Assembly (NCBI RefSeq): GCF_900106525.1
Contig: NZ_FNOG01000002.1
Coordinates: forward strand, 342,850 to 396,617
Direction: 5' to 3'
From: Lysobacter enzymogenes
Lineage (GTDB): Bacteria; Pseudomonadota; Gammaproteobacteria; Xanthomonadales; Xanthomonadaceae
DNA: 53,768 bases
The notes beneath the pieces were generated by a model, which saw nothing but the letters and a program-made list of their open reading frames with translations, had not been told where the DNA came from and did not search any database. Of the stretch, positions 1 through 53,768 are shown in pieces. Both the position numbers and the translations under genes were made by a program. The number at the start of each line of letters is the position of its first letter. The first letter of the stretch is position 1.

Positions 1-284
1 CGCAGGTCCAGCGAGATGCCGTACTGGCTCCAGTTGGCGTCCTGGTTGGCGTCGAACTTCGGGTTCTGATAGTTCAGTTCGCCGTCGAGCGACCAGTTCT
101 TGTTCAGGAACTTGCCCAGGCCGATCGCACCGAACGGAGCGTTGCGGGTGCCGCGGTCGTTGTCCTGGATGTTCATGCCGGCAGCGCCGGTGAGGTACCA
201 GCGGTCATCGAAATCCTGCGCGCTGGCCACCTGCGAGAAAGCCAAGCCCGCCAGCAAAGCGGTGCTCAACATACGGATCTTCAT
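1..284 (-). CDS. OmpA-family outer membrane protein, 5' part only (cut by window edge)
   Basis: The first 94 codons of an outer-membrane protein are present, running off the left edge of the window. The start is the ATG at 284, with an AAGGAG ribosome site 7 bases upstream. Residues 1-22 are a signal peptide ending VASA, followed by QDFDDRWYLTGAAGMN, the start of an OmpA-like eight-stranded barrel. The protein is almost identical to the gene at 718-1797 from residue 19 on; only the signal peptide differs (MKIRMLSTALLAG against MNKKLLCAALLGG). The first 95 bases of the window are identical to 1514-1608. The rest of the gene, expected to hold a peptidoglycan-binding OmpA domain, lies outside. 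It is not a pseudogene as far as can be seen. Confidence 0.9.
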   Translation of the reverse strand, partial: MKIRMLSTALLAGLAFSQVASAQDFDDRWYLTGAAGMNIQDNDRGTRNAPFGAIGLGKFLNKNWSLDGELNYQNPKFDANQDANWSQYGISLDL

Positions 285-422
285 TTGTAACTCCTTCAGA
301 TCGATCGGAACGGGGGGTAGATCGGGACTGTGTGATCGGGACAGTCTTCTGCGGCGCTGACTCTACGGCAGAGACACTTTCAGCACTGGCACGAGCCGAG
401 CGCCGCGGTCACTGGCGGGGGG

Positions 423-449
423 ATCATACACTGTCAAGAAGTTTGTTAA
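423..449 (-). promoter_or_regulatory. possible promoter of the truncated ompA-like gene
   Basis: On the minus strand, TTAACA (444-449) and TATGAT (423-428) are separated by 15 bases, in a locally AT-rich patch about 140 bases before the start codon at 284. The spacing is short, so this is tentative. The remainder of 285-642 shows no gene. Confidence 0.3.
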
Positions 450-642
450 TACCACTTAACGTAGTTCAGGCGGCCAAGAACCGATTCGTGTGTAACGCTT
501 CCGTAGCTTTTACGCACACATCGGAACAGCCGCGCCGACGAACGGTCGGATACTGCGCGAAAAACTGCGCTGCAGTTCCATATTCGCGCCGCTCGTCGGC
601 AAGAACCGGCCTTACAAAATCCAGTCCCTGCATAAACAAGGA

Positions 643-663
643 AGCCCGGCGCGGGGCCGGGCT
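643..663 (-). terminator. intrinsic terminator after ompA-like gene
   Basis: Perfect 8-bp stem AGCCCGGC/GCCGGGCT with a 5-base loop, about 55 bases past the stop at 718. It is followed on the minus strand by TTCCTTGTTT. This fits a Rho-independent terminator separating the two tandem ompA-like genes. Confidence 0.75.
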
Positions 664-717
664 CCCGGGTATCGCATGCCGCGGACCCGAAGGCCCGCGG
701 CGGTCGCTGCGTCCGAA

Positions 718-1797
718 TCAGTTCTGGACGTTGAGCTCGGTGCGACGGTTCTTCTCGCTCTTGCAGCCCGGCAGCGTCTGCGGGGTCTGCTCCAGCGGAC
801 GGCTCTCGCCGTAGCCGATCGGACCGACCAGGCGGCCGGCGTCGACGCCGTTGCTGGTCAGGTAGTCGTAGGCGGCCTTGGCGCGGCGCTCGGACAGCTT
901 CTGGTTGTACGCGTCCTTACCGCACAGGTCGGTGTGGCCCGCGACTTCGACCTTCAGCTCGGGGTAGCGCTTCAGGATTTCGGTGGCCTCGTTGAGGATG
1001 GCGATCGCATCCGGACGCAGGGTGGCCTTGTCGAAATCGAAGTTCACGCCCTTCAGGTCGATGGTGACCGGAACCGGGCAGCCGTCCGGACCGATGGTCT
1101 GGCCAGCCTGCGAGTTCGGGCACTTGTCGTCGCAGTTGTTCACGCCGTCGCCGTCGTCGTCCTTGTCCGCGCAACCCGGCTGCACCGGCGGCGGAGCGAC
1201 GACCGGGGCGCTCGGCTCCGGACCCAGCGGCACCACGATGCCGACCGAGGCCAGCACGTCGCCGAACCAGTCTTCCTTCGAAGCGTTGACGCTCTGGTCG
1301 TCGAAGTCGGCGCGGTAGGCCAGCTCGGTGCGGATGCCGACGCGGCCCAGGTCGCCCTGGATGCCGACGCCGACCTTGGCGGCGAAGTTGCCGTCCTTAC
1401 GCTTGCCCGGCGACAGCGGCGACGGAATGAAGTACTCCTCTTCCGAACGCTGGTAGCCGATGCCGGCCAGGATGTACGGGTTCCAGTTGCGGCCGTCGGT
1501 CACGAAGTGGCGGCGCAGGTCCAGCGAGATGCCGTACTGGCTCCAGTTGGCGTCCTGGTTGGCGTCGAACTTCGGGTTCTGATAGTTCAGTTCGCCGTCG
1601 AGCGACCAATTCTTGTTGAGGAACTTGCCCAGGCCGATCGCGCCGAACGGCGCGTTGCGGGTGCCGCGATCGTTGTCCTGGATGTTCATGCCGGCAGCGC
1701 CGGTGAGATACCAGCGGTCGTCGAAGTCCTGGGCGCTGGCGACCTGCGCGAGGCTCAGGCCACCCAGCAGGGCGGCGCAGAGGAGTTTCTTATTCAT
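718..1797 (-). CDS. OmpA-family outer membrane protein with thrombospondin-type-3-like linker
   Basis: A 359-residue outer-membrane protein that should tether the outer membrane to peptidoglycan. Residues 1-22 are a signal peptide ending VASA. Residues 23-190 form an OmpA-type beta barrel, with a Pro-rich hinge near 194-207. Residues 209-241 are a Cys- and Asp-rich calcium-binding-like linker (CADKDDDGDGVNNCDDKCP). Residues 247-357 are an OmpA C-terminal domain, with FDFDKATLRP at 253-262 and the peptidoglycan contacts expected at Asp290 (GHTD) and the Arg304/305 pair (SERR). The ATG at 1797 follows a CAGGAG ribosome site. It lies upstream of and co-directional with a near-identical paralogue at 1-284, but a terminator lies between them, so each probably has its own transcript. 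Confidence 0.93.
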   Translation of the reverse strand: MNKKLLCAALLGGLSLAQVASAQDFDDRWYLTGAAGMNIQDNDRGTRNAPFGAIGLGKFLNKNWSLDGELNYQNPKFDANQDANWSQYGISLDLRRHFVTDGRNWNPYILAGIGYQRSEEEYFIPSPLSPGKRKDGNFAAKVGVGIQGDLGRVGIRTELAYRADFDDQSVNASKEDWFGDVLASVGIVVPLGPEPSAPVVAPPPVQPGCADKDDDGDGVNNCDDKCPNSQAGQTIGPDGCPVPVTIDLKGVNFDFDKATLRPDAIAILNEATEILKRYPELKVEVAGHTDLCGKDAYNQKLSERRAKAAYDYLTSNGVDAGRLVGPIGYGESRPLEQTPQTLPGCKSEKNRRTELNVQN

Positions 1798-1985
1798 CTT
1801 CTAGCTCCTGTTTCTTATTAAAGGAAACCGCGTCTGCGAGGTTTCTACCGTTCGCGGCGGCCGCCTGGACCGACGCCGACCCGCGCAGGTTAGGTTTGCC
1901 AACGTGAAAGCGGTGTTAACAACCGTCTAACATTCGAGCCGGTTCCATGAATAATGGGATCCGGTCGCAATTCGTTCAGTTTAGA

Positions 1986-2059
1986 AAGTGCAGTTCCATT
2001 CAGCTGGAACTGCACTTCTGAAGTGCGAATGAAGTGCGAACCCGCACGCGGGTTCGCAC
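1986..2059 (-). terminator. two consecutive strong hairpins downstream of prpD
   Basis: Hairpin 1 is a perfect 13-bp stem (1986-1998 with 2005-2017, loop TTCAGC). Hairpin 2 is an 11-bp stem GTGCGAACCCG/CGGGTTCGCAC (2034-2044 with 2049-2059, loop CACG). Both lie within 85 bases of the prpD stop on the minus strand. Neither has a good U-tract, so transcript-end protection is as likely as termination. The shared motif GAAGTGC recurs between them. Confidence 0.6.
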
Positions 2060-2067
2060 CGGGCGCA

Positions 2068-3519
2068 TTACTGGCGCACGAACAGGCTCATGAACTCGGT
2101 CACCGGCAGGGCTTCGAGCGCGGCCGGGTCGTTGGCCAGGGCCAGCAGACGCTCGGCCTGGGCGGCCGGCAGCTTGGCGCGGATGGCGGCTTCGAACTTG
2201 GCCATCAGCACCGGGATGCCTTCGGCGCGGCGCTTGCGGTGGCCGATCGGGAAGTCGATGGAGACCTTGTCGGTGGACGTGCCGTCCTTGAAGAACACCT
2301 GCACCGAGTTGCCGATGTAGCGCTTGTCGGGATCGAAGTAGTCCTTGGTGAACTGCTCGTTCTCCTTGACCACCATCTTGTCGCGCAGCGCGTCGATGCG
2401 CGGATCGGCGGCGACGGCGTCGACGTAGTCGTCGGCGGTCAGGCGGCCGAAGATCAGCGGCACGGCGACCATGTACTGCAGGCAGTGGTCGCGGTCGGCG
2501 TAGTTGGCCAGCGGACCGGTCTTGTCGATGATGCGCACGCCGGCTTCCTGGGTCTCCAGCTCGACGCGCTCGACCTGGTCGAGCTTGTCCTTGACCTGAT
2601 CGTGCAGCTTCATCGCGCACTCGACCGCGGTCTGGGCGTGGAACTCGGCCGGGAACGAGATCTTGAACAGCACGTTCTCCATCACGTAGCTGCCGAACGG
2701 ACGCTCGAACTCGAACTGCTTGCCCTTGAACGAGATGTCGTAGAAGCCCCAGGTCTTGACCGACAGCGCGCTCGGGTAGCCGACCACGCCCTTGTTGGCG
2801 TTGAGCGCGTGGGTGACGGCGCGGCGGCAGGCGTCGCCGGCGGCCCAGCTCTTGCGCGGGCCGGTATTCGGCGCGTGGCGATAGGTGCGCAGCACGCCGT
2901 TGTCGATCCACGAGTGCGAGACCGCGGTGATGATCTCTTCCTTGCCGCCGCCGAACATCTGGGTGGCGACCGCGGTCGAGGCCAGGCGGACCAGGATCAC
3001 GTGGTCCAGGCCAACCCGGTTGAAGGAATTCTTGAGCGCGTAGCCGCCCTGGATTTCGTGGGCCTTGATCGCGTGGCCGAGCACGTCGCGCACGGTCATG
3101 GCCTTGCCGCCTTCGGCCTCGGCCTTGCGGCCCAGGTAGTCGGCGACGCCGAGGATGGCGCCGAGGTTGTCGGACGGGTGGCCCCATTCGGCCGCCAGCC
3201 ACGTGTCGTTGAAGTCGAGCCAGCGGATCTGCACGCCGATGTTGTAGGCGGCCTGGACCGGGTCGAGTTCGTAGGAGGTGAACGGCACGCGCGCGCCGCC
3301 CTTCATCTCGCCGCCGGGGACCAGCGGGCCGAGGTGCTTGAGGCATTCCTTATGGTCCATCGCCAGCGCCGCGCAGGCCAGCGAGTCCAGCAGCATGTAG
3401 CGCGCGGTGTCGAAGGCCTCCTTCGAGTCGATCTTGTAATCGGCGACGTAGTCGGCGATGTCGGCCATCGGCTTGTCGGGATCGGGGCGGACGGTCGAAC
3501 GGATGTCGAAGTGGCTCAT
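2068..3519 (-). CDS. prpD: 2-methylcitrate dehydratase PrpD
   Basis: MmgE/PrpD-family enzyme that dehydrates 2-methylcitrate to 2-methyl-cis-aconitate in the methylcitrate cycle, which oxidises propionyl-CoA in the cytosol. The 483-residue length equals that of classical PrpD. The start is set at ATG 3519 (MSHFDIRSTVRPDPDKP), because this matches the family N-terminus. The frame stays open 37 codons further upstream, but that stretch is Ala/Arg-rich and not family-like. The ribosome site is weak. Family hallmarks include the helical N-terminal region (DYKIDSKEAFDTARYMLLDS), WLDFNDTWLAAEWGHPSDN and GYPSALSVKTWGFYD. It stands alone on the minus strand, about 24 kb from prpC and prpB, with no acnD, prpF or prpR nearby. 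Confidence 0.93.
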   Translation of the reverse strand: MSHFDIRSTVRPDPDKPMADIADYVADYKIDSKEAFDTARYMLLDSLACAALAMDHKECLKHLGPLVPGGEMKGGARVPFTSYELDPVQAAYNIGVQIRWLDFNDTWLAAEWGHPSDNLGAILGVADYLGRKAEAEGGKAMTVRDVLGHAIKAHEIQGGYALKNSFNRVGLDHVILVRLASTAVATQMFGGGKEEIITAVSHSWIDNGVLRTYRHAPNTGPRKSWAAGDACRRAVTHALNANKGVVGYPSALSVKTWGFYDISFKGKQFEFERPFGSYVMENVLFKISFPAEFHAQTAVECAMKLHDQVKDKLDQVERVELETQEAGVRIIDKTGPLANYADRDHCLQYMVAVPLIFGRLTADDYVDAVAADPRIDALRDKMVVKENEQFTKDYFDPDKRYIGNSVQVFFKDGTSTDKVSIDFPIGHRKRRAEGIPVLMAKFEAAIRAKLPAAQAERLLALANDPAALEALPVTEFMSLFVRQ

Positions 3520-3724
3520 GGGCGAAAGGCCTGCGGTGAGAGAGCCCGCTATTTTGCCAGACCGCGACGGCGCGGCGGACCGCACCGGTATGGAGACGGC
3601 GGCGGCCGGCGCTCGCCTCGCCTTCAACAATCGGCCACTGCGGGCCCGATTGCCGACAACTGCGGAACGATCAGGCGCGAACGCGCGGCTTTCAAATCGC
3701 CGGTGCGAGGATCACCCTTGCGGC

Positions 3725-4516
3725 ATGGACATCCCTACCCGCCTGCCGACCCTGTTCCTTTCGCACGGCTCGCCGATGCTGGCGCTGGAGGATTCGCCCG
3801 CCGGGCGTTTCCTCGATGCGCTCGGCCAGCAGCTGCCGTGGCCGCGCGCGATCGTGATCGCCTCGGCCCACTTCATGACCGACCGGCCGATGCTCGGCGG
3901 CCATGCGCAGCCGCACACCGTGCACGACTTCGGCGGTTTTCCGCAGCCGCTGTACCAGATCCAGTACCCCGCGCCGGGCCAGCCGCGGCTGGCCGAGCAG
4001 GTGCTCGCGCGCTTGGCCGATGCCGGTTTGAACCCGAAGCTGCGCGACAACCACGGGCTCGACCACGGCGTGTGGGTGCCGCTGCGGCGGATGTATCCGC
4101 AGGCCGATATTCCGGTGGTGCCGTTGTCGGTGCAGCCTTACGGCACCGCGGCCCAGCATTACGCGGTCGGCCAGGCGCTGGCGGCGCTGCGCGACGAAGG
4201 GGTGCTGGTGATCGGTTCGGGCGGTTTCGTGCACAACCTCGGCGATCTGGACTGGGGTCAGCGCGAGGCGCCGATGCCCGATTGGGCGGCGGAGTTCGCC
4301 GGCTGGATGCATGCGGCGTTGGCGGCGGGCGATCGCGAGGCGTTGCTCGATTGGCAGGCGCGGGCGCCGCATGCGCGGCGGGCGCATCCGACGGTGGAGC
4401 ATTTGATGCCGTTGTTCGTGGCCTTGGGTGCGGCGGGGGCGGAGCCGACGGCGCGGACGATTCATCGTTCGCATGAGATGGGGTCGTTGGCGTTGGATGC
4501 GTTTGCGTTCGATTGA
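3725..4516 (+). CDS. ygiD: 4,5-DOPA dioxygenase extradiol-like (LigB family, YgiD type)
   Basis: A 263-residue class III extradiol ring-cleavage dioxygenase-like enzyme of the LigB superfamily. YgiD-type members cleave DOPA, but the native substrate here is unknown. Probable metal-binding His residues lie in FLSHGSPM (residues 10-17), NHGLDHGVW and HPTVEHL. The signature IVIASAHF is near residue 44 and GSGGFVHNLGDL near 163. The start ATG 3725 gives the usual family N-terminus (MDIPTRLPTLFLSHG). A longer in-frame extension exists but crosses the prpD promoter region. It is divergent from prpD across 205 bases. The ribosome site is weak. Confidence 0.85.
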   Translation: MDIPTRLPTLFLSHGSPMLALEDSPAGRFLDALGQQLPWPRAIVIASAHFMTDRPMLGGHAQPHTVHDFGGFPQPLYQIQYPAPGQPRLAEQVLARLADAGLNPKLRDNHGLDHGVWVPLRRMYPQADIPVVPLSVQPYGTAAQHYAVGQALAALRDEGVLVIGSGGFVHNLGDLDWGQREAPMPDWAAEFAGWMHAALAAGDREALLDWQARAPHARRAHPTVEHLMPLFVALGAAGAEPTARTIHRSHEMGSLALDAFAFD

Positions 4517-4589
4517 GTTGGTGTGGGTGGCGGTGGTGCGGTGGCTGTGGCGTGGAATGCGCTGAGGTTCTTCGTGGCTGAAGGTTCGC

Positions 4590-4666
4590 GGTCGCGGCTT
4601 GCGCCGCTCCTACAGTCGGATACGAAACTCGCCGGAGCTCCTGTAGGAGCGACGCGAGTCGCGACC
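4590..4666. repeat. REP pair (GTAGGAGC family), arms facing inward
   Basis: Two palindromic units, GGTCGCGGCTTGCGCCGCTC and its inverted counterpart with GAGTCGC substitutions, are separated by about 25 bases. The arrangement matches other loci in this window (16521, 24313, 43583, 46987, 53674) but with the units in reversed order. It resembles the GTAG-type REPs of Stenotrophomonas and Xanthomonas. Confidence 0.85.
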
Positions 4667-4903
4667 AACCGCAGCGACGCGGCTCCGCCGCCTCTCCCCG
4701 AAGCGAAACGTCTCCACCCGTCATTCCGACGAAAGCCGGAATGTAACCGCAGCCACGCGGCTCCGCCGTGATTTCCCGAAGCCTGCAACCCCCACGCCGT
4801 CGTTCCGGCGAAAGCCGGAATCCAACCGCAGCGACATAGCTCCGCCGAACTCGCCCGAAGACCCGAAGCTCCCCACCCGTCATTCCGGCGAAAGCCGGAA
4901 CCC
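4667..4903. repeat. three tandem ~79-bp composite repeat units
   Basis: Three direct units start at 4667, 4745 and 4824 (78, 79 and 80 bp). Each begins AACCGCAGC, contains GGCTCCGCCG or a close variant, and ends with the palindrome TTCCGGCGAAAGCCGGAA preceded by CGTCAT or CGTCGT. A fourth, more decayed unit lies in opposite orientation at 5235-5314. Confidence 0.85.
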
Positions 4904-5417
4904 ATTTTGACTTTGCTGTTGCTTCTGCCTCTCTCGTAATTACAAGCGACGACCAGCGAAGATCAACAGCTTCCGTCCGCAAGCGGCCGGGTCACTTTCT
5001 TTGTCTTGCCAAAGAAAGTAACCAAAGAAAGGCGCTTTCCTTGTTTTCGAATCAAGAGCCACTATCGTTCGGTGCGTTCGCGGGGATGCGCCACACAGGC
5101 CATCCATGGCCTGGGTGGCGCACGGCGCGCATCCTGCGCGCCGCCCTTCGGGTCTGCGATTGCCTGTGGCGAGTTCGGGGCGGCGGGGGAGCTAAAGGCA
5201 ACAGCAACAACAACAACAAAGGCAACAACCACATGGATTCCGACTTACGCCGGAATGACTTGCTGGAGGTTGCGGGGCTTCAGACGCTGCGGCAGAGCCG
5301 CATCGCTTCGGTTGGACTCTGGCTTTCGCTGCCGTCGCTGGCTAATGGCCCGACATCGCCACGACCTTGCCATCTTCGCAACTCGCGTCGCTCTCGATCA
5401 CAGCAACGCAGCGCCTT
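4904..5417. repeat. repeat-rich gene-free stretch with CTTTCTTTG palindrome
   Basis: No convincing gene is visible between the dioxygenase and the LysR gene. The hairpin CTTTCTTTG/CAAAGAAAG (4995-5003 with 5010-5018), in the context GGTCACTTTCTTTG...CAAAGAAAGTAACCAAAGAAAGG, looks like a dispersed element common in Xanthomonadaceae. The inverted repeat GGCCATCCATGGCC follows at about 5099, then a short AAC/CAA triplet run near 5199-5230. At 5235-5314 there is a degraded inverted copy of the 79-bp unit. Short open frames here are judged non-coding. Confidence 0.7.
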
Positions 5418-6368
5418 TCAGCCACCGCGCTCCCACGGCGGCACCTCGCCGAAAGACTCGGCGACGAAGTCGATGAAAGCCCGCACTCGCAACGGCACGT
5501 AGCGTCGCTGCGGCATCACGGCGTGGATCGCTGTTTCGGGCAGGCGGTGCTCGGGCAGTACCTGCACCAGGCGACCGGCGCGCAGGTCTTCGTGCACGTG
5601 CCAGACCGAGAAGTGGGCGATGCCGAGGCCGGCCAGTGCGGCGTCGCGCAGGACTTCGCCGAAATTGCTTTCCAGGCGGCCGTTGACCCGCACTACGGTT
5701 TCGGCGCCGGCGGCGTCGAGTACGCGCCAGTCTTCCAGGCGGCCGTGCGCGCCGACCAGCACCAGGCATTCGTGTTCGGCCAAATCCTGCGGCACGCGCG
5801 GTGCGGTGTGCTGGCGCAGGTAGTCGGGCGAACAGGCCAGTACGCGGCGGTTGTCGGCGAGCTTGCGCGCGACCAGAGTCGAATCGCCGAGCGCGCCGAT
5901 GCGGATCGCCAGGTCCATGCCGGCGGCGACGAGGTCGAGGTTTTCGTCGCTGAGGTTCACGCTCAGCCGCACCAGCGGGTAGCGGCGCTGGAACTCGGGC
6001 AGCAGCGGCGAGAGGTACATGCGCCCGAACGAGGCCGAGGTGGTCACCCGCACCAGTCCGGCCGGTTCGCTGCCGGCGCGGCGCAGGTCGTCGGTCAGGC
6101 CTTCGAGTTCCTCGATCAGGGCGCGGCCGCGCTCGGCCAGGGCCTGGCCTTCGGCGGTGGCGTGCAGTTGCCGCGTGGTCCGGTGCAGCAGACGCACGCC
6201 CAGGTCGCGCTCCAGGCGTTTGAGGCGCTGGCTGGCGACCGCCACCGACAGGTCCAGGCTGCGCGCGGCGGCGCTGATCGAGCCCAGGTCCAGGACCCGC
6301 AGGAACAGGTTCAGGTCGGCGATCCGGTCCACGCGATTTTCAATTCTGGGTTGAGAGTGATTCGTCAT
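5418..6368 (-). CDS. LysR-family transcriptional regulator
   Basis: A 316-residue LysR-type regulator. The N-terminal winged helix-turn-helix spans residues 16-75 (LFLRVLDLGSISAAARSLDL, then VASQRLKRLERDLGVRLLHRTTR). An effector-binding domain covers about 100-300 (GLVRVTTSASFGRMYLSPLL). The start ATG 6368 (MTNHSQPRIENR) is chosen because the helix-turn-helix follows directly; the longer open frame overlaps the divergent transporter gene. It is separated by only 58 bases from the MFS gene on the opposite strand, the classic arrangement in which the LysR protein controls the divergent transporter. The inducer cannot be told from sequence. Confidence 0.9.
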   Translation of the reverse strand: MTNHSQPRIENRVDRIADLNLFLRVLDLGSISAAARSLDLSVAVASQRLKRLERDLGVRLLHRTTRQLHATAEGQALAERGRALIEELEGLTDDLRRAGSEPAGLVRVTTSASFGRMYLSPLLPEFQRRYPLVRLSVNLSDENLDLVAAGMDLAIRIGALGDSTLVARKLADNRRVLACSPDYLRQHTAPRVPQDLAEHECLVLVGAHGRLEDWRVLDAAGAETVVRVNGRLESNFGEVLRDAALAGLGIAHFSVWHVHEDLRAGRLVQVLPEHRLPETAIHAVMPQRRYVPLRVRAFIDFVAESFGEVPPWERGG

Positions 6369-6426
6369 CCTGCGGGTTTTTCCACAAGATGCAACGGCCC
6401 AGACTGCCGCATCCCTCCCCTCCCGG

Positions 6427-7701
6427 ATGCGTCCCATGCACGCCCCCTCCTCTTCCGCCGACCTGCCCGCGCCCGCCGCGGGCGGCCGCGCGCGCCTGCC
6501 GGTGGCGCTGTACGCGCTGACCGTCGGCGCGTTCGGCATCGGCACCACCGAGTTCGTCATCATGGGCCTGCTGTTGCAGGTCGCCGCAGATCTGCAGGTC
6601 GGGCTGGCCGCGGCCGGGCTGCTGATCTCCGGCTACGCGCTGGGCGTGTTCGTCGGCGCGCCGGTGCTCACCATCGCCACCGAGCGCATGCCGCGCAAGG
6701 CGGTGCTGGTGGCGCTGATGCTGATCTTCACCCTCGGCAACATCGTCTGCGCGATCGCGCCGAACTACACGGTGCTGATGATCGCCCGCGTCATCACCTC
6801 GCTCGCCCACGGCACCTTCTTCGGTGTCGGCGCGGTGGTCGCCACCGCTCTGGTGCCGCAGGACCGCAAGGCTTCGGCGATCTCGATCATGTTCACCGGC
6901 CTGACCGTGGCCACCCTGCTCGGCGTGCCGGCCGGCGCGTGGCTGGGCCTGCAGTTCGGCTGGCGCTCGACGTTCTGGGCGGTGGCCGCGATCGGCGTGG
7001 TCGCCACGGTGGTGATCGCCGCGCTGGTGCCGCGCGACCGCGCCAAGCCCGAGCCGGTGGCGCTGCGCCGCGAGTTGAGCGCGGTGCTGCATCCGCAGGT
7101 GCTGCTGGGCCTGCTGATGACGGTGCTGGGTTTCGCCGGCGTGTTCACCGTCTACACCTTCATCCAGCCGATCCTCACCTCGATCAGCGGCTTCGGCGAA
7201 GCGGCGGTGTCGCCGATCCTGCTGGTGTTCGGCGGCGGCATGATCCTGGGCAATCTGATCGGCGGGCGTTTCGCCGACCAGCGTCTGGCGCCGGCCTTGA
7301 TCGCGACCTTGATCGCGCTGGCGGCGGTGCTGGGGGTGATGACCTTCGCCCTGCACGACAAGATCGCCACGGTCGCCTTCGTCGGCCTGCTCGGCGTGGC
7401 CGCGTTCGCGACGGTGCCGCCGCTGCAGCTGTGGGTGCTGCAGAAGACCGACCCGGCCGGGCAGAACCTGGCCTCCAGCCTCAACATCGGCGCGTTCAAT
7501 CTCGGCAATGCGCTGGGCGCGTGGCTTGGCGGCGCGGTGATCGAGTACGGCCCGGGGCTGGGCGCGGTGACTTGGGTCGCAGCGTTAGTGACGCTGTCGG
7601 GTCTGGTGCTGGCGGTAGTGGCGGCGCGGCTGGATGCGAAAGGGCGCGTGGTTACGACGCATACCGCCGGGCCCGCGACGGCGGCGGCTTGCGCAGGGTG
7701 A
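6427..7701 (+). CDS. MFS efflux transporter, DHA1 family
   Basis: A 424-residue inner-membrane drug/proton antiporter-type exporter with 12 predicted membrane segments. It begins with YALTVGAFGIGTTEFVIMG, the family's TM1 signature. TM2 carries LLISGYALGVFVGAPVL. The loop TERMPRKAVLVALM matches the DHA1 motif A position. LTVATLLGVPAGAWLG in TM5 matches the antiporter motif C. The N-terminal 20 residues are Pro/Ala-rich and cytosolic; the ATG at 6436 is an alternative start. Closest named groups are AraJ/YdhP-like exporters of sugars, nucleosides or drugs, and the substrate is unknown. It is probably controlled by the divergent LysR gene. Confidence 0.9.
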   Translation: MRPMHAPSSSADLPAPAAGGRARLPVALYALTVGAFGIGTTEFVIMGLLLQVAADLQVGLAAAGLLISGYALGVFVGAPVLTIATERMPRKAVLVALMLIFTLGNIVCAIAPNYTVLMIARVITSLAHGTFFGVGAVVATALVPQDRKASAISIMFTGLTVATLLGVPAGAWLGLQFGWRSTFWAVAAIGVVATVVIAALVPRDRAKPEPVALRRELSAVLHPQVLLGLLMTVLGFAGVFTVYTFIQPILTSISGFGEAAVSPILLVFGGGMILGNLIGGRFADQRLAPALIATLIALAAVLGVMTFALHDKIATVAFVGLLGVAAFATVPPLQLWVLQKTDPAGQNLASSLNIGAFNLGNALGAWLGGAVIEYGPGLGAVTWVAALVTLSGLVLAVVAARLDAKGRVVTTHTAGPATAAACAG

Positions 7702-7718
7702 GCGAAAGCCCCCCTCCC

Positions 7719-7830
7719 CGTCATCCCCGCGAAGGCGGGGATCCAGGGCTTCAACGCGACATGGCTCTGAAGTCTCTGGATGTTCGGCTTCGCCGAAATA
7801 AAAGCAGAGCCCGCTTTCGCGGGAATGACG
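7719..7830. repeat. 112-bp composite palindromic repeat, copy A
   Basis: The outer arms CGTCATCCCCGCGAAGGCGG and CCCGCTTTCGCGGGAATGACG are inverted. Inside lie a 41-bp core (7741-7781) bounded by ATCCAG/CTGGAT and an asymmetric flank containing TTCGGCTTCGCCGAA. Copy B is at 29553-29664 with the same length. The core is inverted relative to the arms between the two copies (see findings). Confidence 0.9.
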
Positions 7831-7903
7831 GCAAACAAACCGGCTTCGAACAGAAACCCAAACTTCCCGCGCCGCTCCTGCGACGCCTCCACGGCCCACA
7901 TCC

Positions 7904-9148
7904 ATGAACCCCCTGCGCAAAACCTTCTTCGCCGCCACACTCGCGCTGTCCCTGCTCGCCCCCGCTCACGCCCGCAACGCAACCCAGTGGACAAGCACCT
8001 GGATCGCCAGCCCGCAAGCCACCTGGGGCGCCGACTTCGTCCTTCCCAACAACGCGCCCGACCGCATCGGCGACCAGACGATCCGCCAGGTCGCGCGCCT
8101 CAGCGTCGGCGGCGAGCGCGTGCGCATCGCCTTGTCGAACGCCTATGGCCGCGAACCGGTGACCATCGGCGCGGCGCGCATCGCCCGCAGCCTCGGCGGT
8201 TCGCGCATCGACGCCGGCAGCGACCGCGCGCTGACCTTCGGCGGCCGCAGCTCGGTGACGTTGCTGCCGGGCGCGCCGGTGCTCAGCGATCCAGTCGATC
8301 TCAGCGCGCCGGCGCTGGCCGAAGTCGCCGTCAGCCTGTACTTGCCGCAGGACACCGCGCTGCGCAGCTTCCACTGGGAAGGACTGCGCGATGCCTACCT
8401 CGCCCAAGGCGACCGCAGCGCGCAGGCCGCGTTCGACGGCGCCGCGACGATCCCCAGCCGCCCTTACCTCAGCGGCATCTACGTCGAATCCGCGCGCCGC
8501 GCCCGCAGCGTGGTTGCGTTCGGCGACTCGATCACCGACGGCGCCGCCTCGACCCCGAACCGCAACCGCCGCTGGCCCGACGCGCTGGCCGAACGCCTGG
8601 CGCCGCGCGGCATCGCCGTGCTCAACGCCGGCATCTCCGGCGCGCAGGTGCTCAACGACGGCATGGGCGTCAACGCGCTGGCGCGGTTCGAACGCGATGT
8701 GCTGGCGCAACGCCCCGACAGCGTGGTGGTGCTGATGGGCATCAACGACATCGGCTGGCCCGGCAGTACGTTCGAGCCCGCGCGCGAAGCGATGAGCGCG
8801 CAGCGCCTGATCGACGGCTACCGCCAGTTGATCGCGCGCTCGCGCCAGGCCGGCGTGCGCATCGTCGGCGCCACCCTCACCCCGTTCGAAGACGCGCTGC
8901 CGGACGCGCCGGTCAAGCATTACTTCAACCCGGACAAGGAACGCGTGCGCCAGCAGGTCAACGCCTGGATCCGCAGCAGCGGCGAGTTCGACGCCGTCGC
9001 CGACTTCGACGCGCTGCTGCGCGACCCGGCCCACCCCACGCGCATGCGCGCCGCGTTCGATTCCGGCGACCGCCTGCATCCGGGCGACGCCGGTTATCGG
9101 GCGATGGCCGATTCGCTCGATGAGGCGGTGCTGTTCGGCGCGCATTGA
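7904..9148 (+). CDS. secreted SGNH/GDSL-family esterase or lipase
   Basis: A 414-residue hydrolase of the SGNH superfamily. Residues 1-23 are a signal peptide ending AHA, so it acts in the periplasm or outside. The N-terminal 180 residues form a beta-rich domain (WTSTWIASPQA, then VRIALSNAYGREPVTIG) common in GDSL esterases that trim acetylated polysaccharides. The catalytic block I VVAFGDSITDG holds the nucleophile Ser near residue 208. Block III is GINDIGWPG. The Asp/His pair is in DRLHPGDAGY near residue 390. The start is ATG 7904; the preceding ribosome site is poor. It is monocistronic between repeat copy A and the next oxidoreductase. The substrate is unknown, with acyl or acetyl esters likely. 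Confidence 0.9.
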   Translation: MNPLRKTFFAATLALSLLAPAHARNATQWTSTWIASPQATWGADFVLPNNAPDRIGDQTIRQVARLSVGGERVRIALSNAYGREPVTIGAARIARSLGGSRIDAGSDRALTFGGRSSVTLLPGAPVLSDPVDLSAPALAEVAVSLYLPQDTALRSFHWEGLRDAYLAQGDRSAQAAFDGAATIPSRPYLSGIYVESARRARSVVAFGDSITDGAASTPNRNRRWPDALAERLAPRGIAVLNAGISGAQVLNDGMGVNALARFERDVLAQRPDSVVVLMGINDIGWPGSTFEPAREAMSAQRLIDGYRQLIARSRQAGVRIVGATLTPFEDALPDAPVKHYFNPDKERVRQQVNAWIRSSGEFDAVADFDALLRDPAHPTRMRAAFDSGDRLHPGDAGYRAMADSLDEAVLFGAH

Positions 9149-9276
9149 ACCCAGAGCATCGAGCCTAGCCCAGCCTCACCGCCCGGCTTCTCGGCGCCGT
9201 AATCCACGATCCCGCACAATCCGGCATCGCCCTGGCGACGCCGCTCCCCGCATTCCCCTCGCAACCGGAGTCCGCA

Positions 9277-10293
9277 ATGAAAGCCGTAGCCCTCACCCGT
9301 TACCTGCCCATCGACGATCCGCAATCGCTGACCGACGTCGAACTGCCCGCGCCCGTCGCCAGCGGCCACGATCTGCTGGTGCGGGTCGAGGCGGTCTCGG
9401 TCAATCCGGTCGATACCAAAGTGCGCTCGCCCAAGCCGCAGGTGGAAGCGCAGCCGCGCGTGCTCGGCTATGACGCCGCCGGCACCGTCGAAGCCGTCGG
9501 CGAAAACGTCACCCGCTTCAAGGTCGGCGACCAGGTGTACTACTCCGGCGACATCACCCGCCCGGGCAGCAACAGCGAACTGCAACTGGTGGACGAGCGC
9601 ATCGTCGGCGCCGCGCCGAAGTCGCTGAGCGCGGCCGAAGCCGCGGCCTTGCCGCTGACCGCGATCACCGCCTGGGAGCTGCTGTTCCAGCGCATGCCCT
9701 TCGACAGCGAGACCGGCGGCCGCGGCAAGACCTTGCTGGTGATCGCCGGCGCCGGCGGCGTGGGTTCGATCGCGATCCAGATCGCCAAGCGCGCGGGCTT
9801 CAGCGTGATCGCCACCGCCTCGCGCGCCGAAACCGTCGCCTGGTGCCGCAGGATGGGCGCCGACCACGTCGTCGACCATCGCCAGCCGTTGACGCCGCAG
9901 CTCCAGGCGCTGGGCATCGAACAAGTCGACGCAGCGATCAACCTCGCCGACACCGCGCGCTACTGGGACGAACTGGGCGAACTGCTGGCGCCGCAAGGCA
10001 GCGTCGGCCTGATCGTGGAGCCCGCCGGCGCGCTCAAGATCGGCGACCCGTACAAGCTCAAGTGCATCGGCATCCACTGGGAAATGATGTTCGCGCGGCC
10101 GAAGTTCCGCACCCCGGACATGATCGAGCAAGGCCGCATCCTCGACCGCGTGGCGCAGCTGATCGACGCCGGCGAGCTGCAGGGCACCCATACCGAAACC
10201 CTGGGCCGCATCGATGCGGCGACGATGCGCGAGGCGCACCGCCGGCTGGAATCGGGCGCGACCATCGGCAAGCTGGTGCTGGCGGGCTGGTGA
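9277..10293 (+). CDS. MDR-family NADPH:quinone reductase / zinc-type alcohol dehydrogenase homologue
   Basis: A 338-residue medium-chain dehydrogenase/reductase. The GroES-like N-terminal half includes SVNPVDTKVRSPKP and VLGYDAAGTVEAVG. The nucleotide-binding half carries LLVIAGAGGVGSIAIQIAKR near residues 150-170. The structural Cys cluster of true zinc alcohol dehydrogenases is not evident, so it is better described as a zinc-independent quinone or enone reductase of the QOR/ZADH group. A GGAG ribosome site precedes ATG 9277. It converges with the lipase gene across a strong hairpin. The substrate is not deducible. Confidence 0.88.
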   Translation: MKAVALTRYLPIDDPQSLTDVELPAPVASGHDLLVRVEAVSVNPVDTKVRSPKPQVEAQPRVLGYDAAGTVEAVGENVTRFKVGDQVYYSGDITRPGSNSELQLVDERIVGAAPKSLSAAEAAALPLTAITAWELLFQRMPFDSETGGRGKTLLVIAGAGGVGSIAIQIAKRAGFSVIATASRAETVAWCRRMGADHVVDHRQPLTPQLQALGIEQVDAAINLADTARYWDELGELLAPQGSVGLIVEPAGALKIGDPYKLKCIGIHWEMMFARPKFRTPDMIEQGRILDRVAQLIDAGELQGTHTETLGRIDAATMREAHRRLESGATIGKLVLAGW

Positions 10294-10356
10294 GCAAGCC
10301 CGAACGCGGCCCGCTTGCGTTCAGCGCAATGCACGCACGCGGACGATGATGTCCGC

Positions 10357-10384
10357 TCCGCCCCGCCGCTACCGGCGGGGCGGA
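10357..10384. terminator. convergent-gene hairpin
   Basis: Perfect 12-bp stem TCCGCCCCGCCG/CGGCGGGGCGGA with a 4-base loop (CTAC), placed between the stop of the oxidoreductase (10293) and the stop of the minus-strand lipase gene (10394). There is no T-run on either side, so it is likely a bidirectional 3'-end structure. Confidence 0.6.
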
Positions 10385-10393
10385 CGCAGCCGC

Positions 10394-13300
10394 TCAGTTG
10401 GCCCGGAGCGCCGTGCGGGTCGGCCGGCTGGCGCAGCGATACGCGGCGATTTCGTTGATGCGGATGCGGCTGGGATCGTGGTCCGGGCCGCGGTAGCCGA
10501 CGATGCGCAACTGCCCGATCCGGGTCGTCGGCAGGCGATGCTCGCGCACGGTCTGCACGTTGCCGCGCACTTCCTCGACCAGGCGCCAGGTCTCGCCGTC
10601 CAGATACTCCAGGTCGTAATCGCGCACTTCCCATCCGTCCGTGGTGTAGACCAGCACCTGATCGACCTCGGCCGCCGTCGGCAACGCGACCTGCAGCCGG
10701 TTGTAGAAGCTGGCCTTGGCCTGCGCCTTGTCCGCATCGCCCACGCTCGACCAGCTGTACTGGCCGCCGAAGGCGGTGTTGGTGTCGCCGTCGGTGGCGC
10801 GCGCGGCGCTGTAGCCGGGCGCCGTGTCGCTCGCGCTGGCCGCGCCGCCGGCCAGCAGATTGCCCGCGGCGCAGGCGCGCGGCGGCGCCGGGCCGAACAG
10901 GCGGTGATCGTAGGCCTGGGTCTGCAGTTGATCGTTCAACCACTCCGACAGGTTCGCCGCCGAGCGCTGATCGGTGGTGATCAGATTGGTCAGCCGATAC
11001 GGCCCGTCGCGGCGGCTGGCGAACAGGTCTTCGCCGGCGAAGCGCAGGCTCGCGGCGTTGGCGCCGACCGCGACCTCCAGCGGCACCGCCGCGTTGGCGA
11101 CCACTTGGCCGTCGCGGTCGACCAGATCGGCCGACACCATCGCCGCGCCCGCGTAGCTGGACTGGATCTCCACCGGAACCTCCAGCGCGGCGTAGCGCTT
11201 CGCCGACCCGTCGGGCAGCGGCACCGCGGTTTCCGCGCCGGTCACCCGCACGCCCAGGCTGCGCTTGCCGATCTGCACCGACTCGCTGCCGCCGCGTTCG
11301 AAATCCAGGCCGGTCGCGGTCAGGCCCGACACGAACCACGACACTTCGGCGTTGCCGGGCGCGTCGGGCACGTTGTAGCGGCCGACGAAGCGGCCGTCGT
11401 CGCGGCGCGCCAGCGGCAGCGTGTCGACCTTGCCGTCGATCGTGCGCACCTGCAGGTAGCCGGTCGCGCTCAACAGCGCGGAGGTCGGCTCCAGCACCAG
11501 TTCGGCCTGGGCGCCGCTGACCAGGAACGGGAACAACGCATCCAGCTGCACGCCCAACGGGCTGACGAACGAGGCCGAAGTCTCCAGTTCGGTGCTACCG
11601 GCGATATCCGAACCGCCTTCCACGATCATGCGCCAGCGCCCCGGGCGCGGCGCCAGCAGCTGATAGCTCGCAGTGGTGCCTTCGGCCTGATACAGCACCA
11701 TGTCGGGCTCGAGCTTGTCGGTGACCGGCTCGCCGGGTTGCGGCTCGCCGTCGTAGACCGACGCGGCGAACTCCGGATCGAACACGCGCCCGCTCGGATC
11801 GACCAAGGTCACGCGCGCGCTGCCGGCGCTCCAGCGCGCGGCGAACATCGTCGGGCTGCCGTCGATCAGCAGCTCGCGCTCGATCTTGCCGCCGGCCTTC
11901 AACACCGAACGCAGATTCAGGCTGCGCTGGTTGTATTCCTCGCCGGCGGCGAAACCGCTCGGCGCCGCCGGGTTGTAGACCGCCAGCGTGTCGCCGAGCG
12001 GTTCGGTCTCGCGCAGCAGACCGCCGCCGAACGGGAACTGGAACGAGGCCGAGCCGCAATGGCTGCGCGAACGCGCGACCAGCACCGGGTGCACGCAGTT
12101 CCAATAGGCGTGCCCGCTCAGGCCGCCGCTCCAGTTGTAGTAATCGCGCGAGCCCAGCGTCGGGGTGATATGGATTTCCTGGGTGTTCATGCGATCCAGG
12201 TAGCCCGGCATGCCGGTGGAACTGTAAGTCTGGATCAGGCCGTCGTCGGCGCCGGGAATCAACAGGCCCGAGGTCCAGCCCCAGCCGTTGCGGAATTCGA
12301 AGCTCGGCAGCGGGATCGAGAACAGGCAGATGCGGCGGCCGAAGATGCGGAAGCACACCTGATGCTGGCGCCACATCGGCGCGTCGCCGCCGACCGCGTG
12401 GTAGACCACGCCCGGGCGCTGGCCGTGGGTGATGTTGAACAGCTGCATGCTCGGTTTCATCATCTCGCACACCGCCGGCTGGTTCGGCAGGCAGGCCAGG
12501 CCGGTGATCGCCGGCGCGCCGCGGTGCGGGGTGCCGAAGCTGAAGAGCTGCGAGACGTCGTTGCGGTACAGCAGGCTCTCGACGTACGAGCGCGCGACCA
12601 GCCCGCCCATGCTGTGGGCGAACAGGATCACCCGCGGCTGGCCGGTTTCGTAGCGCGCAGTGTCGATGGCCGAACGCACGCGCAAGGCGTTCACCCGCAG
12701 CGGCGGGGTGAAGCCCAGGCTGGTCTGGATGTCGGCGTCGAAGCCGCGGTAGCCGGCTTGCCGCAACGCGTCGAATACCGGAGTGAAGCGGTTGATGTTG
12801 TCGGTCCAGCCGCTGACGTAGACGATCGGATTGCGCCGATAGCCCCACAGGATCGGCATCGACGGCGAACCGCCGTTGACCGCGATGGTGTAGCGGTCGC
12901 GCAGAAAAGCGTCGCTGCCGAAGGTCCAGCCGGCCAGCGCCGGGCGCGTGGTGTAGGTGCCCGCGGGCAGGCCGAGGAAGGTGTAGTTGCCGTTGCCGTC
13001 GGTGGTCGTGGTGCGCCCGCCGCCCAGATCGACCAGCGCGTTGGCCACCGGCGCGCCGGTGCCGAACTCGAGCACGCGACCGCGCAAGGTCGCGTTCTGG
13101 GCCGAGCGGCAGTCGTAGACTTCCAGCTCGTTGATGCGGAAGTAGAACGCCTGCGCCGCCGAACCGGTGATGCCGACGATGCGCACCGCATCGGCCAGGC
13201 GCGGCGCGAAGCGGTCGTCGCGCGACACGCCGGTGTTGCCGCGCACCGAATGCACCGTGGTCCAGCTGCCGCCGATGCGCAGTTGGATGTCGTAGGCGAT

Positions 13301-13639
13301 GGCTTCGTAGCCGCGCGTGGTGAAGAACTGCACCCGGTCGATATTGGCCGCGCTGGGCAGGAACAGGTCCAGGGTCATGGTCTGGCCGCGGTCGTTGACC
13401 CAGCTCGCCTGCCCGCCCAGATCGGTGCTGCGGTTGCCGTCGTTGACGCGCTGCGCGGAATAGCCCGGGTAAGTCGAATGGCCGACCGCGTTGCCGGCGC
13501 GGGCGAGATTGGGCGTGTCGCAGACCTGCGCGTGCGCAGGTGCGAGTGCGATCAGCGCGAACATCAGCGCGAGCGCGGCTCGGGTCAGCGACGACAGCCA
13601 AGGGCGAATGCGCGGGGTGATGCGGGCGGACGGGGCCAT
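10394..13639 (-). CDS. large secreted lipase-like alpha/beta hydrolase with two discoidin-like domains
   Basis: A 1081-residue secreted protein. The start ATG 13639 follows AGGAGGATCC, an excellent ribosome site. Signal peptide 1-37 ends APAHA. Residues 38-177 form a discoidin/F5-8C-like carbohydrate-binding domain (LARAGNAVGHSTYPGYSAQR, INELEVYDC). Residues 180-245 are a carboxypeptidase-regulatory-like beta domain (LRGRVLEFGTGAPVANALVD). Residues 270-550 are an alpha/beta hydrolase with nucleophile Ser near 343 in LFAHSMGGLVARS. Candidate acid and base are in PGADDGLIQ and LSGHAYWNCVH. Residues 560-900 are beta-rich. The C-terminus repeats a discoidin-like domain (NLLAGGAASASDTAPGYSAA, IRINEIAAYRC). 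The nucleophile elbow reads AHSMG rather than GHSMG. The domain order suggests a glycan- or membrane-targeted lipase. It is not clustered with a chaperone or secretion gene. Confidence 0.85.
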   Translation of the reverse strand: MAPSARITPRIRPWLSSLTRAALALMFALIALAPAHAQVCDTPNLARAGNAVGHSTYPGYSAQRVNDGNRSTDLGGQASWVNDRGQTMTLDLFLPSAANIDRVQFFTTRGYEAIAYDIQLRIGGSWTTVHSVRGNTGVSRDDRFAPRLADAVRIVGITGSAAQAFYFRINELEVYDCRSAQNATLRGRVLEFGTGAPVANALVDLGGGRTTTTDGNGNYTFLGLPAGTYTTRPALAGWTFGSDAFLRDRYTIAVNGGSPSMPILWGYRRNPIVYVSGWTDNINRFTPVFDALRQAGYRGFDADIQTSLGFTPPLRVNALRVRSAIDTARYETGQPRVILFAHSMGGLVARSYVESLLYRNDVSQLFSFGTPHRGAPAITGLACLPNQPAVCEMMKPSMQLFNITHGQRPGVVYHAVGGDAPMWRQHQVCFRIFGRRICLFSIPLPSFEFRNGWGWTSGLLIPGADDGLIQTYSSTGMPGYLDRMNTQEIHITPTLGSRDYYNWSGGLSGHAYWNCVHPVLVARSRSHCGSASFQFPFGGGLLRETEPLGDTLAVYNPAAPSGFAAGEEYNQRSLNLRSVLKAGGKIERELLIDGSPTMFAARWSAGSARVTLVDPSGRVFDPEFAASVYDGEPQPGEPVTDKLEPDMVLYQAEGTTASYQLLAPRPGRWRMIVEGGSDIAGSTELETSASFVSPLGVQLDALFPFLVSGAQAELVLEPTSALLSATGYLQVRTIDGKVDTLPLARRDDGRFVGRYNVPDAPGNAEVSWFVSGLTATGLDFERGGSESVQIGKRSLGVRVTGAETAVPLPDGSAKRYAALEVPVEIQSSYAGAAMVSADLVDRDGQVVANAAVPLEVAVGANAASLRFAGEDLFASRRDGPYRLTNLITTDQRSAANLSEWLNDQLQTQAYDHRLFGPAPPRACAAGNLLAGGAASASDTAPGYSAARATDGDTNTAFGGQYSWSSVGDADKAQAKASFYNRLQVALPTAAEVDQVLVYTTDGWEVRDYDLEYLDGETWRLVEEVRGNVQTVREHRLPTTRIGQLRIVGYRGPDHDPSRIRINEIAAYRCASRPTRTALRAN

Positions 13640-13942
13640 CGTCGGATCCTCCTGATCGCGGTGCGCGCCGGATCCGCAAGGCCGCGGGCCGGGGCGATTC
13701 CTGATTCGGCGCCAGTCAGCCCGAATCTCCGTCCGCCTGACGCGACCGCACTCACAGAAAGCGCCAGCGGCCGCGAGCCTCCGGACGGCCGGCGGGGTCA
13801 CTGTGCCGGCGCGCATGGATCGGTCGCGACGGCCGGCCGGAAACGGACGAGCGTGCGCTGGGCTTGCGGCCGTCCGCCGCGTTGCAGCCTGCGCACTGGC
13901 TGCGCAAAAAGCACGCATTCGCGCGGAAAATTGACAAAAAAA
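13640..13942. other. gene-free spacer upstream of the lipase gene
   Basis: About 300 bases upstream of the lipase gene and downstream of the EF-G terminator. Apart from the AGGAGG ribosome site immediately before 13639, I see no convincing gene, repeat or promoter hexamer pair. Confidence 0.5.
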
Positions 13943-13964
13943 GGGGGCCGGCGAACCGGCCCCC
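13943..13964 (-). terminator. strong intrinsic terminator of the EF-G paralogue
   Basis: Perfect 9-bp stem GGGGGCCGG/CCGGCCCCC with a CGAA loop, followed on the minus strand by seven T residues (TTTTTTTGTC). It lies 28 bases past the stop at 13992. This is a textbook Rho-independent terminator. Confidence 0.95.
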
Positions 13965-13991
13965 ATTCCATTTACTTCCGTTTAGCGCCGT

Positions 13992-16055
13992 TTATGCGGC
14001 TTTGGGCAAACCGCGCGCGACTTCGTAGCCGTCGAACACCATCGACGCCGACGCGCGGCCCTGACTCAGCGAACGCAGCGTCGTCGTATAGCCCGACAAC
14101 TGCGCCAGCGGCGCGCGTGCGGTGACATCGCTGCGGCCGCCCTTGTCCTCGATCGACAAGACCCGGCCGGAACGCCGCTGCAAGTCGCCGACCACGTCGC
14201 CGACGTTCGCCGCAGGCGTGTCCACCACCAGCGCCATCACCGGTTCGAGCAGGGTCGTGCCGGTTTGCGCCAGCGCGGCCTTGAGCGCCTCGGCGGCGGC
14301 GCGTTGGAACGCCATCTCCGAAGAGTCCACCGCGTGGGTTTCGCCGTCGGTCAAGGCGACGGTGAGCCCCACCACCGGGAAGCCTTGCGGCCCCTCGGCC
14401 AACGCCGCGCGCAGCCCCTTCTCGGTCGCGCCGACGAAGTTGCGCGGAACCACGCCGCCGACGGTGCGGTCGACGAACTCGAACTGCCCGTCCTCGCGCG
14501 GGGTCACATCGATGACCACACGCGCGAACTGGCCGCTGCCGCCGGTCTGCTTGGACAGCTTGCCCTCCACGCCTCGCACCGCGCGGCTCGGCGTTTCCTG
14601 ATAGGCCACGCGCGGCGAACCGGTGCGCACATCGACGTTCCACAGCTCGCGCAGGCGATCGACCATCACTTCCAGATGCAGCTCGCCCATGCCCCAGACC
14701 AAGGTCTCGCCCGTATCCGCATCCGTACCGACACGGAACGACGGATCCTGCTGGGCCAGACTCGCCAAGCCCTGTCCAAGACGAATCAGGTCGCTGGCCT
14801 TGGCCGCGGTCAACCGCCACGACAACACCGCCGGCTGCGCCTGGATGCTGTCGAGCGCCAAACGCTCGCCGGCATCGCTGAGGGTCTCGCCGCTGATCGC
14901 GTCTTTCCAGCCCACGACCGCGACGATCTCGCCCGCATACGCCACGTCCACGTCCTGGCCGCGGTCGGCCTGCACGACTTGCAGACGGCCCACGCGCAGC
15001 GCCTTCTCGCGTCGTGACGCCCACACCGTGTCGCCGACCCGCAACGTGCCCGAGTACAGGCGCACGAAGGTCTGCGCGCCGTGTTCCTGCTGCACGATCT
15101 TGAACACCAGACCGGCGAGCGGGCCGTTCGCGTCAGGCGCCAGTTCGACCTCGCCGCGTTCGCTTTGCGCGCACACGGCCGGCCGGTCCAGCGGCGACGG
15201 CAGGTAATCGACGATGGCGTCGAGCAGCGGTTCCACGCCCTTGTTCTTGAACGCAGAACCGGCCAGCACCGGGGTGCCCGCGCCGGCCAGGGTGGCCCGG
15301 CGCAGCGCGGCCTTGAGCAGCGCGGCGTCGATGGCGCGAGCGTCGAGGAAAGCCTCGGCGAGCGCGTCGTCGTGGTCGGCGACCGCTTCGATCAGGCGCT
15401 GACGCGCTGGTTCGAAACGGGCCGCTTCTTCGCTCGTCCACGCCTGCCGCGACAGGGTGCCGGCGTCGTCCCACGACACGCTTTCGCGCGCCACGTAGTC
15501 GATCCAGCCGCTCAAGTCGGATTCCGCGCCGACGGTTTCGCCCAGCGCCCACGGCACCGCGTCGAGCTTGTCGCGCATCTGCGTCAGGGTGCGCTCGAGC
15601 GAGGCGCCGACGCGGTCCATCTTGTTGACGAACGCGATCAGCGGCACGCCGTGGCGGCGCGCCTGGCGCCACACGGTTTCCGATTGCGGCTGCACGCCGT
15701 CGACGCCGCTGAACACCGCGACCGCGCCGTCGAGCACGCGCAGCGAGCGTTCGACTTCGATCGCGAAGTCGATGTGGCCCGGGGTGTCGATGACGGTCAG
15801 GCGATGCTCGGCGCCGTCGTGCGGCGTCCAGCGCGCCTGCACGGCGGCCGCGCCGATGGTGATGCCGCGGCGACGTTCGATCGGGTCGAAGTCGGTGGTG
15901 GCGGCGCCGTCGTGGACTTCGCCGGTGCGATGGATCGCGCCGGTTTTCCACAGCAGGCGTTCGGTCAGCGTGGTCTTGCCCGCGTCGACGTGGGCGATGA
16001 TGCCGAGGTTGCGCCAGCGGCGGATGGGGGTGTTGCCGGTAAGCGGGGTGTTCAT
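13992..16055 (-). CDS. elongation factor G paralogue
   Basis: A 687-residue translational GTPase of the EF-G family, which drives tRNA/mRNA translocation or ribosome recycling. The G1 motif AHVDAGKTT is at residues 21-29. Switch I has RRRGITIGAAA, G3 is DTPGHIDF with the catalytic His intact, and G4 is FVNKMDR. The domain II-V order is normal (VVIDVTPREDGQFEF; TETLV/WGMGELHLEV). It sits away from rpsL, rpsG and tuf, and its sequence departs from classical FusA (RRWRNLG, GAAAVQARW), so it is probably a second EF-G rather than the housekeeping copy. The start is ATG 16055; a TTG at 16079 is also in frame, and neither has a clear ribosome site. It is preceded by a structured leader with its own promoter and followed by a strong terminator, so it is monocistronic. 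Confidence 0.88.
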   Translation of the reverse strand: MNTPLTGNTPIRRWRNLGIIAHVDAGKTTLTERLLWKTGAIHRTGEVHDGAATTDFDPIERRRGITIGAAAVQARWTPHDGAEHRLTVIDTPGHIDFAIEVERSLRVLDGAVAVFSGVDGVQPQSETVWRQARRHGVPLIAFVNKMDRVGASLERTLTQMRDKLDAVPWALGETVGAESDLSGWIDYVARESVSWDDAGTLSRQAWTSEEAARFEPARQRLIEAVADHDDALAEAFLDARAIDAALLKAALRRATLAGAGTPVLAGSAFKNKGVEPLLDAIVDYLPSPLDRPAVCAQSERGEVELAPDANGPLAGLVFKIVQQEHGAQTFVRLYSGTLRVGDTVWASRREKALRVGRLQVVQADRGQDVDVAYAGEIVAVVGWKDAISGETLSDAGERLALDSIQAQPAVLSWRLTAAKASDLIRLGQGLASLAQQDPSFRVGTDADTGETLVWGMGELHLEVMVDRLRELWNVDVRTGSPRVAYQETPSRAVRGVEGKLSKQTGGSGQFARVVIDVTPREDGQFEFVDRTVGGVVPRNFVGATEKGLRAALAEGPQGFPVVGLTVALTDGETHAVDSSEMAFQRAAAEALKAALAQTGTTLLEPVMALVVDTPAANVGDVVGDLQRRSGRVLSIEDKGGRSDVTARAPLAQLSGYTTTLRSLSQGRASASMVFDGYEVARGLPKAA

Positions 16056-16090
16056 AAAAAGGTTCGCACTCGTGGCCAACGTCAGGGTCG

Positions 16091-16122
16091 CCGCGCGACC
16101 CGGTTGGCTGCGGGACGCGCGG
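16091..16122 (-). promoter_or_regulatory. hairpin between mini-ORF and EF-G start
   Basis: CCGCGCG-A-CCCG pairs with CGGG-A-CGCGCGG (7 bp, A/A mismatch, 4 bp; 8-base loop). It begins at the base after the stop codon of the mini-ORF 16123-16152 and ends about 35 bases before the EF-G ATG. Its position fits control of EF-G translation by ribosomes on the mini-ORF. Confidence 0.55.
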
Positions 16123-16152
16123 CTAGGCTTGGGTGTCTTCCGTGGTATTCAC
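16123..16152 (-). CDS. 9-codon mini-ORF with strong ribosome site in the EF-G leader
   Basis: GTG start at 16152 with AAGGAG 8 bases upstream (16161-16166), the best Shine-Dalgarno site in this leader. It encodes MNTTEDTQA and stops at TAG 16123-16125. It is out of frame with EF-G (offset 97 bases) and is followed at once by the hairpin 16091-16122. It could be a translated regulatory uORF, or a relic of a former gene start. It is too short for homology arguments. Confidence 0.45.
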   Translation of the reverse strand: MNTTEDTQA

Positions 16153-16234
16153 GACACGTTCTCCTTGGGTGTTCGGGCGATGCGGTTAGAAGGAAAGCCG
16201 GAGCGGGCCGGCGGTTTCGCAAACAGCGGGCAAT

Positions 16235-16258
16235 AAAAAAGCACCCGGATGGGTGCTT
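16235..16258 (-). terminator. intrinsic terminator/attenuator inside the EF-G leader
   Basis: Perfect 8-bp stem AAGCACCC/GGGTGCTT with a 4-base loop, followed on the minus strand by TTTTTTATT. It lies about 165 bases downstream of the predicted start of transcription and 180 bases before the EF-G start codon. A second copy of GGGTGC on the transcript (16328-16333, within the leader peptide ORF) could pair with the terminator's 5' arm and act as an antiterminator. Confidence 0.85.
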
Positions 16259-16271
16259 GCTTTCATGCGAC

Positions 16272-16310
16272 TCGGCTCAGCGCGGTTGGTCAGTTCGACC
16301 GCGAAGCCAA
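16272..16310 (-). promoter_or_regulatory. leader hairpin overlapping the end of the leader-peptide ORF
   Basis: On the minus strand, TTGGCT plus CGCGGT pair with ACCGCG plus AGCCGA (small internal loops, 10-base apex). The structure spans codons 27-32 and the stop of the ORF 16290-16388 and sits 13 bases ahead of the terminator, the position expected for a pause or antiterminator element in transcription attenuation. Confidence 0.6.
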
Positions 16311-16388
16311 GATCGCAGGAGGCAGGCGCACCCGGCCCGCGCTCGCGCGCAGGGCGTTCAGCGATATCAGGAGCGGGAAGCGCTGCAT
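16290..16388 (-). CDS. putative 32-residue leader peptide upstream of EF-G paralogue
   Basis: ATG 16388 to TGA 16290. The peptide starts MQRFPLLISLNAL and ends ASRSN; it has 6 Leu, 6 Ala, 5 Arg and no Trp, His or Thr run. One codon is ATA, rare in this GC-rich genome. The ribosome site is weak. The ORF starts about 36 bases after the predicted transcription start; its codons 19-21 (CGG GTG CGC) carry the GGGTGC that can compete with the downstream terminator stem, and its 3' end overlaps a hairpin. This is the layout of an attenuation leader peptide. Coding is inferred from architecture, not homology. Confidence 0.5.
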   Translation of the reverse strand: MQRFPLLISLNALRASAGRVRLPPAILASRSN

Positions 16389-16430
16389 GATGGGGCGGCC
16401 TGAGGAAAGGGGTGGGTGTTGCGTGTGCAT

Positions 16431-16458
16431 ATCGTAGGGGCGGCGCGGCGGGAGTCAA
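16431..16458 (-). promoter_or_regulatory. sigma-70-type promoter of the EF-G leader
   Basis: On the minus strand, TTGACT (16453-16458) and TACGAT (16431-16436) with a 16-base spacer match 5/6 and 4/6 of the consensus, unusually good for this GC-rich window. The predicted start of transcription is near 16424, giving a 5' leader of about 370 bases before the EF-G start codon. Confidence 0.7.
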
Positions 16459-16520
16459 GCCGCGCGGGGGTTTGCGCGATGGGATTTATCGTTCCAAACC
16501 CCGCGCTGCCGCGTTCGCCC

Positions 16521-16621
16521 CCTGTAGGAGCGGCGCGAGCCGCGACCGCGACAACGCAACCATGACGAAGGTTGCGGCGTAGTTGCGTTGTCGCAGTCGC
16601 GGCTTGCGCCGCTCCTACAGG
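16521..16621. repeat. REP pair (GTAGGAGC family)
   Basis: Two long inverted arms beginning CCTGTAGGAGCGGCGCGAGC and ending GGCTTGCGCCGCTCCTACAGG form a ~40-bp imperfect stem, extended by GCGACAACGCAAC/GTTGCGTTGTCGC. It lies between the condensin operon end and the EF-G promoter and may protect the condensin transcript 3' end. Confidence 0.9.
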
Positions 16622-16638
16622 TAGATCGCGAAGCCGCG

Positions 16639-19438
16639 TTACGCGGCCTTGCCCTTGGCTTCGACCTGGCGCTTGAGCACCGCCACCGGCTCGGCCCAGG
16701 TGTTGCCGCCGCGGCGCTTGCTCGTGGTCAGCACCAGGTCCGACGGGTCGAACACGTTGAGGTTATGCGTGATCGGCGTGGTCAGGATGTACTGCGCGTC
16801 GGTGGCGCGCAGGAAGCGGCCGACCTTCTCGATGTTGAACACGTCCAGGTGGGCGAAGGGTTCGTCGATGAACACGAAGCCGCCCGGCTGGTCTTCGTCG
16901 CGCAGCAGCGCCACCAGCAGCAGCAGCGACTTCATCACCTGCTGGCCGCCGGAGGCCTCGCCGTCGTCCAGGCCGATCCAGCCCTTGCGGTCGAAGTCGA
17001 AGCGCACCGACAGGCCGGCCTGGGCCAGCGCCACGTCGTTGTTGGCCAGTTCCGGCATGTCGGCGTCGACGCCGATGCCGGCCAGCTCGCCGAGCGCGGC
17101 CAGGTTCTTCTTGTAGCGGCGCACGGTCGCGCGCAGCACGTTGATGTAGGCGCCGCGCGCTTCCTCGGTGAGGCGCTTGGCGCGATCGAGATGGCCTTCG
17201 CGGCGCATGATCGAACTGGCCAGCTCGTCGTGGTCGGCGCCGATCTTGTCGCGCATCGGCACGCACGACTCGTCGGTCACGAAGCCGCCGCGTTCCAGGC
17301 GGTCGTCGATGCGCTCCATCTCGCGGCGCACCGCCGAGGCGCTTTCGTATTCCTCGCGCGCGGCGTGCAGCGCAGCCGCGGTGCGCCAGGATTCGGGCAT
17401 GAGCCCGCGCTTGCGCCGGTAATCGACGATGCGCTGGATCAGGCTCTGGCGCTCGCCGTTGATCTGCTGGGAACGCTCGCGCAGCTCGCGCGCCAGCGCG
17501 TCGATCTGGCCCTGGCGCTTGGCCGCAGCGATGCCTTCGGCCTTGTCCTGGTCGCCGGCCGCGTCGATGCGCGCGCGCGCTTCGGCCAACGCCGCGGCGG
17601 CGGCGGCGGCGGTTTCGGCCAGCTCCGGCAGGCGCTCGGCCGCGGCGGCGAATTCGCCGGCGCGGGTCACCAATTCCTGGGTCGCATCCAGGCCGAGCAG
17701 GCGCGACTGGTCCGCGTCCACGCGCTGGCTCAGTTCCTGCAACTCGGCTTCGCGCGCCTGCGCGCGCTGGACGATGGTTTCCTGCTCGGCGCGCAGTTCG
17801 GCCAGTTGCGACTGGCGCGCGCCGCTGCCGAAGTGCTGCTGGCCGCCGCCGATGTGGCGGCCGCCGCGGCTTTCGCGCAGATAGCCCTTCTGGGTGATCC
17901 AGTCCTGCTGCGCCGGCAGGCGCGAGCCGTGCTCGATGTCGGTGACGCGGCGGATGCGGTCGAGCTGGCGCGGCAGCCACGCCGGCGGATCGGCCGAGAA
18001 GCGCACCACTTCCAGCAGCGAACCGGCGCTGGGCTTGGGCACCGGCGCGCGTTCGGCGACGATGAAGTGGCGGTACTGCTGGCTTTCGCCGAGCTGCCAC
18101 GCGGCGCGCGCGTCCTTCGGGTTTTCCAGCACCAACAGATGCCGGTACGGCGCCAGCACCGCTTCGACCGCGACCGACCATTGCGGATCGACGATCTCGA
18201 CCAGTTCGGTCAGCACCCGGTGGTCGATGTTCGACTTGAGCAGGCTGGCGCGGAAATCGCGCTCGAACGGCTCGACGATGCGTCCGCCGCCGCTGAGCGC
18301 GGCCAACTGCGCGGCCAGCTCGCCGGCGCGCTTGCGGTCGCGCTCGGCTTCCAGCTTCAGCTCGGCCTGGCGGCGGCGGCCGTTCTCGACCGCGGCGCTG
18401 AGCGAGTCCACGTCCAAATCGCCGCGCTGGGCCTGCAGCTTGGCCAGTTCGTCGCGGCGCTTGACCAGCATTTCCGCGTCGCGCGCGGCGTCGCGGGCCT
18501 GGGTGAAGGCCTGTTCGCTGGCGCCGACCTGACGGCGCGCCTCGCGCATGGCTTCGACCAGGGTCTCGCGACCGCCCGAAGCGATCTGGTCCTCGCGCTG
18601 CATCTCGTCGAGCATGCGCTCGCGTTCGCGCAGCGCGCGGCGCAGGCCGGTCAGGCGCGGCTTGGCGCCTTCGATGGCGTTGCGCTGGTCGGCCAGTTCG
18701 ACCTTGGGCGCGATCTCGCTTTCCAGGCGCTGGCGCTGGCCGCGCAGCGCGTTGTATTCCTCGAACGAGCGCACGTCGGCCTTGGCCGATTCCAAACGCA
18801 GATGCAGGCCGGCCAAGTCCTGGCCGAGCTGCTGCAATTCCTTCTCCACGTCGAACTGCTCGGTGCGCGCGCGCTGGTAGTCGTCGAGCACGGCCTTGTC
18901 TTCGAACACGTCGAAAATCAGCTGCAGCAGTTCGCGCGGCGAGTACTGGCAGAGCTTGTCGGTGGCGCCCTGCTCGAGCGTGAGCACGCGGCAGATCGCC
19001 CGGGTCAGGCCGGCGCCGGCCAGACGCACGCGGTAATCGCGCACGCCGAGCCATTCGCCGCCCTGCTCCAGCGTCTCCACCGGCACGTCGCCGCCGACGA
19101 TCTGGTAGTCGCGGCTCCAGTCGCCGCCGCGCTTGCGGATGCGGCAGGCGAGCGTGACCTGATCGTCCTTGATCGGGAAGAACGGCCGGCCGCCGCGGCG
19201 GTCGGGGCTGTTGCTGACCACCGCGCGCAGCCAGGCATAAGGCTTGCCGTTGTGGCGCAGGTAGGTCTTGTAGTCGCGCGCGGTGTCGCGGTCTTCGATC
19301 GCCAGCAGGGTGCGCAGCGCATCGAGCAAGGTGGTCTTGCCCGAACCGTTGGGGCCGACCACGGTGACGATGGACGCGTCCAGCGGCAGTTGGAAGCGCT
19401 GCCAGTAATCCCAGTGCACGACTTCGAGCGAGCGGAAC

Positions 19439-19446
<8 letters not shown>
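16639..19446 (-). CDS. mksB: SMC-like ATPase of an MksBEF-type condensin
   Basis: A 935-residue SMC-family ATPase, the motor of a bacterial condensin that should extrude DNA loops. The Walker A motif GPNGSGKTTLLDAL is near residues 30-43. Coiled coil (Gln/Glu/Arg/Ala-rich) runs from about 190 to 390. A hinge-like region at about 400-560 includes VDPQWSVAVEAVLAPYRHLL. The returning coil is at about 570-740. The signature ASGGQQVMKS and Walker B FVFIDEPFAHLD lie close to the C-terminus. The length is near that of MksB and far shorter than MukB. The start ATG 19446 overlaps the previous gene by 8 bases. It is third in the kleisin/winged-helix/SMC operon. JetC (Wadjet SMC) is the alternative label. 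Confidence 0.85.
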
Positions 19447-24273
<4,827 letters not shown>

Positions 24274-24278
24274 GCCAC

Positions 24279-24308
24279 GCACACACACATATATATGTAT
24301 GTGTGTGC
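24279..24308. repeat. 30-bp alternating purine-pyrimidine palindrome
   Basis: GCACACACACAT, then ATATATGTATGTGTGTGC: 30 bases in strict purine/pyrimidine alternation and nearly self-complementary, 6 bases past the fadH stop. It can form a hairpin or Z-DNA-prone tract and may serve as the transcript end. Confidence 0.85.
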
Positions 24309-24312
24309 GGCC

Positions 24313-24415
24313 CCCTGTAGGAGCGACGCGAGTCGCGACCGCGACAACTCAACTACGCCGCTGCTTTCATCGCAGTTGCGTTGCCGCAGTCGCGACTCGC
24401 GTCGCTCCTGCAGGG
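24313..24415. repeat. REP pair (GTAGGAGC family, GAGTCGC variant)
   Basis: Inverted arms CCCTGTAGGAGCGACGCGAG...GACTCGCGTCGCTCCTGCAGGG, with inner GCGACAACTCAACT/CAGTTGCGTTGCCGC. It has the same architecture and spacing as 16521-16621 but with a compensatory GAGTCGC substitution in both arms, which keeps the stem paired. Confidence 0.88.
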
Positions 24416-24965
24416 CGCCATCGCGGCATCCTCGCAGGCGCTCGCCCCACCGCGCACCCGATCAGATAGGGCAATGCGCGACCGCTTACCCCAATCGGTG
24501 GGGTTGGCTTGGCCGTCATGGCCCGAAATCCCACCCCGAGCGGAGTCCACCGTCGCCCGGAGACGCCAAACACCCCTCCCCCACTTTGCTGAACCGGCTC
24601 GCTCACACAAGGGTGAGACAACCTCGGCACGCTTCGTGCCGGCACAAAGCCTTTCAGAACCAAGCACCTAGCGCCTGTTCAGAATAAAAACTCCAACCAA
24701 ATTAGAAACTTGGATTTTGTCGTTCAGTCTTGGTTTGGATTCGCGTCGCTACCGTTCGCCGACTTTTCCGCCGCCCCTGCAGAGGCGGCACCCACCACCG
24801 CCCCGGGCGCTCATTTGCCCCCGGTCCCGGTGACGGGGCAAAAGCGCGCCGCTAGAGCCGCTGCCCTCCCCAGTACGCCATGTCGGCCTCACCGCCGTCC
24901 CTTTCCTCCGCTGCGGAGGATGGACGACCCAGTGCGGCCCGACGCAACGGAGCAAGGAGTCCGAT
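24416..24965. other. gene-free region with an AT-rich patch
   Basis: About 550 bases without a credible gene. It includes a hairpin CGGCACG-CTT-CGTGCCG near 24631-24647 and a clearly lower-GC patch (24670-24735: AATAAAAACTCC, CAAATTAGAAACTTGGATTTTG) that differs from its surroundings. It may hold the promoter of the cell-wall hydrolase gene, an unrecognised small RNA or a decayed insertion; none can be assigned. Confidence 0.4.
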
Positions 24966-25424
24966 ATGAAACTGGCTTGGATATTGTGGCTGGCCTCCGT
25001 GCTTCCGCCGCAGACCGCCGATTCGCTGTGCCTGAGCACCACCGTCTACCTGGAAGCCCGCGACCAGTCCCAACGCGGCCAGCAAGCCGTCGCCGAAGTG
25101 GCCCTGCGCCGCCGCGACAGCGGCCTGTGGGGCGACACCGTGTGCGAGGTCGTCACCGCCAACAAGCAGTTCGCCCCGACCCTGGTCTCGCCGGGCACGC
25201 GCCTGAGCAATTCCGAAGCCTGGGCCGAGTCCGTCAACGTGGCCCTGGCCGCGGAGCGCAACTGGGCCCTGCCGGCCGGTCAGCGCAAGGAGATCGTACC
25301 GGGCGCGAGCCACTTCGCCGCCCACGCCATCGCCAGCCCGTCGTGGCGCAATGCCTATCAGGTGGCGACGATCGGCGATCACACGTTCTACAAAGTGCAG
25401 GCGCTCAAGCCGCGGCGCGGCTGA
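24966..25424 (+). CDS. SleB-like cell wall hydrolase
   Basis: A 152-residue secreted protein matching the SleB-type hydrolase_2 family, which cuts peptidoglycan (lytic transglycosylase-like). The N-terminal 18 residues form a hydrophobic signal (LAWILWLASVLPPQ). The signature CLSTTVYLEARDQSQRGQQA includes the catalytic Glu in YLEAR, followed by VAEVALRR and VCEVVTANKQF. The C-terminal ATIGDHTFY is the family's usual closing motif. The start ATG 24966 has AAGGAGT 5 bases upstream. It is short and single-domain, without the cell-wall binding repeats of spore enzymes; in Gram-negatives this form probably works in periplasmic peptidoglycan remodelling. Confidence 0.88.
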   Translation: MKLAWILWLASVLPPQTADSLCLSTTVYLEARDQSQRGQQAVAEVALRRRDSGLWGDTVCEVVTANKQFAPTLVSPGTRLSNSEAWAESVNVALAAERNWALPAGQRKEIVPGASHFAAHAIASPSWRNAYQVATIGDHTFYKVQALKPRRG

Positions 25425-25522
25425 GCCAGGCCGCTTCGTAACGCAGCGTTGCATCGGCTTGCTTGAGCATTTCCCTCTGGACCGGCGATAGTCGCCGGCT
25501 CACTACCACAGGGTCGCCACTG

Positions 25523-26131
25523 ATGAAGCTCTACAGCAAGCCCGGCGCGTGCTCCACCGCCGATCACATCGCGTTGCAATGGGCCGGCGGCAAGTTCGAA
25601 GTCGAGATCGTCGACAAGGACACGATGAAGGCGCCGGCGTTCCTGGCGATCAATCCGGCCGGCGCGGTGCCGGCGGTGGTCGACGGCGAGTTCGTGCTGA
25701 CCCAGAACTCGGCGATCATGGGCTACATCGCCGACACCTTCCCGCAGGCGCAACTGGCCGGCGACGGCAGCGCGCAACAGCGCGCCGAAGCCGCGCGTTG
25801 GCTGGCGTACTGCAACTCCGACATCCATCCGGCGTTCGTGCCGATCTTCTCGCCGGGCAAGTTCCATCCCGATCCCGCCCAGGCCGACGTGGTGCGCCAG
25901 ACCGCGCGCGAGCGTCTGCGCGCGATGTACGCCGCCGCCGACGAGCGCCTGGCCGATCGCCAGTGGCTGGCCGGTTTCCGCAGCTACGCCGATCCGTATC
26001 TCTACATCACCCTGCGCTGGGCCGCCGCGACCAAGGTCGATCTGTCTGGCTACGAGCACCTGGCCGCGTTCAAGCAGCGCATGGAAGCCGACAGCGGCGT
26101 GCAGGCTGCGCTGAAGGCCGAAGGCCTGTAA
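25523..26131 (+). CDS. beta-class glutathione S-transferase
   Basis: A 202-residue cytosolic GST. The thioredoxin-like N-terminal domain (MKLYSKPGACSTADHIALQW) has Cys10 in the position typical of bacterial beta-class enzymes, and NPAGAVPAVV with the cis-Pro. The helical C-terminal domain includes WLAYCNSDIHPAF and SYADPYLYITLRWA. The length matches the family. The start is ATG 25523; an upstream in-frame ATG at 25463 is less likely, since it adds 20 atypical residues. A terminator follows. Confidence 0.93.
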   Translation: MKLYSKPGACSTADHIALQWAGGKFEVEIVDKDTMKAPAFLAINPAGAVPAVVDGEFVLTQNSAIMGYIADTFPQAQLAGDGSAQQRAEAARWLAYCNSDIHPAFVPIFSPGKFHPDPAQADVVRQTARERLRAMYAAADERLADRQWLAGFRSYADPYLYITLRWAAATKVDLSGYEHLAAFKQRMEADSGVQAALKAEGL

Positions 26132-26156
26132 GCGCGTAGCGCTGCGGCAATACCCG

Positions 26157-26192
26157 ATCCTCCCGGTGCGTTGCGCCGGGGGGATTTTTTTT
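26157..26192 (+). terminator. intrinsic terminator of the GST gene
   Basis: ATCC-TCCCGG-TGCG pairs with GCG-CCGGGGGGAT around a short loop, followed by TTTTTTTTG. It lies about 25 bases past the GST stop. Confidence 0.88.
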
Positions 26193-26328
26193 GTCGGCGC
26201 TTATCGGGTCGCGCGGCGCGGCGCGCGACTGCTGTCGCAGCAGCTCGCGTTTGCGGGCTGCGCGCGTATCGGGACGATGCTTGTTGAGAGCCGTGCCAGT
26301 CGAAAGCAGCTCTATCTGAAAACCGCGC

Positions 26329-26838
26329 TCACGCGCCCGCGGCGAACTGCGCCTCGATCTGCGCGGCGACTTCGTCCTTACGCGCCTTGGCCAGCGCCGC
26401 GCTCAGCTCCGGCAACACTGCCGCCAGTTCGTCGCTGTTGCTGCAGCGCTCGATCTTGAGCTGGAGGAAATAGCCGCGCAGCCCGAGGTGATCGCGCACC
26501 GCCTCGCTCATCAGCGAATACAGCGCCTGATAGCGCTGCGCCGGCGGCGAGGCCGCCGCATCGGCCGACGCGGACGCCGCCGCCGCGCGCACCGGCGCCT
26601 GCGCGGCCAGGCTCGCAGCAACCGCGGCCGAGGACGCGATCAAGCCCATGCCTTCCAGTTGTTCCAGCGCATCGGCCGGGCCGTGCAGGCTGACCGCCAG
26701 TTCGCGCAGGTGGCGCGCGCTGCGTTCGCCGTCGACGATCAGCAGGATCGAACGCAGCATCGGCGGCAACTTGCGCGTGCGGTGTTCGATCTCGTCGCGG
26801 CCTTCGTTGGTCTTCACCGGAACGTCGCTGTCGCGCAT
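26329..26838 (-). CDS. uncharacterised 169-residue soluble protein
   Basis: I do not recognise a named family. ATG 26838 follows AGGAAGAGCT. Residues 15-70 are a compact charged/hydrophobic segment (EIEHRTRKLPPMLRSILLIV; LAVSLHGPADALEQLEGMGL) resembling a small winged-helix or regulator-like fold. Residues 70-95 are an Ala/Ser low-complexity linker (VAASLAAQAPVRAAAASASA). Residues 98-165 are helical (RYQALYSLMSEAVRDHLGLR; LAAVLPELSAALAKARKDEV). There is no signal peptide or membrane segment. Codon use is normal, so it is a genuine gene. It lies downstream of prpC but beyond a strong terminator, so is independently transcribed. Confidence 0.75.
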   Translation of the reverse strand: MRDSDVPVKTNEGRDEIEHRTRKLPPMLRSILLIVDGERSARHLRELAVSLHGPADALEQLEGMGLIASSAAVAASLAAQAPVRAAAASASADAAASPPAQRYQALYSLMSEAVRDHLGLRGYFLQLKIERCSNSDELAAVLPELSAALAKARKDEVAAQIEAQFAAGA

Positions 26839-27016
26839 AGCTCTTCCTCGTGCTCGATGCTTCCTTGTCGCGCCGCCGCCGAGGCGCGAGCGCGCCGCAT
26901 GCCTGGCGGCACCGGACTATGCCATCGCAACGTGCATGCGTTCTGTGTCGCATTCGACGTTAGCCGCATGCGGACGCAGGTCAACCACCGACGCTCGCGC
27001 GCTTCGCGCGGGCATG

Positions 27017-27046
27017 AAAAAGGCCAGGCTCGCGCCTGGCCTTTTT
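27017..27046 (-). terminator. perfect intrinsic terminator after prpC
   Basis: A 13-bp perfect stem AAAAAGGCCAGGC/GCCTGGCCTTTTT with a 4-base loop, 46 bases past the prpC stop. The symmetrical A/T ends make it functional on both strands. Confidence 0.95.
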
Positions 27047-27091
27047 CGTTCGCGTCTTGCGTTTACGCCGCCGGGCGGGCCCGGCCGAGGC

Positions 27092-28243
27092 TCAACGCTT
27101 TTCGATCGGCACGTACTGGCGATCTTCCGGGCCGGTGTAGTTCGCGCTCGGGCGGATGATCTTGCCGTCCTCGCGCTGCTCGATCACGTGCGCGCTCCAG
27201 CCGGTGGTGCGGGCGATCACGAACAGCGGGGTGAACATCGGCGTGGGAATGCCCATCATGTGATAGGCCGACGCCGAGTACCAATCCAGGTTCGGGAACA
27301 TCTTCTTGGTGTCCCACATCAGGTTCTCGATGCGCTCGCTGACGTCGAACAGGGTCTGGTTGCCGCCGTCCTTGCACAACGCGCGCGAGATCTCCTTGAT
27401 GATCGGGTTGCGCGGATCGCCGACCGTATAGACCGGATGGCCGAAGCCGATCACGATCTCCTTGCGTTCGACCCGGGCGCGGATGTCGGCCTCGGCTTCG
27501 TCGGCGTCGTTGTAGCGCGAGATGATGTCCATCGCCACTTCGTTGGCGCCGCCGTGCTTGGGGCCGCGCAGCGCGCCGATCGCGCCGGTGATGCACGAAT
27601 GCAGGTCCGAGCCGGTGCCGGCGATGACGCGGGCGGTGAAGGTGCTCGCGTTGAACTCGTGTTCGGCGTAGAGGATCAGCGACTTGTCCAGCGAATCGGC
27701 CAGCAGCTCGCTCGGCGGCTCGCCGTGCAGCAGGTGCAGGAAGTGCGCGGCGACCGAGTCGTCGTCGGTCTCGCAGTCGATGCGGCGGCCGTTGCGGGTG
27801 AAGTGCCACCAGTACAGCAGCATCGAGCCGAAGCTGGCGATCAGGCGGTCGGCGATGTCGCGCGCTTCGCTGGCCGGATGGCCTTCGCGCTCGGGCAGCA
27901 CCGTGCCCAGCACCGAGCAACCGGTGCGCAGCACGTCCATCGGGTGGGCGTTGGCCGGCACCAGTTCCAGCGCTTCGGTCACGATCGCCGGCAGGCCGCG
28001 CAGGCGCTTGAGCTTGGTCTTGTAGGCCTTGAGCTGCGAGGCGGTCGGCAGCACGCCGTGGACCAGCAGGTGCGAGACTTCCTCGAAGGTGGACTGGGTC
28101 GCCAGGTCGTGGATGTCGTAGCCGCGGTAATGCAGATCGTTGCCGCTGCGGCCGACGGTGCACAGCGCGGTGTTGCCCGCGGCGGTGCCGCTGAGGGCGA
28201 CGGATTTCTTGGGCTTGGGCAGGGTCGATTGGGTATCGCTCAT
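27092..28243 (-). CDS. prpC: 2-methylcitrate synthase
   Basis: A 383-residue citrate-synthase-family enzyme that condenses propionyl-CoA with oxaloacetate to 2-methylcitrate, the committed step of the methylcitrate cycle. The start ATG 28243 follows AGGAAGGACC. Catalytic motifs are [13 protein letters not shown], with a catalytic His, and [13 protein letters not shown] with the second His. The C-terminal [20 protein letters not shown] carries the family's acidic and Arg residues. The short N-terminus ([20 protein letters not shown]) is typical of PrpC rather than GltA. It lies downstream of prpB on the same strand, separated by 222 bases of palindromic repeats, so co-transcription is possible but not tight. 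Confidence 0.94.
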
Positions 28244-28276
28244 GGTCCTTCCTCGATGAAAGTGGTCTTTTCTGCT

Positions 28277-28465
28277 CCCTCTCCCGCTCCGCGGGAGAGG
28301 GTTGGGGTGAGGGCGCGCAAACGTCCAGCTGCATCGCTGGATTGAAATCGCGCCTGCCCTCATCCGGCCCCCTGCCTACGCAGGGGCAGGCTCTTCGGGC
28401 CACCTTCTCCCGCTAGCGGGAGAAGGAAAAAACATCGGGTCCCCCGCAAGCGGGAGAAGAAAAAA
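28277..28465. repeat. CTCTCCCGC-type palindromic repeats between prpB and prpC
   Basis: Three related hairpins: CTCTCCCGC-TCC-GCGGGAGAG (followed by GGTTGGGGTGAGGG); the perfect 24-bp palindrome at 28403-28426 (CCTTCTCCCGCT and its complement); and CCCGCAAGCGGG with a flanking AGAAG. This CCCTCACCCCAACCCTCTCCC element is widespread in proteobacterial intergenic regions. It probably modulates the prpB-prpC message. Confidence 0.85.
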
Positions 28466-29353
28466 TCAACCGCCCTTCTTGGCGAACAACGCGTCGAGCT
28501 TGTTCTCGAACGCGTGATAGCCGATGCGGTCGTACAGCTCGGCGCGGGTCTGCATGCTGTCGACCACGTTCTTCTGGTGGCCGTCGCGGCGGATCGATTC
28601 GTACACGTTCTCCGCCGCCTTGTTCATGGCGCGGAACGCCGACAGCGGGAACAGCTGGATGGCGACGCCGGCCGAGGCCAGTTCTTCGCGCGAGAACAGC
28701 GGGGTCTGGCCGAACTCGGTGATGTTGGCCAGCACCGGCACCTTGACCGCGTCGACGAAGCGGCGGTAGGTCGCCAGGTCGTAGGCGGCTTCGGCGAAGA
28801 TGCCGTCGGCGCCGGCCTCGACGCAGGCGATGGCGCGTTCGATCGCGGCATCGACGCCGTCGACCGCGATGGCGTCGGTGCGCGCGATCAGGAAGAAGTC
28901 GGGATCGGTCTTGGCGTCGGCCGCGGCTTTGACCCGGTCGGCCATTTCGCCGGCGCTGACGATCTCCTTGCCCGGACGATGGCCGCAGCGCTTGGCGCCG
29001 ACCTGGTCCTCGATGTGGCAGGCGGCGGCGCCGGCCTTGATCAGCGACTTGACCGTGCGTTCGATGTTGAACGCGCTCGGGCCGAAGCCGGTGTCGATGT
29101 CGACCAGCAGCGGCAGGTCGCACACGTCGGTGATGCGGCGCACGTCGATGAGCACGTCTTCGAGCGTGTTGATGCCCAGGTCCGGCAGGCCCAGCGAACC
29201 GGCGGCGACGCCGCCGCCGGAGAGGTAGATGGCGCGGTAACCGGCGCGCTTGGCCAGCAGGGCGTGATTGGCGTTGATCGCGCCGATCACCTGCAGCGGC
29301 GATTCGGCGGCGAGCGCGGCGCGGAACTTGGCGCCGGCGGAGAGCTGGGACAT
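28466..29353 (-). CDS. prpB: 2-methylisocitrate lyase
   Basis: A 295-residue ICL/PEP-mutase-superfamily enzyme that cleaves 2-methylisocitrate to pyruvate and succinate, the last step of the methylcitrate cycle. The signature [13 protein letters not shown] carries the catalytic Cys (KRCGH). The Mg-binding Asp region is [12 protein letters not shown]. Other motifs are [20 protein letters not shown] and [11 protein letters not shown]. The length equals that of E. coli PrpB. The start is ATG 29353 ([14 protein letters not shown]), with a weak ribosome site. It is upstream of prpC. No prpR-like sigma-54 regulator is present nearby. Confidence 0.95.
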
Positions 29354-29552
29354 CTGTCTGACTCCGGGTGGCCCGGTCGGGGCGATCCGGCCATTTTAAC
29401 CCGCCGGACGTGTCGGCCGCCGATGCGCGCTGGGCGCCGGCGAGGGACGAGCGGGCTGAATGCGCAAAGCGCGCCTGGGGATTGCGGTGGGCCGGAACGA
29501 ACGCGGTGCGCTTGAAGGCCCTATTCCCGCGGCTTTCCGCGCCCCGCCAGAA

Positions 29553-29664
29553 CGTCATTCCCGCGAAGGCGGGCTCCGCTTTTATTTCGGCGAAGCCGAA
29601 CATCCAGGGCTTCACCGTGGCAGGGCTCTGAAGTCTCTGGATTCCCGCCTTCGCGGGAATGACG
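29553..29664. repeat. 112-bp composite palindromic repeat, copy B (arms inverted, core not)
   Basis: Same length and parts as 7719-7830. The asymmetric TTCGG flank lies left of the core here and right of it in copy A, so the arms are in opposite orientation. The 41-bp core (29602-29642) reads in the same direction in both copies (37 of 41 bases alike). It lies between the prpB promoter region and the SUFU gene. Confidence 0.9.
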
Positions 29665-29752
29665 TGCTGATGGCGGCGCCGGCTCTCGTGGCGCAGCGCT
29701 TGTCGCACCAGAGCGCTCTATCCGACGCGATTTCCAAACCCGCGCCCCAGCC

Positions 29753-30832
29753 TCAGCGCACCTGAACCTGCAACGCGGGAAACCCTTCGACCTCGTACGT
29801 TCCCGCTTGCGCCCGCAGCCGCTGCACCAGGCTGCGCATCGCCCGCTCGTCCAGGCGCAGATGCAGCACGCCGTCGACGACCAGCGCCTCGTTGCCGCGC
29901 GCAGCCGGCTCGAACACCACCCGCGCATCCGGCCCGACCGCGCTGAAGGCGTGCCCGAACGGCAGCCGCAGCGGCAGCAGCGCCAGCAGTTCGCCGACCT
30001 GGCGCGCGCTCAGCGCCAGCACCGTCACCGGCGCGCGCAGCAGGCGCTTGCGCTGCTCCCAACTCACGTGATCGGCATAGATGGTGCCCACCGACGAGCC
30101 CTCGCGCGCCGAGCCCTCGGCCAGGCGCGCAGCGACGTCGGGATCGGCCAGCAGCGAGCCGCGTTCCAGGTCGGTGATCCACAGCGGCAGGCGGTCGTGG
30201 AAGACCTCCAACACCTTCAGCGTCGACCAGCGCTTGAGCGCGAACTCTTCTTCGTTGGTCAGCCCGACGATCTGCAGGAACTCGAGCCGGCCGTTGTCGC
30301 TGTCCACCGGCGCCAGCTCCGGGTCCTGGACGAAGGCCAGCGCGCGGATCTGGCTGTCGCTGTCGGCGGCGATCGGCCCGCCGGCGCTGAGGTAGTGGCC
30401 GGCATGGAAGCCGTGGCCGCTGTCGAACACGTAGCGCGCCAGGTTCTGCAGGAAATTCAGTGCCCAGCGCGGCGGTTCCTCGGCATCGTCGGGATTGGCC
30501 AGGCGGAAGGTCAGTTCGAAGCCGTAGCCGCTGGTGGCCGCATCGTCGTTGCGCTTGTCGAACAGTTCGCTGAAGCCGTAGGTGACGAAATGCCAATGCG
30601 GCAGCGGGGTGATGCGCTTGTAGGCGCTGATGCCGGGCAAGGGCGCGGCCGAACCGGGCGGCGCGCTGGAATGCCACGGCGACTGGCGCGGATAGACGCG
30701 GTTCAAGGCGTGGTTGATGGCATCCCAGCCGGGCGCGCCGGCTTCGCTGCGATGCGCGTCGCCGCGGTGCGCATCGCCGTGGTGCGCCGGGCCGGGTTCG
30801 GCGTCGGTGCCGGAAGGACTGGTGTACTGCAT
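29753..30832 (-). CDS. suppressor-of-fused (SUFU) domain protein
   Basis: A 359-residue cytosolic protein. Residues 1-30 are a polar, His/Asp-rich extension with imperfect repeats (HHGDAHRGDAHR). Residues 35-215 match the SUFU domain (WDAINHALNRVYP; PLPHWHFVTYGFSELFDKRN; YGFELTFRLA; WALNFLQNLARYVFDSGHGF; LEFLQIVGLTNEEEFALKRW). The C-terminal 140 residues (ARQVGELLALLPLRLPFGHA; FEPAARGNEALVVDGVLHLR) appear to be an additional domain seen in long bacterial members. Bacterial SUFU proteins are often immunity proteins of polymorphic toxins, but no toxin gene is adjacent here. The start is ATG 30832, without a strong ribosome site. Confidence 0.82.
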   Translation of the reverse strand: MQYTSPSGTDAEPGPAHHGDAHRGDAHRSEAGAPGWDAINHALNRVYPRQSPWHSSAPPGSAAPLPGISAYKRITPLPHWHFVTYGFSELFDKRNDDAATSGYGFELTFRLANPDDAEEPPRWALNFLQNLARYVFDSGHGFHAGHYLSAGGPIAADSDSQIRALAFVQDPELAPVDSDNGRLEFLQIVGLTNEEEFALKRWSTLKVLEVFHDRLPLWITDLERGSLLADPDVAARLAEGSAREGSSVGTIYADHVSWEQRKRLLRAPVTVLALSARQVGELLALLPLRLPFGHAFSAVGPDARVVFEPAARGNEALVVDGVLHLRLDERAMRSLVQRLRAQAGTYEVEGFPALQVQVR

Positions 30833-30973
30833 TGCGCGCGTGCCTCGCTGGATCGAGGGCGGGCCGCAGCCCGCCCGTTGCCGCGATGCTAACGCTGTCG
30901 CAGAAAAATGGCGTCAACACCGGTGTTGCGCGGGCGAACGCTTTCGCTCGCGTTCACGCTGCGCCCAGGCTGG

Positions 30974-32869
30974 TCAGCCGCCCGCATCGGCGCCGCGTTC
31001 GAGCGCGCGCCGCACTTCCTCCAGCGCGCCGGGATCGTCGAGCGTGGACAGATCGCCGGGGTCGCGGCTTTCGGCCAGGGCCTGGATCGAGCGCCGCAGC
31101 AGCTTGCCCGAGCGGGTCTTGGGCAGCGCGGCGACCACGTACACCCGCGCCGGCCGCGCCACCGCGCCGAGCTGGCGCACCACGCAGTCCTGCATGCCCG
31201 CCGCGACCGCATGCGGGTCGTGCGCATCGCCGGCCTTGAGCGTGGCGAACACCACCGGCACCTGGCCCTTGAGCTCGTCGTGCACGCCGATCACCGCCGC
31301 CTCGGCGACGCTGGCGTGGCTGGCCACCGATTCCTCGATCTCGCGCGTGCCCAGGCGGTGGCCGGCGACGTTGATGACATCGTCGGTGCGGCCGAGGATG
31401 AAGGTGTAGCCGTCCTCGTCGCGGATCGCCCAGTCCAGCGAGCTGTACAACAGCTCCTTGAAGTGGCCGAAATAGCTGGTGAGGAAGCGCGCATCGTCGT
31501 TCCACACCGTGCTCAGGCAGCCCGGCGGCAGCGGCGGCACGATCGTCAGCACGCCCTTCTCGTTCGGGCCGACATCGCGGCCGGTGGCCTCGTCGATCAC
31601 CCGCAGGTGGTAGCCCGGCATCGGCAGGCCGGGCGAGCCGAACTTGACCGGCTTGAGGTCCAGCCCGGGCATCAGCGCCAGCACCGGCCAGCCGGTTTCG
31701 GTCTGCCAGTAGTTGTCGATGACGGTCTTGCCGATGCCGTCGGTGATCCAGTGCGCGGTCGGCTCGTCCAGCGGCTCGCCGGCCAGGAACAGCCAATGCA
31801 GCGCGGACAGATCGTGCTTCTTCAACCAGGCCGCGTCCTGTTTCTTGAGCACGCGGATGCCGGTCGGCGAGGAGAACATGGTGCGCACGCCGTAGCGCTC
31901 GCAGATGCTCCACCACACGCCCGGGTCGGGATTGGTCGGCAGGCCTTCGTACAACACCGAGGTCGCGCCGGCGATCAGCGGGCCGTAGACGTTGTAGGAA
32001 TGGCCGACCGCCCAGCCCACGTCGGAAGTGGAGAACATCACCTGTCCGGCGCGGATGTCGTAGATCGCCCACATCGACAGCGCCAGCGCGACCGCGTAGC
32101 CGCCGACGTCGCGCTGCACGCCCTTGGGCTTGCCGGTGGTGCCGGAGGTGTAGAGCAGATAGCTGGGCTCGTTGGATTCGAGCCATTCCACCTCGACCTG
32201 CGCGTCTTCGTGCTGCGTGCGCAAGGCCGCGTAGTCGACATCGCGACCGGGGATCAGGCGCAGGTCCGGGTCGAGCCCGCGGCTGACCACCAGCACGTGC
32301 GGCGGCGGCGATTGCGCCTCTGCGCAGGCCGCGTCCACCAACGGCTTGTAGGGAATGACCTTGCCGCCGCGCATGCCGGCATCGGCACAGATCAGCAGCT
32401 TGGGCGTGGCGTCGTCGATGCGCAGGGCCAGGTTGTGCGCGGCGAATCCGCCGAACACCACCGAATGCACCGCGCCGATGCGCGCGCAGGCCAACATCGC
32501 GAACACCGCCTCGGCCATGTTCGGCATGTAGATCACCACGCGGTCGCCGCGGCCCACGCCGAGCGCGCGAATCGCGCTGGCGAAGACGTTGACCTCGCGG
32601 TGCACCTGGCGATAGCTCAGCTCGCGGGTCTGCCCGGTTTCGCTGGAGATCGTCACCAGCGCGAGCTGGTCGCCGCGCTCGTCGAGGTGGCGGTCGAGCG
32701 CGTTGTAGCAAAGATTGGTTTCGCCGCCGGCGAACCATTGCCGGAACGGCGGGTTGGAGTAGTCGAGGATGCGCTGCGGCGGCGTGCGCCAGTGGATCGC
32801 CCGGGCCTGCTCGGCCCAGAACGCCTCGGGCTGTTCGATCGAACGGCGGTGGAACTCCTCGTAACGCAT
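30974..32869 (-). CDS. prpE: propionyl-CoA synthetase (propionate-CoA ligase)
   Basis: A 631-residue AMP-forming acyl-CoA synthetase that activates propionate to propionyl-CoA. It has P-loop YTSGTTGKPKG, adenylate motif DNYWQTETGWPV, and the C-terminal hinge/catalytic region FILGRTDDVINVAGHRLGT and SGKLLRRSIQAL with the acylation Lys. The N-terminal FAGGETNLCYNALDRHLDER and the shorter length separate it from acetyl-CoA synthetase (about 650 residues). Acetate or another short acid cannot be excluded. The start is ATG 32869. It lies on the same strand as the SUFU gene, prpB and prpC, upstream of them, but with gaps of 100 to 400 bases, so it forms a loose cluster rather than an operon. Confidence 0.85.
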   Translation of the reverse strand: MRYEEFHRRSIEQPEAFWAEQARAIHWRTPPQRILDYSNPPFRQWFAGGETNLCYNALDRHLDERGDQLALVTISSETGQTRELSYRQVHREVNVFASAIRALGVGRGDRVVIYMPNMAEAVFAMLACARIGAVHSVVFGGFAAHNLALRIDDATPKLLICADAGMRGGKVIPYKPLVDAACAEAQSPPPHVLVVSRGLDPDLRLIPGRDVDYAALRTQHEDAQVEVEWLESNEPSYLLYTSGTTGKPKGVQRDVGGYAVALALSMWAIYDIRAGQVMFSTSDVGWAVGHSYNVYGPLIAGATSVLYEGLPTNPDPGVWWSICERYGVRTMFSSPTGIRVLKKQDAAWLKKHDLSALHWLFLAGEPLDEPTAHWITDGIGKTVIDNYWQTETGWPVLALMPGLDLKPVKFGSPGLPMPGYHLRVIDEATGRDVGPNEKGVLTIVPPLPPGCLSTVWNDDARFLTSYFGHFKELLYSSLDWAIRDEDGYTFILGRTDDVINVAGHRLGTREIEESVASHASVAEAAVIGVHDELKGQVPVVFATLKAGDAHDPHAVAAGMQDCVVRQLGAVARPARVYVVAALPKTRSGKLLRRSIQALAESRDPGDLSTLDDPGALEEVRRALERGADAGG

Positions 32870-33029
32870 GGGGCGCGGCCTCGAAGGGACATCCGCCCGC
32901 AGGCTAGACCATGCGGCGCACGCGGGGCGTTACGACCTTGGTCTAGGCGCGGCGCGCGCCGTGGACGGGCCCGCACGATGACGGCTCGCACAAGAAAGCT
33001 CGCGCGAACACGAGCCCGCACCAACGAAA

Positions 33030-33057
33030 GACGCCGGAGCCTTGCGGCCCCGGCGTC
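33030..33057 (-). terminator. terminator of the glycine-zipper gene
   Basis: GACGCCGG (33030-33037) pairs with CCGGCGTC (33050-33057) plus three inner pairs. The minus strand continues TTTCGTTGG. It lies about 105 bases past the stop at 33161. The space 32870-33160 shows no other feature. Confidence 0.65.
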
Positions 33058-33160
33058 CCACCGGGCGGGCGGCGCCCCGTTCCTGCGCGCCCGCGCCGAT
33101 TCCTTGCGCCTTGCGAAGATGCCTCGGCCGGGCGCTGCGTTCGGCCCGGCGGTCGCCGCG

Positions 33161-33862
33161 TCAGTCCGGACGCACGTCCACGCGCACGCGGATGCGGTCG
33201 CCCGGGTTGTGGTCGGTGCGGGTGCGGTAGGTCTTGCCGGCGTATTCGTAGGTGACGTCGTAAGCGGTCACGCTGCGCTGATCGTTGACGTAGCCGTTGT
33301 TCGGCACCGGGTCGCAGACCCGCACCGTGCCGGTGCGCGGCGGTTCCTGGCTGCGCTTGCTCTGCTCGTAGATGCTGCGGCCGGCCATGCCGCCGACCAT
33401 CGAGCCGATCGCCGAGGTCGCGTAGCGCGCGCTGCCGCCGCCGACCTTGCTGCCGAGCACCGCGCCGACGATGCCGCCGACCACGGTCGCGGCGGTGCGG
33501 CCGCCCTCGGTGCCGACGCCGCGGCGCTCGCTGCCGTACTGATCGTAGTAGCCGTCGTTGTTGCTGTTGTTGTTGTAGCCGTCGCCGCCGTAATAGTCGC
33601 TGCCGCCCTGGACGTAGGTCGGGCGCTCGTAGCAGCGCGGCGCGCTGGCCGGCTGGGAGTAGGTTTCGAACACCGGGTCGACCCGCACCACGCGGGCGAA
33701 GTCGACCTGCGAGCTGTAGCTGGGTGCGCCGTTGTAGCTGGTGGAGCCGTTGTTGTAGTTGCCCGAATACGCGCCCGACCCGGTCGGATACGACTGCGCC
33801 GAAGCGATGCCGGTGGCTGCGGCCAGGGCCAGGCCCAGGACGGTGACGAGCGAGCGGTTCAT
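33161..33862 (-). CDS. secreted glycine-zipper 2TM-domain envelope protein
   Basis: A 233-residue protein with signal peptide 1-23 (LVTVLGLALAAATGIASA). Residues 24-115 are low complexity, rich in Tyr, Asn, Gly and Ser (SGNYNNGSTSYNGAPSYSSQ; GGDGYNNNSNNDGYYDQYG). Residues 125-165 are a glycine zipper (AATVVGGIVGAVLGSKVGGG; IGSMVGGMAGRSIYE), the 2TM module of SlyB/17-kDa antigen-type envelope proteins. The C-terminal 60 residues (YVNDQRSVTAYDVTYEYAGK) are beta-rich. No lipobox is seen. The start is ATG 33862. The same fold class is linked to envelope stress, but its role here is inferred. An orphan double palindrome lies upstream (34039-34081). Confidence 0.85.
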   Translation of the reverse strand: MNRSLVTVLGLALAAATGIASAQSYPTGSGAYSGNYNNGSTSYNGAPSYSSQVDFARVVRVDPVFETYSQPASAPRCYERPTYVQGGSDYYGGDGYNNNSNNDGYYDQYGSERRGVGTEGGRTAATVVGGIVGAVLGSKVGGGSARYATSAIGSMVGGMAGRSIYEQSKRSQEPPRTGTVRVCDPVPNNGYVNDQRSVTAYDVTYEYAGKTYRTRTDHNPGDRIRVRVDVRPD

Positions 33863-34038
33863 GGCGGGCTCCCAGGCGCCGGAATGGCGCGATGCGGATC
33901 GTCGGTCCGGCGCGGTCAACCCGGGCTGAATGCGGCCGGAGCCCGCGACGATGTCAAAAAATTGTTTACCTCGGCGACAGCCTGCGCGCCAGCCTCGCGG
34001 ACTCAGGTTGCGGCGGCCGGCTCACCGACGAGCGACGC

Positions 34039-34081
34039 GACATACAGACTGTATGTCTGTACGGGCATACAGACAGTCTGT
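34039..34081. promoter_or_regulatory. double operator-like palindrome, orphan
   Basis: Site 1 is GACATACAG-A-CTGTATGTC (34039-34057), a perfect 9-bp inverted repeat. Site 2 is ACAGAC-A-GTCTGT (34069-34081), a perfect 6-bp inverted repeat. They share CATACAGAC(T/A)GT, 25 bp apart. The layout is like TetR-family operators, but no regulator gene is in the window. It lies about 180 bases upstream of the glycine-zipper gene start and just past the stop of the next gene upstream. Confidence 0.6.
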
Positions 34082-34123
34082 CCGGTTTGTCGCTTCGCCG
34101 CCCACCCGCTGCCCGCTAACCGT

Positions 34124-34819
34124 TCACCGCCCGCCGGCCGTCAGCCAGTCCGCCGCCTGCGCCGCCGCGCGCGCGGCCTCGCGTCCCAGCAGCGGGCCGA
34201 CGTGGCTGCCCGGCAAGGCGATCAGGCTCGCGCCGACCGCCGCGGCGAACCGAGCCGTGGTTTGCGGATACACATCGGTGTCGCCGTGGCTGGCGATGCA
34301 CAGCACCGGCGCGGCCGGCCGCGCCGCCTCGACGCCGGCCAGGGCCTGCGTCAGCACCGCGCCGGATTCGTCGCGCCAGCGCCGCAGCGCGTACAGCACG
34401 GCAGCTTCGTCGGCATCGGGCAGGGCCCGGCGGGTCGAAGCCAGGCGCGCGTCGCGCCGCCACGGCACCCGCGCCGGCCAGGGCCGCGGGGCCCGTTCGC
34501 CCGCCCACGGCGCCGGCGGCAGCGGGTTGACCAGCACCAGCGCGTCGGCGAGATCGCCGCACAGCCAGGCCAGCAAGCCGCCGAGGCTGGCGCCGACGAC
34601 GGCGCGCGGATGCGGCAGCGCGGCCAGGGCGGTGCGCATCTGCCCGCAGTAGTCCTCCAGCGTGGTCGCCTCCAGGCCGGCCGGCGACGGCTGCAGATCG
34701 GGCGCGCGGCTGTCGATGCCGCGCGCGGCGAAGACCTCGCGCCAGAGGTTCCATTCCCAACCGCCGGCGCCGGCGCCGTGGATCAGCAGGGCGTGGCGGA
34801 TGGAAGATGGCTCGGGCAT
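34124..34819 (-). CDS. small alpha/beta hydrolase
   Basis: A 231-residue serine hydrolase. The oxyanion region HALLIHGAGAGGWEWNLW is at residues 8-25. The nucleophile elbow VVGASLGGLLAWL places Ser near residue 78. The Asp and His are expected in IASHGDTDVYP and LPGSHVGPL. No signal peptide is seen, so it is cytosolic. The start is placed at ATG 34819 (MPEPSSIRHALL), although the frame extends 14 codons upstream to 34861; neither has a good ribosome site. It has the size and pattern of EstA/salicylate-esterase-like hydrolases; the substrate is unknown. Confidence 0.82.
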   Translation of the reverse strand: MPEPSSIRHALLIHGAGAGGWEWNLWREVFAARGIDSRAPDLQPSPAGLEATTLEDYCGQMRTALAALPHPRAVVGASLGGLLAWLCGDLADALVLVNPLPPAPWAGERAPRPWPARVPWRRDARLASTRRALPDADEAAVLYALRRWRDESGAVLTQALAGVEAARPAAPVLCIASHGDTDVYPQTTARFAAAVGASLIALPGSHVGPLLGREAARAAAQAADWLTAGGR

Positions 34820-34971
34820 GTCGTGACGTGGGTGGGCTTGGCGACGGTAGAAGTTGCGCAAGCTGCGACGAATGAGGGTGGCGTAGTGCCACGGGAGTCG
34901 CCGAAGCCGAGGGTCAGAGCGCTTGGGGTGTTTCGGCTTCGGGGACTGCGCTTGCGTTCACCGCTTGCGCC

Positions 34972-34996
34972 GTCGCGGCTCGCGCCGCTCCTACAG
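34972..34996. repeat. single REP half-unit
   Basis: GTCGCGGCTCGCGCCGCTCC followed by TACAG: one GTAGGAGC-family unit without its inverted partner, 15 bases from the OsmC gene stop. Confidence 0.8.
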
Positions 34997-35010
34997 CGGC
35001 TGCGGCCGGA

Positions 35011-35442
35011 TCACAGCAGCGTGGCTTCCAGGCTCACCGGCACCGCGCTGAGCGCCTTGGACACCGGGCAGTTGGCCTTGGCGTCCTCGGCGATGGCCTG
35101 GAACTTGGCCGCGTCGATGCCCGGCACCTGCGCCTTCACCTTGAGCCGGATCTGCGACAGCGTCGGCCCGCCTTCCATCGACAGATCGACCTCGGCGCGG
35201 GTGTCCAGGCTGGCCGGCGGATGCCCGGCCTCGGTGAGCTTGGCCGACAGCGCCATGGTGAAGCAGCCAGCGTGCGCGGCGGCGATGAGTTCTTCCGGGT
35301 TGGTGCCCTTCTCTTCGCCGAAGCGGCTGTTGAAGCCGTAACGGGTGTTGTCGAGCAATCCGCTCTGCGGCGTGCTCAGGCGGCCCTGCCCGCTCTTGAG
35401 ATCGCCTTCCCAATGCGCAGTGGCGTGGCGGGAAATACCCAT
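35011..35442 (-). CDS. osmC: OsmC-family organic hydroperoxide peroxidase
   Basis: A 143-residue thiol peroxidase of the OsmC/Ohr superfamily that detoxifies organic hydroperoxides. The two redox Cys residues sit in the expected places: AAHAGCFTMALSAKLTEAG near residue 59 and AEDAKANCPVSKALSAVPV near residue 124. The N-terminal RHATAHWEGDLKSGQGRLST and FGEEKGTNPEELIAAAH favour OsmC over Ohr. It is cytosolic. The start is ATG 35442; a GGAGCC precedes it. It is probably stress-induced, but no regulator lies beside it. Confidence 0.92.
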   Translation of the reverse strand: MGISRHATAHWEGDLKSGQGRLSTPQSGLLDNTRYGFNSRFGEEKGTNPEELIAAAHAGCFTMALSAKLTEAGHPPASLDTRAEVDLSMEGGPTLSQIRLKVKAQVPGIDAAKFQAIAEDAKANCPVSKALSAVPVSLEATLL

Positions 35443-35785
35443 GGTGTGCGGCTCCGGTTGGTGGGGGCCGGTAGCGTAACGTCTGGCAGGTTAAGAAACA
35501 GGAGTGAGCGCGCAGAAGCGAGGAGTGAGCGGAAAGCGGTCCGCTGCCTGTGGCGCTCCTCACTCCTCAACGCCATGCCGCAACGCCATGCCGCAACGCA
35601 ACACCCCAACCGCGACGCAGCACACGCAATCGCGGTCCGCACTTGACCCACCTCACGCGCTGCGCGAGCCTGTCCTCCCGGCTTCCGCCGGCCCGCCATG
35701 ACCGCCCGCCGAGCGCCACGCTCGGGCGCGCAGCGCGGACAGCCATGACGGCCTTCCCACCCTAGCCTCAGGGAGAAGTCCGCTC
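35443..35785. other. gene-free spacer between osmC and EF-G-like gene
   Basis: About 340 bases, divergent promoter region. It has tandem CAACGCCATGCCG repeats (35569-35600). No gene or clear promoter is recognisable; a GGGAGAAG ribosome site precedes the EF-G-like gene. Confidence 0.5.
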
Positions 35786-37834
35786 ATGTCCTACAGCACA
35801 GAACAAATCCGCAACGTGGCCTTGGCAGGCCACCCTGGCGCCGGCAAAACCACGTTGTTCGAAGCCCTGCTGCACGCCGGCGGCGCAGTCCAGACGGCAG
35901 GCACGATCGAACGCGGCAACACCGTGTCCGACTTCGATCCGATCGAAAAACAGCGCGGGCATTCGCTGGATTGCGCGATCGCCAGCACCGACCACGCCGG
36001 CATCCACCTCAACCTGATCGACACCCCCGGCTATCCGGATTTCCGCGGCCCCACGCTCTCGGCGCTGGCGGCGGTGGAAACCCTGGCGGTAATCGTCGAC
36101 GCCGACAGCGGCGTGCAGTACGGCACCCGCCGGATGATGGACCACGCCCGCGCGCGCGGCCTGTGCCGCGCCATCGTGGTCAACAAGATCGATCACGACG
36201 GCGCCAAGGTCGCGCGCGTGCTCGACGACATCCGCGAGACCTTCGGCCCCGAATGCCTGCCGCTGAACCTGCCCGCCGACGGCGGCGCGCGGGTGATCGA
36301 CTGCTTCGGCAACGCCGACGGCGACAGCGACCTCGGCCCGGTCGCCGACTGGCACCAGAAGATCATCGACCAGGTGGTGGAGATCAACGAGACGGTGATG
36401 GAGCACTACCTCGACCTCGGCGAAGGCGGCCTGTCCGGGCAGGAACTGCACGACGCCTTCGAGCAATGCCTGCGCGAGGGCCACCTGGTGCCGGTGCTGT
36501 TCTGCTCGGCGCGCAGCGGCGTCGGCGTGCAGGAACTGCTCGGCGTGGCCGAGCGGCTGTTTCCGCACCCGGGCGAGGCCAATCCGCCGCCGTTCGCGAA
36601 GGGCGCGGGCGAGAACGCGCAATCCATCGAAGCCCGGCCCGACCCCAAGGCCCACGTCATCGCCGACGTGTTCAAGATCGTCAACGATCCCTTCGTCGGC
36701 AAGCTCGGCGTGTTCCGGGTCTATCAGGGCACGGTCAAGAAGGACACGCAGTTGTTCGTCGACGACGGCAAGAAGCCGTTCAAGGTCGGCCATCTGTTCA
36801 AGCTCAAGGGCCGCGACCACGTCGAGATCGAGCAGGCCGTGCCCGGCGACATCGCCGCCGTGGCCAAGGTCGACGAGCTGCATTTCGACGCGGTGCTGCA
36901 TGACAGCCACGACGAGGACCACATCCACCTGGCGCCGCTGAACTTCCCGCGGCCGATGTTCGGTCTGGCGGTGGAAGCGGCGAGCAAGGGCCAGGAGCAG
37001 AAGCTCTCCACCGCGCTGCACAAGCTGGCCGAAGAAGACCCGTGCTTCCAGGTCGAGCACGAGGCCGAAACCAACGAGACCGTGATCCGCGGCCTGTCCG
37101 ACCTGCACCTGCGCATCAACCTGGACCGGCTCAAGGACAAGTACGGGGTGGAAGTGCAGTCGCGCCCGCCACGCATCGCCTACCGCGAAACCGTCGCCGG
37201 CCGCGCCGAAGGCCATCACCGGCACAAGAAGCAGACCGGCGGCGCCGGCCAGTTCGGCGAGGTGTTCCTGCGCATCGAGCCGCTGCCGCGCGGCAGCGGC
37301 TTCGAGTTCGTCGACGAGGTCAAGGGCGGCACCATTCCCGGCCAGTTCCTGCCGGCGGTGGAGAAAGGCGTGCGTCAGGTGCTGCACGACGGCGCCGTGG
37401 CCGGTTACCCGATCCAGGACGTGCGCGTGGTCGTCTACGACGGCAAGTACCACAGCGTCGACAGCAAGGAAGTGGCCTTCGTCGCCGCCGGCAAGAAGGC
37501 GTTTCTCGACGCGATCGGCAAGGCCCGCCCGCAAGTGCTCGAACCCATCGTCGACCTGGAGGTCAACGCGCCGGAGCAGCACATGGGCGACATCAGCGGT
37601 GGACTGGCCAGCAAGCGCGCGCGCATCAACGGGACCGACAGCGTGCGCGGCGGCGAGATCGTGGTGCGCGCGCAGGTGCCGCTGTCGGAGCTGGAAGGCT
37701 ACGCGGCCGAACTCAAGTCGGTGACCGCCGGGCGCGGGCGCTATTCGCTGGATTTCAGCCATTACGAACCGGTGCCCAACAACGTGCAGCAGAAACTGGT
37801 GGAGGCCTACAAGCCGCGGCATGAGGAAGACTGA
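35786..37834 (+). CDS. divergent EF-G-like GTPase (EF-G2/FusA2 type) lacking the catalytic His
   Basis: A 682-residue EF-G-family protein, distinct from the copy at 13992-16055. The P-loop is GHPGAGKTTL (residues 15-24) rather than AHVDAGKTT. G3 reads DTPGYPDF, so the catalytic His of translational GTPases is replaced by Tyr. G4 is VVNKIDHD. Domains II-V are complete (RKKQTGGAGQFGEVF-like segment; SGFEFVDEVKGG; HSVDSKEVAF). These replacements match mycobacterial EF-G2 (FusA2), reported to lack ribosome-stimulated GTPase activity. It is likely a regulatory or stress variant rather than the translocase. The start ATG 35786 follows GGGAGAAG. It is 33 bases upstream of a TPR gene, so they probably form an operon. 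Confidence 0.9.
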   Translation: MSYSTEQIRNVALAGHPGAGKTTLFEALLHAGGAVQTAGTIERGNTVSDFDPIEKQRGHSLDCAIASTDHAGIHLNLIDTPGYPDFRGPTLSALAAVETLAVIVDADSGVQYGTRRMMDHARARGLCRAIVVNKIDHDGAKVARVLDDIRETFGPECLPLNLPADGGARVIDCFGNADGDSDLGPVADWHQKIIDQVVEINETVMEHYLDLGEGGLSGQELHDAFEQCLREGHLVPVLFCSARSGVGVQELLGVAERLFPHPGEANPPPFAKGAGENAQSIEARPDPKAHVIADVFKIVNDPFVGKLGVFRVYQGTVKKDTQLFVDDGKKPFKVGHLFKLKGRDHVEIEQAVPGDIAAVAKVDELHFDAVLHDSHDEDHIHLAPLNFPRPMFGLAVEAASKGQEQKLSTALHKLAEEDPCFQVEHEAETNETVIRGLSDLHLRINLDRLKDKYGVEVQSRPPRIAYRETVAGRAEGHHRHKKQTGGAGQFGEVFLRIEPLPRGSGFEFVDEVKGGTIPGQFLPAVEKGVRQVLHDGAVAGYPIQDVRVVVYDGKYHSVDSKEVAFVAAGKKAFLDAIGKARPQVLEPIVDLEVNAPEQHMGDISGGLASKRARINGTDSVRGGEIVVRAQVPLSELEGYAAELKSVTAGRGRYSLDFSHYEPVPNNVQQKLVEAYKPRHEED

Positions 37835-37867
37835 TACCGTGTGCGCCCCTGTTCGATACGATCCGCC

Positions 37868-38779
37868 ATGCCCAGGCAACGCAACGCGCGCGAGCGCGCC
37901 GAACTGCTCAACGAGTACGGCCACCGCCTCGGCGCGCGCGGCGACGACGAGCGCGCGCTGAGCTTCTACGCCCAGGCGGCCCAGGCCGATCCGGCCTGGG
38001 CCGCGCCGTGGTTCAACATCGGCCTGCTGCACAAGTACTTCGGCGATTGGGCGCAGTCGCTGCGCGCCAATCGCGAGGCCTTGCTGCGCGAGAGCGGCCA
38101 CCAGGGCGCGTGCTGGAACCTCGGCATCGCCGCGACCGCGCTGCGCGACTGGCGCAGCGCGCGCGAGGCCTGGCAGCGCTATGGCCTGCCGGTGGAGCCG
38201 GGCGAGGACGCGCTGGAGATCGACTGCGGCCTGGCGCCGGTGCGGCTGGACCCGGACGGCCGCGGCGAAGTGGTCTGGTGCGACCGGCTCGACCCGGCGC
38301 GCGCGCGCATCCGCAACGTGCCGCTGCCCGACAGCGGCCATCGCTACGCCGACATCGTGCTCAACGACGGCGCGCCCAACGGCACCCGCCGCATCGGCGA
38401 GCGTGAGTACGCGGTGTTCGACCAGCTCGAACTGTGGCAGGCCTCGCCCTACGCCACCTTCGAGGCCTGGATCGAAACGCCGCAGCCCGACAGCCTCGCC
38501 GCGCTGGCCGAACGCGCGCACCGCGACCACGGCCAGGCCCAGGACTGGACCGACAGCGTGCGCCACCTGTGCCGCGCCTGTTCGCTCGGCGATGCCGATA
38601 GCGGCCACGATCACCCGCCGCTGGAACCGGACGGCGACGCCGCCGGTGCGCGCTGGGTCGGCCTGGCCGCGACCGACGAAGCGGCGGCGCGGGCGATCCT
38701 CGACGACTGGCTTCACGCGCATCCGGCGGCGCGCCTGCTGCAATTCCGCCTGGCCGTGCCGGCCGGCGCGGCGGACTGA
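37868..38779 (+). CDS. TPR-repeat protein, function unknown
   Basis: A 303-residue protein. Residues 8-115 contain about three tetratricopeptide repeats (ELLNEYGHRLGARGDDERAL; AWAAPWFNIGLLHKYFGDWA; ACWNLGIAATALRDWRSARE). Residues 120-300 form an unfamiliar acidic domain with conserved-looking blocks (GEVVWCDRLDPARARIRNVP; ADIVLNDGAPNGTRRIGERE; VFDQLELWQASPY). No signal peptide is seen, so it is cytosolic. The start is ATG 37868; an in-frame ATG at 37841 is possible. It is co-directional with the EF-G2-like gene at short spacing, which hints at a role linked to that factor, but no direct evidence exists. Confidence 0.75.
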   Translation: MPRQRNARERAELLNEYGHRLGARGDDERALSFYAQAAQADPAWAAPWFNIGLLHKYFGDWAQSLRANREALLRESGHQGACWNLGIAATALRDWRSAREAWQRYGLPVEPGEDALEIDCGLAPVRLDPDGRGEVVWCDRLDPARARIRNVPLPDSGHRYADIVLNDGAPNGTRRIGEREYAVFDQLELWQASPYATFEAWIETPQPDSLAALAERAHRDHGQAQDWTDSVRHLCRACSLGDADSGHDHPPLEPDGDAAGARWVGLAATDEAAARAILDDWLHAHPAARLLQFRLAVPAGAAD

Positions 38780-38840
38780 GCGCGCACGACAGGATCGGCG
38801 CCGGCTGGCTACCATGGCCGCACCTCACGGAGAACCGCGC

Positions 38841-39302
38841 ATGACCCACAACGGACGTCGCCCGCCCTTGCCGCGCATGCTTTTCGCGAGCCTGCGTCCG
38901 CCGCGCCTGCTGTGCGCGCGCATGGCCCTGGCGATCGCCGCGCTGGCGCTCGCCGGCCTCGCCGCGGCGGCGGCGCCGAAGCCGGAAACGCGCTGCGGCT
39001 GGTTCATCAATCCCACCCCCGGCAACGCCTGGCTGATCGATCCCGACGCGCAGTGGACCGTCGGTCTGCAGGGCGGCCATCAGGCCGAAGGACCGTGGCC
39101 GGAACCGCCGTCGCAACGGGACTGGGTCAAGCACGAAGGCGATCCGCGCGGCTACGGTTACGGCTGCGCCTGCCTCAAGGTGGTGACCGGCCCCGACCAC
39201 AGCATCGCCCGCATCCTCTCGGCCAAGGGCAAGCCGCTGGCGCAGTGCCGCCGCGACCGCACCCTGACCGCACTCGAACCGGACTACTCCTCCGACCCAT
39301 GA
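38841..39302 (+). CDS. DUF4087-domain secreted protein
   Basis: A 153-residue protein. The long N-region ending in ALALAGLAAAAA is a signal peptide, cleaved near residue 46; an internal ATG may be the true start because the first 28 residues are basic. The mature part carries the DUF4087 signature CGWFINPTPGNAWLIDPDAQ, then GLQGGHQAEGPWP, GYGYGCACLKV and AQCRRDRTL, with four Cys residues for disulfides. It is periplasmic, with unknown function. The ribosome site is ACGGAGAACC. Its stop overlaps the next start (ATGA), so it is translationally coupled to the MscS-type channel. Confidence 0.85.
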   Translation: MTHNGRRPPLPRMLFASLRPPRLLCARMALAIAALALAGLAAAAAPKPETRCGWFINPTPGNAWLIDPDAQWTVGLQGGHQAEGPWPEPPSQRDWVKHEGDPRGYGYGCACLKVVTGPDHSIARILSAKGKPLAQCRRDRTLTALEPDYSSDP

Positions 39303-40552
39303 CCGCCGCGCCCAAGCCGACGCTGGAAAAAGACCCGGAACTGACCGAGGCGGTGTCCGACGCCATCGACGTGGTGTCGAATCCGACCGACCTGGCGATC
39401 AATCTGCTGGTGCTGGCCGCCGCCATCGCGGTCGCGGTGCTGATCACGCGCAAGCTCAAGCAGTGGGTGGGCCATCAGCGTCCGAAGCGGCTGGTGCTGG
39501 TCGAGTACCTGGCCACACCGGTGCTGACCCTGGCGATCATCGGCGGCTTGAGCCTGTTCGGCGGCGTGCTGGCCAATCCGCTGGTCGGCCTGGCCGGCTC
39601 GATGCTCGGGCTGTTCGTGGCGATCCGCCTGCTCGGCGCGCTGATGGAGATCGCGTTCCGGCCGACGCCGCTGCTCAAGTTCATGCTGCGCCTGGTCACC
39701 GTGGTGATGTGGCTGGCGGCGGTGTTCAGCCTGTTCGAAGACCGCAGCAAGTTGATCGCCAAGGTCTATTCGGCGCACTTCAAGGTCGGCGGCATCGCCT
39801 TGTCGAGCGACGGCATGCTCAGCGGCCTGATCACCGGCGTGGTGGTGGCGATCATCGCGCTGTGGGCCGAGAAGAGCGTCGGCAATCTGCTGCGCCGCAG
39901 CCGCAACCTGCAGCCGAACTTCGTGCTGGCGCTGTCGAGGGTGATGAGCGTGGCGATCTGGATCGTCGCCACCATCCTCATCTTCACCGCCGCCGACATC
40001 AACCTCACCGCCCTGGCCGCGTTCGGCGGCGCGCTCGGCATCGGCCTGGGCCTGGGCCTGCAGAAGCTGGCGGCGAGCTACATCAGCGGCCTGATCGTGC
40101 TGTTCGAGCAGTCGGTGCGGGTCGGCGACAACATCGTCAGCAACTCGGTGTCCGGCCGGGTCACCCGCATGACCGTGCGCTACACCATGATCCGCACCCG
40201 CGACGGCGTCGAGGCGATCGTGCCCAACGATCTGCTGACCAACAACGTGATCGTCAACCAGTCCTGGTCCGACCGCAATCTGCGCCTGGTCTGCGGCGTG
40301 CTGGTCAAGGGCGACGCCGACCTGACCCTGGCGCGGGAGCTGTTCGTCGAGGCGATGAACGCGCAGCCGCGGGTGCTGCAGGAGCCGGCGCCGCACATGT
40401 ACATCACCGGCGTCAACGACAAGGGCATCCAGCTCGACGGGCATTTCTGGATCTCCGATCCGGAGAACGGCCAGAACAACGTCGCCTCCGACATCTACGA
40501 CGCGGTGCTGGGCGCGTTCCGCAAGCACGGGATCGCGCTGGTCGCGCAATAG
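39299..40552 (+). CDS. MscS-family mechanosensitive channel
   Basis: A 417-residue inner-membrane channel that opens on hypo-osmotic membrane tension. Five or six membrane segments are visible (LAINLLVLAAAIAVAVLIT; TPVLTLAIIGGLSLFGGVLA; GLITGVVVAIIALWA; MSVAIWIVATILIFTA). The pore-lining MscS helix is AAFGGALGIGLGLGLQKLA with its Gly/Ala packing. Then come SYISGLIVLFEQSVRVGDNI and the beta domain (VRYTMIRTRDGVEAIVPNDL). The start ATG 39299 overlaps the DUF4087 stop by four bases. The extra N-terminal segments compared with E. coli MscS (286 residues) place it with YbdG/YnaI-like larger members. Confidence 0.9.
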   Translation: MTAAPKPTLEKDPELTEAVSDAIDVVSNPTDLAINLLVLAAAIAVAVLITRKLKQWVGHQRPKRLVLVEYLATPVLTLAIIGGLSLFGGVLANPLVGLAGSMLGLFVAIRLLGALMEIAFRPTPLLKFMLRLVTVVMWLAAVFSLFEDRSKLIAKVYSAHFKVGGIALSSDGMLSGLITGVVVAIIALWAEKSVGNLLRRSRNLQPNFVLALSRVMSVAIWIVATILIFTAADINLTALAAFGGALGIGLGLGLQKLAASYISGLIVLFEQSVRVGDNIVSNSVSGRVTRMTVRYTMIRTRDGVEAIVPNDLLTNNVIVNQSWSDRNLRLVCGVLVKGDADLTLARELFVEAMNAQPRVLQEPAPHMYITGVNDKGIQLDGHFWISDPENGQNNVASDIYDAVLGAFRKHGIALVAQ

Positions 40553-40622
40553 GCCGCGCCGGCGGGACGCAGCGTCCGCCGGACGGCGCGCCGCCGCCGC
40601 GCGCCGGCAGTAGCATGGCCCG

Positions 40623-41012
40623 ATGACCGAGCTCGCCCATCCCCGCTTCTTCTGGCAGTTCCCGATGCGGCTGGTGCGCCACGCGCGCCTGGACGAGTTC
40701 CTGCCCGACGACGGCCATCTGCGCATCTTGTTCCTGTGGGGCAAGGACTGCCCGAACTGCGACATCGCCAAGGGCCAGATGCTGCTGGCGCAGCAGCGCT
40801 TCGAATGGCCGGACGTGGAATGGCTGCACGACAACGTTTACGAAGACCCGTCCATGGCTACCCACTTCGGCCTGCACGGGATCCCGGCATTCTTCGTGTT
40901 CCGTGGGGCGAAGAAGCTGGGGCGGATCGGGCAGTGGCCGGGTACCGAGGCTTTCGTTGCTGCGATCGAAAAGCTGCGGGCCGGGCCGGGCGTGGCGCAG
41001 GCGCCTGGGTAG
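40623..41012 (+). CDS. thioredoxin-like protein with CPNC motif
   Basis: A 129-residue protein with a thioredoxin fold. The active site is LFLWGKDCPNCDIAKGQML (CxxC near residues 43-46) and the cis-Pro loop is LHGIPAFFVFRGAKKLGRIG. There is no signal peptide, so it is cytosolic. The CPNC dipeptide and the N-terminal MRLVRHARLDEFLPDDG distinguish it from TrxA (CGPC); it fits the loose thioredoxin-like group with unknown partners. The start is ATG 40623, 70 bases past the MscS stop. Confidence 0.85.
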   Translation: MTELAHPRFFWQFPMRLVRHARLDEFLPDDGHLRILFLWGKDCPNCDIAKGQMLLAQQRFEWPDVEWLHDNVYEDPSMATHFGLHGIPAFFVFRGAKKLGRIGQWPGTEAFVAAIEKLRAGPGVAQAPG

Positions 41013-41142
41013 CGGCCATGCGGGGGCGATGGCTGGGGCGGTTTGATCTCGCGTTTTAGCGATAGCCGCTGCATCGCTCTACGGATCGAACGACCGTTCT
41101 GCACTGCCTTCGGATGTGGCGCTGGCGTACACCGCTTCGGTT

Positions 41143-41169
41143 GATCGCGGCTTGCGCCGCTCCTACAGG
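41143..41169. repeat. single REP half-unit
   Basis: GATCGCGGCTTGCGCCGCTC followed by CTACAGG: one GTAGGAGC-family unit, upstream of the LysE gene. Nothing else is seen in 41013-41250. Confidence 0.8.
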
Positions 41170-41250
41170 TAGCTGGACCGGCATCCGCCGCACTTGGCGC
41201 AGGCCGCTCGTCCAAGCAGACTTTCCCCTCACGCCCCCGACCTCGCCGCC

Positions 41251-41880
41251 ATGTTCGACGCCGCCACCCTCGCCGCCTACCTCGTCGCCGCCGCCGTGCT
41301 GGTGTTCATCCCCGGACCCGGCACCGCCTGGATCGTCGCCCAGAGCGCCGCCGGCGGCACCGCGCGCGGCATCCAGGCCGCGTTCGGGCTGGAAACGGCC
41401 ACGCTGATCCACGCCCTGGCCGCGGGCCTGGGCCTGTCGGCGTTGCTGGCGACCTCGGCACTGGCGTTCGAGGTGCTCAAGTACGCCGGCGCGGCGTATC
41501 TGATCTGGCTCGGCATCAAGGCCTGGCGCGGCGCGCCGGCCGCGGCCGCGGAAGCCGCGGCTGCGCCGCCGCTGCCGGTTTCCGCACGCCAGGTCTATTT
41601 GCGCTCGGTCATGACCGGAGTGCTCAACCCCAAGGTGGCCTTGTTCTTCCTCGCCTTCCTGCCGCAATTCGTGCATCCCGAGCGCGGCATGGTGTGGCTG
41701 CAGTTCCTGGTGCTGGGCGCGCTGCTGTCGCTGATCGGGATGTGCAACAGCCTGATGCTCAGCGTCGCGGTCGGCCGCTTCGGCCGCCGCTTCGCCGGCG
41801 GCGGCGGCCGCTGGAAGGAACGCCTGACCGGCAGCGTGTTCATCGCCCTGGGCCTGCGCCTGGCCGTGCAGCAACGCTGA
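41251..41880 (+). CDS. LysE/RhtB-family amino-acid exporter
   Basis: A 209-residue inner-membrane exporter with six predicted membrane segments. The family signature VLVFIPGPGTAWIVAQSAAGG with GTARGIQAAFGLETATLIH is at residues 15-55. The ALAFEVLKYAGAAYLIWLGI segment and the VMTGVLNPKVALFFLAFLPQ motif are diagnostic. A short Ala/Pro-rich cytosolic loop lies at 93-110. The start is ATG 41251, not the more distal in-frame ATG 41194. The substrate is probably an amino acid or analogue. It is monocistronic. Confidence 0.92.
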   Translation: MFDAATLAAYLVAAAVLVFIPGPGTAWIVAQSAAGGTARGIQAAFGLETATLIHALAAGLGLSALLATSALAFEVLKYAGAAYLIWLGIKAWRGAPAAAAEAAAAPPLPVSARQVYLRSVMTGVLNPKVALFFLAFLPQFVHPERGMVWLQFLVLGALLSLIGMCNSLMLSVAVGRFGRRFAGGGGRWKERLTGSVFIALGLRLAVQQR

Positions 41881-41993
41881 GCGGCGCTTGAATCCGGGCT
41901 TTACGCGCGCACGGCCGCGGCGCCGCGTGGCTTGAACCAGCGCCGGCGCAGCCTCAGGTCGTAGGTTCACGACCTCGCACCGGAGCGCCGCGC

Positions 41994-42749
41994 ATGAAGA
42001 CCCAAGGCTTTCTCGACCAGTTGCTCAAGACCGCCCAGAACACATTGGGCGGCTCAGGCGGAGGACTGGGTGATCTGCTCGGCGGCGGCAATCCGCTGGC
42101 GCGCAGCGAGCCGCGCCATGACGAGCGCAGACGCAACCAAGACAAACGCAGCGAGGAAAAGCGCGGCCTGCTCAACGCCGACTTCGGCAAGGGCGCGCTG
42201 ACCGGCGGCGCGCTGGGCCTGTTGCTGGGCAACAAGAAACTGCGCAAGCACGCCGGCAAGTTCGCCCTGGCCGGCGGCGTGGCCGCGGTCGGCGTGCTGG
42301 CCTACAAGGCCTACGACGACTACAAGCGCCAGCAGGAAGGCCCCGGCGCGGCCGAACCGCGCACCGTCGACCGCCTGCCGCCGCCGCAGGCCGAGCAGCA
42401 CAGCCGCGCGATCCTGCAGGCGCTGGTAGCCGCGTCCAAGGCCGACGGCCACATCGACGCGCGCGAACGCGAAGCCATCGAAGGCGAGTTCGTGCGCATC
42501 GACGGCGATACCCAACTGCGCTCGTGGCTGCACTCGGAGCTGGAAAAGCCGCTGGATCCGGCCGAAGTCGCGCGCGCCGCGGAAACCCCGGAAATCGCCG
42601 CGGAAATGTACCTGGCCAGCCTGCTCGCCGCGGACGAACAGAACTATATGGAGCGCGCCTACCTCGACGAACTGGCGCGCCAGCTCAAGATCGACGACGC
42701 GCTCAAGACCCGGCTGGAGCAGCAACTGCGCGACGCGCAGCAGGGCTGA
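41994..42749 (+). CDS. TerB-like / DUF533 membrane-associated protein
   Basis: A 251-residue protein. Residues 1-30 are Gly-rich (TLGGSGGGLGDLLGGG). A basic segment is followed by a glycine-rich hydrophobic stretch (KGALTGGALGLLLGNKKLRK; FALAGGVAAVGVLAYKAYDD) that probably inserts in the membrane. The C-terminal 120 residues form a TerB-like helical domain (AILQALVAASKADGHIDARE; AAEMYLASLLAADEQNYMER; YLDELARQLKIDDALKTRLE), with the acidic loop of YebE/DUF533. Tellurite resistance is only a family association. The start is ATG 41994. It is monocistronic. Confidence 0.88.
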   Translation: MKTQGFLDQLLKTAQNTLGGSGGGLGDLLGGGNPLARSEPRHDERRRNQDKRSEEKRGLLNADFGKGALTGGALGLLLGNKKLRKHAGKFALAGGVAAVGVLAYKAYDDYKRQQEGPGAAEPRTVDRLPPPQAEQHSRAILQALVAASKADGHIDAREREAIEGEFVRIDGDTQLRSWLHSELEKPLDPAEVARAAETPEIAAEMYLASLLAADEQNYMERAYLDELARQLKIDDALKTRLEQQLRDAQQG

Positions 42750-43009
42750 GCGCGCGGCGGCGCGGACGCGCATCGGCCGATGCGCGTCCGGCGCTGCGCT
42801 CCCGATCCAGCCGCGGGCCCGAGGCCGCCGATGCCGGTTGCAGCGGCGCGCGGCAGCGGCTCGTCTGCCATGCGTCAGGATCCGCTGCGTGCCAGGCACG
42901 CGCGCACTTCGCGACGCGCACCACGCTCCCCTCGCCGCGCAGTCGCCAGCGCCCCGCGCAACCGCTAGCATCGCCCACGCGCCGACCGGCGCGCTCGCGG
43001 ACCGATGCC

Positions 43010-43540
43010 ATGCGATTGCTGATTCCCGCCCTGCTCGCGCTGACCTTCGTCGGCTGTTCCTGCCAGCGCCACGCCGGCGACACCGACGCCACGACAACGC
43101 TGGCCGCGACTACGCCCCCGGCCGCGGACCACGCCGCCGAACCCAGCCAGGCCGAACTGCGCGCGGCCGCGACCGCGAAGAAGCGCAACGAAGCCACCAG
43201 CGACGCCGTCGACACCCTGCACCGTTATCTGCAGCTGATCGGCTCGGGCGACGGCGAAGCGGCGGCCAAGTACTGGGGCTACCAGCGCGCGCCGCGCGGC
43301 AACGAGGAATCGGACCTGCGCACGCTGAAGAACCTGCGCGCGTTCCGCATCGAAAACGAAACGCCCGAGCCGCTGGACCAGGAACCGGTGCCGGAGCTGC
43401 TGCGCATTCCGGTGGAGCTGCGCGCGACCTTGGAGAACGGCGAGAACCGGCGCTACAAGGGTTGGTATCGGCTGCGGCGCAATCAGGTCGAGCAGCGTTG
43501 GGAATTGACCGGGGTCTCGATGGCGACGCCGTTGCAGTAA
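43010..43540 (+). CDS. lipoprotein, unknown function
   Basis: A 176-residue lipoprotein. Residues 1-16 are a signal with lipobox TFVGC (Cys16). There is then a Thr/Ala/Pro linker (TLAATTPPAADHAAEPSQ), and residues 65-176 fold as a beta-rich NTF2/DUF-like domain (TLHRYLQLIGSGDGEAAAKY; LRIPVELRATLENGENRRYK; GWYRLRRNQVEQRWELTG). It is first of a run of three lipoproteins. The start ATG 43010 has no strong ribosome site; the frame extends further upstream, but only as a non-signal-bearing shadow. The domain is of the sort seen in envelope-maintenance proteins; the role is unknown. Confidence 0.75.
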   Translation: MRLLIPALLALTFVGCSCQRHAGDTDATTTLAATTPPAADHAAEPSQAELRAAATAKKRNEATSDAVDTLHRYLQLIGSGDGEAAAKYWGYQRAPRGNEESDLRTLKNLRAFRIENETPEPLDQEPVPELLRIPVELRATLENGENRRYKGWYRLRRNQVEQRWELTGVSMATPLQ

Positions 43541-43582
43541 GTCTGTTCGGGTCTGGAGTTTCGGCGCGGCGGGTGAGTTCGC

Positions 43583-43658
43583 GGTCGCGGCTTGCGCCGC
43601 TCCTACAGGGCGCGATGCGGCCTCCGAAGTCCCTGTAGGAGCGGCGCAAGCCGCGACC
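43583..43658. repeat. perfect REP pair (GTAGGAGC family)
   Basis: Perfect 28-bp inverted arms (43583-43610 with 43631-43658) around a 20-base loop. The left arm starts GGTCGCGGCTTGCGCCGCTC. This is the longest uninterrupted stem of this family in the window. Confidence 0.93.
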
Positions 43659-43808
43659 ACGAACCCGCAACCACGACAACCCGCTCCAACCACAACGAAC
43701 CGATCCCCAACGCCGCATCGCCGCGCCGATGCCGCAGCCACGCCGCGCGCCTTACACTGCGGGCTTCGCGCCGCGACCCGCGCGCGCCCGGTTTTTCAGG
43801 ACTCCGCC

Positions 43809-44567
43809 ATGCGCTCAACGCCCGCCCTCGCCCTGCTGACCGCCGCACTGCTGGCGGCCGCGCTCGCCGCCTGCGGCGGCAAGGATCCGGCCGTCGCCGG
43901 CGATGGCGCTCACGCCGGCGATCCCTCGGCGCTGCCGGCGCCGGAAGGCGGGCGCGGCAGCATCACCGGCATGCCCGACGCCGGCACGCCCGGCCAGACC
44001 GGCGCGCCGGCGCCCGCGCCGCCGCAACTGGACGAAAACGGCAACCCGCTGCCGCCGGCCGATCCGAACGCCGTCGCCGATCCCGCCGCGCCGGTCGATC
44101 CGAACGCGCCGGTCGACCCGGCGCTGCCGGTGCCGGCTGCGCACGATCCGGCCGCGGTCGATGCGGCCCCGGCAGCGCCCACGCCCGCGGGCGAACCCAC
44201 GCCGGAAGACGCGGTCGCGGTGGTGCGCGATTACTACGCCGCGATCAACGCCCACCGCTACGAACGCGCCTATGCGCTGTGGTCCGACGGCGGCCGCGCC
44301 AGCGGCCAGGATGCGCAGCAGTTCGCCAACGGCTTCGCCCAGACCGCCGGCGTGTCGGTGGAACTGGCGCCAGCGGGCCGCGTCGATGCCGGCGCCGGCC
44401 AGCGCCATATCGAAGTGCCGGTGTCGATCACCGCGACCCAGCGCGACGGCAGCCAGCGCCGTTTCGTCGGCGCCTACACCCTGCGCCGCGCCGTGGTCGA
44501 CGGCGCCAGCGCCGAACAGCGCGCCTGGCGCATCGCCAGCGCCGACATCCGCGAGCTCAAGCCGTGA
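43809..44567 (+). CDS. lipoprotein with Pro/Ala/Asp-rich linker and NTF2-like domain
   Basis: A 252-residue lipoprotein. Signal 1-21 has lipobox LAAC (Cys22). Residues 23-135 are low-complexity Pro/Ala/Asp/Gly with repeated DPNAPVDP-like units (DPNAVADPAAPVDPNAPVDP). Residues 140-250 resemble an NTF2-like domain (AVVRDYYAAINAHRYERAYA; AYTLRRAVVDG). It is second of three consecutive lipoprotein genes; its stop overlaps the GTG start of the third by TGA/GTGA. The long flexible linker would let the domain reach through the periplasm. No enzyme residues are evident. Confidence 0.8.
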   Translation: MRSTPALALLTAALLAAALAACGGKDPAVAGDGAHAGDPSALPAPEGGRGSITGMPDAGTPGQTGAPAPAPPQLDENGNPLPPADPNAVADPAAPVDPNAPVDPALPVPAAHDPAAVDAAPAAPTPAGEPTPEDAVAVVRDYYAAINAHRYERAYALWSDGGRASGQDAQQFANGFAQTAGVSVELAPAGRVDAGAGQRHIEVPVSITATQRDGSQRRFVGAYTLRRAVVDGASAEQRAWRIASADIRELKP

Positions 44568-45304
44568 ACCTCGCGCACCTGACGCTCGCCGCCGCGCTCG
44601 CGCTGATCCTGGCCGGTTGCCAGCGCGAGGCCACTGCTCCAGCGGCGCCTGCGAAGAACACGGCGAACGCCGCGCCAGCCACCACTGCCGCACCGACGCC
44701 GCAATCCACCGACACGCCCGCACCGCCCGCGCTCGCGCCGGCGAGCGACTACGTGCTGCCCGGCGCGCTCGCGCCCGACCTCGGCGTCGAGCAACTGCGC
44801 CAGTTGTTCGGCGCCGGCAACGTCGCCATCGACGAGCGCCTGCCCGGCGCCGAGGGCGCGGAAATCCGCGGCGTGCGCCTGTTCGGCGCCGACCCGACCC
44901 GGCGCGCGCGCCTGTACTTCCAGGACAGCCAAGCACTGCGCGGCCTGTCGCTGGTGGTGGTCGACGACCCCGGCAGCCGCTGGCGCCTGGACAACGGCGT
45001 CGCCATCGGCCTGCCGCTGGCCGAACTCGTGCGCCTCAACGGCAAACCGCTGCGTTTCTACGGGCTGGATTGGGATTACGGCGGCATCGTCACCGACTGG
45101 AACGGCGGCGCGCTCGCGCCCAAGGACGGCGACCCGGTGCGGCGCAACGCGCGCCTGGGCTGGGCCGACGACGCGCCGGCCAACGCCGCCGCGCCCGTCG
45201 GCGACGGCGAGTTCTCCAGCGACGACGCGCGCTATCCCAAACAGGGCGCGCTGCTGCAGGTCGACGAGCTGAGCGTGTCCTTCCCCGGCGAGGACGACCT
45301 GTGA
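44564..45304 (+). CDS. lipoprotein, unknown function, coupled to the previous gene
   Basis: A 246-residue lipoprotein with start GTG 44564, sharing GTGA with the previous stop. The signal is 1-18 with lipobox ILAGC (Cys19). An Ala/Thr/Pro linker spans residues 20-50 (AKNTANAAPATTAAPTPQST). The mature domain has LGVEQLRQLFGAGNVAIDE, RLYFQDSQALRGLSLVVVDD, WRLDNGVAIGLPLAELVRLN and FYGLDWDYGGIVTDWNGG. It resembles uncharacterised proteobacterial lipoproteins. Translational coupling to the NTF2-like lipoprotein suggests that the two act together at the outer membrane. Confidence 0.78.
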   Translation: MNLAHLTLAAALALILAGCQREATAPAAPAKNTANAAPATTAAPTPQSTDTPAPPALAPASDYVLPGALAPDLGVEQLRQLFGAGNVAIDERLPGAEGAEIRGVRLFGADPTRRARLYFQDSQALRGLSLVVVDDPGSRWRLDNGVAIGLPLAELVRLNGKPLRFYGLDWDYGGIVTDWNGGALAPKDGDPVRRNARLGWADDAPANAAAPVGDGEFSSDDARYPKQGALLQVDELSVSFPGEDDL

Positions 45305-45320
45305 CGCCGCGGCCGCGCGC

Positions 45321-45782
45321 ATGAGCGGCGCGCCGCGCATCGTGCTGGACAGCAACGTCTGCCTGGACCTGTTCGCGTTCCGCGACCCGGCGGTGGCGCC
45401 GCTGCTGCGCGCGCTGCGCGAAGGCGTGCTGGCCGCGGTCACCGACGCGGCCTGCCGCGAAGAATGGCAACGCATCCTCGACTATCCCAAGCTCGGCCTG
45501 AGCGCGCAGACGCGCGCCGAGTGTCTGCGCGAGTACGACGCCTGGCTGCATCCGTTCGCCGGCATCGACGCGGCTGCCGGCGCGCCGCCGCTGCCGCGCT
45601 GCGCCGATCCGGACGACCAGAAATTCCTCGAACTGGCCCAGGCCGCCGGCGCGCGCTGGCTGCTCAGTCGCGATCACGCATTGGTGGTGCTGGGCCGGCG
45701 CACCGCGCGCGCCGGCCTGTTCGAGATCATGACGCCGCAGACCTGGGTGGCGTTGGAAGCGTGGCGCTCGCCTGGGGCGTGA
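45321..45782 (+). CDS. orphan PIN-domain putative RNase
   Basis: A 153-residue PIN-like ribonuclease domain of the COG1569-like toxin group. The acidic catalytic residues are recognisable: Asp in IVLDSNVCLDLF (residues 7-18), Glu in CREEWQRIL, Asp in CADPDDQKFLELA, and Asp in LLSRDHALVVLG. There is no antitoxin-like gene on either side: the upstream neighbour is a lipoprotein gene 17 bases away and the downstream region is a repeat array. It may be an orphan toxin, a stand-alone RNase, or a gene co-opted into the lipoprotein operon. Confidence 0.85.
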   Translation: MSGAPRIVLDSNVCLDLFAFRDPAVAPLLRALREGVLAAVTDAACREEWQRILDYPKLGLSAQTRAECLREYDAWLHPFAGIDAAAGAPPLPRCADPDDQKFLELAQAAGARWLLSRDHALVVLGRRTARAGLFEIMTPQTWVALEAWRSPGA

Positions 45783-45799
45783 TCGGGATCTGAAAGGAA

Positions 45800-45833
45800 A
45801 GCCTCGGGCCTGAAGGCCCTCCCACAACAGCCC
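45800..45833. repeat. inverted single unit of the 35-bp repeat
   Basis: AGCCTCGGGCCTGAAGGCCC, then TCCCACAA, is the reverse complement of the distal (seventh) unit of the array at 45852-46096 across at least 27 bases. It faces the array, so transcripts could fold back over the entire array. Confidence 0.85.
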
Positions 45834-45851
45834 GCGCCGTGGCCGAAGCCG

Positions 45852-46096
45852 GCTGTTGTGGGAGCGCCTTGAAGCTCGAGGCGCGAGCTGTTGCGGGAAG
45901 GCCTTCAAGCCCGAGGCGCGAGCTGTTGTGGAAAGGCCTTCAGGCCCGAAGCGAGAGCTGTTGTCGGAAGGCCTTCAGGCCCGAAGCGAGAGCTGTTGTC
46001 GGAAGGCCTTCAGGCCCGAAGCGCGAGCTTTTGTAGGGAGACCTTCAGGCCCGAGGCACAGGCTTTTGTGGGAGGGCCTTCAGGCCCGAGGCTCTC
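45852..46096. repeat. 35-bp tandem repeat array, seven units
   Basis: Seven contiguous 35-bp units start at 45852, 45887, 45922, 45957, 45992, 46027 and 46062. The consensus starts GCTGTTGTSGGAAGGCCTTC and continues AGGCCCGAAGCGMGA. Units 3-5 are nearly identical; units 1, 6 and 7 are more diverged, suggesting central expansion. GGCCTTCAGGCC forms a small hairpin in each unit. No spacers are present. All three forward frames stay open because 35 is not a multiple of 3. The array lies between the PIN gene and the AraC gene. Confidence 0.95.
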
Positions 46097-46143
46097 CTCT
46101 CGGTTCGCCGCGCCCGCCCACGACCGCATGCCATACTCGCCCC

Positions 46144-46968
46144 ATGCAAGGCGTGCCCGACCGCTTCGACGATGCCTTCGATGCCGCCCAGTTCCGGCAG
46201 GTCGCCCATCGCCCCGGCGTCGAGCTCTACCGCGCCCACATCGTCCGCCACTCGTTCGATCCGCACACCCACGAAGCCTACGGCCTGGGCGCGATCGAAT
46301 CGGGCGTGGAGCGCTTCCGCTACCGCGGCAGCGACCACCTCGCACCGCCCGATTCGCTGGTGCTGATGAATCCCGACGTGTTGCACACCGGCCACGCGGT
46401 AACGGCCGAGGGCTGGCGCTATCGCATGATCTACGTCGAACCCGACGCGGCCGCGGACATCGTCGGCGAGCCGGGCTGGTGGTTCGACGAGGCCGTGCGC
46501 CACGACCCGCGCCGCGCGCGCCGGATCACCGCGCGCCTGGACGCGCTGTGGCATGCGCGCGAACCGCTCGACTTCGATAGCCAGTTGCACGCGCTGCTGG
46601 AGGAATTCCGCGACCACGCCAAGACCCCGCGGCGCGCGCGCCCGGAAGCGCCCAAGCGTTTCGCCGCGGTGCTCGACTGCCTGCGCGCGCGCCTGTCCGA
46701 GCGCGTCACCCTGGACGAACTGGCCGCGGTCGCCGAACTGAGCCCGTTCCACTTCCTGCGCCAGTTCCGCGCGCAATACCACGTCACCCCGCAGCAGATG
46801 CTGATGGCGCTGCGCCTGCACGAAGCCAAGCGCCTGCTCGCCGCCGGCCTGGCCCCGGCGCGGATCGCCGCCGACACCGGCTTGACCGATCAGGCGCATC
46901 TGACCCGCGCGTTCCAACGCCGCTACGGCGTGACCCCAGCGCGCTACCAAAAACAAATCCGCGGCTGA
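46144..46968 (+). CDS. AraC-family transcriptional regulator
   Basis: A 274-residue regulator. The cupin-like N-terminal sensor (residues 20-120) has HSFDPHTHEAYGLGAIESGV and APPDSLVLMNPDVLHTGHA. The C-terminal double helix-turn-helix (residues 185-272) has RLSERVTLDELAAVAELSPF and LAPARIAADTGLTDQAHLTR followed by FQRRYGVTPARYQ. It belongs to the AraC-ligand/AraC group that often controls an adjacent exporter; here the next gene is a DMT transporter 180 bases downstream. The start is ATG 46144; open frame upstream runs through the 35-bp repeats and is not coding. Confidence 0.92.
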   Translation: MQGVPDRFDDAFDAAQFRQVAHRPGVELYRAHIVRHSFDPHTHEAYGLGAIESGVERFRYRGSDHLAPPDSLVLMNPDVLHTGHAVTAEGWRYRMIYVEPDAAADIVGEPGWWFDEAVRHDPRRARRITARLDALWHAREPLDFDSQLHALLEEFRDHAKTPRRARPEAPKRFAAVLDCLRARLSERVTLDELAAVAELSPFHFLRQFRAQYHVTPQQMLMALRLHEAKRLLAAGLAPARIAADTGLTDQAHLTRAFQRRYGVTPARYQKQIRG

Positions 46969-46979
46969 AAAAGCCGCGG
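46959..46979 (+). terminator. hairpin overlapping the AraC stop codon
   Basis: CCGCGGCT/AGCCGCGG, an 8-bp perfect stem with loop GAAAA that includes the TGA stop. There is no T-run after it. A weak terminator or mRNA 3' structure. Confidence 0.5.
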
Positions 46980-46986
46980 TAACCCC

Positions 46987-47074
46987 CTGTAGGAGCGGCG
47001 CGAGCCGCGACCGCGAAACCGCGCCTGCGACGCAATCTGCAACCCCGCAGTCGCGGCTTGCGCCGCTCCTACAG
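46987..47074. repeat. REP pair (GTAGGAGC family)
   Basis: Inverted arms CTGTAGGAGCGGCGCGAGCC...GGCTTGCGCCGCTCCTACAG around a 40-base inner segment, between the AraC and DMT genes. Confidence 0.88.
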
Positions 47075-47149
47075 TCGCTACGTTGCAGCAGCCCCGCGCA
47101 CCGCAATCTCGTACAAGACGCGCGCCCGCAGCCCAGCGATCCTGCGTCC

Positions 47150-48121
47150 ATGCTGCTAGGAACCCTCTACGCCCTGCTCGCCGGCCTGATCTGGGGCCTG
47201 GTCTTCGTCGGCCCGCTGCTGCTGCCCGAATACCCCGCGGCGCTGCAATCGGTCGGCCGTTACCTCGCCTTCGGCCTGATCGCGCTGCCGCTGGCCTGGC
47301 TCGACCGCAAGGCCTTGCGCCAACTCGGCCGCGCCGACTGGATCGAAGCGCTGAAGCTGTCGCTGATCGGCAACCTGCTCTATTACCTGTGCCTGGCCAG
47401 CGCGATCCAGCGCGCCGGCGGGCCGCTGCCGACGATGATCATCGGCACCCTGCCGGTGGTGATCGCGATCAGCGCCAACCTGCGCAACGCGCGCCGCGAC
47501 GGCCGCCTGCCGTGGGCGCGGCTGGCGCCGTCGCTGCTGCTGATCGCGCTCGGCATCGCCTGCGTCAACCGCGCCGAACTGCGCGAGCTGCAAGGGCAAA
47601 CCCACGCCGACCTGCACCGCTACGCGCTCGGCGGCCTACTCGCGTTCGGCGCGGTGATCTGCTGGACCTGGTACCCGCTGCGCAACGCCGACTGGCTGCG
47701 CGCGCATCCCGACCGCAGCCCGCGCACCTGGGCCACCGCGCAAGGCGTGGCGACGTTGCCGCTGGCGCTGATCGGCTACCTCGCGCTATGGCTGTACATG
47801 AGCGCCACGCATTCGCCGTTTCCAATGCCGTTCGGTCCGCGCGCGGGCTACTTCATCGCCTTGATGGCGGCGATCGGCCTGCTCGCCTCGTGGGTCGGCA
47901 CGCTGTGCTGGAACGAAGCCAGCCAGCGCCTGCCGACCGCGCTGGCCGGGCAACTGATCGTGTTCGAAACCCTGTTCGCGCTGACCTATGCGTTCATGCT
48001 GCGCGGGCAAGCGCCGCCGACGCTGACTTTTATCGGGATCGCGTTGCTGGTGGCGGGCGTGTTGTGGGCGCTGCGGATCAAGCCGGTGCCGCCGGAGGTC
48101 GTGGCGGAAAGCGAGGCCTGA
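47150..48121 (+). CDS. DMT-superfamily (EamA-type) transporter
   Basis: A 323-residue inner-membrane protein with about ten membrane segments in two EamA-like halves. The first half has LYALLAGLIWGLVFVGPLLL and SVGRYLAFGLIALPLAWLDR; the second has LGGLLAFGAVICWTWYPLRN and GQLIVFETLFALTYAFMLRG, the usual end-of-repeat signature. It probably exports a metabolite or drug. The start is ATG 47150. The adjacent AraC gene is the likely regulator. Confidence 0.9.
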   Translation: MLLGTLYALLAGLIWGLVFVGPLLLPEYPAALQSVGRYLAFGLIALPLAWLDRKALRQLGRADWIEALKLSLIGNLLYYLCLASAIQRAGGPLPTMIIGTLPVVIAISANLRNARRDGRLPWARLAPSLLLIALGIACVNRAELRELQGQTHADLHRYALGGLLAFGAVICWTWYPLRNADWLRAHPDRSPRTWATAQGVATLPLALIGYLALWLYMSATHSPFPMPFGPRAGYFIALMAAIGLLASWVGTLCWNEASQRLPTALAGQLIVFETLFALTYAFMLRGQAPPTLTFIGIALLVAGVLWALRIKPVPPEVVAESEA

Positions 48122-48308
48122 GCGCTGCGGATCTAATCGCAATCCAAGCGGGCGCATCCCACCGACGCTTCGCGCGGCCCTATCGAAAGAATCTTGACGC
48201 ACTCTCGCTGCGCGAGCGGCCACCGGCAGCGGCGCGGCGTTTTGCCGCATCTGCGCGCAGCGCGGCGGCCCTAGGCTGGCCGGCATTTTCCCGCTGCCAT
48301 GGCCTCGC

Positions 48309-50393
48309 ATGCGCGCCGTCACGCTTTCATCGATCCTGCCTGTGTCGACCCTGTTGTCGCTGTCTCTCGCCGGCGCCGCGCACGCGCAGCCGCCGGATGC
48401 GACGGCGGCAGCAGCCGACGCGAACGCACCCGCCGCAACCACGCTCGACCGCCTGCGCGTGCACGGCCAGCGCCCGGCCACCGTCGCCACGCCCGCGCAG
48501 GCGCGCGAGCGCCTGGCCCAGCGCGCCGGCGCGACCGCGTGGATCGACGGCGAGTCCTACCGCGACGGCCGCGTCAGCACGCTGACCGACGCGCTCGGCT
48601 ACGCGCCCGGCGTGTTCGTACAGCCGCGCTTCGGCGCCGAGGAAGCGCGGCTGTCGATCCGCGGCTCGGGCCTGCAACGCACCTTCCACGGCCGCGGCAT
48701 CGAACTGCTGCAGGACGGCAGCCCGCTCAATCTCGCCGACGGCGGTTTCGACTTCCAGGCGGTGGAACCGCTGAGCGCGCGCTACATCGAGGTCTATCGC
48801 GGCGCCAACGCGCTCGAATACGGCGCCGCCACGCTCGGCGGCGCGATCGATTTCGTCTCGCCGACCGGCCTGGACGCCGCGCCCCTGCGCCTGCGCGCGG
48901 AAACCGGCGCGTTCGGCTACCGCCGCGGCCAGATCGCCGCCGCCGGCGCGTCCGGCGCGGCCGACGGCTACGCCAGCCTCAGCGGCCTGCGCCAGGACGG
49001 CTTTCGCGATCACGCCGAACAAGAAAACTATCGCCTGTTCGCCAACGCCGGCTATCGCTTCGACGACACGCTCGACGGCCGCGTCTACCTCACCCACGTC
49101 GACACCCGCTCGGCCCTGCCCGGCAATCTCACCCTGGCCGAATCGCGCCGCGATCCGCGCCTGGCCGCGCCGGGCAACCTCGCCCAGAACCAACGCCGCG
49201 ACTATCGCCTCGACCGCATCGCCGGGCGCCTGGCGTGGTCGCCGTCGGCGGCCGGCACGCTGACGCTGTCGGCTTATTACGCCGACAAATCGCTCGACCA
49301 TCCGATCTTCCAGGTGCTGCGCCAGGACAGCCGCGACTACGGCCTGGACCTGCGCTGGCGCGGCGAATATCACGGCCTGGGCCTGCGCCACACCTTGATC
49401 GCCGGCGCCGCCTTCGCCCAGGGCGACATCGACGACCGCCGCTGGTTCAACGTCGGCGGCCGCGCCGGCGCGCCGAGCAACCGCTTCGACCAGCGCGCGC
49501 GCAACGCCAAGCTGTATATCGAGAACCAGAGCTGGCTGACGCCGCAGTGGGCGGTCTCGCTCGGCGCGCAGGCGCTGCGATCGCAGCGGCGTTCGCGCGA
49601 CCTGCTGATCACCCAGGGCCGCGACGAAAGTTTCGACAAGGATTACAGCGGCCTGAGCCCCAAGCTCGGCCTGCGCTATCTCGCCGGCGACGGACTGCAG
49701 TACTACGCCAACCTCAGCCGCAGCCTGGAGCCGCCGAGCTTCGGCGAACTCAGCGGCGGCCCTGGCGTGACGCCGGTGGACAAGCAGCGCGCCGACAGCG
49801 GCGAGATCGGTTTGCGCCTGGAGCGCGGCGGATTGTCGCTGGACCTTGCCGCCTATCGCGCGCGCATCCGCGGCGAGTTGCTCGCGCTCAACGACGGCAA
49901 CGGCAATCCGCTCGGCACGGTCAACGCCGGCCGCACCCTGCACCAAGGCATCGAACTCGGGCTGGGCTGGACCTTCGCCCGCGACTGGACCGTTTCGGCC
50001 AGCTACCTCTACAACGATTTCCGCTTCGACGGCGACCGCGTCTACGGCGACAACGACCTCGCCGGCGCGCCGCCGCAACAACTGCGCGCCAAGCTGCGCT
50101 GGTCGCCGGACGCGCGCTTCTATCTTGAGCCGAACATCGAGTGGACGCCGCAGGGCTACTACATCGACCACGCCAACAGCTTCAAGGCGCCGGGCTATAC
50201 CGTGGCCGGGCTGCGCGCAGGCGGGCGGATCGGCGCGCAATGGAGCTGGTTCGCCGACGCGCGCAACCTCGCCGACCGCAAATGGATCGCCAGCACCAAC
50301 ACCATCGCCGACGCGCGCGGGCTCGACGGACGCAACTTCCTGCCCGGCGACGGACGCGGCGTGTATGTCGGCCTGGAGTGGTCGGCGCGCTGA
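48309..50393 (+). CDS. TonB-dependent outer membrane receptor
   Basis: A 694-residue receptor. Signal peptide 1-27 ends AHAQ. A TonB-box-like stretch is near residue 47 (LDRLRVHGQR). The plug domain covers 65-190 (VSTLTDALGYAPGVFVQPRF; LSIRGSGLQRTFHGRGIELL; YIEVYRGANALEYGAATLGG). The 22-strand barrel covers about 200-694 and ends VGLEWSAR, although the last residue is Arg rather than the usual aromatic. The plug resembles siderophore/FecA-like receptors, but no Fur box or sigma/anti-sigma pair is adjacent and the N-terminal signalling domain of FecA is missing. The ligand is unknown. Confidence 0.9.
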   Translation: MRAVTLSSILPVSTLLSLSLAGAAHAQPPDATAAAADANAPAATTLDRLRVHGQRPATVATPAQARERLAQRAGATAWIDGESYRDGRVSTLTDALGYAPGVFVQPRFGAEEARLSIRGSGLQRTFHGRGIELLQDGSPLNLADGGFDFQAVEPLSARYIEVYRGANALEYGAATLGGAIDFVSPTGLDAAPLRLRAETGAFGYRRGQIAAAGASGAADGYASLSGLRQDGFRDHAEQENYRLFANAGYRFDDTLDGRVYLTHVDTRSALPGNLTLAESRRDPRLAAPGNLAQNQRRDYRLDRIAGRLAWSPSAAGTLTLSAYYADKSLDHPIFQVLRQDSRDYGLDLRWRGEYHGLGLRHTLIAGAAFAQGDIDDRRWFNVGGRAGAPSNRFDQRARNAKLYIENQSWLTPQWAVSLGAQALRSQRRSRDLLITQGRDESFDKDYSGLSPKLGLRYLAGDGLQYYANLSRSLEPPSFGELSGGPGVTPVDKQRADSGEIGLRLERGGLSLDLAAYRARIRGELLALNDGNGNPLGTVNAGRTLHQGIELGLGWTFARDWTVSASYLYNDFRFDGDRVYGDNDLAGAPPQQLRAKLRWSPDARFYLEPNIEWTPQGYYIDHANSFKAPGYTVAGLRAGGRIGAQWSWFADARNLADRKWIASTNTIADARGLDGRNFLPGDGRGVYVGLEWSAR

Positions 50394-50409
50394 GGCGCAG
50401 CCGGCGATG

Positions 50410-50439
50410 CGGCGCGCCGCGCGAACGCACGGCGCGCCG
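50410..50439. terminator. hairpin between convergent genes
   Basis: CGGCGCGCCG and CGGCGCGCCG (each self-palindromic) flank a 10-base loop, between the TonB receptor stop and the minus-strand small secreted protein stop. There is no T-tract. Confidence 0.5.
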
Positions 50440-50447
50440 CGACGGCC

Positions 50448-50927
50448 TCAGTTCCAGCAGCTGCTGGGCTGATCGTTGACCGTCACCCAGAACCGCGTGG
50501 TGTCGTCGATGTTGCCGTAAGCCTGCCAGCCCCAACCGCCGCCGCCGTCGTGATGCTCGGCGAGGCGGTAGCCCGGGCCGAACTCGGCGCGGCAGAAAGC
50601 GTCGGCTTCGGCGCGGCTCTTGAACGAATCGCCGCGCACCGCGCGGCTCAGGGCGATGTTGCCCTTGGCCCAGCCGTTGTAGAAATCGACCGGCACCGGC
50701 GACGGCGAGCCGTCCTGCTTCAAACACAGCGCCGGCAAGCGCGCCGAACACACGGTATCGCCCTGATACGCATCGCATTCCGGGCTGAAGCAGCCGATCC
50801 GGTCCACGCCGTTGGCGTGGCTGGCCTTGCGCCAGGTGACGCCCTTGCCGCCTGCCGCGGTGGCGGCGAATGCGGACAGCGCCAAGGTGAGAACCGAAGC
50901 GGCGATGCACACTGCACGAACGTTCAT
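50448..50927 (-). CDS. small secreted Cys-containing protein, unknown function
   Basis: A 159-residue protein with signal peptide 1-26 (CIAASVLTLALSAFAATA). The mature part has six Cys residues (VDRIGCFSPECDAYQGDTVC; PALCLKQDG; ADAFCRAEFG; PSSCWN at the C-terminus), probably disulfide-bonded. It is Trp/Gly-rich near the end (GGGGWGWQAYGNI; TRFWVTVNDQPSS). ATG 50927 follows AGGAATACG. I do not recognise the family; the pattern suggests an extracellular or periplasmic binding protein. It converges with the TonB receptor gene. Confidence 0.8.
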   Translation of the reverse strand: MNVRAVCIAASVLTLALSAFAATAAGGKGVTWRKASHANGVDRIGCFSPECDAYQGDTVCSARLPALCLKQDGSPSPVPVDFYNGWAKGNIALSRAVRGDSFKSRAEADAFCRAEFGPGYRLAEHHDGGGGWGWQAYGNIDDTTRFWVTVNDQPSSCWN

Positions 50928-51186
50928 CGTATTCCTCCATGAGCCAGTCGGTGGGTGGCGTCCGGCCATCGCGCGCCGCGAACGCATCGCAGCGCTTGCG
51001 CCGTCGCCGGGCGCAAGCAATAGCACGGCGGATTTCGCCGAAACCGATAACCCCGCGCGCTTTTCCGCCGCATCGCGCCGCCGCATCGCGCAAGCGCATA
51101 GCGGTGCGAAAACCCGCGGAAAACAGCGCCCACAACCGATGTGCGCGTGGCTCCACTCTTGTCCCGCGTTGAGACTCGCGCGGCGC

Positions 51187-53460
51187 TCAGATCTCGAACC
51201 GATACGACAGCTTCACCAGCAACTGCTCGCTGTCGCGCAGACTGAACGCGTCGCCGAACTCGCTGCCGACATCGCGGCGACGGTCGCCTTCCTCGAACAT
51301 CTCGCCGCCGCGTACGTAGGCGATGTAGAGGTACGACAGCGGCGCCAGTTCGTAGCGATAGCGCACTTGGAACGCGAGATTGCGCAAGCTGAAGTCCGGC
51401 ACCTCTTCGGCGACCGGCAACGGACGCCCGGCGCCGTCGACGCGGTAGACCCGGCGCTTGCGCGCGTCCACGCCGATGGTCTCCAGGCGCACGCGCAGCT
51501 CCTGCTTGTCGTCGATGAACCACTCCAGCCCGCCGTTGAGGCTGAGGATGTCGGCGCGGAAATCGGCGACGCGGTTGTCGCCGCGCCACAGCAGCCAGGC
51601 CGGGTCGTGGCTGTATTCGACGCCGGCGAACAGCGACATGCGGTCGTTGACGTGATAGTTCGGCTCCAGGTACAGCGTCGCCCGGCCCTGGTCGAGATCG
51701 CCCAGGCCGTCGGCCTTGTAATAGGCCTCGGTGTACAGCGACCACGGGCTGCCGCCGCGCTGCGGGCGCAGCCGCTCGTAGCTGAGGAAGCCCTTCGCCG
51801 GCATCCGCACCACGCCGTTGCCGCGGGTCAGCAGATCGTCGTGGCCGCCGCTCCACAGCGCCGCTTCGACGAACTGGCGGCCGCCGTCGCGCATGTCGCT
51901 GCGGCGGTTGACCGCGATCGCGTCGGCGATGCGCACGCCGTCGTCGCTGTAGCGGCGCGATACGGCGAAGTGCCAGTCCTGCCCGGCATAGGCCGAGTCC
52001 GGCGGCAGGTCGCTGACCCGCTTGCCCAGGTCGTAGCGCAGGTAGTTGAAGTTGTTGCGCTCCAGGTAGCCGAAGTCGTTGAGCATCAGCTCGCCGCCCA
52101 GGTGCAGGCCGTACAGTTGCTGGCGCCAGCCGCCGCCCATGTCGTAGTCGATGCGCAACTGCGCGCCGCTGTCGCGGAAGCTGCGGCCGGCCTGCTGCAC
52201 GTCGGAGGCGACCACGGTGCCGCGCAGCGACCACTGCGCGTTCGGCGCCCAGCGCTGGTCGAACTCGTAGACGTTGGCGGTGCGGTCCAGGAACGGCCGC
52301 TCCACGCGCGTGGCCATCGCGCCCAGGCCGAAGCGGGCGAAGTCGCGGGTGACGCGCGCGGCGTAGAAGTCGCGCCCGGCCTGGTCACCTTCGTTGGCGG
52401 CGAACACGCCGTAATTGAAGCCGCCGGCGCTGCCGTTGAGCTTGACCGCCGCAGTCACGTCGCCCGAGCCGCTGCCGTCGTCGGCCGGCCCGCCGACGCG
52501 GCGGGTGTAGATCAGCCGGCTGTTGTTGCTGTACGAGCCGAACGGCACGTCGAAAAAGCCCTGGTTCTCGGTGAAGAACGGGCGCTTGTCGCTGAAGAAG
52601 GTCTCGGTGGCGCTGAAGTTGACGGTGAGCTCGTCGCTCTCGACCTGGCCGAAGTCCGGGTTGAGCGTGGCGCTGAGCTGGAACCGGCCGCTGGGCTTCC
52701 AGAACAGATCCAGGCCGCCGTCGACGTCGCTGCCGTGGCCGACCGCGTCGCCGATGCCGACCACGTAGGGCGTGATCGCCAACAGCGACTGCTTGTACGC
52801 CGGCACCTGGATGCGCTCGAACGCGGACAGGTAGCGCGCTTCGGTGTAATGCACCGCCGGCCACGACACTCGCTCGCCGCTGGAGGCGATGACCCGGTCG
52901 AGCTGGATGCCGAGCGTGCGCGCGCCGTCCTGGCCCTGGCGCATCGGCGCGATGTGCCAGGGGATCAGCATCTCCGCCGACCAGCCTTGCTCGTCTTCGC
53001 TGGTGGCGTGGCGCCAGTCGCCGTCCCAGTCGTTGTTGAACTGGTTTTCGCTGGTGACCGTGGCGTCGGTGATGCCGTTGGCCAGGGTCACGGTGAAGTT
53101 GTAGCCGGTGCGGCCGTCGCCGTCGAAGTCCACGTACAGGTTGACCCGGTCGACGGTGCCGTCGCCGTCGCGCTGGATGTGCTGGCGCATGCGCGGCACG
53201 CCGGCGGGCTGGACGTTGCGGAAGGCCACAGCGAGGCCGCGCTCGGTCGCCATCAGCCAGGCTTCGGTCGGCAGCCGCGAGGGCTCGCGCGACAGCGGCT
53301 GGGTGTGGCGGAAGTCGGTAATGCGGCGCGCCTGGCTCCACTCCTGCGGGTCGATGCGCCCGTCGATTTCCAGGGCCTGCGCGCACGGCGCGCCCAACAG
53401 GCCGGCGCAGGCGGCGGCGCGCGCGGCCGCCCGGGCGGTGAACGAATAACGATGGCGCAT
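51187..53460 (-). CDS. CBM9-like / DUF5916 outer-membrane protein
   Basis: A 757-residue secreted protein. The signal peptide is 1-30 (ARAAACAGLLGAPCAQA). Residues 31-215 form a carbohydrate-binding family-9-like domain (LEIDGRIDPQEWSQARRITD; VNLYVDFDGDGRTGYNFTVT; GWSAEMLIPWHI). Residues 220-757 match DUF5916, with beta-strand pattern consistent with an outer-membrane barrel ending LVKLSYRFEI, an aromatic-containing C-terminus. Typical hallmarks are LNPDFGQVESDELTVNFSAT and KRPFFTENQGFFDV. Such proteins are common in Xanthomonadaceae; the substrate is thought to be a glycan or glycoprotein but is not proven. The start is ATG 53460. Confidence 0.87.
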   Translation of the reverse strand: MRHRYSFTARAAARAAACAGLLGAPCAQALEIDGRIDPQEWSQARRITDFRHTQPLSREPSRLPTEAWLMATERGLAVAFRNVQPAGVPRMRQHIQRDGDGTVDRVNLYVDFDGDGRTGYNFTVTLANGITDATVTSENQFNNDWDGDWRHATSEDEQGWSAEMLIPWHIAPMRQGQDGARTLGIQLDRVIASSGERVSWPAVHYTEARYLSAFERIQVPAYKQSLLAITPYVVGIGDAVGHGSDVDGGLDLFWKPSGRFQLSATLNPDFGQVESDELTVNFSATETFFSDKRPFFTENQGFFDVPFGSYSNNSRLIYTRRVGGPADDGSGSGDVTAAVKLNGSAGGFNYGVFAANEGDQAGRDFYAARVTRDFARFGLGAMATRVERPFLDRTANVYEFDQRWAPNAQWSLRGTVVASDVQQAGRSFRDSGAQLRIDYDMGGGWRQQLYGLHLGGELMLNDFGYLERNNFNYLRYDLGKRVSDLPPDSAYAGQDWHFAVSRRYSDDGVRIADAIAVNRRSDMRDGGRQFVEAALWSGGHDDLLTRGNGVVRMPAKGFLSYERLRPQRGGSPWSLYTEAYYKADGLGDLDQGRATLYLEPNYHVNDRMSLFAGVEYSHDPAWLLWRGDNRVADFRADILSLNGGLEWFIDDKQELRVRLETIGVDARKRRVYRVDGAGRPLPVAEEVPDFSLRNLAFQVRYRYELAPLSYLYIAYVRGGEMFEEGDRRRDVGSEFGDAFSLRDSEQLLVKLSYRFEI

Positions 53461-53673
53461 GGCGCGCTCCCCCGACTGCGTGGACCGTCCCGGGCGCGCA
53501 GCGCCGCGGGCGGATCGCGGCGAACGGCACCGCGACGGCGCGCAGACTAACGGCACGGCGGCGGCGCGCTAACTGGCGTAAGTCATGCAAACCTTCGGCC
53601 GCTGGCGCGCATCAGCCTGTGCAAGGGCCGGCCGCGGCGTCGCGGAGGGGGCGCTGCGTTCCTGCATGGGCTG

Positions 53674-53763
53674 CCTGTAGGAGCGGCGCGAGCCGCGACC
53701 GCGGGGTAGCCGCTGGCGCCGCACGCCGGATGTCGCGGTCGCGGCTTGCGCCGCTCCTACAGG
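53674..53763. repeat. REP pair (GTAGGAGC family) at the right edge
   Basis: Inverted arms CCTGTAGGAGCGGCGCGAGC...GGCTTGCGCCGCTCCTACAGG around a short inner loop. The rest of 53461-53768 has no gene. Confidence 0.9.
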
Positions 53764-53768
53764 GGGCT

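Follow-up and report, generated by a model that had tools for sequence, protein, structure and literature searches.

Anatomy of the leader

The window analyzed here, a stretch of 53,768 nucleotides from Lysobacter enzymogenes, carries on its minus strand a gene for a paralogue of elongation factor G (EF-G) that is preceded by a compact series of elements. These are a promoter, a 32-codon leader open reading frame (ORF1), a terminator, a 9-codon open reading frame (ORF2) with a strong Shine-Dalgarno sequence, and the EF-G start, all of them present on that strand as the initial annotation of this DNA had listed them. In window coordinates the features are:

16458-16056, minus strand: the whole block (promoter, ORF1, terminator, ORF2), with the EF-G paralogue following from 16055
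16431..16458, minus strand: promoter TTGACT-N16-TACGAT, by sequence match
16290..16388, minus strand: ORF1, leader ORF of 32 codons, MQRFPLLISLNALRASAGRVRLPPAILASRSN, by ORF reading
16336..16353, minus strand: hairpin P1, CCTGCGC-GCGA-GCGCGGG, within ORF1 and directly 5′ of the antiterminator strand
16328..16333, minus strand: AT5, the antiterminator strand GGGTGC, ORF1 codons 19-21
16251..16333, minus strand: antiterminator hairpin predicted by folding, its base formed by AT5 and T5, with the ORF1 stop near the apex
16251..16256, minus strand: T5, the terminator 5′ arm GCACCC, common to antiterminator and terminator
16235..16258, minus strand: intrinsic terminator, AAGCACCC-ATCC-GGGTGCTT plus T-run (stem 16258-16239)
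16161..16166, minus strand: Shine-Dalgarno sequence of ORF2, AAGGAG
16123..16152, minus strand: ORF2, 9 codons, GTG start, VNTTEDTQA, TAG
16075..16123, minus strand: proposed H-type pseudoknot, S1 formed by 16123-16116 with 16097-16090 and S2 by 16108-16103 with 16080-16075
13992..16055, minus strand: EF-G paralogue, the controlled gene, ATG at 16055

The GGGTGC within ORF1 codons 19-21 (16333-16328) is complementary to the GCACCC of the terminator 5′ arm (16256-16251), as had been proposed. Two further elements of the initial annotation are present in altered form: the hairpin placed at the end of ORF1 exists, but in predicted folds it is the apex of one long antiterminator hairpin, and the second hairpin before EF-G is indeed a structured element, but one better read as two interleaved helices, that is, a pseudoknot (16123-16075). 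Hairpin P1 (16353-16336), just 5′ of the antiterminator strand, was absent from the earlier parts list.

Between 15000 and 17500 the only promoter-like site is TTGACT-N16-TACGAT, with 0.1 expected, and the form TTGACT-N14-20-TANNNT is found 5′ of ORF1 in all 20 genomes of the genus. Terminator-like sites taken alone are not rare (2 observed versus 2.3 expected). A combined leader/terminator pattern, a gapped pattern built from the window sequence and its relatives that demands AT5, T5 and a third strand, T3, matches the window once and none of 100 shuffles. A search with Rfam 15 gave no match at gathering score within the window, and in eight relatives no Rfam family lay over the block, the only match being a cobalamin riboswitch elsewhere in L063.

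The paralogue and the distribution of its leader

Several bacteria possess more than one EF-G, and the use of the second copy is mostly unclear. The protein encoded here carries the Pfam EF-G domains and passes the NCBIfam EF-G model TIGR00484 (717.3 bits, cut-off 659.4), and it fails the tetracycline ribosome-protection model NF012153 (366.3 bits, cut-off 775). Its identity to the genome's own canonical EF-G is about 44%, and in a FastTree phylogeny 86 such paralogues group in one clade (support 0.983) apart from the eight canonical EF-Gs included. All 86 share invariant GTPase motifs, AH.DAGKTT and DTPGH, and an invariant histidine close to the tip of domain IV, which we take to be the position of His583 of E. 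coli EF-G. With these motifs kept and this histidine invariant, the paralogue looks like a working translocase.

The paralogue is present in 20 of 20 genomes of the genus, in 73 of 395 genomes of the family (E 1e-200), in 42 of 299 of the order (E 1e-187) and in 3 of 369 of the class (E 1e-190). At the level of the phylum 9 of 398 genomes pass E 1e-187, five of which are Lysobacterales (69-100% identity) and four others with 46-47% identity. A mobile or viral origin was considered and rejected: two relatives on viral contigs, among which close relatives only were searched, are 41% identical, and the relatives in 64 plasmid records all lie below 60% identity.

All 20 genomes of the genus have the 403-nt block, at 69-100% identity, directly 5′ of the paralogue, and it also lies upstream of the gene in G070 and G061. 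In family genomes chosen by EF-G alone, leader and terminator are found in 72 of 73, the 73rd (L139) being a broken assembly; conservation of the block 5′ of EF-G within the family, a check put forward in the initial annotation, was thus borne out. Among 84,980 species, the leader/terminator pattern matched 38 stretches, including ones from Lysobacter, Luteibacter, Xanthomonas and Tahibacter. An EF-G motif follows 160-231 nt downstream in 29 of these, and a further three are in Lysobacter, Luteibacter or Lysobacteraceae records in which the fetched stretch ends before the position of the motif. The other six are in unrelated bacteria outside the Lysobacterales and have no EF-G motif within 400 nt; they look like chance matches, and the idea that other genes stand behind the same leader was rejected. 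An MksB-like (condensin) neighbor accompanies 15 of the 85 loci whose upstream sequence was long enough (15 of all 88 loci), all of them within the genus and none among the 65 outside it, and therefore the terminator is not simply the end of a condensin operon. The comparison supports a block that travels with the EF-G gene and not with the condensin operon.

For the comparisons below, 90 distinct upstream regions were used, 75 found via EF-G alone and 15 (12 Luteibacter, 3 Tahibacter) via the pattern; in these 15 the AT5/T5/T3 pairing is present by construction, and three of the 12 Luteibacter regions were met again via EF-G alone. L139, with Ns in its leader, was dropped, leaving 89 of the 90 for counting. 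Alignments A1 and A2 hold 60 of 75 non-Luteibacter sequences after removal of near-identical ones; left out were L023 and the 12 Luteibacter regions, which are too different, and L110, in which ORF2 is too long. From the order genomes, L192, L193 and L194 are identical to L063, L066 and L068, L177 is new (found via EF-G alone and in no count of 89), and 11 further g550 genomes lie outside the set. The set called Stenotrophomonas-like is genus g29, a presumed affiliation.

A predicted antiterminator and a terminator with a common strand

With the best window taken in each region, all six positions of AT5 can pair with T5 in every one of the 89 counted regions, out of the 90 gathered. L177, picked by EF-G and examined last, has five of the six pairs along with ORF1, ORF2 and both S2 strands. 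The AT5/T5/T3 triplet reads GGGTGC/GCACCC/GGGTGC in 58 of the 89, GGGCGT/GCGCCC/GGGCGC in 16 and GGGCGC/GCGCCC/GGGCGC in 8. Seven other regions differ from one of these triplets by a single base, among them L149 with a U-G intermediate (GGGTGC/GCGCCC/GGGCGC). This distribution supports the view that the three strands change together. A terminator-like hairpin was found in 89 of 90 regions, the exception being the broken assembly L139; in L018 the scan picked another hairpin, and the homologous one was used for the triplet count, and in L088 the antiterminator partner was chosen one element further upstream than in its sisters.

In alignment A2 (60 sequences) the AT5-T5 helix is paired in 99.7% of cells, with one cell unpaired, compared with 32-59% when the strands are slid. 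Pairs changed on both sides number one, as in the shuffles (498 of 500), and the change from U-A to C-G in the antiterminator base, which is confined to one clade, may be a single event. Considered one sequence at a time, the AT5-T5 complementarity mostly exceeds chance expectation only moderately, and within the GCGCCC clade it is often no more than chance would give.

Folding predictions were made for the RNA as it would emerge. When the RNA ends after T5, the antiterminator base has a probability of 0.5 or more in 88 of 89 regions; when T3 is added, the antiterminator reaches 0.5 in 57 of 89 and the terminator in 29 of 89, which in these models is the near-balance expected of an attenuator. 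Folding energies lie below those of shuffles (mean z -2.66, with 28 of 34 sequences below -1) in a set of 34 of the 89 sequences hand-chosen for spread. When AT5 and T5 are held fixed and the inside is shuffled the helix still forms, with a mean probability of 0.76 versus 0.99 for the real sequences, and in consensus folds by clade the inner hairpin is preserved only in part. Judged from sequence and predicted folds, then, the antiterminator and terminator are mutually exclusive and have a strand in common, with five of six pairs in L177.

ORF1 and hairpin P1

ORF1 is present in 77 of 77 non-Luteibacter regions and, with 31-33 codons, in 12 of 12 Luteibacter regions. In all 12 of the latter it starts 18-19 codons before the codon preceding GGG and stops 30-36 nt before T5; three of them have an additional in-frame ATG further upstream. 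Here the GGGTGC strand is read in a different frame and the encoded peptide is unrelated, but the length and place of ORF1 are kept, and it therefore seems to be the position of the ribosome on ORF1, not the peptide, that is read. Outside Luteibacter, PLL occurs in the first 12 residues of 75 of 77 ORF1 peptides, and most have an R.SA.R..LP-like stretch across the hairpin and the antiterminator strand. As to conservation of the 32-residue peptide, a check put forward in the initial annotation, the reading frame is kept in all and PLL in nearly all non-Luteibacter regions, but the sequence does not extend to Luteibacter.

Codon-level differences vary along ORF1 and between groups. Over the eight codons before P1, differences by codon position are 96/89/253 in the genus, and the codons before P1 in the Stenotrophomonas-like set show a similar third-position excess (43/143/299); Xanthomonas-like ORF1s do not (524/277/403), nor do the codons after the antiterminator strand in the genus (72/284/257). 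A short, translated-looking ORF thus lies between promoter and terminator as in known attenuators, with the third-position excess missing from the Xanthomonas-like set. An AUA codon is found among ORF1 codons 2-12 in 47 of 77 regions, compared with 0 of 98 isoleucine codons in three genes of the window, and it may add a slow step. At the position of P1, a hairpin of at least 4 pairs is found, as a raw count, in 77 of 77 non-Luteibacter regions; the same strict search finds it in 0 of 12 Luteibacter regions, where one can be seen by eye slightly further upstream.

ORF2 and a proposed pseudoknot

ORF2 is 9 codons long in 78 of 89 regions, and has 10, 14 and 22 codons in two, eight and one of the others. 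Its Shine-Dalgarno sequence contains GGAG in 76 of 76 regions and AAGGAG in 64 of 76 (Luteibacter and L110 being outside this count). The peptide is variable, with no third-position excess (310/136/253, genus). The ORF2 stop codon adjoins S1, except in eight regions in which it lies beyond S1.

In alignment A1 (60 sequences) S1 and S2 are paired in 97.9% of cells, and 8 of the 11 pairs of S1 change on both sides. Double-change cells of the pseudoknot number 63, compared with a mean of 14.7 in shuffles, none of 500 of which reach 63, and with 0-12 when the strands are slid. S2 (GCCAAC:GTTGGC) is invariant across the 60 aligned sequences and is uninformative there on covariation; in Luteibacter it is replaced by GCCAGGGGC with GCCCCTGGC-like partners, forming 8-9 pairs in 12 of 12. 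Covariation, a further check put forward in the initial annotation, is seen in the concerted changes of AT5, T5 and T3 and in the double changes of S1; AT5-T5 double changes are no more numerous than in shuffles, and S2 does not vary in A1.

Read by eye, S1 of Luteibacter is of the form CCCCGATCC:GGATCGGGG, with some mismatches; in L066 and L070 this common form was not seen and another S1 is needed, and in G061 (L023) the leader, ORF2 and S2 are kept with no clear S1. The nested fold of the window's element contains S1 without S2, as predicted by a program unable to draw pseudoknots. We suggest that the element between ORF2 and EF-G is better described as an H-type pseudoknot, with S1 strongly supported by the comparison.

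The pseudoknot ends about 18 nt before the EF-G start in the window, and 14-26 nt before it in 88 of 89 regions (8 nt in the other one), whereas the spacing between terminator and ORF2 ranges from 37 to 133 nt (76 regions). Only 56 of the 89 EF-G ATG codons have a Shine-Dalgarno-like word before them. The near-constant distance on one side, the variable distance on the other and the frequent lack of such a word point to a translational element. Of 41 relatives, 21 contain exactly one match to a pattern consisting of the Shine-Dalgarno sequence, ORF2 and GCCAAC; these are G061, G070 and 19 of the 20 genus genomes, G010 being the one that the pattern does not pick up.

Discussion

Taken together, these observations make it probable that a spare EF-G of the translocase type is governed by a conserved leader with two stages. 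The proposal is backed by comparison, which shows conserved parts, co-varying pairings and a peptide that is free to change at a fixed length and place of ORF1. Our confidence is greatest for the first stage, which is very likely to be ribosome-mediated transcription attenuation. In this stage the nascent RNA would make P1 and next the long antiterminator hairpin, whose GGGTGC:GCACCC base would hide the terminator 5′ arm and whose apex would hold the ORF1 stop codon. A ribosome tracking the polymerase through ORF1 would melt the antiterminator and allow the terminator to form, whereas with no ribosome there, or with one that is delayed or stalls within the first ~18 codons of ORF1, the antiterminator would stay intact and the polymerase would read through; the EF-G paralogue would thus be switched on when translation lags. 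We infer this direction of control, in which a finished ORF1 means termination, from the geometry of the leader and from the known working of ermK-type attenuators (PMC5418344). The signal would be a general slowing of elongation, as might be caused by a shortage of EF-G or by inhibitors.

The second stage is, with somewhat less assurance, taken to be a translational element before EF-G. Ribosomes would load strongly on ORF2 and run into the pseudoknot that begins at its stop codon; how this acts on EF-G is more tentative, but occupancy of the end of ORF2 could set either access to the EF-G start or re-initiation there. Attenuation of both transcription and translation had been suggested in the initial annotation. 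The conserved leader, the co-varying switch and the second structured element agree with this, but translational attenuation by the second element, and its action in vivo, is what we infer from its anatomy.

Several other explanations deserve consideration. With regard to the second stage, the pseudoknot may, instead of responding to ribosomes on ORF2, bind a protein, for which the EF-G paralogue itself is a candidate, or trap the 30S subunit, as the rpsO leader reportedly does. The near-constant spacing to the EF-G start and the invariance of S2 in the 60 aligned sequences would fit such a role, but ORF2 and its strong Shine-Dalgarno sequence, ending at or in S1, are conserved as well and would be unneeded for a simple protein site, and we regard this alternative as the less likely one, although it is the strongest of those considered.

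With regard to the first stage, the leader might be a drug-specific attenuator of the erm or hflXr kind, in which translation of ORF1 halts at a set point of its peptide under an antibiotic and the paralogue serves as a resistance factor. The PLL near the start of most non-Luteibacter ORF1s would fit such a system, as would the predominance of third-position changes in the codons before P1, seen both in the genus and in the Stenotrophomonas-like set, and RVR, found in 48 of 77 ORF1s, resembles the RLR motif reported for hflXr (PMC6310831). However, RVR is encoded by the antiterminator strand itself, other triplets stand in its place in 29 of 77 (RAC 14, RAR 8, RVC 3, four others), and in Luteibacter, with its unrelated peptide, the position is of the GCAR type; a conserved arrest motif of the RLR type was thus not found across the 77 non-Luteibacter and the Luteibacter ORF1s. 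Moreover, a ribosome held at RVR would cover AT5, which would favor termination. We consider this explanation unlikely.

Still less probable is an amino-acid attenuator of the trp or his type, in which a shortage of one charged tRNA stalls the ribosome on ORF1. Its early codons are rich in leucine and often include AUA, a codon absent from the three window genes. Nonetheless, the ORF1 peptides contain no run of codons for a single amino acid, the Stenotrophomonas-like leaders have KFF or TFF and those of Luteibacter HxLIH or HVPPIAP instead, and the controlled gene is not biosynthetic. Amino-acid shortage had been among the signals proposed initially; an ORF1 peptide that is not conserved into Luteibacter speaks against the sensing of any single amino acid.

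The initial annotation had itself raised the case in which the terminator is just the 3′ end of the condensin operon and EF-G is transcribed from a separate promoter downstream. In the window the terminator does sit between the MksB-like gene and EF-G, and a terminator-like site alone is not rare, but the neighbor counts, a leader that stays with EF-G where no MksB-like gene is found, and a sole promoter-like site that is 5′ of ORF1 and keeps its form throughout the genus led us to reject this reading as highly improbable. Finally, recoding sites usually have a stop codon directly before a pseudoknot, as ORF2 would have here, but a frameshift or readthrough from ORF2 into EF-G was dismissed as the least credible of all, with the frame of the EF-G ATG relative to ORF2 being spread 34/32/23 over the three frames in 89 regions.

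Returning to the two-stage leader, one can imagine a more specific role for it. Ribosome recycling needs EF-G together with RRF, and the leader might be an autogenous meter of EF-G activity with one ORF for each job of the factor, translocation being read on ORF1 and recycling on ORF2. A ribosome would have to pass P1 before the antiterminator is lost, which would be a measure of translocation, and ribosomes left at the ORF2 stop codon would prevent the pseudoknot from closing and start anew on EF-G. We think it rather improbable that the leader works in this way; if it does, production of the spare EF-G would be confined to times when the main one is in short supply or inhibited.

It is informative to compare this leader with known systems. 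The ribosome-protection proteins encoded by tetM and tetQ are relatives of EF-G. Attenuation by a leader ORF has long been known, and the principle is found in tetM, tetQ, hflXr and vmlR. Judging from the available parts of the sources, the closest relative in design is vmlR, in gene are tetM and tetQ, and in setting is hflXr. The vmlR leader of Bacillus subtilis shares an upstream ORF, an antiterminator/terminator switch, further control at the start of the gene, and a product that, like EF-G, acts on the ribosome (PMC9226507). It differs in that the gene encodes an ABC-F factor, and its leader includes an anti-antiterminator hairpin along with one that hides the Shine-Dalgarno sequence; pausing was mapped there by experiment, and the sections of that paper available to us mention no second ORF or pseudoknot. 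The attenuators of tetM (transcription) and tetQ (translation) likewise control genes for ribosome protection (PMC5418344, in part), but the product here passes the cut-off for EF-G and fails that for tetracycline protection. In Listeria, hflXr/rli80 has a short ORF and a terminator/antiterminator before a ribosome-acting factor, but its peptide has 14 residues with an RLR arrest motif, and the accessible portion of the report mentions no second ORF or pseudoknot (PMC6310831).

Predicted attenuators and spare copies of EF-G genes themselves have also been described. The rpsL-leaders include one 5′ of streptococcal fusA, a predicted transcription attenuator before an EF-G gene, but this is in the canonical str operon and is treated as a ribosomal-protein leader, with no leader ORF described in the part of the source at hand (PMC2965389). 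Pseudomonas aeruginosa has a spare EF-G gene outside the str operon, but its EF-G1A and EF-G1B are 84% identical (PMC3832671, in part), compared with the 44% seen here, and the second EF-G of Bacteroides, also encoded outside the str operon, is reported to be controlled by a master regulator (PMC6989115). As far as the text at hand goes, no leader like that of Lysobacter is mentioned for either. The remark in the initial annotation that this kind of control was not known for any EF-G gene needs qualification in view of the tetM and tetQ attenuators (PMC5418344), the presence of both layers in vmlR (PMC9226507) and the predicted fusA attenuator (PMC2965389), as far as the available text of these sources goes. 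Nonetheless, a search of open-licence papers yielded, among the matches listed, no attenuator for this EF-G gene and no description of this leader. What appears new with respect to those papers is the translocase-type EF-G target, an ORF1 with an exchangeable peptide, and a second ORF coupled to a putative pseudoknot.

For one group within one bacterial order, the leader offers a testable answer to the question of when a spare EF-G is used, namely when translation lags behind transcription. It also supplies a conserved, probable pseudoknot directly 5′ of a start codon for structural work, and it would extend ribosome-mediated attenuation from genes for resistance and biosynthesis to a core elongation factor.

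Conservation and variation of ORF2

The spacer that leads from the Shine-Dalgarno sequence of ORF2, the short second leader ORF, to its start (ACGTGYC, within window 16150-16166) is nearly invariant between the window and its relatives, and is largely kept even in Luteibacter. A 15-base word from this Shine-Dalgarno and spacer stretch is present in 14 of the 21 genomes searched, occurring once in 12 of them and twice in the other 2. The length of ORF2 itself varies: at eight loci upstream of the paralogue in relatives (L111, L113, L118, L121, L154, L155, L159 and L160) the stop adjacent to S1, a pseudoknot helix, is absent and the ORF runs to 14 codons, extending into the pseudoknot, and at L110 it has 22 codons.

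Sequences flanking the leader and the paralogue

16521-16620, extended inverted repeat with imperfect pairing (CTGTAGGAGCGGCGCAAGCCGCGAC... with the complementary sequence)
10397-13966, gene downstream of the EF-G paralogue (1190 residues)

The inverted repeat lies, in the window sequence, between the leader promoter and the MksB-like gene, and may represent either the 3′ end of that gene's operon or a repeat element. The product of the downstream gene matches F5/8 type C, carboxypeptidase-regulatory-like and alpha/beta-hydrolase-like entries, and no NCBIfam match was found for it; the gene is present at 1 of 88 loci, 23 of which extend only 1.5 kb beyond the EF-G gene. Among relatives, a Luteibacter jiangsuensis locus carries a cobalamin riboswitch (L063:4279-4494, 112.2 bits) within the same 8-kb stretch as the EF-G paralogue, and the paralogue match at G553:C1:3772797-3774842 contains one in-frame TAG.

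Start of ORF1

In the window, 42 nt separate the end of the -10 box from the ATG of ORF1, the first leader ORF, for which a clear Shine-Dalgarno sequence was not seen. At L119, L131, L141 and their sisters, a TAGAAT box lies about 7 nt 5′ of this ATG; because the interval is so short, ORF1 may stand at the start of a leaderless RNA in the Stenotrophomonas-like genomes.
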